The notes beneath the pieces were generated by a model, which did no database searches, was not told where the DNA came from, and saw only the letters and a list, made by a program, of their open reading frames with translations. This document shows, piece after piece, positions 1 to 50,086 of a stretch of 50,086 bases of DNA (its first letter is position 1; each line of letters begins with the position of its first letter). The translations under genes and the position numbers were made by a program. Source of the stretch: Spirochaetia bacterium (GTDB lineage Bacteria > Spirochaetota > Spirochaetia > B11-G9); NCBI GenBank assembly GCA_027859095.1, contig JAQIBN010000278.1:1-50086 (forward strand), read 5' to 3'.

Positions 1-2
1 GA

Positions 3-1670
3 CCAAAGGGAATCGAATCTTTAGATAACTATCCAATTGAAAAATGTAAAAGTATAGGTTTAATTGAAAAAAATGGCCTGGCTGTTATTTTCAGCCCATC
101 AAAACCTGGATTACCCGGAAAAGATATCTATGGGAAAATCCTTCCAGGTCTTCCTGGGGAAATACCTAATCTTACAATTCTGGAAAATCTCAAAAGAGAT
201 AAAGATACTTTAATTTCTGAAATTGATGGTTTCATGGATACATTTGAAGATCAGGGAAATACAACAATAAGAGTAAGACCTTCAAAAAGTGAGATAATAG
301 AACTGGAAATATCAGAAGATAAAATGGAAGCATATCTATCTATTGATGAAAATGGCGGGGCTCCTCTTACAGAAACTGAAATTAAAGACAAAATTGTAAA
401 ATTCGGTATAATCAAAGGATTAAAAGAAGAACATCTTAAAAAAGCAGTAGAAGCAAGTAACTCTGGTGAAGTAATACCAAGACTTTTAATTGCTGCAGGA
501 GAAACTCCTGTTGACCCTGGAACAAGTAGACTGAATTTTAAAATTGATATTGCTGATGATAAATCAGTATCCCTTCGTTTAGATGGAAGTGCAGATTTCA
601 AAAACCAGAATAAAATAACTTCCATTGCTAAAGAGGATCTGATAGCTGTAATTCTTTCATCAAAAACAGAATCAAGAGATGGATGGGATGTAACCGGCGT
701 TATTATAAAATCTATTGAAGCTCCTCCATTAAAAATAGAAATAGGAAACGGAATTAAAAAAGTAGACGAAAAAAATGGTGATATTTCTCTTATAGCTGAA
801 GTAGCAGGAGAACTTATTCAGGATGGAGACAAGTTATTAATTAATAATATCCATCTGGTTAATGGAGATGTTGACTTAAAGGAAGGGAATATCAAATTCC
901 CTGGATCTGTAAAAATTGGAGGATCAGTAACTCAGGGATTCTTTGTAATGTCTGGTGGTGAAGTTCAAATAGCTGGAGGGGTTGAGGGTTCACTTATATC
1001 TGCTGCTGAATCAATTATTATAGGCCAGGGAGTGGTAGGAGGTGGAAAAGCTATACTCCGATCAAAACAGGATATTGAACTGGCATTTGCTGAACAAGCT
1101 ACCCTTCTGGCAGTAGGAGATATTAAAGCAAAAAACTCCTGCCTTCGTTGCAAAATTAAATGTAATGGTAAATTACACTTAATTGGAGATAAGGGCAATC
1201 TTATTGGGGGAGATACAAAATCAACCGGAGGTCTTAACGTTGGAAATCTTGGTAATGATAAAGGAGTTAAAACGGAAGTTTCTTTTGGCCAAAATTATCT
1301 AATACAGGATAGAATAGAACTGGAAGAAAAAGAAGTTGAAAAAATAAAAGCACAAATTGCAAAACTTGATACAACAATGCATCAACTTGAAAAAGAAGGC
1401 ACTACTGGTAAATTAAAAAATACAAGACTTCAAAAACTCAAGTTTATGAAACTTATGGAAAAACGTGGTCTAAGATTATTTACTCTTAGAGAAAGATTCG
1501 AAGAACATTTTGAATCAGATATAACTATTCGGGGGACTCTCTATCCTGGAGTAATTCTTGAAAGCCATGGGAGATATCATGAAATTACTTCTGAGAAGAA
1601 ACATCTTGTTATAACATTTAATCGTGAAACAGGAAAAATAAATGAAACCCCAATTAAAAAGGAAACTTAA
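3..1670 (+). CDS. FapA/DUF342-family protein, 5' end outside window
   Basis: Frame stays open upstream of the listed ATG (234) to the window edge (PKGIESLDNYPIEKCKSIGLIEKNGLAVIFSPSKPGLPGKDIYGK...), plus Gly-rich beta-helix region and C-terminal coiled coil typical of FapA/DUF342. Confidence 0.85.
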   Translation, partial: PKGIESLDNYPIEKCKSIGLIEKNGLAVIFSPSKPGLPGKDIYGKILPGLPGEIPNLTILENLKRDKDTLISEIDGFMDTFEDQGNTTIRVRPSKSEIIELEISEDKMEAYLSIDENGGAPLTETEIKDKIVKFGIIKGLKEEHLKKAVEASNSGEVIPRLLIAAGETPVDPGTSRLNFKIDIADDKSVSLRLDGSADFKNQNKITSIAKEDLIAVILSSKTESRDGWDVTGVIIKSIEAPPLKIEIGNGIKKVDEKNGDISLIAEVAGELIQDGDKLLINNIHLVNGDVDLKEGNIKFPGSVKIGGSVTQGFFVMSGGEVQIAGGVEGSLISAAESIIIGQGVVGGGKAILRSKQDIELAFAEQATLLAVGDIKAKNSCLRCKIKCNGKLHLIGDKGNLIGGDTKSTGGLNVGNLGNDKGVKTEVSFGQNYLIQDRIELEEKEVEKIKAQIAKLDTTMHQLEKEGTTGKLKNTRLQKLKFMKLMEKRGLRLFTLRERFEEHFESDITIRGTLYPGVILESHGRYHEITSEKKHLVITFNRETGKINETPIKKET

Positions 1671-2642
1671 ATGCTTGCATATATTTACTACCCAAACTGG
1701 ATAAATCCAGTAATAATTCCAGGGCTACCCTTTCACTGGTATGGATTAATGTATCTTTTTGCTTTTGGAACTACCTATCTACTATTTAAATATCAGGTAA
1801 AAAAAGACAAGCTCAAAATAAGTGATGATGACACTGTTAATTTATTTTTCTGGACTATTCTTGGGCTAATAATAGGTGCCAGAATATTTTCAACACTCGT
1901 TTATGATACAAGTGGAGTTTACTGGAGAAAGCCCTGGCTTATATTCTGGCCGTTTAACGAACAAATGCAAATGGTAGGACTCCAGGGAATGAGTTATCAT
2001 GGAGGGCTAATAGGAGCGATTCTAGGTTTATTTATCTATGTAAAATCAAAAAAAATATCGTTTTTACATATGGCCGACCTTCTTGTTGCTGGAATTCCTC
2101 TTGGATACACTTTTGGTCGTCTTGGGAATTTTATTAATGGGGAATTATGGGGACGAGCTACCAGTGTTGACTGGGGAATAATCTTTCCTTATGCTCCCCT
2201 AATATCAACAAAGCTTGAATGGGTAAAAAACTTAGCAAGAGAAACAGGAATACCATTTGAAGGTTTAAATGCAATAAATCTTCCAAGACATCCATCTCAA
2301 TTATATGAAGCTTTTTTCGAAGGGATTTTCTTATGGGCAATAATATGGTTCATTTTTAGAAAAAGAAAATCTTTTAACGGATTCCTTTTAGCAACTTATT
2401 TAATTGGATATGGTATTGTTCGATTTTTTATAGAATACTTCAGAGAACCTGATGGCGACCTGGGGTTTATATTTTTTAACTTTTCCATGGGGCAAATTCT
2501 ATGTTTTTTAATGATAATCCTGGGCACAACCATTTTGTTTATTGCAAAAAGCGCAGCTAATAGAACTAACTCAAAACCTGTTCCGGAAAATCCAATAAAA
2601 CTGTCTAAACGTAAAATCCAGAAGCGTATAAATAAAACATAA
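1671..2642 (+). CDS. lgt: Prolipoprotein diacylglyceryl transferase
   Basis: Motifs GLPFHWYGLMYLFAF, GMSYHGGLIGAILG, GRLGNFINGELWGR, HPSQLYEAFFEG, VRFFIEYFREPD. Confidence 0.95.
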   Translation: MLAYIYYPNWINPVIIPGLPFHWYGLMYLFAFGTTYLLFKYQVKKDKLKISDDDTVNLFFWTILGLIIGARIFSTLVYDTSGVYWRKPWLIFWPFNEQMQMVGLQGMSYHGGLIGAILGLFIYVKSKKISFLHMADLLVAGIPLGYTFGRLGNFINGELWGRATSVDWGIIFPYAPLISTKLEWVKNLARETGIPFEGLNAINLPRHPSQLYEAFFEGIFLWAIIWFIFRKRKSFNGFLLATYLIGYGIVRFFIEYFREPDGDLGFIFFNFSMGQILCFLMIILGTTILFIAKSAANRTNSKPVPENPIKLSKRKIQKRINKT

Positions 2643-2655
2643 CCATTCTTATTAT

Positions 2656-2690
2656 AGACATACCATAGGGGATTCCCCTATGGTATGTCT
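2656..2690. repeat. Perfect inverted repeat, 17-bp arms with 1-nt centre
   Basis: agacataccatagggga-t-tcccctatggtatgtct read directly from sequence; intergenic after lgt, no T-tract. Confidence 0.9.
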
Positions 2691-2730
2691 CAAATTACCC
2701 TGATTGGCAAGTTCAACTCTACAAGGCACA

Positions 2731-2760
2731 CTCCTGACAGTTATTAATAATTGTCAGGAG
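2731..2760 (+). promoter_or_regulatory. Near-perfect palindrome covering the SD of the downstream sigma factor gene
   Basis: ctcctgacagttattaataattgtcaggag: 13-bp stem with one G-U pair and a 4-nt loop; aggag at 2756-2760 is 7 nt before the ATG at 2768. Confidence 0.75.
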
Positions 2761-2767
2761 TTAAAAG

Positions 2768-3748
2768 ATGAGAAATGATATCAGTACTAATATGCACATG
2801 CTGGACAACCCTATGAAACAGAAAAGGGGAGAAAATAGTTTAGAAATCAACCCATTAGCACTTTATCTTAAACAGATATCAAAATATTCACTTTTATCTA
2901 AAGATAAAGAATTACAATTAGGAAAAGATATCCAAAATACTAAAAAAGATATTATTAAAATAGAGAATAATTATGATAATTTAGAAAATAATAGTCTGGA
3001 GTTAAAAAAATTAAAAGAAACATTTAACAGTCTAAGAGAAAATATGATTACTTCAAATTTAAGACTAGTTGTATCAATTGCAAAAAAATTCCAATACAGG
3101 GGGTTAAGCCTACTTGATTTAATAGATGAAGGGAATATAGGCCTTATTGAAGCCGTTGAGAGATTTGATTATACAAAAAATTGTAGATTTTCAACCTATG
3201 GTTCCTGGTGGATTCAACAATCTGTTTTGAAAGCTATTGCAAATAAAGGAAGAACAATTAGAATACCAATACATATCCTAAATTATGTGAAACAATGCCA
3301 TTCAATAATAAAGTACCTCTCACAGCAATATGAAAGAGAGCCAAAAATATTTGAAATTGCAGATTATATGAATATAAGTATCGAAAAAGTTAATTTATAT
3401 TTATCTTACAGGGCTGAAGTAGCTTCTCTTGATGTACCAATAAATGATGATAATAGTAGTTCTCTTTCAGATTTAGTAAATGATGATAATTATGAACAAC
3501 CATTTGAGAGTGCTCTTACAAAAAATCTGCAGGAAATCCTTGATTCATCTCTAAGTGAACTTTCTTTAAGAGAAAAAAAGATTATTAATCTACGTTATGG
3601 TTTATCTGGGGAATGTCCGCTAACCCTTGAAGAAATTGGTAAGCAAATGGGGATTACCAGAGAAAGAGTAAGACAAATACAAAATAAAAGCATAAGCAAA
3701 CTGAAATCTTTTAAGGAGATAAACGAGCTGAAACCATTACTAGTTTAA
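2768..3748 (+). CDS. Sigma-70 family RNA polymerase sigma factor (group 1/2, RpoD/RpoS-like)
   Basis: [61 protein letters not shown] and C-terminal [28 protein letters not shown]. Confidence 0.95.
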
Positions 3749-3757
3749 GAGGTAAAA

Positions 3758-4117
3758 ATGTCAGATAAAGTATTACTTTTAGAGGAATCTGAAGCCATCT
3801 CTAAAAATATATTTATAACTCTTCAGGAATCTGGTTTTGAAGTTTTATCAACTAATTCTATAACAGAAGGGCTATACATTCTTTCTGAATATGATATTGG
3901 TGTAATCATTGCTGATATGAATATGAATTTAGGAAGGATTACTTATTTTACAAATACGCTTAAATCAAATAACAAATTCAATTTAATACCTTTGCTGATG
4001 TTGGCAGATGATAAAGGGAAAAATTCATGGAAACAGATAAATGGTGTTGAGAACTGGATTATTAAACCTTTTTCTGCTAATAAACTCTTAAGATCTATTA
4101 GGAATATAATTGTTTAG
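3758..4117 (+). CDS. Single-domain response-regulator receiver protein
   Basis: Receiver-like length and pattern, IIADMNMN (phospho-Asp region) and WIIKPFSANKLL (Lys-Pro motif). Confidence 0.75.
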   Translation: MSDKVLLLEESEAISKNIFITLQESGFEVLSTNSITEGLYILSEYDIGVIIADMNMNLGRITYFTNTLKSNNKFNLIPLLMLADDKGKNSWKQINGVENWIIKPFSANKLLRSIRNIIV

Positions 4118-5372
4118 AATCTTTTATTACTTTATCAATAAAATATAAACCTGCAGGAAGCATAGGAAAAAATAATTTCAAAGTTTTTTCAGCAGTCTTT
4201 AATTTACTACCAGTAAATATTTGACCCAATCCATTTAAATATTCAAATGGAGGGTAGGCCAAAAAATCCCGTTCTCCATAATTTTGCTTCATATTTTTTT
4301 TCATATTTTTTAAGACCCTAATAAGATGCTTTTTGTCTTTATAATCTGACCTATTTATAATTTCATAATATCTTTTCTCAATTATACCAAATAATTCAGA
4401 CATCTTATATTCTATACTCTGATCTATACCTAAAATCAAAGCAGCACATTCAAAAAAAGGTACAGCTATATCTCGGTACTGGCGCATTCCTTTGGGAAGT
4501 ATTTTCCTCAAAGAGGGATCTTTACCAAGTTTGGTAATAATGTCTCTTTCGATTTTTTTATCTGACTTATAAAAATATTTTATTCCATCTATTTTCCCAA
4601 ATGTCTTCATAGTGTCAAGATAACCGAGTGTTAATAATACCTTAAGAATACCTTTATTAAAATTTAATACACTTCCAATATCTGATGTGTTTTTTATATA
4701 AATTGTTTCAGTTCCTTCTATATCAGGTTTCCTATTAAATCCTGGGCCTGCTAAATCAACAATAATAATTTTTTTATATCCTCTTTCTTTTATCATTCTA
4801 TAAGGAATATTATCGTAAACGCCACCATCTGTATATTTCCTCCCATCAATTTCTGCTTGCTTAAAAGTAGGGAAAGAGGAACTTGCAAGAAGATATTGAC
4901 CAAGTTGGCCTTGGGGAATATCATTTAAGAAAATCTCTACAGGTTTCAATCGGTTAACATTTACAGTTACAAGACCAAAGTCTATCCCTGATCGTCTAAT
5001 ACTTTCTTCATTGACATATGAATTTATGAGGTTTTTTAATGGAGTAGAATCAAGACCACCATATTGTAAAATTGATTTATTAATTTCTCTTAAATGAAAA
5101 AAATTAAATTTTCTAAAATGAAACTTTCCATCTAATATTAATTCAGGAGGAAGTTTGACAACTCTATCGAGGGAGATATTTTCCCATAAATCAAGAGCCT
5201 GTTCATAATTTTTCTGAGCAATTAATGCAGCATTCAAGGCACCAACAGAAGCCCCGGTTACAGCACAAATTTCAATACCAAGTTCATTAAGGGCCTTCCA
5301 GGCACCTATTTGATAGGTGCCCTTTGCACCTCCTCCAGCTAGAACAAGAGCATATTTATCTTTATTCTTCAT
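4098..5372 (-). CDS. Patatin-like phospholipase family protein
   Basis: ALVLAGGGAKGTYQIGAWKALNELGI, nucleophile elbow GASVGALNAAL, DGGVYDNIP. Confidence 0.93.
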   Translation of the reverse strand: MKNKDKYALVLAGGGAKGTYQIGAWKALNELGIEICAVTGASVGALNAALIAQKNYEQALDLWENISLDRVVKLPPELILDGKFHFRKFNFFHLREINKSILQYGGLDSTPLKNLINSYVNEESIRRSGIDFGLVTVNVNRLKPVEIFLNDIPQGQLGQYLLASSSFPTFKQAEIDGRKYTDGGVYDNIPYRMIKERGYKKIIIVDLAGPGFNRKPDIEGTETIYIKNTSDIGSVLNFNKGILKVLLTLGYLDTMKTFGKIDGIKYFYKSDKKIERDIITKLGKDPSLRKILPKGMRQYRDIAVPFFECAALILGIDQSIEYKMSELFGIIEKRYYEIINRSDYKDKKHLIRVLKNMKKNMKQNYGERDFLAYPPFEYLNGLGQIFTGSKLKTAEKTLKLFFPMLPAGLYFIDKVIKDSKQLYS

Positions 5373-5432
5373 GTATCAATAATAAACATTTTTTATGTTT
5401 ATTTGTATACAAAAAAGATTGTTTCTCGTTAT

Positions 5433-6050
5433 TTATTTTGTAAAACCATTAATATATGGAAGGTTCTCTGCCCTGGAAGAGATCAAGCTCCCAGAGTTAA
5501 GAAGTGAAGCTGTAGAATCCCAGGTCCCAGCTAAGAGAGAAGATCTACTAGAATCCGGAATACTTATATTGTATTCAACTCCATTATAATTTATTTTGGC
5601 AGATCTGATATCAATTTCCATTTCCAGCCCTGGATGCTTTTCAGTCTTACCCATCAGTTCTTCAATTACCTCAGGAGAGGCTGTAAGTGCAGGGATACCC
5701 ATAGCACCACAATTACCCTCAAAAATTTCAGCAAATGATTCTCCAATAACAGCTGTTACCCCAGCGCGGTGTAAGGCTTGAGGAGCATGTTCCCTGGATG
5801 ATCCACACCCAAAATTTTTATTAACCAAAAGAACAGAAGCACCCTTATAGGCATCATTATTAAAAGAGTGAGACTTAAGACTTCCATCACTCGTAAATCT
5901 TTCATCATAAAATGCAAATTCACCTAAACCTTTAAAAGAAACAACCTTCATATAACGGGCAGGTATAATTCTATCCGTATCAATATCGTTACCCCGAACA
6001 GGAATACACCTACCGGAGAGTGACTCTCTTTTCATATTTTTTGTATCCAT
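5433..6050 (-). CDS. leuD: 3-isopropylmalate dehydratase small subunit
   Basis: GNDIDTDRIIPARYMK, NFGCGSSREHAPQAL. Start at MDTKN (6050) preferred: ggag SD; listed ORF starts at 6077. Confidence 0.95.
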   Translation of the reverse strand: MDTKNMKRESLSGRCIPVRGNDIDTDRIIPARYMKVVSFKGLGEFAFYDERFTSDGSLKSHSFNNDAYKGASVLLVNKNFGCGSSREHAPQALHRAGVTAVIGESFAEIFEGNCGAMGIPALTASPEVIEELMGKTEKHPGLEMEIDIRSAKINYNGVEYNISIPDSSRSSLLAGTWDSTASLLNSGSLISSRAENLPYINGFTK

Positions 6051-6051
6051 T

Positions 6052-7458
6052 CTAAACTCCTTCCAGATCCCTGGCATCTACTACTTTGCCGGAAACAGCT
6101 GCTGCAGCAACCATTGCGGGGCTCATAAGTAAGGTACGACCTGTAGGAGATCCCTGGCGCCCAATAAAATTACGATTCGAAGAACTTGCAGAAAGTTCTC
6201 TTCCCTTTAGTTTATCTGAATTCATGGCCAGACACATTGAACAGCCTGCATTTCTCCACTGAAAACCAGCTTCAATAAATATTTTATCTAAACCTTCATC
6301 CTCTGCCTGCTTTGCAACATGCTTTGATCCTGGAACTACCAGAGCCCGTACATGGGAATCTACTTTTCTTCCTTTTGCAATTTCTGCTGCTACCCGTAAA
6401 TCTGAAATTCTACCATTAGTACATGAACCAATAAATGCAACATTGATTTCCTGACCCTTAATAGGCGAACCTTCTTTAAAACCCATATGATTATAAGCCT
6501 GTTCTACAGTTTCCCTGTCATCCTGTTCCAGATCTCTTAATAGAGGCATATTCTCACCAATTTCCACACTTTGTCCCGGATTGATACCCCAGGTTACCAT
6601 AGGCTGTAGATCTTCAGCATTCAAAGAATAGACATCATCATAGATTGCATCTGAATCAGATTTTATTGAGTTCCAGTAATCTTCAGCTTTCTTATAATTA
6701 TCTTCTTTTGGTGAAAAAGGACGGCCTTTCATATACTCATAAGTTGTTTCATCAGGGTTTATATAACCAACCCTTGCACCACCTTCAATACTCATATTAC
6801 ATATAGTCATTCTCTCTTCCATCGAGAGTTTGGTTATTGCAGTACCACCAAATTCATAGGCATAACCAATTCCACCCTTGACCCCCAGATCCTTTATTAC
6901 TCTAAGAATAACATCTTTTGCATAAACTCCTTGGGGCATAGAACCACTGATTTTGATAAGTCTTACTTTTGGTCGACTAATAGCCATTGTCTGAGTTGCA
7001 AGAATATCTCTTATTTGGGAAGTTCCAACACCAAATGCGATGGAGCCAAAAGCCCCATGGGTTGATGTGTGGGAATCGCCACAGGCAATTGTCATGCCAG
7101 GTTGGGTTAACCCAAGTTCAGGACCTATAATATGAACTATCCCCTGGTTTTCACTTTTAAGATCGTATAAGGGAATACCATGCTCGGTTGTATTAAGTTC
7201 AAGGGCTTCCATCATTTTTTCTGCCAGAGTATCAGTAAATGGCCTGGTCTGATTCTCAGTTGGTACAATATGATCAACAGTTGCAAACGTACGTTCAGGA
7301 TACATTACATGAAGGCCTCTCTCATTAATCATGGCAAAAGCCTGTGGAGAAGTTACTTCATGAATAAGATGAAGACCTATGAATAACTGATCCAAACCAG
7401 AATCCAATGTTCCCACCTTATGAAGGTCCCACACTTTATTGAAAAGATTTTTTCCCAT
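6052..7458 (-). CDS. leuC: 3-isopropylmalate dehydratase large subunit
   Basis: [54 protein letters not shown]. Confidence 0.96.
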
Positions 7459-8024
7459 TACTTTTTTGCCTCTTTAATTTCACCTTCAAGAGTAGGAAGT
7501 TTTTTTCTGGAATAACCTGCAAAAGCTGTTAACTCATCCCCAATAGCCATAAGAACTTTACCTGTTCTGATAACTTCAATTATTCCATATATTTCAAACA
7601 TCTTAACCAGACCATCAATTTTCCTGGAAGGTCCTGTTACCTGAAAAGTTATTGTAGTATCTGAAATATCTACAACCTCTCCCCTGAAAGCATGTCCAAT
7701 CTGCATAATATCAGTTCTGTTCTCTGCAATACATTTTACTTTTATCAAAGCAAGTTCTTTTTCTACAATATCAAGATCTGCATAGTCTCTTGCATGAACA
7801 ACATCTACCAGTTTATTAAGCTGTTTTAATATCTGATCCAAAGTTTCTTTATCTCCGGAAGCAATAATATTCATATGAGAAAAATCTTGATTCCGGGCTG
7901 GGGAAGTTACCAGGCTGTCTATATTATAACCCCGGCGTGAAAATACCAGGGCTATTCTATTTAATACTCCTGATTTATTTGCTACATACAATCCTATTGC
8001 ATGTGATGAGTATGTATCTGCCAT
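7458..8024 (-). CDS. ilvN: Acetolactate synthase small subunit
   Basis: ACT domain [29 protein letters not shown]; start MADTYSS with ggggag SD (listed ORF to 8051). Confidence 0.92.
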
Positions 8025-8025
8025 T

Positions 8026-9741
8026 TTATGTACTCCCCTTAGGTTTCTCAAGTTTTATTTTAGGTGCTTCCAGTAAAATTTCATTAAGCCCTGCACCCGC
8101 AGGAATCATAGGAAAAACATTATCAAGCTTTTCCACTTCTGCATCTATTACACAAGGACCATCGTTATAAGCAAGAGCTTCACTCAGGACTTTCCTAACA
8201 TCCGAACTTCTTCTAATCCTAAAACCCTTTGCTCCATATGCCTGTGCAAGTTTTACAAAATCAGGATTTCCCTTTAAATCAACACCGGATAATCGATTAT
8301 CGTAAAACATATCCTGCCATTGTCTTACCATACCCAGATAGTGATTATTAATTATTAGAATTTTTATTGGTAATTTTTGATTAACTGCTGTAGAAAGTTC
8401 AGAAAGTGTCATTTGAAAACCTCCATCACCAACAATCGCAATCACAACATTATCCTGCTTGGCTAAAGCTGCACCAATAGATGCAGGGAATCCATAGCCC
8501 ATGGTACCTGCACCTCCGGAAGAAAGCCAGTTACGACCAGATTTAATCTTATAAAACTGAGCAGCCCACATTTGATGCTGCCCAACATCTGTAACAACTA
8601 TCGCCTTTCCTTCAGTCAGATTATAAATTTCTTCAATTACATGCTGAGCCCGAAGTTTTCCTTCTTTCTTATAATTCAACGGAAAAGTTTTTTTCCATTT
8701 TTGAACTGATTTTATCCAATCCTCTGTATCCCCCTTTTCGAGGTAGGGAACCATTGCTTCCAGAATTGTTTTTGCATCTCCGACAATACTTTTATCAACT
8801 TTTATTACTTTATTAATTTCAGAATGATCAATATCAATATGTATTTTAACAGCATTCTTACAGAACTCGTCAATTTTCCCTGTAATCCTATCATCCCAAC
8901 GACTTCCTAACGAAATAATTAGATCACATTCATAAACAGCCTTATTTGCATATGCTGTTCCATGCATTCCAAGCATTCCAAGACTCAGATCATGTGTATC
9001 AGGGAAGCATCCCTTCCCAAGAAGAGTATTAGTCACGGGGATTTGTAACTTTTCAGCCAAAAACTGTACACTCTTCTCTGCCCCGGAAATAATAGAACCA
9101 TGTCCAACAAGAATAACAGGTTTTTTTGCTTTATTAAGTAATATTGCGATTTCTTTTAAATCCGCATCTTCGATATCATCAGGAACATTGTATCCCGGAA
9201 GATGAAAGGGTGCGTTATAGTTAGGATCTATATGTGCACTGGTTACATCTTTTGGAAGATCAATTAGCACAGGTCCAGGACGACCAGAACCGGCTAAATA
9301 AAAAGCCTCCTTAAAAACCCTCGGAATCTCATCTGCATTTTTTATTAAATAAGAATGCTTTACTACAGGATATGATATTCCAAAAACATCTGCCTCCTGA
9401 AAAGCATCAACACCCAGAGTCCATGTTGGAGCCTGACCTGTTAAAACAACCAGAGGAATTGAATCCATATGAGCTGTAAGAATTCCAGTAATGGTATTAG
9501 TTGCTCCCGGTCCTGATGTAACCAGAGCCACACCAGTTTTCCCACTGGCTCTTGCATATCCATCAGCCATATGCACTGCACCTTGCTCATGCCTGGTAAG
9601 CACAAGTTCAATAGAAGAATCAACCAGAGCATCAAAAATTGGTATTACTGATCCCCCAGGTAAACCAAAAATATACTCAACACCCTGCTGCTGAATAATA
9701 TCAACAATAACTTCAGCTCCAGTTCGAAGATTTTTTGTCAT
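8026..9741 (-). CDS. ilvB: Acetolactate synthase large subunit
   Basis: ThDP enzyme motifs [52 protein letters not shown]; start MTKNLRTG with gggag SD (listed ORF to 9762). Confidence 0.95.
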
Positions 9742-9813
9742 AAACAAGCTCCCGTATAACAATTTATTCTAAACTTAGCAATTTTTGCGTTTGTTTTAGG
9801 TAGTTATTTTTAT

Positions 9814-9833
9814 CTAATAAATACATTTATTAG
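9814..9833. promoter_or_regulatory. Perfect 20-bp palindrome in ilvB upstream region (putative operator)
   Basis: ctaataaat-ac-atttattag, 73 bp upstream of the inferred ilvB start. Confidence 0.5.
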
Positions 9834-10100
9834 TTTTTCTGATTATTTTAAATTTGTCAATAGAAATATTTTACAATAATTCAATAACTAACGCCTTTTT
9901 TTAAAATCAAGGATACTAAAATAAGTCTCACACAAAATCACTCAATTATATCCGAATAAAGCTTATTTTTGATGGGATAGCATCTCCGAATCTGGAGGAT
10001 ATCTCTTCATCATCATCAATTTTTAACACAAAAGGACTTCTAGAGGTATTACCATTAATTCCACTGTCTTTAAACATAATAGATATGATACGATAAAAGA

Positions 10101-11426
10101 ATGAAATATAACTGTATAATAATAGGATCAGGCCCGGCAGGGTTTTATTCGGCTTTAAGCTGTGCAAAAGAAGGATACAAAACTGCAATAATCGAAAAAA
10201 GTCAATTAGGTGGTACAGGTTTTAGAACTGGATGCCTCCCTATAAAGCGGAACCTGGATGTTATTAGAAAAATGGAAGAAGCCGTATCACTTTCCCCGAA
10301 AGGAATATCTGTAGATCCTGACTTTAGGAATAACCTATTAGAAGAGACCGAAAAATATATGGATGGTGTAGAAGATATAATTTCAAATCGACTCTATGAA
10401 GCATCTGTTGATATTTACAGGGGAGAAGGGTGCTTTATAAATGCAAATACCTTCCAAATTAATAATCAAAAACTTGAAACTGATTATTTCATTATTGCCA
10501 CAGGAACATCTCCCGGAGATTACCCAGAAATAACACTTAATAGACAAAATATACTCAGCCACATTGAAGCCTTGCAAATAAAAAAATTACCAGAGGATAT
10601 GGTAATTATTGGGGGAAATGTTGAAGGGATTGAGTTGGCATCTTTATTTTCCTCCCTGGGATTAAAAATAACAGTTATTGAACAGTTGGATCAAATTCTT
10701 AATGAAACAGACAGGGATTTAATTCAGCCTGTTCTAGATGATCTTACATCAAAAAATACTACTTTCCTGACTGATACAAAAGTTCAATCAGTGAAAACTA
10801 ATAAAAATAAAGTAATAGTCAGTCTATTGGATAAAAAAGCAATTGTAGCAGAAAAAGTAGTTCTAACTGGTGTAAGGAAAATGAATATCCCTGAAGGAAT
10901 TGAATCTACAGGAATTAATTACTCAGATAAAGGAATCCAGGTAAATAATAATCTGCAAACAAATATATCAAATATTTTTGCTGCAGGAGATATCAACGGG
11001 ATCCATGGAATGGCTCATATAGCAATACAACAGGGTATGTTAATTTGTAAAGGAATTAAGGGACACAAAGTTGTAAATGACTACAGCTCCCTCCCCAGAG
11101 CAATGTTTACATTGCCGGAAATAGCTGGTGCAGGGAAACAGGAATGGGAACTTATTAAAAAGGATATCCCACACGAAGTAAAAATATTTCCCTTAAAAAA
11201 CACATGGCGAGGCTTTTCCAGGAATATCAGTAATGGATTTATAAAACTGATATTTGAAAAAAAAATACTTACTGGGATATGGATGACTGGTCAGGATGCT
11301 TCCGAAATTTTATCAACTTCAGGGCTGCTGATTGGACAAAATATTAATGAAATGACTATTTTGAAAAACCTTTTTATCCATCCAACATTAGGAGAAGGGA
11401 TTCTTGAATCTCTCTTTAATGCTTAA
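10101..11426 (+). CDS. Pyridine nucleotide-disulfide oxidoreductase family flavoprotein (lipoamide-dehydrogenase-like, one redox Cys missing)
   Basis: N-terminal FAD motif CIIIGSGPAGFYSALSCAKEG, GGTGFRTGCLPIK in place of GGTCLNVGCIPSK, second Rossmann VIIGGNVEGIELASLFSSLG, IFAAGDINGIHGMAHIA, C-terminal IHPTLGE. Confidence 0.88.
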   Translation: MKYNCIIIGSGPAGFYSALSCAKEGYKTAIIEKSQLGGTGFRTGCLPIKRNLDVIRKMEEAVSLSPKGISVDPDFRNNLLEETEKYMDGVEDIISNRLYEASVDIYRGEGCFINANTFQINNQKLETDYFIIATGTSPGDYPEITLNRQNILSHIEALQIKKLPEDMVIIGGNVEGIELASLFSSLGLKITVIEQLDQILNETDRDLIQPVLDDLTSKNTTFLTDTKVQSVKTNKNKVIVSLLDKKAIVAEKVVLTGVRKMNIPEGIESTGINYSDKGIQVNNNLQTNISNIFAAGDINGIHGMAHIAIQQGMLICKGIKGHKVVNDYSSLPRAMFTLPEIAGAGKQEWELIKKDIPHEVKIFPLKNTWRGFSRNISNGFIKLIFEKKILTGIWMTGQDASEILSTSGLLIGQNINEMTILKNLFIHPTLGEGILESLFNA

Positions 11427-11519
11427 AGCACCCTTTCAAAGGCTATAAGCACAACGCTTATTATAGATAGATAAATTGTTCTTGTAAAATGATATAATGT
11501 ATAATATTCTGAATTTCTG

Positions 11520-12650
11520 ATGGTACATGTGGTTTTCATCGGCAATGAAAAAAAGTTATTTACTATTTTAAAAATGTCGATTCAAAATATAAATATCTCA
11601 CATATTCTATTCAATATAGATTCCTCTTTAATTATACAAAAACAGAACCCGGATATTGTCATTCTGGATCTGGATGCTGAAGGGGAGGATTGGTACCGAC
11701 TGTTACAGGTAATATTGAATCTACAAAATCCCCCTTCAATTTTAATAACCGGTTCATGCTATATTTTTGAAAGAATTATCAAAGCGATAAAGATGGGCGC
11801 CCTTGATTATATTCCAAAACCATTTAATCCTAAAAATATTTTACATATGGAAAAAGCAATTAAAAAATCAATAAGTTACAGTACTAATACAAACTATAAA
11901 AAAAATAATTTATCCCTACTTGATAGTATAATTGGAACATCTGATCAAATAGTAACAATCAAAGAACAACTTTTTTCATATGCAGAATCAGGAGCAGCAG
12001 TATTATTACTTGGAGAAAGTGGTGTAGGCAAGAATCTAATTGCGAAAAATATTCATAATATCTCAAACAGAAAAAATTATACATATAGAACAATGCATAC
12101 AGCGGCGCTACCTCCAACCCTAATAGAATCGGAACTTTATGGAACAAACACCGGTGCATTTACAGATGCAAAATCAAGAGCAGGTTATTTTGAATTAGCA
12201 AATAATGGAACATTGTTTCTGGATGAAATAGGAGAAATACATTTAGAATCACAGTTAAAACTACTAAGAATACTGGAAGAAAAAACTATTACAAGAATAG
12301 GTGGAACGAAACAGATACCTATAGATGTAAGAATTTTATCTGCTACAAATATAAATATTTTTAATGCCGTGAAAAATAAATTATTTCGAGAAGATCTGTA
12401 TTACCGAATAAATACCCTAATAATAACTATACCTCCTTTAAGGGAACGTAAAGAGGATATCCCTCTTATGGTTGATTTTTTTCTAAAAAATATGAATTAT
12501 ACTTCTAAGATTACTAATTCTGCTCTGGAAAAATTGATAGATTATCATTGGCCCGGCAACATTCGGGAACTCAAAAGTACTTTAATCAGATCAGGAATAC
12601 ATGCAGGTCATAAAAGCCCTATAAATGTATCACATATTATATTTAATTAA
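11520..12650 (+). CDS. Sigma-54-interacting AAA+ regulator with receiver-like N-terminus, no C-terminal HTH
   Basis: LLGESGVGKNLIAKNIHN (Walker A), GTLFLDEIGEIHLESQLKLLRILEE (Walker B), GAFTDA in place of GAFTGA, REDLYYRIN, WPGNIRELKSTL; ends soon after the AAA+ lid. Confidence 0.88.
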   Translation: MVHVVFIGNEKKLFTILKMSIQNINISHILFNIDSSLIIQKQNPDIVILDLDAEGEDWYRLLQVILNLQNPPSILITGSCYIFERIIKAIKMGALDYIPKPFNPKNILHMEKAIKKSISYSTNTNYKKNNLSLLDSIIGTSDQIVTIKEQLFSYAESGAAVLLLGESGVGKNLIAKNIHNISNRKNYTYRTMHTAALPPTLIESELYGTNTGAFTDAKSRAGYFELANNGTLFLDEIGEIHLESQLKLLRILEEKTITRIGGTKQIPIDVRILSATNINIFNAVKNKLFREDLYYRINTLIITIPPLRERKEDIPLMVDFFLKNMNYTSKITNSALEKLIDYHWPGNIRELKSTLIRSGIHAGHKSPINVSHIIFN

Positions 12651-13122
12651 TTTTCCGAACCTTTATACCTTCAACAACCGGATATTTCTGACCTGTTTCA
12701 TCTTCACTATATCCCAGATATTTACCCATAACGAGAATATGGGTATTTAGTAATATTTCAGCTGGATTTGGTGTTCTGGAGCGTCTTACAGGAATCATTG
12801 AAGCAAATTCAAGCCCCTGGACCTGAACAAAACATTTGTACATCGTTACATTCTCCAGACCTTCCCACTCCCCGTATGAAATCTCAAACATCCCAACAAA
12901 ACTTTCCTCATCTGCATAAAGAACCTCCCGGGCAGAAACAACACCATCAAGAATTATATATTGATTCATATCTATTTCATTACTTTTATTAGACTCAACC
13001 ATAATGACCAGGTCTTTAAGGGAGAGATCAAAATCCAGTTGGGTTTCTAAATCAGAAGCAACTTGAGCAGACAAACTAAATAGAATACTTAGAAAGAAAA
13101 ATATGAAAATATATTTTTTCAT
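12643..13122 (-). CDS. Hypothetical secreted protein
   Basis: N-terminal signal peptide MKKYIFIFFFLSILFSLSAQ; no family recognised. Confidence 0.7.
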   Translation of the reverse strand: MKKYIFIFFFLSILFSLSAQVASDLETQLDFDLSLKDLVIMVESNKSNEIDMNQYIILDGVVSAREVLYADEESFVGMFEISYGEWEGLENVTMYKCFVQVQGLEFASMIPVRRSRTPNPAEILLNTHILVMGKYLGYSEDETGQKYPVVEGIKVRKIN

Positions 13123-13293
13123 GAAATACCTCTTAATCCTTGATATTAAATCGTAAAAAGCCCCTGGTCAAGTTCAGTTCAATAAACAATTTGCCGAAAA
13201 TAAAAATATCGGCTTGATAAATTGATAACTGCTTGATAGAATTAGGAGAGTATACTATATATTATGTATATTTATACTCTTTTTACAGTAAAT

Positions 13294-13322
13294 TTGACAA
13301 ATTAAGAAATGCCGACTAATAT
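13294..13322 (+). promoter_or_regulatory. Putative sigma-70 promoter for STAS gene
   Basis: TTGACA (13294-13299), 17-nt spacer, TAATAT (13317-13322). Confidence 0.55.
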
Positions 13323-13357
13323 AGCATTATATTTAGGGCAATTCAGAAAGAGGGCGC

Positions 13358-13909
13358 ATGAGTAATAATGAAATAGTACCAGGATTTGATGATGAAAGAG
13401 ATGATAGTCTTAAAATTCGATTACAAAAGATAGAAGAAACAGAAAACTGTCTGGTACTTTACCTGACTGGATACATTGATACGTATAACTCTAATTTCTT
13501 TCAGAAGCGAGTCTCTAAAGCAGTCGAAGCTGGCTATACAAAACTTGTATTCAATTGTGGCGGATTGAATTATGTTTCCAGTACAGGAATTGGTTCTTTC
13601 ACTGCATTTTTAAAAGCAGTGCGTCCAAGAGGTGGTGATCTGGTTTTATTGGAAATACAACCAAAAGTATATGAAGTATTCCAACTGCTGGGTTTCTCTC
13701 AATTTTTTAATATTAAGGACAGTTTAACTGAAGCTGTAGAGTTTTTTGGCTCCAGTAAAGAAAAAGGTACTTCTGATGTCTTTCCTAAAATATTCCAATG
13801 CCCAATTTGTGCAAAAAAACTTAAAGCTACAAAATCAGGTCGATTTAGATGCTCTGAGTGTAAAACAATTCTTGCAATTGATAATTCAGGTCAGGTTTTT
13901 CTAGGCTAG
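13358..13909 (+). CDS. STAS domain (anti-sigma factor antagonist-like) protein with C-terminal zinc ribbon
   Basis: LVLYLTGYIDTYNSNFFQKRV...LVFNCGGLNYVSSTGIGSF; C-terminal CPICAKKLKATKSGRFRCSECK. Confidence 0.88.
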   Translation: MSNNEIVPGFDDERDDSLKIRLQKIEETENCLVLYLTGYIDTYNSNFFQKRVSKAVEAGYTKLVFNCGGLNYVSSTGIGSFTAFLKAVRPRGGDLVLLEIQPKVYEVFQLLGFSQFFNIKDSLTEAVEFFGSSKEKGTSDVFPKIFQCPICAKKLKATKSGRFRCSECKTILAIDNSGQVFLG

Positions 13910-13964
13910 GTGTACAACTTAGAACTAAAGCGATTTATCCAGCCAGTAGATTAAGGAGATTCCT

Positions 13965-14666
13965 GTGGGGTTATTTAGTCGATTCGGACAAATGTTAAAA
14001 TCCAATATAAATGATATGATAAGTAAATCTGAGAACCCTGAAAAAATGCTTTCGCAGATTATTATAGATATGAATCAGCAGCTTATAGAATCTAAAAAGA
14101 GTGTAGCATCCTCTATTGCAGATGAAAAGCGATTGGAAAGACAGATGCGTAATAATAAGTCTCTGTCTAAAGAATGGGAAGAAAAAGCTATGCTGGCAGT
14201 GAAAGCAGGCAAAGATGATCTTGCAAAAGAAGCTCTTCTTCGAAAACAGGAATTTGATAATCTATATAACCAGTACAAACCTCAATGGGAAACTCAACAC
14301 GAAGCAGTAGAAAAATTAAAAACAGCGCTACGCCAACTACAGCAAAAAATAGAAGAAGCTCAACGTAAAAAAAACTTACTTGTGGCCAGATCTAAAAGGG
14401 CACACGCTCAGAAAAAAATGCAGGATACAGTCTCCGGTTTATCAGATAATTCAGCCTTTGAGGTATTTGACAGAATGACTGCGAAAGTTGAAAGACTTGA
14501 AGCAGAAAATGAAGCAACTCTTGAAATATCTGAAATTGAAAATAATGAATTAAACCTGGAAAAGCAGTTTGCTGAACTCGAAAGTGGAACAGCTTCAGCA
14601 GACCTTCTACTGGAAGAACTTAAAGAAAGTATGATAGAGAAGGATGAACCCAAAAAACTTAACTGA
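13965..14666 (+). CDS. pspA: PspA/IM30 family protein (GTG start)
   Basis: MGLFSRFGQMLKSNINDMISKSENPEKMLSQIIIDMNQQLIESKKSVA, long coiled coil; aggag SD before GTG. Confidence 0.92.
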   Translation: MGLFSRFGQMLKSNINDMISKSENPEKMLSQIIIDMNQQLIESKKSVASSIADEKRLERQMRNNKSLSKEWEEKAMLAVKAGKDDLAKEALLRKQEFDNLYNQYKPQWETQHEAVEKLKTALRQLQQKIEEAQRKKNLLVARSKRAHAQKKMQDTVSGLSDNSAFEVFDRMTAKVERLEAENEATLEISEIENNELNLEKQFAELESGTASADLLLEELKESMIEKDEPKKLN

Positions 14667-15279
14667 TGTTTGTGTATTATCAGAAAATCCTTATTTTATT
14701 AATCGTGTAAAAATTTTCAGCCAAAATTCAAATATCTCTTTCGGTTACAGTAGGAACTCTTCTTGTAAATCAACAGTAAATCTATATCTAATTGATATAC
14801 ACAGTCTCGAATCTTTTCTGAAGGAACAAACTAATTCAAATAACATTAAATTTATGGTTTATGGACAACAAAAGGATATTGCCCACTCCTACAGTTCCGG
14901 CTGTATTGATTTCCTGAAAGATCCATGGGATAAAGATGAACTCGAAGCTCGTATTCTTAAAATTATTGGTAGAACTAACTCAGATATCCAATGGGATATG
15001 CTTAAACTATCCAGCGCTAGTCTTACTTTAGAAAGTTCTTCTATTGATATAAGTATAGAAGAGTATCTAATATTGAAAAAATTATTGGAAAATAGAGGTG
15101 AAGCTGTGCCAAGAGAAGCTCTCTTATTTGCTCTCTGGGGAAAATACAAAGATGACTCCAGAGTTATTGATATGCATATTTCCAATCTGAGAAAGAAAAT
15201 CCTGATTCTCAAGAAAAAAAATAAATTATGTTGTGGTACTATAAAGACAGTTAGAAATTATGGATATATGATTATTTAA
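14644..15279 (+). CDS. Winged-helix response-regulator-like protein with divergent receiver
   Basis: OmpR-type C-terminus ISIEEYLILKKLLENRGEAVPREALLFALWGKYKDDSRVIDMHISNLRKKI; overlaps pspA 3' end. Confidence 0.82.
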   Translation: MNPKNLTDVCVLSENPYFINRVKIFSQNSNISFGYSRNSSCKSTVNLYLIDIHSLESFLKEQTNSNNIKFMVYGQQKDIAHSYSSGCIDFLKDPWDKDELEARILKIIGRTNSDIQWDMLKLSSASLTLESSSIDISIEEYLILKKLLENRGEAVPREALLFALWGKYKDDSRVIDMHISNLRKKILILKKKNKLCCGTIKTVRNYGYMII

Positions 15280-15302
15280 AGATTCTGGTTAAGAATTCTT
15301 TT

Positions 15303-15929
15303 TTATACTGATTCAAACAGTTCCTTAATATCCACAAAAAATCCCTTCAGGACATCAGATTCTGCTTTAGTATTCTTTTCCCTCCAGTCAGCAGGAGGAA
15401 TTAGTGTTCCATCATCATATTTGCCTGAGTTGTCTCCTTCCGATATTAAATGAAAAACTCTTATATACTTATTCCCAGGATCTACAATCCAGTATTCCTT
15501 TACTCCAACCCTTTCATATAAATAAAATTTTTCACTAAGGTCCTTTTTTGAAGTTGAAGGAGAAAGAATCTCCACAATCAAATCCGGTGCACCCAGACAG
15601 CCGCTATCTATTATTTTGGAAGTATCACAAATAACAGAAAGATCAGGCTGAACAACCGTGTTTATTTTATCTTCATTATCAAGTGGAAAGACTGGAAGCA
15701 TGACATCGAAAGGGGCTGAAAATACCCCGCATGATTTTTTTGCTAAAAAATTAAATAAAGCTGAAAATAATCTCCCGGATATCAACTGATGCCTACTGGT
15801 AGGAGCCGGACTCATATTGTACGCCACTCCATCTATCAATTCCCAGCGCTCATCTTCCGGCCAGGAACAGTATTCTTTATATGTGTATTTTTGATCTGAT
15901 TTTTTTAAAGGCAATCCCATCTTTTTCAT
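15303..15929 (-). CDS. Uma2 family (DUF820) putative endonuclease
   Basis: YTYKEYCSWPEDERWELIDGVAYNMSPAPTSRHQLISG, VQPDLSVICD, GAPDLIVEILSPSTSKKDLSEKFYLYERVGVKEYWIVDP. Confidence 0.92.
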   Translation of the reverse strand: MKKMGLPLKKSDQKYTYKEYCSWPEDERWELIDGVAYNMSPAPTSRHQLISGRLFSALFNFLAKKSCGVFSAPFDVMLPVFPLDNEDKINTVVQPDLSVICDTSKIIDSGCLGAPDLIVEILSPSTSKKDLSEKFYLYERVGVKEYWIVDPGNKYIRVFHLISEGDNSGKYDDGTLIPPADWREKNTKAESDVLKGFFVDIKELFESV

Positions 15930-16077
15930 CTCCTATATTATAATAGTAAAATACTAATAAAGAAAGTGTCAATTTTTCTTCATCTATAACTATATATGGG
16001 TATAAATAGATTTTTGCTTCAGGAATTTTTTAGAATTTAGAGTTTTTAACTCAAAAAGATTGGTTATTATAATAATC

Positions 16078-16308
16078 TTATACAGTATTTTCATTAGAAA
16101 TAATTATAGTTTCAAATATTTCTTGTGCCTTATCTGTATCTCCTATGTTTGCAAGTGCAGCGATTATTTTCGAATAAGCTATTACTCTGCTATCTTCATC
16201 TAATTCAAAATTATCAGCAGCACCACGTGCAGATTCATGATCTCCTATGCTTGCAAATATTTCTGCATAGGTATATTTTTGATCTGATTTGTTTAAAGGT
16301 ATAGCCAT
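16078..16308 (-). CDS. Short chimeric protein: Uma2-like N-terminus joined to TPR-like helices
   Basis: MAIPLNKSDQKYTYAE matches the N-terminus of the adjacent Uma2 gene, then GDHESARGAADNFELDEDSRVIAYSKIIAALANIGDTDKAQEIFE; ggagg SD before ATG. Confidence 0.6.
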   Translation of the reverse strand: MAIPLNKSDQKYTYAEIFASIGDHESARGAADNFELDEDSRVIAYSKIIAALANIGDTDKAQEIFETIIISNENTV

Positions 16309-16503
16309 CTTTTCCACCTCCTTAATTATAAACAAATTTTTCTGAAAATAAAGTACTATTTGAAGTCGATTGTTCTCTCCTTCTTTATTATGGGCAAAAG
16401 TGAAAAGTGAAAAGTGAAAAACTTTCTCTTTTTTTACTTCCCATTTCAACCAATGCTGATTAAACTAATAAGTATATATGTTAAATTATTGTGGGGTTAC
16501 TAA

Positions 16504-16995
16504 ATGTTTTTAAGTCCTCCCTTCCTATGGTCACTTTTAGGATTACTTTTAATAACAGCAGAAATGTTTATTCCGGGGTTTGTAATATTCTTTTTTGGAT
16601 CAGGAGCAATTATAACAGGATTTCTTTCTGTTTTAATTCCAGGTTTATCCTCCAATTTTGCACTCCAGGGTATTATATGGATTCTATCTTCAGTTTTCAC
16701 CTTTGGATTTTTTAGGAAAAAATTTACTAAAATTTTTAGAGGAACAATACTAAACAAGGAAATTGAAACCGATTTAGGCTGTACAGTAAAGGTTATAGAA
16801 GCAATTACTCCAGAAAAACCAGGCCGGGTAAGATATCAGGGGACAAGCTGGAAAGCCATAAGTTATACAGAAAGCTTCGAACCAGGATCAATGGTAGATA
16901 TAATAAAAGAAGAAAGTCTTACTTTCATAGTTTCAAGTACAATTTTCGAAGATAATAATAAATTACCAGAAGAAAAAGGAGAAAAAGATGGGTAG
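16504..16995 (+). CDS. NfeD family membrane protein
   Basis: LLLITAEMFIPGFVIFFFGSGAIITGFL and C-terminal OB-like GCTVKVIEAITPEKPGRVRYQGTSWKAIS. Confidence 0.88.
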   Translation: MFLSPPFLWSLLGLLLITAEMFIPGFVIFFFGSGAIITGFLSVLIPGLSSNFALQGIIWILSSVFTFGFFRKKFTKIFRGTILNKEIETDLGCTVKVIEAITPEKPGRVRYQGTSWKAISYTESFEPGSMVDIIKEESLTFIVSSTIFEDNNKLPEEKGEKDG

Positions 16996-17917
16996 TATTT
17001 TTTCAATTTACCTGCTTGCATTTGTTGTTATAATAATTTTCTTTAAACTGATTCGGATAGTTCCGGAACAGCAAAGTTTTGTTATTGAGCAATTTGGTAA
17101 ATACAGTAAAACATTAGCAGCAGGATTACATCTTGTAATTCCATTTATTCAGAAAATAGCCTATAAACATACTTTAAAAGAAGATGTTATAGATGTTGAC
17201 CCACAGGTTTGTATTACAAATGATAATGTTCAGGTAACTGTAGATGGCATACTCTATATAAAAGTCGTAGATCCGGTTAAAGCAAGTTACGGAATTGATA
17301 ATTACAGGTTTGCCACAGCTCAGTTGGCGAAAACTACTATGAGATCAGAAATTGGTCGTCTTGAACTGGATCGTGCATTTTCAGAGAGAGATGAAGTTAA
17401 TGACAACATTGTTAAATCAGTTGATGAAGCATCAGACCCCTGGGGAATAAAAGTAACAAGGTATGAAATAAAAGATATTTATCCAACACTGACTATTGAA
17501 AGTGCCATGGAACAGCAGATGAGGGCAGAACGTGAGAAGCGAGCTGAAATTTTGGCAAGTGAAGGTGAAAAAGAATCTCGTATCAATGTCTCACGAGGAA
17601 AAAGACAGGAAGCTATAAATATTAGTCAGGGCGAAAAACAAAGAATGATAAATGTGTCTGAAGGCAAATCACAATCAATAGAACTCGTAGCGGAAGCTAC
17701 AGCAGAAGGTCTAAAAGATATTGCTTCTGCACTCCAGCTCCCTAAAGGCCGCACTGCTATGTCAGTAAGACTTGCAGAACAATATGTAGAACGTTTCGGA
17801 GAAATCCTGAAAGGAGCAGAAACTTCTGTTCTACCATCTGATATTGCAAGTCTAAAAGGTCTGGTAGACACTGTTCTTCCAGCTCTCTCATCATCTGCAA
17901 AAGGAGGTATAGAATGA
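16988..17917 (+). CDS. SPFH/band 7 (stomatin-like) protein
   Basis: IRIVPEQQSFVIEQFGKYSKTLAAGLHLVIPFIQKIAYKHTLKEDVIDV, AQLAKTTMRSEIGRLELDRAFSERDEVN. Confidence 0.95.
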   Translation: MGSIFSIYLLAFVVIIIFFKLIRIVPEQQSFVIEQFGKYSKTLAAGLHLVIPFIQKIAYKHTLKEDVIDVDPQVCITNDNVQVTVDGILYIKVVDPVKASYGIDNYRFATAQLAKTTMRSEIGRLELDRAFSERDEVNDNIVKSVDEASDPWGIKVTRYEIKDIYPTLTIESAMEQQMRAEREKRAEILASEGEKESRINVSRGKRQEAINISQGEKQRMINVSEGKSQSIELVAEATAEGLKDIASALQLPKGRTAMSVRLAEQYVERFGEILKGAETSVLPSDIASLKGLVDTVLPALSSSAKGGIE

Positions 17918-18831
17918 GCCCTTTTCTACCACTCTATATTTTAGCAGCTATATTTGGATTAATTGTAGCCATCTCAATTCTTAGATCTATAAGAGTTGTT
18001 TCTGCAAGAGCAGCCTTTGTTGTTGAACGTTTAGGTAAATATTCAAGAACGCTCAATGCAGGGTTGCACGTTCTTATCCCTTTTATAGAAAAAATACGAT
18101 ACAAACTTAATCTAAAAGAAATTGCCATTGATGTTCCTGCTCAGGATTGCTACACCCTGGATAACGTAAAAGTTCGTGTTGATGGAGTACTCTACATACA
18201 GGTCGTTGATCCTGTGAAAGCAAGCTATGGTATCTCAGATTATCAATACGCAACAATACAATTGGCTCAGACAACAATGAGATCAGTAATTGGAAAACTG
18301 GAACTGGATAAAACATTCGAAGAAAGAGATCAGATAAATGGCACTGTAGTACAAAGTGTCGACGAGGCTTCCGACCCCTGGGGTGTTAAAGTATCCAGGT
18401 ATGAAATCCAGAACATTAATGTGCCCCCTGCAATACTGGAAGCAATGGAAGTCCAGATGAAGGCAGAGAGGGAGAGAAGAGCAAGTATTGCCAGGAGCCT
18501 TGGAGAGATGGAATCGAGAATAAACAGATCCCAGGCGTTCATGGAAGAAGTTGTCAATATAAGTGAAGGTGAAAAAGAGAGGATGGTCAATGTTGCAGAA
18601 GGTAGAGCACAAGAAATACGCTCTATAGCAAAAGCTACTGCTGCCAGCATCCGAAAAATCGCCGGAGCCCTAGAAGATGTAGGAGGAGAAGAAGCGGCTG
18701 TACTAAGGGTATCTGAAAGCTATATTGAGCAGCTAAATAATATTGCAGGAGATAACAGCAAGGTTATTCTTCCAGTAGATCTGACAAATATGACTAAAGT
18801 ATTAGAAAACGTAAAAAACATGATAAAGTAA
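17914..18831 (+). CDS. SPFH/band 7 (stomatin-like) protein, second tandem copy
   Basis: VVSARAAFVVERLGKYSRTLNAGLHVLIPFIEKIRYKLNLKE, IQLAQTTMRSVIGKLELDKTFEERDQIN. Confidence 0.95.
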   Translation: MSPFLPLYILAAIFGLIVAISILRSIRVVSARAAFVVERLGKYSRTLNAGLHVLIPFIEKIRYKLNLKEIAIDVPAQDCYTLDNVKVRVDGVLYIQVVDPVKASYGISDYQYATIQLAQTTMRSVIGKLELDKTFEERDQINGTVVQSVDEASDPWGVKVSRYEIQNINVPPAILEAMEVQMKAERERRASIARSLGEMESRINRSQAFMEEVVNISEGEKERMVNVAEGRAQEIRSIAKATAASIRKIAGALEDVGGEEAAVLRVSESYIEQLNNIAGDNSKVILPVDLTNMTKVLENVKNMIK

Positions 18832-18833
18832 AA

Positions 18834-18872
18834 GCAGTCCCCCAGGAGACCCTTTGGTCTCCTGCAGGGCTG
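18834..18872. repeat. Strong hairpin after SPFH operon
   Basis: Perfect inner arms caggagacc (18843-18851) / ggtctcctg (18856-18864), extended by cagtcc/gggctg; no downstream T-tract. Confidence 0.65.
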
Positions 18873-18974
18873 TCCCGACTACCACATCTATATTAAGCAC
18901 CTATATTAAACGCGATTCATTGAACCAGGGATTCTACTTCCACGTATTGACAAAACCATCAGGAAAAAATAAAA

Positions 18975-19003
18975 TTGACTCCAGACTATATCTGTAGTAT
19001 ATT
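18975..19003 (+). promoter_or_regulatory. Putative sigma-70 promoter
   Basis: TTGACT, 17-nt spacer, TATATT upstream of the 19106 gene. Confidence 0.55.
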
Positions 19004-19105
19004 AAAACTCAAATCTAAAGTAATGACTTACGTCTGTTCTCACAAAATTAGATGATGATTTTAGTTACATAGAATATACTGATACACTGAAGCAAGGAAG
19101 ATATA

Positions 19106-20533
19106 GTGGTTAAAAAGGGATTCCCTTCTGTTCATTTTTATGATCAGGATTTTGTGGATATATATGAAAAATCCTGGGTATGGATGGCTGACTCATGGCA
19201 GTCAGGAACTAAAGAAAATGGATTTACAGATAAATTTCTGAACTATCCAGAAAATAAAGTAATAAATCAATTTGAAGCATGCCTCTCAACATTTTTTCTT
19301 GTATACAGTAATAATATTTATCCAGCCCAAACCAGTTTGGATAATTTTTACAGTAAACAGGAAGAATCAGGCGCAATAAGAGCTAACTACTCTCTGGATG
19401 ATGGGAAACCTGTTTTTACAAACGAAAATCCAGAAGGATTAAATCCTCCATTGTTTGCCCTTGCTGAATATAATATTTATCATAAAATGGGAAATAAAAA
19501 GCGATTAAAAGAAATAATGCCAATTCTTGAAAATTACTACAACTGGCTGGAAGAAAATTTTAAAGCAGAAAATGGTTTATATGCAGTTCCTCTTGAAGCA
19601 ACAATGATGGGTAATTCTCCAAGAGAGGGAACTTATTACCCTCTTGATTTTAATATTCAACAGGCTATAAATGTTCTTTACATGTCTGCAATTGGTGATA
19701 TCCTTAATAATAAGGAAATAAGTTTTAGATACAAGCGATTATACTTTACCCTGAAAACCAGAATTACAAATCTAATGTGGAATGAAGCTGAGAATTTCTA
19801 TTTTGATCTTGATAAAGATGAAAATCAATTAACTGCAAAAACAATTGCAGCTTTTTGGGCACTTCTTGCAGAACTTCCAAATGAAGACAGGGCAATCGGT
19901 TTAATAAGCCATTTAAAAAATCCGGAAACTTTTGGTAGTGAAAACCCATTTCCTACACTATCCCTTGATCATCCTGATTTTCATGAAGATGGTATGGGGT
20001 TTAGAGGGTCTGTTTATTCTCCTTTTACATTTATGGTTGTAAAGGGTCTTGAAAAGTATGCCAGATATGAACTGGCCAGAGAATGTTCTATACGACATCT
20101 ATATTATATGCTTGATACCCTTCACCCGGAAGGTGAAGAAAAGGGGAATATTTATGAAGCATACCTTCCTCATAAGGAAGGACCGGCAGTTTGGCAGGCT
20201 AAAAATTCATTTCCAAAAACAATGTTTCTTACCTATACTGCTCTTGCTTCTATTACACTCATGATAGAAAATGTTCTGGGTTTATATATCAGTTTACCCA
20301 GAAAAACTGTTGACTGGATAATGCCAACTTTGGAAATTATGGGAATTGAAGATCTTTCTCTAAAAAGGAATATGATTACAATTTTAAGTAATAATAGCTC
20401 AAGAGGATGGGAAATCCGTCTTGAATCAGAAAAACTTTATTATTTTACAATTAATATACTTGATGAAGATAAAAAGAAAACTCTTCCTATTCCATCAGGT
20501 AAATGCTCAATGTTAATTGGAAAACTGGAATAA
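19106..20533 (+). CDS. Trehalase/GH63-like (alpha/alpha)6 glycoside hydrolase (GTG start)
   Basis: PEGLNPPLFALAEYNIYHKMGNKKRLKEIMPILENYYNWLEEN, YYPLDFNIQQAINVLYMSAIGD, MWNEAENFYFDLD, GMGFRGSVYSPFTFMVVKGLEKYA. Confidence 0.75.
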   Translation: MVKKGFPSVHFYDQDFVDIYEKSWVWMADSWQSGTKENGFTDKFLNYPENKVINQFEACLSTFFLVYSNNIYPAQTSLDNFYSKQEESGAIRANYSLDDGKPVFTNENPEGLNPPLFALAEYNIYHKMGNKKRLKEIMPILENYYNWLEENFKAENGLYAVPLEATMMGNSPREGTYYPLDFNIQQAINVLYMSAIGDILNNKEISFRYKRLYFTLKTRITNLMWNEAENFYFDLDKDENQLTAKTIAAFWALLAELPNEDRAIGLISHLKNPETFGSENPFPTLSLDHPDFHEDGMGFRGSVYSPFTFMVVKGLEKYARYELARECSIRHLYYMLDTLHPEGEEKGNIYEAYLPHKEGPAVWQAKNSFPKTMFLTYTALASITLMIENVLGLYISLPRKTVDWIMPTLEIMGIEDLSLKRNMITILSNNSSRGWEIRLESEKLYYFTINILDEDKKKTLPIPSGKCSMLIGKLE

Positions 20534-20538
20534 ATAAA

Positions 20539-21141
20539 CTATGACAATTTAGTTCTTCCATTAAGAGATCTTGAAAGTGTCAGTTTATCGGCATATTCAA
20601 GATCTCCACCAACAGGAAGACCCAAAGCCAATCTGGAAATAGTAATATCTGTATTTTTTAGAAGATTAACAAGATAAAGTGCGGTAGTATCGCCCTCTAT
20701 GGTGGGATTAGTCGCAATTATTACCTCTTTTACTTCAACTTCACTAAAATTGGGTGTAAGTCTGGCAAGAAGTTTCCTTATGAATAGATCTTCCGGACCG
20801 ACTCCATCTATAGGAGATATAACACCTCCAAGGACATGGTATGTCCCATTGAAAACACCAGTAGATTCTATAGTCTGAACATCCTTTGATTCTTCGACAA
20901 CACAAATATGCTCACTGTCTCTCCCTGAATCAGAACAAATATTACAAAGCTCCGATTCAGTATATGTCCCACAAACACCACAGGTCCTAATACTTGGTTT
21001 AAGTCTTTTAATTAAATCCGCAAGAGTATTTAAATAGTCAGTGTCAGCTTTTAATAAAAAATAAACTATTCTTCCTGCACTCTTTTTCCCAACCCCGGGA
21101 AGACGTGAAAAGCCATGAATAAGCTGATCAATAATCGTCAT
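20539..21141 (-). CDS. recR: Recombination protein RecR
   Basis: FSRLPGVGKKSAGRIVYFLL, CGVCGTYTESELCNIC, Toprim ICVVEESKDVQTIESTGVFNGTYHVLGG. Confidence 0.96.
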   Translation of the reverse strand: MTIIDQLIHGFSRLPGVGKKSAGRIVYFLLKADTDYLNTLADLIKRLKPSIRTCGVCGTYTESELCNICSDSGRDSEHICVVEESKDVQTIESTGVFNGTYHVLGGVISPIDGVGPEDLFIRKLLARLTPNFSEVEVKEVIIATNPTIEGDTTALYLVNLLKNTDITISRLALGLPVGGDLEYADKLTLSRSLNGRTKLS

Positions 21142-21440
21142 CCAGGAAAGCCGAGATTACCTGTAAGTGAAGACATTTCTGAAGCAAGTTTAACTTTTAT
21201 TTTTGTTCCGGCATCTGTAAATGCAGCAAGAACAAGGTCCTCTAGCATAGCAACATCATCAGGACTAACTATTTCCGGTGATATCTTCACACGAACAACT
21301 TCCATTGCTCCATTCATCTCTATACTAACCATATCTCCACCTGAAGTACCTATAGCGGAGACATCCTTCATTTTATCCTGAACTCCTGTCATTTGAGACT
21401 GAAGGCTCTGCAAATTTTTAAAAATATCCATTGGATCCAT
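21138..21440 (-). CDS. YbaB/EbfC family nucleoid-associated protein
   Basis: Size, position between dnaX and recR, LQSLQSQMTGVQDKMKDVSAIGTSGGDMVSIEMNGAMEVVRVKISPEIV. Confidence 0.93.
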   Translation of the reverse strand: MDPMDIFKNLQSLQSQMTGVQDKMKDVSAIGTSGGDMVSIEMNGAMEVVRVKISPEIVSPDDVAMLEDLVLAAFTDAGTKIKVKLASEMSSLTGNLGFPG

Positions 21441-22966
21441 TATTTACCTCCGTTTACAACTTCGCCACGAAATACTCGTTTAACAAGTTCTATATTTTCA
21501 TCTACTTCATTTGGACTTCCCCCTGAAGGGTTTACTATAGATACTTCAATATCAATATTCATATTTAAAATCTCTGATACTTTCTCTTTAATAGGAAGAA
21601 TATCTCCCTTTACAGCATTTCCAGAATAAGTAGAATCAAAAGTTAATTTAAGAGTTGAACCTATAAGTTTCCAGGATGTAGCCTTTTCCAGAGTTGAAGA
21701 GAGAGCAAGTTTATTTTTTCGTAATGAATGAATTATACTGGTAATAGTATCTGTCGATAAATTTTCAGATAGTTTTTCTTCTTTTTTTAATTCCCCTGTA
21801 TTTTGTTCTACAGAAAAAGACCCACTTTTTAAGTCTGATTTTATCCCCTCTATTTTTTTAAGAATTTCATTAGGAGAAATATAAGTGCTTAAAGAGGATA
21901 ACCTGCTGAAAACCAATTCCAGCTCAAATCGCTGATTAAGAGAAAATCTTATATCTTTATAAAGTTTAAAAAGTAATTCTATTGCCTGCTCTACCTGAGA
22001 AATTGAATAAGTTGATATAACTTTTTTAGAAAATATAGAGGGATTGGAACCTAACAAAGCTTCTTTCACTATATTATGCTTTAAAAAAAGTACACTTCTA
22101 AAATAACTTGTAAAATCTATAATAAGTTGATCAATAGAAACACCTCCCATTAGAGCCTCATCTGTAAGCTCTAATACTTTTTGAGTGTTTCCACCTGCCA
22201 TCTCTTCTGCAATTTCATTTACGCTATCTATTCCAGCAATGCCAAGTTTTGTCCTGATTTTTTCCATTGTAATTTTTTCACCGGAAAAAGAAACAACCTG
22301 ATCAAACAAGGTATACGCATCTCTAAGAGAGCCTGTAGATTCTTTAGCAATCCAAAACAGTGCATCCTCTTCTGCAGGTAAATCCAGTTCCTCTGAAGTT
22401 TTTATTAGAATTTCTTTTATTTTTTCTACACTAATCAGACGAAAATTAAATTGTTGACATCGGGATCTAATTGTAGCTGGTACTTTTTGTATTTCAGTAG
22501 TTGCAAATATAAAAACAATATACGGTGGAGGCTCTTCTATGGTTTTTAATAGTGCATTGAAAGCACTATTACTAAGCATATGAACTTCATCGATTATATA
22601 TACCTTATATTTACTGCTATTTGGCGCAAACAAAACCTCTTCTTTAATAGTTCTTATATCATTTACCGAAGTATTACTTGCACCATCAATTTCAATAACA
22701 TCAAGAGAGTTTCCCCTGGATATACTTACACAGTTTGAGCAAACCCCGCATGGAGTATCAGATTGTCCTTCTTCACAGTTAAGAGATTTAGCAAGGATTC
22801 TGGCAGCAGATGTTTTACCAACTCCCCGTGGCCCTGAAAACAGGTAAGCATGGGCAATTCTTTCGGTACTTAGTGCATTGTTAATTGTAGAAACTACAAA
22901 ATCCTGTCCTTCAAGTTCGGAGAATGTTGCCGGACGTTTCCTGGTGGCGGTTACTTCATATGCCAT
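21440..22966 (-). CDS. dnaX: DNA polymerase III subunit gamma/tau
   Basis: RPATFSELEGQDFVVSTINNAL, HAYLFSGPRGVGKTSAARILAKSLNC, IDEVHMLSNSAFNALLKTIEEPP; start MAYEV with aaagga SD (listed ORF to 22990). Confidence 0.96.
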   Translation of the reverse strand: MAYEVTATRKRPATFSELEGQDFVVSTINNALSTERIAHAYLFSGPRGVGKTSAARILAKSLNCEEGQSDTPCGVCSNCVSISRGNSLDVIEIDGASNTSVNDIRTIKEEVLFAPNSSKYKVYIIDEVHMLSNSAFNALLKTIEEPPPYIVFIFATTEIQKVPATIRSRCQQFNFRLISVEKIKEILIKTSEELDLPAEEDALFWIAKESTGSLRDAYTLFDQVVSFSGEKITMEKIRTKLGIAGIDSVNEIAEEMAGGNTQKVLELTDEALMGGVSIDQLIIDFTSYFRSVLFLKHNIVKEALLGSNPSIFSKKVISTYSISQVEQAIELLFKLYKDIRFSLNQRFELELVFSRLSSLSTYISPNEILKKIEGIKSDLKSGSFSVEQNTGELKKEEKLSENLSTDTITSIIHSLRKNKLALSSTLEKATSWKLIGSTLKLTFDSTYSGNAVKGDILPIKEKVSEILNMNIDIEVSIVNPSGGSPNEVDENIELVKRVFRGEVVNGGK

Positions 22967-23023
22967 ATACACTTTCCTTTTGTTGGCCAAATGTTTTATT
23001 AACTATGAGTATAAAAGAAAAAC

Positions 23024-23147
23024 CCCTTTAGCTCCAGCCAAGTTTACTGCGACTCATCAATTAATCACTTACCGCTGCTACCTTCCAGTCCTGACGGAAT
23101 TGGGCGACAATCAATAGCGTAGAACCCAACTTTCAACACTAAAGGGG
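23024..23147 (-). ncRNA. ffs: Bacterial small SRP RNA (4.5S-type)
   Basis: Minus strand: CCCCUUUAG...GUCAGGACUGGAAGGUAGCAGCGGUAAGU...CUAAAGGGG; conserved SRP apical core and complementary termini, adjacent to dnaX. Confidence 0.88.
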
Positions 23148-23152
23148 AATAA

Positions 23153-23240
23153 CGGAGAAGGGGGGATTCGAACCCCCGGAACCCGGTTAGGGTTCATACG
23201 CTTTCCAAGCGTACTCCTTCGGCCTCTCGGACACCTCTCC
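23153..23240 (-). tRNA. tRNA-Ser(GGA)
   Basis: GGAGAGGTGTCCGAGAGGCCGAAGGAGTACGCTTGGAAAGCGTATG...GGGTTCGAATCCCCCCTTCTCCG; long variable arm. Confidence 0.95.
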
Positions 23241-23296
23241 TATTTTTACAAAACATTGCTAAATACAAAGGACTGTAAGTACTCGATATCCTCTCC

Positions 23297-23384
23297 CGGA
23301 GAGAGAGGGATTCGAACCCTCGGAGCTGACAAGCAGCTCAACGGCTTTCGAGGCCGCCCGATTCAACCACTCTCGCATCTCTCC
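23297..23384 (-). tRNA. tRNA-Ser(CGA)
   Basis: GGAGAGATGCGAGAGTGGTTGAATCGGGCGGCCTCGAAAGCCG...GGGTTCGAATCCCTCTCTCTCCG. Confidence 0.95.
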
Positions 23385-23400
23385 ATTAGGAAAAACCCTT

Positions 23401-23474
23401 TGTACCCAAGAGGATTCGAACCTCCGACCTTTAGGTCCGCAACCTAATACTCTATCCAACTGAGCTATAGGTAC
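23401..23474 (-). tRNA. tRNA-Arg(GCG)
   Basis: GTACCTATAGCTCAGTTGGATAGAGTATTAGGTTGCGGACCTAAAGGTCGGAGGTTCGAATCCTCTTGGGTACA; loop TTGCGGA gives anticodon GCG. Confidence 0.9.
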
Positions 23475-23483
23475 AAAAAAAAA

Positions 23484-23570
23484 CGGAGAGGGAGGGATTC
23501 GAACCCTCGGTACCGTCACCAGTACAACTCCTTAGCAGGGAGCCCGATTCAACCGCTCTCGCACCTCTCC
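23484..23570 (-). tRNA. tRNA-Ser(GCT)
   Basis: GGAGAGGTGCGAGAGCGGTTGAATCGGGCTCCCTGCTAAGGAG...GGGTTCGAATCCCTCCCTCTCCG. Confidence 0.95.
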
Positions 23571-23624
23571 AAAATAAACATACCTAAAACTAAAATCAGT
23601 ACTAAGAATAAAGCACTGATTTCT

Positions 23625-23709
23625 CGGAGAAGGTGGGATTCGAACCCACGGAACCTTGCGGTTCAATAGTTTTCAAGACTACCTCCTTCGGCCACTCGGA
23701 CACCTCTCC
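23625..23709 (-). tRNA. tRNA-Ser(TGA)
   Basis: GGAGAGGTGTCCGAGTGGCCGAAGGAGGTAGTCTTGAAAACTATTG...GGGTTCGAATCCCACCTTCTCCG. Confidence 0.95.
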
Positions 23710-23776
23710 AAAAGATAGAAATTACATTTCTATCGGTGTTCAAATATATATAAATAGCTAGTCGTTTGTCAACACA

Positions 23777-23830
23777 GTAGGGGGTAGCCACGCAGGGTTT
23801 ACACAGCAAATCCTGCGTGACTACCCCTAC
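23777..23830. repeat. Long imperfect inverted repeat between tRNA cluster and nfo
   Basis: gtagggggtagccacgcagg...cctgcgtgactacccctac with a ~15-nt loop. Confidence 0.8.
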
Positions 23831-23839
23831 AGAACCATT

Positions 23840-24685
23840 CTATTCCTTAGAAAAAGAATACAGTAATTGTATTTCCTCTTCCCATAAATCAGAATTTGGA
23901 GTTTCGAGAATTAAAGGCATATTATCTGTTCTGGAATCTTCAATGACAAACCTGAAGGCTTCAGCCCCGATATTCCCTACTCCAATACTGTCATGCCTGT
24001 CTACTCTGCTTTCAAAATCACTTTTTGCATCATTCAGATGAAAACCCTGTAAGTATTTCATACCAACTATACTGTCAAACTGATCCATAGTCTTGTTGTA
24101 TGTTTCCTCTGTACGGAGATCATACCCTGCTGCAAAAATATGACATGTATCAATACAAACACCAATTCTGGATTTATCTTTGATGTTTTCAATTATATCT
24201 GCTAAATGCTCAAACTTATAACCAACATTGTTACCCTGACCCGCTGTAGTTTCTATAACAAATACAACTGATTCAGTTTCTGCTATTGCAGTATTAATTC
24301 CATCTGCAATTAAATTTAGACATTCGAAGGGCTTAATTTTCCCAAGATGGCTCCCTGGATGAAAGTTTAGAAGCCTAAGACCCAGCTCCTCTACTCTCTT
24401 TGCCTCCACAATAAAAGAATCCAGGGACTTTGCCCTTTTTTCATCATCAGGGTTTCCCAGATTAATTAAATAAGAGTCGTGGGGCAGCACCATCTTGGGA
24501 GATATTCCTACTTTTTCTAAATTTAGTCGAAATCCCTCAATAGATTTTTCTGTAAGAGGAGGAGAATCCCAGCGTTTTTGATTCTTTGTAAATAATGCAA
24601 AAGCTTTTGCGCCAATGGTTTCTGCATTAAGGGGAGCATTCTCCACACCCCCGGCAGCACTTACATGAGCACCTATATATTTCAT
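23840..24685 (-). CDS. nfo: Deoxyribonuclease IV / endonuclease IV
   Basis: [82 protein letters not shown]. Confidence 0.96.
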
Positions 24686-24691
24686 TTATTT

Positions 24692-25609
24692 TTATCTTTG
24701 GGCATTTTTTCTATTAACCAAAACAACACCAGCCATTATAACCAGTCCTCCTGCTATCTGTAGAATAGTAAGAGATTCATTCAAAAATAAATAACTTACA
24801 AAAATACCAAATACAGGCGGAAGATTTGCATATATAGAAGTTTTTGTGGAACCTATCTGTTTAATTCCTCTGTACCATAAAATGTTAGCAATACAGGTTC
24901 CAAAAATTCCTGTGAATATTATTCCTATCCATGCAATAGCAGAAAAGGAATGAAAAGGTACATGTAAAACATCCTTTGCTGATATAAATAAGAAAGGAAT
25001 AAAAGAAAATAATATTACAAGAAACATTACTTGATAAAGAGAATATCTACTAATTAAATCCTTTGCTTTTACTGTATAGAGAGCAAATCCTATTTCAGCT
25101 ATAATTAGAAGGAGAACGCCTCTTACATAGGTACCTTCCAGAGATAATCCTCCTTTTGTTCCAAGGATTATTACAGCAATACCAACAATAGAAAGGGAAA
25201 TTCCAAATAATGTGCGAATTGTTATCTTTTCAGATTTACTTATTAAATTAATTAGCAAAACATTTATTGGCAAGGTAGCCATTATTAGTGCAGAAATACT
25301 TGCAGAAGTATATTTAACTCCTATAGGGAAACATATCTGAAAAACAAAAAATCCAAACAACCCTATAATAGTAAAAAGTATCCAGTCCTTTTTCTCCACA
25401 CGCTTCCATGATCTTGAAATTATAAGAAGTAAACCGGATAATATCAGTGCTGTAAATAATCTCATTGTACTAAAGGGGAATGCATCTATTTCCAGTAAGC
25501 TTACCTTCATAAAAGCAGGTGTTACTCCCCAAAAGATTACAGCTAGCACAAGTAGCAAATGAGTCTTTAGATGACTGCTGATTCTGTTCAAAAATTTAAA
25601 TCTCTTCAA
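24692..25609 (-). CDS. EamA/DMT family transporter
   Basis: Ten hydrophobic segments, two EamA-like halves (ILRLFTALILSG-type, SIYANLPPVFGIFVSYLFLNESLTILQIAGGLVIMAGVVLVNRK). Confidence 0.9.
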   Translation of the reverse strand: MKRFKFLNRISSHLKTHLLLVLAVIFWGVTPAFMKVSLLEIDAFPFSTMRLFTALILSGLLLIISRSWKRVEKKDWILFTIIGLFGFFVFQICFPIGVKYTSASISALIMATLPINVLLINLISKSEKITIRTLFGISLSIVGIAVIILGTKGGLSLEGTYVRGVLLLIIAEIGFALYTVKAKDLISRYSLYQVMFLVILFSFIPFLFISAKDVLHVPFHSFSAIAWIGIIFTGIFGTCIANILWYRGIKQIGSTKTSIYANLPPVFGIFVSYLFLNESLTILQIAGGLVIMAGVVLVNRKNAQR

Positions 25610-26504
25610 TTTCCTGGCTAATCATTTTATCACCATCAAATATAAAATGACCTTTTACATACTTACCCCTAATGGCAAGAGGCAGCCAAAGCTTATCATC
25701 TTCCCACATTTTATCATAAGGTATATTATCTGCTGCCTGCCAGAAAGGATCAGCCTCATCTGTTTCTATCATTTCTCCTGTATAGTCATCAGAAAAGTAC
25801 ACAATACCTTTAAGTGAATATCCATCCTTAAAAATAAATGATAATTGACCAACTTCTTTGAGATGTAAAGGTGTAAGCCCCGTTTCTTCCTGAGTCTCTC
25901 TTACCGCAGCATCTACAGGCATTTCAGCAAGTTCAATTCGACCACCTGGAGCATTAACTTTACCAGCACCAAGTCCTGTTTTTTTATTTATTAATAAAAC
26001 CTTATCATCTTTAAAAATGTAGCAAATTACAGCCGTTTCTTTCGGCTCCCATGCATCCCACTCAACTTCTTCCACTGTATCAGGATTTTCTGGAAAAGCT
26101 GTAACTTCAGCTTCTTTAACCTCTTTTTCTGCAGCTGCCTTTACCTCTTCCCCTGTCTCAGGCTGACAACTATCACATAAATTATTATCCCAATAGACAG
26201 TTTTATTAAAACTCATCTTTCCATTACAGCTTTCACACTTCATTTTAAATACAAAGATCTTAGCCCTAAGTAGATAAAGAAGTGCAAGAGCAAAAACAAA
26301 AGAGGGGAAAAGAAATATATCAGATAGTTCGAAGTGCTGAATCAGAACAAGTTCTACTTGTAAAAAAAGAAGAATCCCGGCCACCCATAATGTAGCAAGA
26401 CGTTTACGGTTACCATGTTTAACATGTTTTCTTTGGGTGAGATTAGCTATAAGAACAGCCATCATTAAGTAATATAAGGGTTGGGAAAGTTTTAATGCAA
26501 TCAT
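25596..26504 (-). CDS. Membrane-anchored Nudix hydrolase with Cys4 zinc-ribbon-like linker
   Basis: Nudix box GGRIELAEMPVDAAVRETQEETGL; N-terminal TM helices; CESC...CDSC. Start at MIALK (26504) is likely; listed ORF to 26540. Confidence 0.85.
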   Translation of the reverse strand: MIALKLSQPLYYLMMAVLIANLTQRKHVKHGNRKRLATLWVAGILLFLQVELVLIQHFELSDIFLFPSFVFALALLYLLRAKIFVFKMKCESCNGKMSFNKTVYWDNNLCDSCQPETGEEVKAAAEKEVKEAEVTAFPENPDTVEEVEWDAWEPKETAVICYIFKDDKVLLINKKTGLGAGKVNAPGGRIELAEMPVDAAVRETQEETGLTPLHLKEVGQLSFIFKDGYSLKGIVYFSDDYTGEMIETDEADPFWQAADNIPYDKMWEDDKLWLPLAIRGKYVKGHFIFDGDKMISQEIEEI

Positions 26505-26583
26505 GGACATGACACTACATTTTAGTAAACTCAAAGTCAAGGTTTTTCTAGTACAAACCAGAACAATAGGTTATCATAGGTTT

Positions 26584-27726
26584 ATGCAAGAAGTTCAAAA
26601 CAGTACAGATACAAACGATTTCCTAAAAAGCCTTGGTTTTCCAAGTGTCAGAATTCATCATTCTTTTAATCACTTCGATTTTACCAGAGATTCCAGGCGA
26701 ATTCTTGTAATTGGACCAATGGGTTCGGGAAAAACAGAATATTCATCCAGAGTATGGCGAGATTCACTTGTAGCCCTTAAGAAAAGTAAGAAAATTGCAG
26801 ATTTAACATCAACCAGAGACTCAGACAGACGAAAAGTTTTTTTTATACGCTCAATGCTAGATAAAAACCGGTTTCCTGATTATCCGGATGATGCCCTTGC
26901 ATATAGAGGGGGGTATGAACGCTGTGGAAATAATATTGCCCATATAAGTGATTCCTTTGAACTGGAAAAAGTTCTAAATGATAATAAAGATATTGGTACA
27001 TGGATAATTGATGAGGCATCTTTTTATGAGGAAAGACTGGTTTATGTAGTTAGAAATGCAAGTACAGAAAAGGGATTAAATTTTGTATTTCCTACATTAA
27101 TTTTAAATTTTCGCAAAGATATTTTTAATTCCACTGCAAGGCTTATGCTGGAAACTGCCACAGACGTATTCCCTCTTACAGCTTATTGTGAACATAAAGA
27201 TTGTATAGAAGATTCATTTTATACCTATAGATACTATCAGATTGATGAAGAAGAATGTCCTTCCCTATATTTCGATCCACTAATTGTTATTGGCGGTGAT
27301 AGAGAAAAACTAGGTTCTCTTGAACCTAATTACTGTACCAGGTGTGATATTCACCACTATTTACCTGGAAAAGAATATACATTTTTCACATTGAAACCTC
27401 TTGGAGAATCAGCAGCTTCTGGAAATATACAACCCCTTAGAAAAGAACTTTATTCCCTAAAAAATAAAATTGAAGATTCTGAACTTTATAGACACCTTCA
27501 TGAACGTTATGACAATAATCTAGATAAAAAAATAAATCTAAATTCATTAAAGGTTGATTTTATATCTGAAAAAGCCCTTATCTATCTTTTTGCGGAACAA
27601 AATCTTATAACAGAAGACCTTCTCTTAAAACTTGTTGAGGAACTTGGTCTTGACCGGCGTTATATGGAAAAAACTCTCTCAGATAACCGTCGACGAATAA
27701 ATCTGGATCAGAGACTACTGTTGTAG
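26584..27726 (+). CDS. Divergent thymidine-kinase-like P-loop protein with extended C-terminus
   Basis: VIGPMGSGKTEYSSRVWRDS, GTWIIDEASFYEERLVYVVRN, ADV-like TATDVFPLTAYCEHKDC, YRYYQIDEEE...CTRCDIHH. Start may be 26503 or 26584. Confidence 0.65.
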   Translation: MQEVQNSTDTNDFLKSLGFPSVRIHHSFNHFDFTRDSRRILVIGPMGSGKTEYSSRVWRDSLVALKKSKKIADLTSTRDSDRRKVFFIRSMLDKNRFPDYPDDALAYRGGYERCGNNIAHISDSFELEKVLNDNKDIGTWIIDEASFYEERLVYVVRNASTEKGLNFVFPTLILNFRKDIFNSTARLMLETATDVFPLTAYCEHKDCIEDSFYTYRYYQIDEEECPSLYFDPLIVIGGDREKLGSLEPNYCTRCDIHHYLPGKEYTFFTLKPLGESAASGNIQPLRKELYSLKNKIEDSELYRHLHERYDNNLDKKINLNSLKVDFISEKALIYLFAEQNLITEDLLLKLVEELGLDRRYMEKTLSDNRRRINLDQRLLL

Positions 27727-27734
27727 GAATTATT

Positions 27735-29135
27735 ATGGCAAAAAAGAAAACTGTTTTTGAATGTATAGAATGTGGACACCAGGATCCCAAGTGGCTGGGA
27801 AGATGCCCATCCTGCGGGAATTGGAACACAATGGAGAAGATGACTATAAACAGCGGCTCTGTCTCTCGAGGAAGTTCATCAGCTAATCAATCTCCAGGTC
27901 TCTCATCCAAAGGTTCAGTTATGCTTCAGGATATTGATATATCTGAAATTCCAAGATTTGGATCAGGATTTTCAGAAGTAGACAGAGTTCTTGGCGGTGG
28001 AATAATGAGAGGTTCTGCTATACTTCTGGGAGGAGAACCAGGAATTGGGAAATCAACCTTGATGATGCAGATTGCTGGTTCTTCTGATATAAATAAAAAT
28101 ACAGGTTCTTCGGGCAAGGTACTCTACATATCCGGAGAAGAGTCTGCAAGCCAACTTAAAATGAGATCCAATCGTTTGGGAGTAAAGTCCGATAAAATTG
28201 AAATCCTAATTGAATCAGATCTGGACAGAATTATTAATGTTTTAGATAGCTCAAAACCTGATTTGATAATTTTAGATTCTATACAAACAGTTGTGTCTGA
28301 AGAAGCAGGTAAAGTCCCCGGAACTGTAAATCAGGTAAAATTTTGTGGCCATTCTCTTATTAGCTGGAGTAAAAATAACAACGCTGCAATATTTTTTATT
28401 GCACATGTTACAAAAGAAGGTGTAATAGCCGGTCCAAAAATTGTAGAACACATGGTAGACACTGTACTTTACTTTGATCATTCCAATTCTGGAATACGCT
28501 TTGTAAGAGCGGCAAAAAATAGATTTGGATCAGTTGATGAACTGGGTCTTTTTACTATGGAATCCTCTGGATTAAAAGAAGTAAAAGATCCATCAACCCT
28601 TTTTCTTATTCAAAGAGATGACGGCATGCCTCCTGGAATAGCTGCAGTACCTGTTTTTGAAGGTTCCAGAGCATTAATGGTAGAAATACAAGCCCTGACA
28701 GTTCCTGCAAAAAGTGGTTTTTCAAGAATTTATTCAGATCGAATAGATAATAACAAAGTATCCCGAATTGCAGCAGTTCTGGAAAAAAAATTGAACCTCC
28801 GTTTTGCAGATCAGGATATCTATGTTAATGTAGCCGGAGGAATGAAGCTTAATGAAGTGGGTATAGAACTAGCCATTGCCTGTGCTCTCTATTCTGCCAG
28901 AACTAACATCCCATTCTCAAAAGAAACAGCCGTAGCAGGAGAAATAAGTCTTGCAGGTGAAATTCGCCCAACCGCACATATGGAAAGAAGAATTAAAACA
29001 GCCCTGGAAATGGGTTTTAAAAGATTCATAGGCCCGGTTCCCATAAATACAAGGCATGCCTTGTATCCAAAGGGAATCTATACAGGATCCAAAAACATAT
29101 CTGAAAGTATAAAATTAATTTTCAGCAAACAGTAG
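27735..29135 (+). CDS. radA: DNA repair protein RadA (Sms)
   Basis: N-terminal CIECGHQDPKWLGRCPSCGNWNTM, GGEPGIGKSTLMMQIA, KNRFGSVDELGLFTM, Lon-like C-terminus. Confidence 0.96.
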   Translation: MAKKKTVFECIECGHQDPKWLGRCPSCGNWNTMEKMTINSGSVSRGSSSANQSPGLSSKGSVMLQDIDISEIPRFGSGFSEVDRVLGGGIMRGSAILLGGEPGIGKSTLMMQIAGSSDINKNTGSSGKVLYISGEESASQLKMRSNRLGVKSDKIEILIESDLDRIINVLDSSKPDLIILDSIQTVVSEEAGKVPGTVNQVKFCGHSLISWSKNNNAAIFFIAHVTKEGVIAGPKIVEHMVDTVLYFDHSNSGIRFVRAAKNRFGSVDELGLFTMESSGLKEVKDPSTLFLIQRDDGMPPGIAAVPVFEGSRALMVEIQALTVPAKSGFSRIYSDRIDNNKVSRIAAVLEKKLNLRFADQDIYVNVAGGMKLNEVGIELAIACALYSARTNIPFSKETAVAGEISLAGEIRPTAHMERRIKTALEMGFKRFIGPVPINTRHALYPKGIYTGSKNISESIKLIFSKQ

Positions 29136-29178
29136 GGGCAGCCTCAAGGGTCGGGGCACCGATCCTTGTGACTGCCCT
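29132..29178. repeat. Inverted repeat between convergent radA and traB genes
   Basis: gggcagcctcaagg...ccttgtgactgccc with a ~15-nt loop; overall form resembles the 23777 repeat. Confidence 0.6.
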
Positions 29179-29193
29179 GAAACAGAAAAACAA

Positions 29194-30375
29194 TTACCTA
29201 ATCAAATTCAACAAAAATGGAAAAGCAATAAACGTTCCAAGGGCACTTCCCACACTGGAAAAGAAGAAAACAACAAGAGCATGAGTAAATCTATTTCGAA
29301 AGAAACCACGTATAGATAAAATATCTTCCGGCAGGTTCTCAAAATCTGAGACCCTGGGTCTTCTTATATAACCTTCAAATAATCCGCTTACAAGACCAAC
29401 CCCAATAGTTGGATTTAAAGATGTAAAGGGTGCAGCAAGAAAAGAAAGAAGAATTGTCAGGGGATGAGCAAGAGCAATTAATGCACCTATTCCTGAGAGG
29501 ATTCCGTTTACCATAAACCAGTAAAAGAACATTTCAACACCCTTGTTCCAACCGGATTTATAAAACCCAAACCCCATAAGACCAGCTATTATTATAGGGA
29601 CTAACCATGGAATAAATTTTTTAATTTTCGAAGGTTTTGGAACCTGACTAATTTCAGTCAGATCTTTTGTAACTTTATTTTCATGAAGATCATTCAACCA
29701 CTTAACAATTCCATTTGCATGACCAGCTCCTATAACTGCAACAGTCTTCTTACCAGGGGCTGTAAATATATTTGTAGCAAGATACTGATCTCTTTCATCA
29801 ATAAGGACCTCTTTAACCGAAGGAAGATATTTAGCCATCTCTTCCATCATATCCTGAAGGGCGCTTTTTTCTTTTAATTGTTCAATCTCTTCTTCAGTAA
29901 GTTCTTCTTTAGAAAAAATTGAAGAAATCATTGCTCCAAGCATCTTATTTTTATTCCAAAACGAAGACTTTGACCAGGCACGACGCAGGGTTACCTGTAT
30001 CTCCCTATCACTAAAAGAAAAAGGGATTCCAGCTTCTTTGGAAACTTCAATAGCTACTTTCATATCTTCACCAGGAGTTGTCCCTAGATTTTTACCCATT
30101 TTCCTCTGGAATGAAGTAAGAACAAGATTAGCCAGAAGAAGGAAACCCTTCCCTTCTTTTAGCACCTTATCTATTTTCATATTCTCCCAGTTCTGCCCTT
30201 CTGACAAAGTCTTATAACGGGAAGCATCAATTTCGACACATACATGATCCGGTTTTACTTCTTCAATTATTTGTTTTACTTCATCTATACTATCCTGGGA
30301 TATATGAGCTGTTCCAACAAGTATTATTTCTCTATCACCCAGAATTACAGGGATTATTGTATCACTTTCCTTCAA
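29194..30375 (-). CDS. TraB/PrgY family membrane protein
   Basis: IILVGTAHISQDSIDEVKQIIEEVKPDHVCVEID, VAVIGAGHANGIVKWL, C-terminal TM helices. Confidence 0.93.
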   Translation of the reverse strand: MKESDTIIPVILGDREIILVGTAHISQDSIDEVKQIIEEVKPDHVCVEIDASRYKTLSEGQNWENMKIDKVLKEGKGFLLLANLVLTSFQRKMGKNLGTTPGEDMKVAIEVSKEAGIPFSFSDREIQVTLRRAWSKSSFWNKNKMLGAMISSIFSKEELTEEEIEQLKEKSALQDMMEEMAKYLPSVKEVLIDERDQYLATNIFTAPGKKTVAVIGAGHANGIVKWLNDLHENKVTKDLTEISQVPKPSKIKKFIPWLVPIIIAGLMGFGFYKSGWNKGVEMFFYWFMVNGILSGIGALIALAHPLTILLSFLAAPFTSLNPTIGVGLVSGLFEGYIRRPRVSDFENLPEDILSIRGFFRNRFTHALVVFFFSSVGSALGTFIAFPFLLNLIR

Positions 30376-30408
30376 AATTATTCTCCTCTAAGCTTTTTGT
30401 GTTATATT

Positions 30409-31788
30409 CTAATCTATCAACTTATCTTTCAACTCTTCTTCAGCAAGATCTGTTTCGAACATTCCAAATATTTTTGCATCAGCGACTTCCAAAAAATAGA
30501 TATTAGCAAGGCGATGATTTCCTAATAGTTTATAATAAGTTGCAACATAAAATAAGACTCTGCTTTTTAAAGGAAGTTGTGTTTCCCTTGTAAGTTTACC
30601 AACCAGAAAAGAATCATATCCTGGCTCAGAAAACATTCTTGCAATATCATAAAAATAACTGTCCCGAGGCATATTATCCATAGATTTCTGCATGATAGCT
30701 ATACCAGCCTCTTTATTTCCATCTGCATATCTCGATATCCCTTCAAGTAAAAGATATGCAGGATCTTCAGGGAAATTTTCTTTGGTTTCTTCAAACATTT
30801 CTGCTGCAAGTCCATAGTTACCTCTAATATATTCAATCAGAGCCAGGGGTTCATATGCATAGAAATAATCAGGTCGTAGTTCAATTACACGATAATAATC
30901 TAAAGCTGCAGCATCATAATTTTTTCTTCCATAACTGATACCAGCCCTATAAACATATGCATAAAAAAAGTCAGGTTCGATTTTAATGGCCTTTGTAAAA
31001 TCAGAAAAAGCACCATCCATATCATTTACAAAAAGAAGTAATTTCCCACGATCAACATAGTTCCAGTAATATTCTCCATTTAGTTCTATTGCTTTGGACA
31101 GATCAGAAATAGAACCTTCTGCATCACTAAGACCAGATCTTGCTTTACTTCTATCTGAATAAGCAAAGGAATAATCAGGATTTATCTCTATTACCCGATC
31201 AAACTGTTCAATAGATTTTTCATAGGATTTCTCCCTCAGAAGAAGGTTACCATATCCAACCCTGGCGACTATATTTTCATCATCAAAGGAGATACTCTTT
31301 TTAAACGCATCTTCTGCTTTATCATACATTTTATCAGTAAGAAAAATTTCTCCTAAATATGACAATGCCTCTGCATTTTTAGAGTCTACTTCTAATATAA
31401 AATTTAGTTGTTCTTCCTGAGCAAGAGTATTCCCTTCCATCCCTTCAAGAAAAGACATATTAAAAAGTGCATCAATATTACCTGGATCCTTAGCTATCAA
31501 TGAATTTAGAAGAGTCCTTGCTTCATTGAATTGTCCTACTGCTAATAGTAAGGATGAATGTAAAATTTTAGTTTCTTCACTATCAGGATTTTCAGAATAT
31601 GCCATTTCAAATAATTCAAGAGCTTTAAGAGGATCCCCAACATTCATAAAAAATCCTATACTCTCATATGGTGATAATTCAACTTGAAGTTCTTCATCTA
31701 CCAGATCTTGTTCAATTTTTACGCTTGTATTGGTGGCACAACTGGCAAGCAATATCAAAATAGTCAAGAATATCCCAAAAACTCTCAC
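30409..31788 (-). CDS. Tetratricopeptide repeat lipoprotein
   Basis: Lipobox ILLASCATN; repeated TPR units (DPGNIDALFNMSFLEGM, NAEALSYLGEIFLTDKMYDKAEDAFKKSI, PDYSFAYSDRSKA...). Confidence 0.9.
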   Translation of the reverse strand: MRVFGIFLTILILLASCATNTSVKIEQDLVDEELQVELSPYESIGFFMNVGDPLKALELFEMAYSENPDSEETKILHSSLLLAVGQFNEARTLLNSLIAKDPGNIDALFNMSFLEGMEGNTLAQEEQLNFILEVDSKNAEALSYLGEIFLTDKMYDKAEDAFKKSISFDDENIVARVGYGNLLLREKSYEKSIEQFDRVIEINPDYSFAYSDRSKARSGLSDAEGSISDLSKAIELNGEYYWNYVDRGKLLLFVNDMDGAFSDFTKAIKIEPDFFYAYVYRAGISYGRKNYDAAALDYYRVIELRPDYFYAYEPLALIEYIRGNYGLAAEMFEETKENFPEDPAYLLLEGISRYADGNKEAGIAIMQKSMDNMPRDSYFYDIARMFSEPGYDSFLVGKLTRETQLPLKSRVLFYVATYYKLLGNHRLANIYFLEVADAKIFGMFETDLAEEELKDKLID

Positions 31789-31892
31789 AATGTCTCCTTA
31801 TTAAGAGACAATATACTGTCTGAAGTAAAAATAGACAAGACTGATGTTATGACCATCAAAATAAGTTGATATTTTAATCTTTCATTGTTATT

Positions 31893-33752
31893 ATGCGTCT
31901 GATGAACACAAAAATTAAAAACATCTATTATCTGGTTCCTATTTTTTTCCTTTTTGTTACAGGATTTCTGTTATTTCTTGAGTTCAGTGATAGAGATAAT
32001 TTTTTTAATATTCAAATTGATAAAATCCGTTTATCTGGTACCGGAGAACAGGGATTGGATAAAAATAGTCTATCCAATGTAAAATTAACACTACCAGGGC
32101 TTGCACTAAATTTTTCAAAAGAACCCATTACATTTCGAACCAAAGAAGGGACAATCTCTTCTGCAAATATTACAGGTTTTGTAAGTACAGAATCAGGGTT
32201 CACCCTTTCTTTTACAAACTCCCTGATAATAAACATCAATACTAACGATTCAACAAGTATAGTTTTTGATATCTCATACCGAGCAGATAGCACAGACACT
32301 GCAGGCTCAATTGTACTTTCTGTAGAATTTATGTCAGATCTACATCAGGTTTCATTTTTACCTTGTTTTTCCTATACTGTTTCTGGTGCTAATTATATGA
32401 TTGCCGCAAGAAGCGGTTCTATTTTCGATATGACAGCAGGATCATTAATGCTGCCTCTTACGAATAATTCAGCTTCTATTGTTATTGATGAAATAGGAGA
32501 TAAAGATCCTCTTCAATATTATTTCTTTGGAGAGCAAGCCCCTGTTTCAACAGATCTTTATGAATCTACTGTAGAAAATTTCATTAGTACAGCCTATGAA
32601 GGATGGCGTGTAGGACGGTTTAATTCTGAAAATGGAGATTGGGCTCTTGCTGAAGGAACAAATGGTTTTGATAATTATCTTCTAACTTCTTTTATATCAG
32701 AAAGCTTGAAACGGGGTCGTCTGGCTCAGATTGGTAATATCGTAGATACAGTCAATTCAAGAGAGGATGAATTTAACTTTCTAAGTGCAACATTTTCAGG
32801 TAATATTGTAAACACTAATTCTTCAAGAATAATAATAGACGATACTTTGAAAAAAAGAATTTCTACCGCAGTAAAATCTGAAGATATAACCCTTTTTCTG
32901 GAATCAAATCTTATGGAGGAATTATCCTGGATTTCATCATCTGCATTATTTAGAGATTTTAGTAAGTTTGTCTCATCTCTGGATCTTGGAAAAAGATATG
33001 TCCCAGCTGTACTTACAGGGATGGTAGAAGTCTATATGGCTTCAATTAAAATAGAAAATGATCAATATAAGGATTTGATGAGACTATTTTCTGTCATAGA
33101 AGAACAGATTTTTCCATCACTTACCCGGGTAAATAATGGCCTCTTTATATCTGGAGGAAAAGAAAGCCTTTTTGATACCTCACTTACAATTCGAACAGGA
33201 ATTGCATTGTATGAAATTGGAAAAATTGAATCAAATAATCTTTTTGAAACAATTGGAAAAAGTATGATTGTAAGCGTTCTAAGTCTGGCAGATGAATCGG
33301 GTATGATTCCTGAATTTATTGATAGAGAAAGTGAAATACATGGAAAAGGCTATTTTGGTGCTGATACTTTATATCCAAAATTAATTTCAAATAAATATTA
33401 CCCCCATGTAGTAAATTTCAAAGGAACAGCAGGAACAGATATCTCTGTATGGACAGCAGCAAATACTGTTTCCCATATTTCAACTAAAAACTCTTCTGTA
33501 TTTGAATTTACTTATCCCTTGAGTGGAGTTCATCACGTAGTAATAAAGGGTATTGAACCATTTACAAACCTTCAGATGAATGGAATAAACTGGAATAGCG
33601 ACAAAAGATTCCAATACTATTCAAGTGGATGGGTTTATGAACGGGAAGAAAAAACTCTATATATAAAACAGACTCAAAAGCGCACCAAAGAAAAAATAGT
33701 ACTAAATTATAGAGAGGCAACAGTAGTCAATACTGATACAGCAGGAGAATAG
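31893..33752 (+). CDS. Hypothetical secreted/membrane-anchored protein
   Basis: N-terminal TM segment YYLVPIFFLFVTGFLLFLEF, long extracytoplasmic region, no family recognised. Confidence 0.75.
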   Translation: MRLMNTKIKNIYYLVPIFFLFVTGFLLFLEFSDRDNFFNIQIDKIRLSGTGEQGLDKNSLSNVKLTLPGLALNFSKEPITFRTKEGTISSANITGFVSTESGFTLSFTNSLIININTNDSTSIVFDISYRADSTDTAGSIVLSVEFMSDLHQVSFLPCFSYTVSGANYMIAARSGSIFDMTAGSLMLPLTNNSASIVIDEIGDKDPLQYYFFGEQAPVSTDLYESTVENFISTAYEGWRVGRFNSENGDWALAEGTNGFDNYLLTSFISESLKRGRLAQIGNIVDTVNSREDEFNFLSATFSGNIVNTNSSRIIIDDTLKKRISTAVKSEDITLFLESNLMEELSWISSSALFRDFSKFVSSLDLGKRYVPAVLTGMVEVYMASIKIENDQYKDLMRLFSVIEEQIFPSLTRVNNGLFISGGKESLFDTSLTIRTGIALYEIGKIESNNLFETIGKSMIVSVLSLADESGMIPEFIDRESEIHGKGYFGADTLYPKLISNKYYPHVVNFKGTAGTDISVWTAANTVSHISTKNSSVFEFTYPLSGVHHVVIKGIEPFTNLQMNGINWNSDKRFQYYSSGWVYEREEKTLYIKQTQKRTKEKIVLNYREATVVNTDTAGE

Positions 33753-33756
33753 ATCT

Positions 33757-35583
33757 TTAAGCCATAACTTCAAGAGCTGTATCAATTCTCCCAAAAGGAG
33801 GACTAACCTGGATACCGGATATTTGGCCCTTCATCTGATCTACCAGATTCCTTGCAATAAGGATCCCTTCATTTCTTGAAGATTCCTTGGTCTCCTGTTT
33901 TTCCATCCTTTTCATGATATGTTCCGGAATAGTTACTCCCGGAACCTCATTATGAAGAAAAAGAGCATTCCTATAGCTTGCCAAAGGCCAAATCCCTGCT
34001 ATTACAGGAACACCACAAGATTTTATTCTGTCTATAAAATTACTCAATACATCCAAATCAAAAACAGGTTGTGTAATAAAGTAATCTGCACCTGCTTCAG
34101 CTTTTACGAATGCTCTCTCAATCTCTTTTTCAACAAACTGAGCTGTAGGATTAATACCAGCTCCAATAACAAAGGAAGTTTGAGAAGGAATTCTCTTCCC
34201 TCCTAAATCAATACCCCTGTTTAAACTTGAAGATAATGATATCAAACCAATGGAATCAACATCAAAAACACCTGTTACATCCGGATAATTTCCCGCTTTG
34301 GGAGGATCCCCGGTAATTGCTAGAATATTTCGTAAACCTGCAGCCTGGGTACTAAGTAGTTCAGATTGAAGACCTATTAAGTTTTTATCTCTACAACAGA
34401 TATGGGGAATAGTTTCTATCCCTGTTTTTCTGAAAATTTCAACTGCTGTAAGAAAAGCAGAGATTCTGGAAGAGGCTCTTGGCCCATCAGGTATATTAAT
34501 TACATTAACATTATGATTTATTAATTTTTCAGCTTTATTTAACACCCCTGCTAAATCAGTTCCCACTGGTGGAACTAATTCTACAGCATTAATCCAGTCG
34601 CCATTAGACAGGGCTCTTCCCAATGAAGATCTTTCAGCCAAATCAACAGGTTCTATTGAAATATCTTCCTCCTGTTTAATTGTTATCTGCTGTCTTCTTC
34701 CTCTATCCAAAGAGAGAAATGCATCTCCCATTTTTTTAATATGTTCCTGAGTTGTACCACAACAACCGCCAATAACAGAAACTCCTGCATCCAGAAATTT
34801 TAAAGAATACTCAGCAAAATATTCAGGAGAAGCCAGATACATCTGCCGGCCATCTATATCCCTGGGGAACCCTGCATTGGGCATGATAGAAAAAGGTTTA
34901 GACATCCTCCCCTGTATTTCATTAAGAATATCAAGCATATCTGCTGGACCTGTTGAACAGTTCATTCCAATTACATCAATAGAATCCTCATCATCAAGTT
35001 GCCTGAACAGATTATAATATTTCCCTTTTGGTATTTCAGACTCTTCATGTCTTAAACTTATCTGTGCCTGAACAGGAATATGAGGATTTACAGATTTGGC
35101 TATACGAGCGGCAAGAATAAGTTCATCCATATTTCTAAAAGTTTCAAATAGAAGCAGATCCACTCCACCCTTTATGAGGGCTTCAATCTGCAACCTGAAT
35201 GCCTTCTCTATATCTTCTTTAGGTGTATTCCCAATTGGTGCCATTCGAACAGAAGTAGGACCGATAGAACCGGCTACATACAGATCATCTCCAGCAATTT
35301 CCCTTGCAAGTTCTACAGACCGGATATTTATTTCTTCTGATTTTTCTTCAAGATCATAGGTACCAAGTTTTATAGGATTAGCACCAAAAGAATTAGTTGT
35401 TAAAACCTGAGCACCGGCTGCTGCCATTTTTCTATGAATACCTAATATGGTATCAGGGGATGTTAGATTAACATTTTCAAAACACTGATTAATAAATACA
35501 CCAGAGTCATAGATCATTGTACCCATAGCTCCGTCAAAAAGAAGGACCCCTTCTTTTAATTGCTCAAGATATGGCTTTCTCAC
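33757..35583 (-). CDS. Bifunctional homocysteine S-methyltransferase / methylenetetrahydrofolate reductase
   Basis: N-terminal VLLFDGAMGTMIYDSG, VIGMNCSTGPADM, VIGGCCGTTQEHI; C-terminal MetF-like ILAITGDPPKAGNYPD, AGADYFITQPVFD. Confidence 0.94.
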   Translation of the reverse strand: MRKPYLEQLKEGVLLFDGAMGTMIYDSGVFINQCFENVNLTSPDTILGIHRKMAAAGAQVLTTNSFGANPIKLGTYDLEEKSEEINIRSVELAREIAGDDLYVAGSIGPTSVRMAPIGNTPKEDIEKAFRLQIEALIKGGVDLLLFETFRNMDELILAARIAKSVNPHIPVQAQISLRHEESEIPKGKYYNLFRQLDDEDSIDVIGMNCSTGPADMLDILNEIQGRMSKPFSIMPNAGFPRDIDGRQMYLASPEYFAEYSLKFLDAGVSVIGGCCGTTQEHIKKMGDAFLSLDRGRRQQITIKQEEDISIEPVDLAERSSLGRALSNGDWINAVELVPPVGTDLAGVLNKAEKLINHNVNVINIPDGPRASSRISAFLTAVEIFRKTGIETIPHICCRDKNLIGLQSELLSTQAAGLRNILAITGDPPKAGNYPDVTGVFDVDSIGLISLSSSLNRGIDLGGKRIPSQTSFVIGAGINPTAQFVEKEIERAFVKAEAGADYFITQPVFDLDVLSNFIDRIKSCGVPVIAGIWPLASYRNALFLHNEVPGVTIPEHIMKRMEKQETKESSRNEGILIARNLVDQMKGQISGIQVSPPFGRIDTALEVMA

Positions 35584-36158
35584 CCCTTAGCCGCCCTTTT
35601 CCCCAATTCAGCAAGAACTTCCTCTATCGAAATATTTTCTGAGAGAAGAAGAACAAGCATATGGTAAATAAGATCAGCTGATTCATAGATAATTTCACTC
35701 CTACTAGACGCAAGAATAAGTTCAATGGCTTCTTCACCGGTTTTTTTCCTAATTTTTTCAGCACCGGACTGGAATAGATGTGTGGTATAGGAACCTTCGG
35801 GTAAATCTCTCTGCCTTTGAAGCAGCACTTCCTGAAGAAGTTCAAGAATACCCTGATTCCCATTAAATTTTATATCTTCTTCTTCTGAATTAAAAAGATC
35901 CCCCTGATCATGTAATGGACTGTGTTCTTTTCCAATCCTTAAAATTGCCTCATACCAGGAACTGTGTTCTGAAATATTTAACATAGATTCATCTGAATAA
36001 GGAAGAAGTCTACCTGTCTCCTTATGCAAGTGCCAAAGTTGACCCCTTTCAAGACTCTTCTTAAAACCCTTGTCATTTGAAAGAGATACTTCGAGAATCT
36101 GTCCCTGTCTGTCCTTTATGACTAAAGGCAGTATTTTATGAACTAATTCCATTACCAT
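35580..36158 (-). CDS. hisIE: HisIE-like protein: degenerate HisI domain fused to phosphoribosyl-ATP pyrophosphohydrolase
   Basis: C-terminal HisE SYTTHLFQSGAEKIRKKTGEEAIELILASSRSEIIYESADLIYHMLVLL; N-terminal HisI-like segment without DCDxD/Cys residues. Confidence 0.85.
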   Translation of the reverse strand: MVMELVHKILPLVIKDRQGQILEVSLSNDKGFKKSLERGQLWHLHKETGRLLPYSDESMLNISEHSSWYEAILRIGKEHSPLHDQGDLFNSEEEDIKFNGNQGILELLQEVLLQRQRDLPEGSYTTHLFQSGAEKIRKKTGEEAIELILASSRSEIIYESADLIYHMLVLLLSENISIEEVLAELGKRAAKG

Positions 36159-36901
36159 TTTTCTCCGTATTCATAGGATTTCTGATATTTCCCAATAGCT
36201 TTCTGCAAGTCAATTCTATTTTCATATACCGCTTTACCTGTAATAACCCCACCAATACCAGGGTGATTTAAATCAGCAATAAGTTTAAAATCATTTTCAC
36301 TGCTTATTCCTCCGGAAACTATAACAGGAAGCTTTGAGACCTCTGCTATCCGAATACTATTCTCAATATCCGGCCCTTCCAGAGTGCCGTCTTTATCAAT
36401 ATTTGTATAAATTATGCTGATTATTCCATTATCAGCTGCTTGTTTTGCAAGATCAGTATCCCTCAAAGAAGAACCTTCTTCCCATCCTGAAATTTTAACC
36501 TCACCTTTTAATGCATCAATACCTGCAATAAAATGATTTCCATATTTAGATGTCCATCTATCTGCAATTTCAGGATTCTTTGCAAATACAGTTCCAAGTA
36601 TCAGTCTGTCAATTCCTATATCCAGAAGGTCCTTAACATCAGCATCTGTTCTTATGCCTCCGCCTGTTTCAATTACTACATCAATTTTATTTCTAATCTT
36701 GCGGATAATTTCTCTGTTATTCTTTCCCCTATCACGGGCAGCATCAAGATCCACTATATGTAATCTCTCACAACCGGAACTAACCAGTTTTTTTGCCATT
36801 TCTACTGGATCTGAGGCATATGTTGTAGATTTATTATAATTGCCCTTAAAAAGTCTAACACAGGAACCATCAAGGAGATCTATTGCAGGTATTATAATCA
36901 T
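36152..36901 (-). CDS. hisA: Phosphoribosylformimino-5-aminoimidazole carboxamide ribotide isomerase
   Basis: MIIIPAIDLLDGSCVRLFKGNYNKSTTYASDP, LHIVDLDAA, VIETGGGIRTDADVKDLLDIGIDRLILGT, VIVSGGISSENDF. Confidence 0.96.
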   Translation of the reverse strand: MIIIPAIDLLDGSCVRLFKGNYNKSTTYASDPVEMAKKLVSSGCERLHIVDLDAARDRGKNNREIIRKIRNKIDVVIETGGGIRTDADVKDLLDIGIDRLILGTVFAKNPEIADRWTSKYGNHFIAGIDALKGEVKISGWEEGSSLRDTDLAKQAADNGIISIIYTNIDKDGTLEGPDIENSIRIAEVSKLPVIVSGGISSENDFKLIADLNHPGIGGVITGKAVYENRIDLQKAIGKYQKSYEYGEKW

Positions 36902-36981
36902 GGTGGGATTATAGCAAACCAGATGAATTTAATGAATAGTGTATGATAAAGATAAAAACAATAAAAATTATTAACAACAAC

Positions 36982-37010
36982 GTAGAGACAGCACGGCGTA
37001 CGTCTCATAC
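36982..37010. repeat. REP-like palindrome copy 1
   Basis: gtagagacagcacggcgtacgtctcatac. Confidence 0.8.
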
Positions 37011-37159
37011 CATATAACCATATCTATTCCAAATACCAGTGTGTCTGAGAAGATATCAATAGACCAATACGTTCAAAGTATATATCAAAAAGGGTCACTA
37101 TAAAGCATCACATTTGCAGCAACAAAAAAAGATATACAAAAGGTATGTATATGAGAAAA

Positions 37160-37187
37160 ATAGAGACGCACGCCGTGCTGTCTTTAC
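37160..37187. repeat. REP-like palindrome copy 2, inverted relative to copy 1
   Basis: atagagacgcacgccgtgctgtctttac, 13 bp beyond the RAYT stop codon. Confidence 0.85.
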
Positions 37188-37200
37188 AATAATTATCATT

Positions 37201-37704
37201 TCACCATTTAAGAGGATTATTTTTTATATATTTTCGTATTCTATTCAGTTCACCTTTATCTCTAATAACATGATCATGAAAACGTGGTTGCCAGACAGAA
37301 CCACCAGATGTATTACAATATTCATTGATTTTTTTCGTAGCATGAGATTTAAACCCCGCAACAAAAGAAGAAATAGATTTCGGTGTACGTCCATTTCCCT
37401 GTAGAGACAGCACGGCGTGCGTCTCTACAGAAAAATTATTAATCCGAACAACCCCATGAATATGGTCTGGCATAACCACAAAACAATCACAATATAATTC
37501 AGAACGTATTACAAAGGATTCGTTCCATTCATTAAAAACAATTTTTCCAATATCTGACAATTGTATTTCATACTCAATTTTCTTCCCAAAAAAATGTTCC
37601 CTGTTTTTTGTACAAATTGTTATGAAATAATATCCATTTGATGAATAATCCCAATTTTTTAATCGGGCTGATTCTATTCTGTATCGATTTTTATATAATG
37701 ACAT
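37201..37704 (-). CDS. REP-associated tyrosine transposase-like protein (RAYT, Y1/HUH)
   Basis: YYFITICTKNREHFFG, CFVVMPDHIHGVVRI (HUH), SISSFVAGFKSHATKKINE, VWQPRFHDHVIRDKGELNRIRKYIKNNPLKW; flanked by palindromes. Confidence 0.9.
   Translation of the reverse strand: MSLYKNRYRIESARLKNWDYSSNGYYFITICTKNREHFFGKKIEYEIQLSDIGKIVFNEWNESFVIRSELYCDCFVVMPDHIHGVVRINNFSVETHAVLSLQGNGRTPKSISSFVAGFKSHATKKINEYCNTSGGSVWQPRFHDHVIRDKGELNRIRKYIKNNPLKW
37401..37428. repeat. REP-like palindrome copy 3, inside RAYT coding sequence
   Basis: gtagagacagcacggcgtgcgtctctac: stem gtagagac/gtctctac, bulged a, gcac-ggc-gtgc. Confidence 0.9.
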
Positions 37705-37835
37705 TTTCTTCTCCTGTCTTTCTATTATGTATATATGGTGGAAATATGAATTTTACTTCAGGGGGATGATACTGTAACTTCTGGAGAAATACTGGGTTTC
37801 CATATTTGTTTATTTTGTTGCTATTGTTTCTATTT

Positions 37836-37855
37836 GAGAGACGCACTGTCTCTAC
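37836..37855. repeat. REP-like palindrome copy 4, centre deleted
   Basis: gagagacgca|ctgtctctac lacks the cgccgtg centre of copy 2. Confidence 0.65.
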
Positions 37856-37912
37856 GGGGGATTGGGTGAGGGGTCTATTGAAAACAAAAGATTGACCTGA
37901 TATACAATTCAT

Positions 37913-38842
37913 ATGCATACCCTAACTACCCTCATCCCAATTTTCTTTTTTCTCCTTATGGGGATTGTTTTGGCTAAAACTGGTATTATTAAATTGGTAG
38001 GCGCACGCCGTGCGGCTCTACTGGATAGGATTGTTCTTCTTACCCTTTCTGTAATGCTTTTTTTTATGGGTATTCGTATTGGAATAATTGAAAATATTGG
38101 TCAAAAACTTGTTGAGATAGGATTAATTTCTGTGTCATTTGCCTTTGCAACTGTTATAGGGACATCTGTAGTTGTTCTATTTACACTTTTTCTATTAAGA
38201 AAGGTTATACACAAACCTGAACCACATAAAGAAAAGATTCATATAATGCATCATCTAAAAGAACCTGTTTATCTACTTTTTTTAATGATTTCAGGTATTG
38301 TTTCAGGATTATTTATCCCTGTTCTAAAATCTGTAAATGGAAATATTACAACATGGCTTCTTTATTTACTTCTTTTTTTGATTGGAATACAACTGGGAAC
38401 AAGTAAAACTAAAAATACAGTATTTCAGGCATCTATGGTTCTACTTCCTCTAAGTACTGCTATAGGATCCCTCTTTGGAGGTTTGGCTATAGGAGGATTT
38501 TTCAGTCTTAGCCCTGGTGAATCTCTTTCTCTGGCAGCAGGTTTTGGGTGGTATACTCTTTCAGGAGTTATAATTACAGATATGGGAAATCCTGTACTGG
38601 GATCTGCCGGTTTTATGATAAACCTGTTCCGGGAAACAATTGCCCTTATTGCTATTCCTCTTTTAGGACGAACAAGGTTTTCCCTTGTATCTATAGGAAT
38701 AGCTGGAGCTACCAGTATGGATGTTACTCTTCCTCTAATTGAAAGATCCTGTGGAAAAGAGTTTGTTTCTTTAGCGCTGGGTCATGGTATTTTACTTTCA
38801 TTACTTGTACCTCTTTTGGTGCCTCTTTTTTATAATCTATGA
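37913..38842 (+). CDS. LysO/DUF340 family transporter
   Basis: IPIFFFLLMGIVLAKTGIIK, LLYLLLFLIGIQLGTSK, GFGWYTLSGVIITDMGNPVLGSAGFMINLFRE, SMDVTLPLIERSCG. Confidence 0.88.
   Translation: MHTLTTLIPIFFFLLMGIVLAKTGIIKLVGARRAALLDRIVLLTLSVMLFFMGIRIGIIENIGQKLVEIGLISVSFAFATVIGTSVVVLFTLFLLRKVIHKPEPHKEKIHIMHHLKEPVYLLFLMISGIVSGLFIPVLKSVNGNITTWLLYLLLFLIGIQLGTSKTKNTVFQASMVLLPLSTAIGSLFGGLAIGGFFSLSPGESLSLAAGFGWYTLSGVIITDMGNPVLGSAGFMINLFRETIALIAIPLLGRTRFSLVSIGIAGATSMDVTLPLIERSCGKEFVSLALGHGILLSLLVPLLVPLFYNL
37997..38021. repeat. REP-like palindrome copy 5, in frame inside LysO-like gene
   Basis: gtaggcgcacgccgtgcggctctac, encodes VGARRAALL (last codon continues into ctg). Confidence 0.75.
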
Positions 38843-38912
38843 TAAGGCGCAATAAATCGCACCTGTACATTGTTATATTACAAAACAGAATATACTTCTT
38901 TAAAAAGATATT

Positions 38913-39977
38913 TTATGACAAAAGCCTTATCCTTGTGAAAATGTAATCTAGAGTATCATGTTTTAGAATATGTCTGATATAGTCTGTTCCTTCCAGTTTT
39001 GTAAGGTATTCGAAATCATTTTTTACATATCTTTTATCAATATCCGAACCATACCAGTGAACAAGATAGATTTCTCCTTCAGAAATTTCTATGGACGTCA
39101 TACCTCTTTTTCCAATTACACTTCCGGAATTAAAGACACAGGGGATGATAATATCATCGCTGTAAAGAGAGCTTATTGAATGTTCTTTACCTCTCTTTTT
39201 TGTATGTTCCTCGATATCTTGCTTACATTTTATTATATTGTTTTGCAAATCAGCTTTGTGTTTTTTTCCAGACTCCTGATATTCTCTTAATAGAGATTCG
39301 ATCCGGAACTTCAGAGTATCCAGCTTTGAGAATGATTCAAAAAGAGGCCTATGAGTATGCCCGATGATTGATACCATTTTCTTGCTTCTTGCAAAGTCAT
39401 ATGCCATTTTTTCTATGTGGGATTTTTTCATATTGTTGTGGGCAACTGAATAACTTTTTATTCTTAAAGGGATAGCTATCAATTTTATCGCAAGGCTCAT
39501 TAACTCATCAAAAGTATTATAGTAAAAGGAAGCCTGATGACCGTGATAAATAAACAGTTCTCTATCTTTCAATTTTAAAGTAAGAGATTTTAAAGTGGGG
39601 CATCCAAGCTCACTTTCTTTATAACCAAAAAGTTTTGAATCATGATTGCCGTATATCTTGTATAGTCTATTTTTATCATGGAATTTACAAAATAATTCAT
39701 ATATTTCCTTCCATTGGTTTTTTATCCCTTTTAGTTGATACCTATATAATTCTTCTACATCTCCATTTAATACCAGTATGTAATTATTTTTAAAATAGTA
39801 CTCTTTTAGTGCAGTTGAAAACAGTTGTGAATTCTTATGGAAGTCATCCAGAGATCGTCCATCACCCATATGAAGATCACTAAAAATGACTATTTTATCC
39901 TTGGGTGTTATCTTGAGTTCAGGGGATTCGCTATAGAGTTTTTCCAATAACTGGAAATAATGATTATTCCTGATCAT
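38913..39977 (-). CDS. Calcineurin-like metallophosphoesterase
   Basis: DKIVIFSDLHMGDGRSLDDF, LVLNGDVEELYR, KIYGNHDSKL, SIIGHTHRPLFE. Confidence 0.92.
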   Translation of the reverse strand: MIRNNHYFQLLEKLYSESPELKITPKDKIVIFSDLHMGDGRSLDDFHKNSQLFSTALKEYYFKNNYILVLNGDVEELYRYQLKGIKNQWKEIYELFCKFHDKNRLYKIYGNHDSKLFGYKESELGCPTLKSLTLKLKDRELFIYHGHQASFYYNTFDELMSLAIKLIAIPLRIKSYSVAHNNMKKSHIEKMAYDFARSKKMVSIIGHTHRPLFESFSKLDTLKFRIESLLREYQESGKKHKADLQNNIIKCKQDIEEHTKKRGKEHSISSLYSDDIIIPCVFNSGSVIGKRGMTSIEISEGEIYLVHWYGSDIDKRYVKNDFEYLTKLEGTDYIRHILKHDTLDYIFTRIRLLS

Positions 39978-39981
39978 AGGC

Positions 39982-40473
39982 TCAGTTTGACAGATTTAAG
40001 GAATTTCGTAAACGAGTATTCATAAGAATGGGATCATGTGTAGTAATAATTGATCTCCGGAAGGTTTCATGACGAAGAAGACCCACAATTGTAGATAAAA
40101 TATGAAGGTACTCTTTCTGGGAATTCGGTGGATTAGCAACTAAAAAGAGTATATGTACGGGTTTTTGGTCAATGGAGTTAAACTCTATCCCTTTGTGAGA
40201 GATACCAAGTGCAACAATAAGTTTTTCATTTTCCGAACAGTCTCCATGAGCTATAGCTACACCCTTACCAAGGCCTGTACTCGTACTTTTTTCTCTTTTA
40301 ATTACATTTTCCTGAAATTTTTTCGGATTAGATAGCATTTTTAATGATTTTGATTTTAAAGTCAGCTCTTTAATAGCATCAGATTTGTCAGTCGCTTCGA
40401 GTTCGCATAAATTACAGTCAAAAACTACATCTACCATCTTAGTTATAATATCGGCTAATTTTAAAATTGGCAA
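39982..40473 (-). CDS. PTS EIIA (PtsN/fructose-type) domain protein
   Basis: GLGKGVAIAHGDCSENEKLIVALGISHKGIEFNSIDQKPVHILFLVANP with candidate phospho-His. Confidence 0.85.
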   Translation of the reverse strand: MPILKLADIITKMVDVVFDCNLCELEATDKSDAIKELTLKSKSLKMLSNPKKFQENVIKREKSTSTGLGKGVAIAHGDCSENEKLIVALGISHKGIEFNSIDQKPVHILFLVANPPNSQKEYLHILSTIVGLLRHETFRRSIITTHDPILMNTRLRNSLNLSN

Positions 40474-40489
40474 AACTTTTTTTACAAAA

Positions 40490-41203
40490 TCAGTTTAATC
40501 CACCACCTATAATCTCACTAAGCTTGTTTCCAAGAGCCTTTCTCTCATCAGCTGATATTCCCCTGGTCGGTACAGCTTCATGAACCATAAAATTAATATC
40601 AGCAGCACCTATTCTAAGATTTTCTTCCCATGCATGCCATGATCCGCTAATTGTCAAAGGAACAATTGTTGCCTCTGCTCTTGTTGCAAGTTTAATAGAT
40701 CCATTTTTAAAGGTACCCATAGTATCAGATTTACTTCTAGTACCTTCAGGGAAAATTATCATGGAGTTTCCCTTTTTTATAAACTCAATACCTTTTTCAA
40801 TGGAACGCAATGCATTTTTAACATTACCACGATCAATAAATGCACTTCTTAAGGCAACAATCCAGAGATTGAGGAAGGGGTAATAGAGGAGTTGTTTTTT
40901 TGCTATATATCCAACTGTTACCGGAAGGACAGAAAGAACAATTAGAATATCAATTGCACTCTGATGATTACCAACAAAACATAATCCTTTTTCATCCGGT
41001 ATTTTTTCCAGACCTTCAATTGTTATTGTGGAACCAGTTGTTTTAAGAACCATCTTAGCCCAGTTTGATGAACCCAAATGTATAAACCCTTCAAAAAGTT
41101 TTCCAAGACCAAGTTTTACAAGAATAATATAGATTAGTGCAATTGGTGATCCCAGAACAATTGGAACCCACATTGCTGTATAAAAAAGGATAGTTCGTGC
41201 CAT
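40490..41203 (-). CDS. plsC: 1-acyl-sn-glycerol-3-phosphate acyltransferase
   Basis: FVGNHQSAIDILIVL (NHxxxxD), IIFPEGTRSKSDTMGTFKNG, TIVPLTISGS. Confidence 0.94.
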   Translation of the reverse strand: MARTILFYTAMWVPIVLGSPIALIYIILVKLGLGKLFEGFIHLGSSNWAKMVLKTTGSTITIEGLEKIPDEKGLCFVGNHQSAIDILIVLSVLPVTVGYIAKKQLLYYPFLNLWIVALRSAFIDRGNVKNALRSIEKGIEFIKKGNSMIIFPEGTRSKSDTMGTFKNGSIKLATRAEATIVPLTISGSWHAWEENLRIGAADINFMVHEAVPTRGISADERKALGNKLSEIIGGGLN

Positions 41204-41422
41204 GTACAGAGTATACAGTAAGTAATAAGCAGTGAACAGTTATCCCGATACATTTTGCCAGGGCAAAATACTCGATAACCGGTGGTAAGGTAATACATTG
41301 CTCCTCGAGTAAATTCGTTCCACCATCTAAATCTACCCCAAAAGGAATTGTATCGAGAGGGCAATTGTATTGGGAGGAACTTGATTCTCTTTCCTATTTA
41401 GAATAATGTTCTGCTACACAGT

Positions 41423-41461
41423 GCATAGCCTGGTCGGGACTTCGTCCCTGCTCGGCTATGC
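41423..41461 (+). promoter_or_regulatory. Strong 5'-UTR hairpin just upstream of proS
   Basis: gcatagcc-tggtc-gggac-ttc-gtccc-tgctc-ggctatgc, 18 nt before the ATG at 41480. Confidence 0.65.
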
Positions 41462-41479
41462 AGCCAAAGGAGAAATTTT

Positions 41480-43201
41480 ATGAGGTTAAGCAGCGCATTT
41501 CTAAAAACAATGAAGGAAGTACCCAAGGAAGCTCAGGTTGTAAGCCATCAGCTTATGTTCAGAGCAGGAATGATCCAGAAGCTTGCTAGCGGAATATATA
41601 ACTATCTACCAATGGCTTTAAGAAGTCTAAGAAAAATTGAAGCAATAATTAGGGAAGAACTCGAGAAGAAGGGCTGTCAGGAAGTATTGATGCCTATAGT
41701 TCAGCCTGCAGAGCTTTGGAAAGAAAGCGGCCGATGGGAATACTATGGAGCAGAACTTCTTCGTTTTAAGGACAGGAAAGATAGTGATTTTTGTCTTGGA
41801 CCAACCCATGAAGAAGTTATAACAGATATGGTTCGTAAAAATCTAAAGAGCTATAAACAGCTTCCCTGGAACCTGTATCAGATTCAAAGTAAATTCAGAG
41901 ATGAAATCCGTCCACGATTTGGCCTTATGAGGGGCAGAGAATTTATTATGAAGGATGCCTACAGCTTTGATGAGAGTGTAGAAAAATCCCTCGAAAACTA
42001 CCAGCTCATGTACGATGCTTATACAGCAATTTTTAACAGATGCGGCCTGATTTTTAAAGCAGTAGATGCTGCAACCGGTGCAATAGGCGGTGATAGAAGC
42101 CATGAATTCCAGGTTCTTGCAGAATCCGGTGAAGATGGAATTTTAAGCTGCAGCCACTGCGGGTATGCCGCAAACGAAGAAAAAGCTGCAATAAAAGAAA
42201 AATCATATAAACTGGATAATTCCACTTTTATATCTTTGGAAGAAGTTCATACTCCCAATCAAAAAAGTATTGAGGAAGTTACAGAATTCCTTGGGAAGAA
42301 ACCCGAAGAGCTTATAAAATCTATGGTATATATGGTAGATGAAGAGGCTGTTCTTGTACTGGTCCAGGGAAATAAAGAGGTCAACGAAGCAAAAATTCAG
42401 GCATATTTTAATGCCAATATTGTTCACCTGGCTGATGATAAGACTGTCGAAGAGATAACGGGGGCTGCAACTGGATTTGCAGGGCCAATAGGCTTGAATA
42501 AACAGATAAAAATAGCTGCAGATAATGGTGTTCAGGGAATAATAAACATGGTCTGCGGCGCAAATAAAACAGATTATCATTTAACTGATGTAAATATTGA
42601 ACGTGATTTTAAAGCAGATGTACTGGGTGATTTTATCCATGCCGCAGCTGGTGAACCATGCCCTGTCTGCGAAGAAGGGATTTTGGAGGAACACAGGGGA
42701 ATCGAAGTAGGACAGGTATTCTACCTTGGGACCAAGTACAGCAAGTCGATGTCCTGTAACTTTCTGGATAGAAATGGAAAAGAAGTTCCTGCCGAGATGG
42801 GCTGCTATGGAATTGGCGTGGGAAGAACTCTTGCAGCTGCAATTGAGCAGAATCATGATGATAATGGAATAATATGGCCCATGGCTATAGCCCCTTATGA
42901 AGTACTGATCATGCCTCTTCAACTTAAGGATGAGGATGTTGTAAATGTCTCAAATACACTTTACAAGAGTTTCCTTGAAGCAGGGATTGATGCTGCCATA
43001 GATGACAGAAATGAACGGGCAGGGTTTAAGTTCAATGATGCTGATTTAATAGGATATCCTGTACAGATCATTATTGGATCAAAAACCATTGCAGAAGGGA
43101 TGGTTGAGGTGAAGGTAAGGGCTACAGGCGAAAAGCAGAATATGAAGGTTGCTGAGGTTAAGGACTGGATGATCAATTTTAAGTCAGAGGCTTTGAAATA
43201 A
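41480..43201 (+). CDS. proS: Prolyl-tRNA synthetase (bacterial type with editing insertion)
   Basis: RAGMIQKLASGIYNYLPMALRSLRKIE, LGPTHEEVITDMVR, FRDEIRPRFGLMRGREFIMKDAYSFD, GCYGIGVGRTLAAAIEQNHDDNGIIWP. Confidence 0.97.
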   Translation: MRLSSAFLKTMKEVPKEAQVVSHQLMFRAGMIQKLASGIYNYLPMALRSLRKIEAIIREELEKKGCQEVLMPIVQPAELWKESGRWEYYGAELLRFKDRKDSDFCLGPTHEEVITDMVRKNLKSYKQLPWNLYQIQSKFRDEIRPRFGLMRGREFIMKDAYSFDESVEKSLENYQLMYDAYTAIFNRCGLIFKAVDAATGAIGGDRSHEFQVLAESGEDGILSCSHCGYAANEEKAAIKEKSYKLDNSTFISLEEVHTPNQKSIEEVTEFLGKKPEELIKSMVYMVDEEAVLVLVQGNKEVNEAKIQAYFNANIVHLADDKTVEEITGAATGFAGPIGLNKQIKIAADNGVQGIINMVCGANKTDYHLTDVNIERDFKADVLGDFIHAAAGEPCPVCEEGILEEHRGIEVGQVFYLGTKYSKSMSCNFLDRNGKEVPAEMGCYGIGVGRTLAAAIEQNHDDNGIIWPMAIAPYEVLIMPLQLKDEDVVNVSNTLYKSFLEAGIDAAIDDRNERAGFKFNDADLIGYPVQIIIGSKTIAEGMVEVKVRATGEKQNMKVAEVKDWMINFKSEALK

Positions 43202-43248
43202 AGGATTTATTTATTCCTTTTAGTCTGGGAGTGTAGTATATTAATAAA

Positions 43249-43452
43249 ATGGAAAGTCAGGAAATTTTAAAAGAGGTTCTTTCGCTTAAACCTCAGGAAA
43301 GATTTTTAATAGTTGAAGGCATTTTAAGTAGTCTGGATCATCCCGATAAAGATATTGATGAAATATGGGGAAATGAAGCTATTGCCAGACTTCAGGCATA
43401 CAGAGCAGGGAAACTAAAGGGATTCCCTATATCTGAAATTTTCAATGACTAA
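43249..43452 (+). CDS. Addiction module antitoxin (putative addiction module component family)
   Basis: LSLKPQERFLIVEGILSSLDHPDKDIDEIWGNEAIARLQAYRAGKLKG; overlaps toxin gene. Confidence 0.88.
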   Translation: MESQEILKEVLSLKPQERFLIVEGILSSLDHPDKDIDEIWGNEAIARLQAYRAGKLKGFPISEIFND

Positions 43453-43744
43453 ACACACAAACATCATATTCTCCGAATTTGCAAAGCTGGAGTTAGAAGA
43501 TGCAGAAGCATATTATGAGTTTCATCAGGAAGGACTTGGAAAGAGATTCAAACTCGCAATAAAAAAAGGAATAGAAAGAATTATTCAATTCCCATTATCC
43601 TGGCCTTTTGAGAAAGGTGAGGTAAGAAAGTGTATATTGTCTCGATTCCCATATAAAATTCTTTACTCTAAAGAAGAAGATCATATATTCATTATCGCAA
43701 TTGCACATACACATCGGGAACCTAATTACTGGGCAGATCAATAG
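43445..43744 (+). CDS. RelE/ParE family toxin
   Basis: FSEFAKLELEDAEAYYEFHQEGLGKRFKLAIKKGIERIIQFPLSWP, VRKCILSRFPYKILY, IAIAHTHREPNYW. Confidence 0.92.
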   Translation: MTKHTNIIFSEFAKLELEDAEAYYEFHQEGLGKRFKLAIKKGIERIIQFPLSWPFEKGEVRKCILSRFPYKILYSKEEDHIFIIAIAHTHREPNYWADQ

Positions 43745-43761
43745 TAGATTAAGGCATAGAT

Positions 43762-43792
43762 AAAAAACCGCAGATCCATTACCTGCGGTTTT
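43762..43792. terminator. Bidirectional rho-independent terminator
   Basis: aaaaaaccgcag atccattac ctgcggtttt between convergent genes. Confidence 0.85.
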
Positions 43793-43829
43793 ATAGTATT
43801 ATTCAGCATATCTGCTGATATTTTTCTTC

Positions 43830-44825
43830 TTAGAAAGCAATCCTGACATTAGCACTTGCACCCAGTGACTGTGTACTGATGTTATACATAGCATTTAAAT
43901 CCAGTTTCAGGATAAATAAATTCACAGAAAGTCCACCGAAAGCACGGAATGATCCGCCAGCAGCTTCAGAAAAGATTGTAAAACCTGTATTGGAAAGCTC
44001 AACATCATAACCAGCATCTTCAAGTGCCTTTCGAACACTCGCTTCAGTTTCACCTTTACTATATGCAATATCAGAGGAAATACCTCCACCTGCCTTAGAC
44101 CAACCATAATTATATCCTAAACCAGCATAAGGTGTAATTATCAGCAGGCTCTTGCTTACCTGAAGTTTAAAATCAATAGTATGTGTTTCCCAGGCAAATC
44201 TTATGTCCGGATCTGTATAAGAAAGAACTGTATCTAATACTGGATTCAGATCAATTGATGAAAGATCTCCAACTCCAGCCACACTCGCATTAACCCCACC
44301 TGAAAGATAATTATACCCTGCTGAGAGAGAAATAGCAGGAAGAACTAAATTCCCCTTAATGATAGGTGTTCTAATATCAAATCCTACTAATGTATAATCA
44401 ACAGCTACATCACTGGATAGTGAAGCAGACATTTCAGGAGTTAACACACCAAGTTTCGCTCCAATATCAATAGGTAAAAAGGGTATACCAATTCTGGCAT
44501 CTATTACATAAGCAGGAAATGGTACTCCATAACCTGAATCCGTAATGGCACTTGGAAGACTAAAATTAAATGAATCAGCTAAAGCCACGAAGGCATCCTC
44601 TGGAATCATCACTGCCCCAACAGATAACCCAACGCCAAAATGGGGGAATCCCCTTACCTTTGCATCAGACCAGTTAAGTCCTATTGTAGATGCAAATGGT
44701 AATGATTCAGCTACATCAGATGAAAAAGTTGAAAAGGAATCTTCCATTGTGGTAATGTCAACCACAGCAAAAACTCCGGATACTCCTACCATCAAAATTA
44801 TCAAAATAATAAAAAATTTCTTCAT
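43830..44825 (-). CDS. Hypothetical exported protein, probable outer-membrane beta-barrel
   Basis: Signal peptide MKKFFIILIILMVGVSGVFA; Gly/aromatic alternating strands and C-terminal SLGASANVRIAF. Confidence 0.75.
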   Translation of the reverse strand: MKKFFIILIILMVGVSGVFAVVDITTMEDSFSTFSSDVAESLPFASTIGLNWSDAKVRGFPHFGVGLSVGAVMIPEDAFVALADSFNFSLPSAITDSGYGVPFPAYVIDARIGIPFLPIDIGAKLGVLTPEMSASLSSDVAVDYTLVGFDIRTPIIKGNLVLPAISLSAGYNYLSGGVNASVAGVGDLSSIDLNPVLDTVLSYTDPDIRFAWETHTIDFKLQVSKSLLIITPYAGLGYNYGWSKAGGGISSDIAYSKGETEASVRKALEDAGYDVELSNTGFTIFSEAAGGSFRAFGGLSVNLFILKLDLNAMYNISTQSLGASANVRIAF

Positions 44826-44939
44826 AAATATACCTCCAATTATGTATATGTCTATAGTTTACTTCTTTACTCTCCAATAATCCAATTTTTTGTAATAAAA
44901 TCGTTGACAAGATAATAATGCCGTATCATTCTGTCTTCT

Positions 44940-45782
44940 ATGAATAAAACAAACAAATATTTTACAATCGGACAGATAACAGACCTCCATGTAGGTAGAA
45001 AAATTCCCTTCCCTTCCGGGGAAGTTGATCTATTCGATCAATTGGTAAATGCCGTGGATAATTTAAATTCAATAGACCCTCCTTTAGATATGGCCGTCAT
45101 TTCCGGTGATCTGGCCAATCATGGTAAAGAAGAAGATTATATAAGAGTTAAATTCCAGCTGGATAGGCTTAATTTCCCCTATTTTATTGTAACGGGAAAC
45201 CATGATCAGCGAAAAACACTGGTAAAAGTCTTCAGTGAACACACATATCTTGTAACAGGTGATGAATTTATCCAATATACAATAGAAGACAAATCCATCC
45301 GGATAATAGCCCTGGATACCCTGGAACCTGGAACACATTATGGACTGATGTGTGAAAAAAGATTAAAATGGCTTGATGAAAAACTAGCGCAGCAACCTGA
45401 ACGACCAACACTGATTTTTATGCACCATCCGCCATTCGATACAGGTATGCCATACCCTGATCATCTTGGAATGCACAATAAAAAAGAATTTGCAGCTTTA
45501 ATTAAAAAGAATCCTCAGATTGAGGCAATTGCCAGCGGACACACTCACAGAGATTCTGTTTTAAGATGGAATGGGACAATAGTATATGTTACTCCAAGTT
45601 CAGCATTCAGCTATGGCCTTGAGTTTCACGATGTGGATGATGTCGATCCCTTATTGGAACCTCCAGTTGCCAGAATTTTCAGATGGGACCCTGAAGTGGG
45701 GCTTGTATCTCATTTAAGCTTCATCGGTAATTATGAATTTGGAATAACTGAGGGTGTTCCCGAGCCCCCTAAGAATTCGTGA
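44940..45782 (+). CDS. CpdA-like metallophosphoesterase
   Basis: IGQITDLHVGRKIPF, AVISGDLANHGKEEDY, IVTGNHDQR, LIFMHHPPFDTGM, IASGHTHRD. Confidence 0.93.
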   Translation: MNKTNKYFTIGQITDLHVGRKIPFPSGEVDLFDQLVNAVDNLNSIDPPLDMAVISGDLANHGKEEDYIRVKFQLDRLNFPYFIVTGNHDQRKTLVKVFSEHTYLVTGDEFIQYTIEDKSIRIIALDTLEPGTHYGLMCEKRLKWLDEKLAQQPERPTLIFMHHPPFDTGMPYPDHLGMHNKKEFAALIKKNPQIEAIASGHTHRDSVLRWNGTIVYVTPSSAFSYGLEFHDVDDVDPLLEPPVARIFRWDPEVGLVSHLSFIGNYEFGITEGVPEPPKNS

Positions 45783-45854
45783 AATCTTTTAAAATCATTT
45801 TTAAATTTAACTAACCTTTAACATGTGGGTAATTGATATTATAATACATTAAGC

Positions 45855-46724
45855 ATGTTAGATTTAATACCACGCTCCAGAATAATAACTCTTCTCTGTA
45901 TGTTTATCATATTAGCTGTTGGGATTTCAGCTGTACCAGTTAATATTGCTGTTCCTGCCTCAGGAGAGGGAATGGAAAAACTACTTTCCTGGACTCCTTT
46001 GATAAAATACCTTGAGAAAGAAACAGGACTGGAGATAAATCTCAATATTGTCAGAGACCATAGAACAATAAAAGAAGAACTAGAGCAAAAAAATTATGAT
46101 TTTGCGCTTATTGATCCTTTTTGGTATGAAAACTGGAAAAAGACAGAATTGTGCCTCCCTTTTCTTGAAACTATCGACAATAAGGCTACCGGGATTCGAA
46201 GTATACTGATTGTACATAAAAGTTCTATTTTTAGAACACTGAAGGATCTTGAAAACAGCAATATAGCGCTAACAGTTCCCTATGATTCAGCTCTAGGATT
46301 CTACATCCCACTTGCTTTAATGTTTAATCAGGGAATTGATCCCTTTTCATATTTTAAAGCAATAGTTTTTCCGGAAACCTTTGAGAGTATTTTAAAAGGT
46401 GTTGCTTATGGAAAACTGGATTCAGGTTTTATCACAACAGATTTATTGGATGTAATGGGAAACAGAAGGTACAGGAATGATATTCGTATTTTACTTGAAT
46501 CTGAAATTCTTCCTGGACCTGTTATTGTTGTGAGGAATGATTTTAATGTGGATTTGGCTCGTATTATTAGAAGGGCAATGATTCTTTTAACGGATAAGGA
46601 TGAAGGGGCCAGACTTCTGAGTGGTATAGGAATTTCAGGTTTTAAGGAAATAGATGAAGGAATATTTGAGGTGCTTAGGAACTATATAGAAGTTCTGGAT
46701 ATAAATAATGCCTCTCCAGAGTAA
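45855..46724 (+). CDS. PhnD-like phosphate/phosphonate periplasmic binding protein
   Basis: Hydrophobic N-terminus; TPLIKYLEKETGLEINLNIVRDHRTIKEELEQKNYDFALIDPFWY, NSNIALTVPYDSALGFYIPLALM. Confidence 0.88.
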   Translation: MLDLIPRSRIITLLCMFIILAVGISAVPVNIAVPASGEGMEKLLSWTPLIKYLEKETGLEINLNIVRDHRTIKEELEQKNYDFALIDPFWYENWKKTELCLPFLETIDNKATGIRSILIVHKSSIFRTLKDLENSNIALTVPYDSALGFYIPLALMFNQGIDPFSYFKAIVFPETFESILKGVAYGKLDSGFITTDLLDVMGNRRYRNDIRILLESEILPGPVIVVRNDFNVDLARIIRRAMILLTDKDEGARLLSGIGISGFKEIDEGIFEVLRNYIEVLDINNASPE

Positions 46725-48084
46725 AATTATTCTATTTTTCTTCTTTTTCCTCTCTCTCATAGTTTTTCAATGGCTTTTTTTTATGAGCCATGAGGAGAAA
46801 ATCTTAAAAGAAGAGATGTCTGCCAGGGCATCAGTGCTGGTAAAAACCCTGGGGGAACTTAGCTGGGAACCATTGTTAAACTTTCAGATATCCCGCCTGG
46901 AGATGCAGATCGATTCTTTAAAACAGGAAAAAGATGTCCTGTATGCTAGAGTAGTTAATTCCAATTTTTTGGTTCTTGCTGATACAAGAAGAGATCAGGA
47001 GGGATGGATATATTCAGGTATAATTTCTATGGTTCCGGAAATTATCATGCAAAACAGGGTTCTCGTGGCCAGAGAGCCCATAATAATACTCGAATCTATA
47101 CATGGCATGGCAGAAATTTCATTTTCTCTGGATTCGATGCTGGAAAAAGTAAAAAGAAGCAGGATACTTTTTATTGCTATTTTTATATCTGAACTGATTC
47201 TTGGTTTTGCCTTTGCTGTGTTCCTGGAAATCCAGGTTATCCGACCCCTGCATAAAATTGCTGCAGGTGTAGATCAAATTTCTGCAGATTCAATAAATTC
47301 CTCTCTCACAATTCCAGGGAAACCATCTGTAGAAATTTTAAAAGTCAGCAGAGCAATAGACAATATGAGAAATAAGCTCCGTAAGAATCAGGACGAACTT
47401 ATCTCGAAAACTCGTCTGGCTACTATGGGGAAAATAGGATTCAATCTTGCTCATGAAATAAGGAACCCTCTGGAGGCAATATCAGGTTCTGTAGAAATAT
47501 TAAGTTCTGGTATAGAAGAAAACTCTAAAGAATATTCATATCTCGGAATTATCAAGGAGGAGATTCACAATCTTAATGATTATCTGACAGAATTTCTCGA
47601 TTTTACAAAAGCAGAAACTGGACATAGATTGGATATCAATCCTTCTGAACTAATTGGTGACAGTCTCTTACTTCTTGGCCCACTTTTAAAGAAGCATAGA
47701 ATAGATGTATCTGATAATACTGCCAGTATAGAAAACTATTGGAATGTTAATCCAAATCAAATGAAAAGAGTTATTTTAAATGTGTTAATAAATAGCATAG
47801 AAGCGATTGGAAGTGATGGAAAAATTGAAATATATACCAGTTTGCATGATGATAAACTTGAACTAATAATAAGTGATAGTGGATGTGGAATTTTTGTTGA
47901 TAATATCGATGGAGTCTTTGACCCATATTATTCGACCAAAAAGGATGGTTCCGGCATTGGTCTTGTCTTAAGCAGGAAGATAGTTGAACAACATGGGGGC
48001 AGTATTTCTATGACAAGTAACAATTCCAAAATTAAATATATGGGTACTTCTGTAAAGATTAAACTATCCATAACAGGAGCTTAG
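46708..48084 (+). CDS. Membrane sensor histidine kinase (HAMP, HisKA, HATPase)
   Basis: IGFNLAHEIRNPLEAISGSVEIL, NVLINSIEAIGSDG, ISDSGCGI, FDPYYSTKKDGSGIGLVLSRKIVEQHGG. Confidence 0.95.
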   Translation: MPLQSKIILFFFFFLSLIVFQWLFFMSHEEKILKEEMSARASVLVKTLGELSWEPLLNFQISRLEMQIDSLKQEKDVLYARVVNSNFLVLADTRRDQEGWIYSGIISMVPEIIMQNRVLVAREPIIILESIHGMAEISFSLDSMLEKVKRSRILFIAIFISELILGFAFAVFLEIQVIRPLHKIAAGVDQISADSINSSLTIPGKPSVEILKVSRAIDNMRNKLRKNQDELISKTRLATMGKIGFNLAHEIRNPLEAISGSVEILSSGIEENSKEYSYLGIIKEEIHNLNDYLTEFLDFTKAETGHRLDINPSELIGDSLLLLGPLLKKHRIDVSDNTASIENYWNVNPNQMKRVILNVLINSIEAIGSDGKIEIYTSLHDDKLELIISDSGCGIFVDNIDGVFDPYYSTKKDGSGIGLVLSRKIVEQHGGSISMTSNNSKIKYMGTSVKIKLSITGA

Positions 48085-48089
48085 TAAAA

Positions 48090-49394
48090 ATGAATAAAAT
48101 ATTACTAATTGATGATAAAGAGAATATACTCCTGGTTTTTAAGGTTATTCTGGAAAAAGAAGGATACAAAGTTGAAACTGCTAGTACGGGAAGAGAGGGT
48201 CTAAAATTAGCTGTCCAGATAATACCTGATATTATTATCTCTGACATCCAGATGAATGATCTCTCTGGAACTGAAATATTTCATCTATTAAAATCCCGGG
48301 GATTTGATATTCCTTTTATTTTTATTACTGCATATGCATCAGTTGAAGAGGCTGTTTCTGCAATTCAGGATGGTGCTGTAGATTATCTTACTAAACCTGT
48401 TGATCACGATCGTTTAAAAAAGATCATTGCAAGACTAATCAAAAATAATAAGTCAGGAATTAAAACTGATAAATCCCTGATCGGTTCATCTCAATTAATG
48501 AAAGATCTCTACACAAGGATAAAGGCAGTAGCTTCCAGTAATTCTACTATATTAATTTCCGGGGGAAGTGGAACAGGAAAAGAACTCATATCAAGAGCAA
48601 TCCATAATCAAAGTTCCAGAAAAGAGGGTCCTTTTATTCCGGTTAATTGTTCTGCCTTTAGTATGAGTTTACTTGAATCGGAACTTTTTGGATATGAAAA
48701 GGGGGCATTCACCGGAGCTGATAAACAGAAAACTGGTTTTTTAGAAACTGCTCAGAGAGGTACACTTTTTCTTGATGAAATTTCAGAACTCGATCCCATA
48801 ATTCAGGTTAAGCTACTTAGAGTGCTCCAGGAAAGGGTTTTTACAAGAGTAGGTGGAACCTCATTTATAAATCTGGATGTGCGTCTTATTGCCGCAACAA
48901 ACAAGAATCTTGATGAATTAGTAGATAAGCACTTATTCAGGCATGATCTATATTATCGCCTGAATGTTATTCCAATAAAAGCTCCTGCATTGAGAGATCA
49001 TCCTGAGGATATAGGTGAACTTGTTAAGACATTCTCAGAAACCCTCTGTGCCCTAGAACAAATGACTGTTCCTGAAATTACCCCGGGATTTTTGAATGCG
49101 CTAAAAATGTATACCTGGCCGGGGAATGTGCGTGAACTGGAAAATCTAATTGAACGTATGTTAATCATCCACCGGCCCGATAAACTTGAGGAGTCCCTAC
49201 TTTTTGAAGAATCAAAATTTTTCTCAAAAGGATTAAACAGATCCCTTACTGAGAGAGAGCGGATAGTAAACGCTTTGATTCTTTGCGGTGGAAATAAGAC
49301 AGAAGGTTCAAAAATTCTTGCCATGCCACGGAGGACTCTGTATCATAAAATATCGAAACTGGGAATTCAAACAGAGGAGTATATGTCTGTTTGA
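48090..49394 (+). CDS. NtrC-family sigma-54-dependent response regulator
   Basis: Receiver KILLIDDKENIL...IIISDIQMNDLSG; AAA+ ISGGSGTGKELISRAIHN, KGAFTGADKQKTGF; Fis-type HTH KTEGSKILAMPRRTLYHKISKLGI. Confidence 0.96.
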   Translation: MNKILLIDDKENILLVFKVILEKEGYKVETASTGREGLKLAVQIIPDIIISDIQMNDLSGTEIFHLLKSRGFDIPFIFITAYASVEEAVSAIQDGAVDYLTKPVDHDRLKKIIARLIKNNKSGIKTDKSLIGSSQLMKDLYTRIKAVASSNSTILISGGSGTGKELISRAIHNQSSRKEGPFIPVNCSAFSMSLLESELFGYEKGAFTGADKQKTGFLETAQRGTLFLDEISELDPIIQVKLLRVLQERVFTRVGGTSFINLDVRLIAATNKNLDELVDKHLFRHDLYYRLNVIPIKAPALRDHPEDIGELVKTFSETLCALEQMTVPEITPGFLNALKMYTWPGNVRELENLIERMLIIHRPDKLEESLLFEESKFFSKGLNRSLTERERIVNALILCGGNKTEGSKILAMPRRTLYHKISKLGIQTEEYMSV

Positions 49395-49432
49395 GGGTAA
49401 TCGTCTTCATCTGGGCAAATTAGATTATTTTT

Positions 49433-49699
49433 CTATTTCTGCTTTTCATAAATAACTGAACGAAATTCAAAGAAATTTTTTGTCAGTTCCATTTTTTGCT
49501 TATCCATTTTTACTTCACATAACAATGCTTTTTTATCAATCTCATTTATTGCAATTATATCTATCTCATTTTGATTTCCTTTTTCCCAATATGTTCCATA
49601 ATCTTTACCGAATTCCTGGATTAAAAGATTCCTCCCTTCACTAATGAAAAACGAATCCTTCTCCAGTATAAAATTGATTTTACCTAAACTGAGCGATTC
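49433..49699 (-). pseudogene. C-terminal remnant of DUF234-type ATPase/nuclease-like protein
   Basis: SLSLGKINFILEKDSFFISEGRNLLIQEFGKDYGTYWEKGNQNEIDIIAINEIDKKALLCEVKMDKQ; in-frame stop at 49700-49702 and no upstream partner before a transposase gene. Confidence 0.7.
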
Positions 49700-49774
49700 T
49701 TACCAGTAGATAAAAATACCTCCATGTGGTGTAATGAGTTAGCTATAATTCAACAACACCCAGGAGGTGAAGAC

Positions 49775-50086
49775 ATGGTGAGTCAAAAAGATGGTTACGT
49801 CAAGAGCAAAATCAATAGGTTTGAGACAACAAATGATAAAATAACTGGGCGCTCAGGCCTTGTACTTATATCTCGATACCTAAATGAAAGTGATATTACC
49901 AAAATACTTGCAGAACTATTTGGATTCTTAAAAAAGCATGCAAAAGGAACACCCCTTATTTCTATACTCCATCAAATAATTCTTTTTTTCTTTGATGGCA
50001 CTGATCTTCATATGACCAGGTTTGATCATCTTAAAAATGATGCTGGATATGCAGGAGTAATTGAAACAGAAGAGAATCTCATGATT
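49775..50086 (+). mobile_element. Transposase N-terminus (IS1380/IS4-superfamily-like), truncated by window end
   Basis: MVSQKDGYVKSKINRFETTNDKITGRSGLVLISRYLNESDITKILAELFG...DLHMTRFDHLKNDAGYAGVIE, aggaggtg SD. Confidence 0.65.

Follow-up and report, generated by a model that had tools for sequence, protein, structure and literature searches.

How does each RAYT, one of a widespread class of domesticated transposases, keep to its own family of REP hairpins? RAYTs and REPs have been reported to co-evolve (PMC2817692; PMC8266576), and in the literature examined the contacts described for E. coli are with the GTAG foot, a bulge and a few stem positions. The question is posed by a RAYT gene surrounded by palindromes in a 50,086-nucleotide stretch of a Spirochaetia bacterium draft genome (contig JAQIBN010000278.1, positions 1 to 50,086), here called the window. 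A comparison of more than 100 relatives of this gene suggests that two residues of one helix, alphaC, set the hairpin sequence with which each transposase is paired.

The RAYT (TnpA-REP) gene lies at 37201–37704 on the minus strand and encodes a Y1 HUH transposase of 167 amino acids. Its product matches Pfam Y1_Tnp (E 1.8e-9); against NCBIfam REP_Tyr_transpos it scores 69.8 bits, below the cut-off of 80. Codons for the HUH motif, H81-I82-H83, occupy 37456–37464 and that for the catalytic tyrosine, Y159 (in YIKNNP), 37228–37230 (both minus strand), with H81, H83 and Y159 invariant across 49 sequences. The fold was predicted with a mean pLDDT of 87, and its best Foldseek match is 4ER8, the structure of E. 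coli TnpA-REP with its REP hairpin (E 1.5e-7). In the model, a loop that includes residues 93–102 separates the HUH strand (81–88) from helix alphaC (111–130; codons 37315–37374, minus strand), which model and covariation together mark as the putative core-reading helix. Residues 116–117 of this helix are AG (37354–37359, minus strand).

Scanning the whole window with the 28-mer by gapped local alignment returned exactly the five palindromes claimed in the earlier note, in and around the RAYT gene within 1.04 kb, with scores of 28, 25, 24, 17 and 14; the top score in twelve first-order Markov sequences of 50 kb was 12. The perfect copy (score 28) is inside the gene, at 37401–37428 on the plus strand, and encodes residues 93–102 (VETHAVLSLQ) in frame; these fall in a poorly ordered loop, with model confidence below 50 at residues 96–102. 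Two copies lie downstream of the RAYT gene: one 13 bp from the stop codon with mutated feet (37160–37187, minus strand; score 25, two mismatches) and one with a damaged right foot and a weak fold (36982–37010, plus strand; score 24). The upstream copy (37836–37855, minus strand; score 14) is without seven central bases, and a full copy sits at the same place in a congener contig, G003 (Spirochaetia bacterium GMC4.metabat2.27). The fifth is degenerate and in frame within the lysine exporter gene lysO (37913–38842), at 37997–38021 on the minus strand (score 17). A chance origin of the two weakest copies was ruled out by the random-sequence scores and by synteny with G003. The lysO copy is probably real, because the window gene is 15 bases longer, in frame, than that of G003 exactly there; the lysO N terminus is variable in more distant relatives, and relatives outside the genus are too variable to tell whether the 15 bases are ancestral.

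The element spans 28 bases, as the earlier note had it, but is an imperfect palindrome with a one-base bulge, GTAGAGAC[A]GCACGGCGTGCGTCTCTAC, which gives the hairpin an orientation. Its folding energy as single-stranded DNA is -9.6 kcal/mol (z -4 to -5). Only the in-gene copy is intact; the other four carry damage.

The Y1 domain, the GTAG-footed hairpins both flanking and within the gene, and the structural match to 4ER8 bear out the RAYT/REP arrangement proposed from the sequence. By its described traits, the locus is best placed as a low-copy RAYT-type REPtron of TnpA-REP subclass 2.4 (group 4; Quentin et al., 2018, PMC6006769). There, this subclass is described as a Y1 HUH group with WQ and YIxNNP motifs, here VWQPRF and YIKNNP, and with a variable insertion between beta3 and alphaC, where the window gene carries its in-frame REP. 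Its REPs are double-footed (GT[AG]G ... C[TC]AC; here GTAG...CTAC at 37401–37428) and occur in frame in the gene and as flanking copies, and inverted GTAG-footed REPs flank the window gene at 36982, 37160 and 37836. The locus differs from that description in its one-base-bulge hairpin, its near absence of dispersed copies and an HUH motif of DHIH rather than NH[IFV]H, the last a minor departure because D and N forms both occur among its relatives. The subclass is given there as patchily distributed over Cyanobacteria, Bacteroidetes and other phyla, as are the relatives of the window gene. Since double-footed and in-gene REPs are already in that published account, the suggestion of an undescribed REP family is not supported as it was put, and taken alone the locus is an unremarkable low-copy representative of a known kind; a text search for GTAGAGACG returned nothing on REPs among the papers listed. 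An IS200/IS605 insertion sequence does not fit, since it needs many near-identical copies bounded by subterminal hairpins; the other RAYT matches in the genome are partial and come from divergent RAYTs, at most 50% identical.

Other known systems resemble the locus less completely. E. coli TnpA-REP (group 2, subclass 2.2; PDB: 4ER8; PMC8266576) is the best fold match and shares the GTAG foot, but is only about 19% identical and has a C-terminal tail absent from the window RAYT. Its REPs are single-footed with an upper stem that is not read by sequence, whereas those of the window are double-footed. The GTAG REP families of Di Nocera (2013; PMC3733652) are GTAG-footed hairpins, some of them inside genes, but are high-copy, and the genes listed there as entered by them are mostly for DNA repair and replication. 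Rickettsia palindromic elements also survive in frame inside proteins, but, as far as the description cited in PMC3733652 extends, they have no tie to a transposase gene holding its own copy.

Across the relatives, many lineages share the outer stem (GAGAC), and the inner core differs. Hairpins of one locus agree with each other: the mean distance between in-gene and flanking cores is 0.06, against 0.44 when loci are shuffled (lowest of 2000 shuffles, 0.33), and this agreement holds across phyla. Core differences were then compared with differences in each protein segment. For alphaC, the Mantel correlation is 0.42–0.44, and conditioning on the remainder of the protein leaves a partial correlation of 0.37 (z 9.2); no other segment exceeds 0.16. 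By mutual information, residue 117 outranks every other column for core bases 3–5 (z 14.8, 15.6 and 11.5; next best columns 8.4, 9.2 and 7.9), and in four thinned sets, the smallest of 32 loci, it keeps first place for bases 3 and 4. Partial correlation and thinning served to control for relatedness; because thinning to below 55% identity outside alphaC left 20 loci or fewer, milder thinning was used. Residue 117 was picked after many segments and columns had been scanned, and prediction at new loci, run after the training result, serves as the guard. Trained on 59 loci, residue 117 was the best single predictor in 23 new ones (62 of 92 core bases), and residues 116–117 together gave 68, compared with 51 for the next single column and a baseline of 35.

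For 24 new loci, the nearest neighbor by alphaC had a core distance of 0.32, that by the protein without alphaC 0.46 and a random one 0.50; the whole protein did as well as alphaC (0.31), but with close relatives excluded it gave 0.44 against 0.36. The cores of pairs that share residues 116–117 but are little alike overall differ at 43% of bases; for pairs that are highly similar but have different residues there, the figure is 74%. REPs with other outer stems follow the relation in part: residues 116–117 predict 58 of 123 bases against a baseline of 38, and alphaC residues 113, 121 and 122 equal or beat them.

These data lead us to favor, as the probable reading of the locus, a low-copy subclass 2.4 REPtron in which RAYT and hairpins change together through core reading by alphaC. 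Double-footed, GTAG-footed hairpins (GTAGAGAC-core-GTCTCTAC) stand on both sides of the gene, with one inside it in a disordered loop. The RAYT protein would bind them in single-stranded DNA, cut at the GTAG foot through Y159 and rejoin the strands; over time, copies may have been placed nearby, in the flanks, the RAYT's own gene and lysO, and have survived only where they were tolerated. The inner core is probably read by alphaC, mainly by residues 116–117, so each RAYT and its hairpins would change together. The putative pairings are AG with GCAC, RG with GC[AG]A, RW with GCGATT, RS with xxxGC, GS with xxGGC and NQ with C-rich cores. The window (AG, GCAC) and the downstream REP of G003 (NQ, GCCC) lie outside the mutual information set, and both fit.

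Whether group 4 RAYTs in general read the inner stem by such a short code, REP and reader forming an exchangeable specificity cassette, we consider an even call. Because the in-gene REP adjoins the alphaC codons, the two could travel as one cassette between conserved gene ends. In E. coli, K82 on helix alpha3 contacts the stem bulge (PMC8266576); phmmer places residue 82 at residue 124 of the window protein, within alphaC, in a weak alignment (E 0.033). Because E. coli TnpA-REP tolerates replacement of the upper stem by its complement (PMC8266576), reading of the stem would be a peculiarity of group 4. PMC6006769 describes REP insertion, with no residue-to-core relation in the text examined, and none was found in the other papers searched. 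This match between RAYT and hairpin would thus be the new part, the in-gene arrangement having been described already. With a relation that predicts hairpins in new genomes, the question of pairing could be put to a direct test involving two residues and a few bases, and orphan REP families could be matched to their transposases.

Copy number weighs against a working pair. The earlier note had the transposase acting on dispersed palindromes and named confinement to the locus as counting against this; in the 4.2-Mb draft genome (89.9% complete), the places that match its 22-bp core with up to three mismatches number three, all at the locus, so by that criterion dispersal in this genome is not supported. 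Many cognate copies, as usual for a REPtron, are thus not seen in this genome, which makes present activity doubtful. The proposed search of relatives did yield copies in two congeners, two in G003, one of them beside the syntenic RAYT, and one in G004. The wider AGAGAC..GTCTCT architecture gives 19 hairpins in the window genome against 10 for a control pattern; the cores of the others differ, and no near-full-length RAYT was found in their 1.5-kb flanks. Single GAGAC hairpins with several other cores were noted on contigs C4, C34, C89, C106, C164, C175, C198, C201 and C252 (L012–L026), and such scattered hairpins, lacking a near-full-length RAYT alongside, are possible orphans of lost REPtrons. 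Elsewhere this REP class does disperse, with other cores: Calothrix sp. NIES-3974 has 304 such hairpins (control pattern, 2) and Chloroflexus islandicus 22 (control, 0). Seven other genomes have just 1 to 9 each; copy number was treated as a variable trait, since other genomes also harbor REPtrons of this class at low copy number.

The congener G003 keeps lysO (85% identity) and the RAYT in unchanged order. Identity to the window is about 80% over the first 170 and the last 80-odd bases of the RAYT gene, but the middle (HUH region, loop and alphaC) shows a poor alignment and lacks the in-gene REP. Residues 116–117 are NQ instead of AG. The downstream REP has the same position and the same mutated foot, GTAAAGAC, with core GCCCTATTAGGGC in place of AGCACGGCGTGC, that is, GCCC for GCAC, as the proposed code predicts; the upstream REP is complete and has kept a GCAC-type core. 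AlphaC and the downstream core thus appear to have changed together, which suggests continued pairing. In the congener RAYT closest to the window gene (L027, G002:C179), the protein ends in THGRASLR, as if, judging from the translation alone, a GCACGGCCGTGC-type REP overlaps the stop codon.

This joint change bears on the possibility that the locus is a fossil, its RAYT and REPs relics that no longer work as a pair in the species. The damage to four of the five copies and their absence elsewhere in the genome are what a fossil would leave, but the reading frame, the HUH and tyrosine residues and the in-gene REP are all intact, and we regard this explanation as rather unlikely.

It is also unlikely that the association between alphaC and core is mere hitchhiking, with recombination moving the in-gene REP and the alphaC codons together in the absence of recognition. 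The two lie only about 30 bases apart, the REP-carrying loop adjoining alphaC, so linkage could add to the signal. The RAYT genes are also mosaic: the two ends of the window gene are closest to G003, and the nearest counterpart of the HUH and alphaC segments is a Calditrichota gene. Flanking cores, however, behave as in-gene cores do (r 0.43 and 0.44), and no partial signal (r 0.01) comes from the HUH segment, which lies across the in-gene REP from alphaC, although this segment is also more conserved. The 18 loci with flanking hairpins only mostly follow the code; a Mantel test on 12 of this kind was weak (r 0.25, 44/999).

In-gene hairpins are frequent among the relatives. Among 103 related loci, a number that includes some duplicates, 42 carry a GAGAC..GTCTC hairpin within the gene, mostly around the middle. 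Because the first query contained the REP peptide, this selection could have been biased; queries lacking it gave 11 of 29 Spirochaetota loci and, for two sets centered on Cyanobacteria and Bacteroidota, 18 of 92 complete genes. Any GT[AG]G-footed hairpin was present in 88 of 202 complete genes. In-gene REPs are read only in frames 0 and 1; frame 2 would read TAG. In-gene REPs are not new, having been described for subclass 2.4 in PMC6006769. The GAGAC REP of L118, L121 and L124 is at about a quarter of the gene, a second tolerated REP site, and some of these genes contain a stop codon. A second REP class with outer stem GGGGC is found inside other RAYT genes (L029, L030, L032, L144, L193, L194 and L242), often encoding VGAIHESP-like peptides.

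Both feet are kept in 50 of 73 in-gene copies versus 29 of 86 flanking copies, and in-gene cores match flanking ones, as would be expected if the in-gene hairpin were kept for self-regulation, the RAYT binding its own mRNA or single-stranded gene and so limiting its expression or mobility. Coding constraint alone could preserve these copies, though, and many close relatives have no in-gene GAGAC hairpin, so the gene can persist without it; we think this explanation improbable. Short palindromes downstream of genes can be terminators, but scores far above random, agreement of same-locus cores across phyla and a position shared with G003 make chance or terminator-like repeats unrelated to the transposase extremely improbable.

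Elsewhere in the window, five tRNA genes, four for serine and one for arginine, are clustered at 23153–23710 (minus strand). At 33757–36901, hisA stands beside what by eye is a hisI/hisE-like gene, together with a 608-amino-acid protein that, also by eye, resembles a fusion of homocysteine methyltransferase with methylenetetrahydrofolate reductase.
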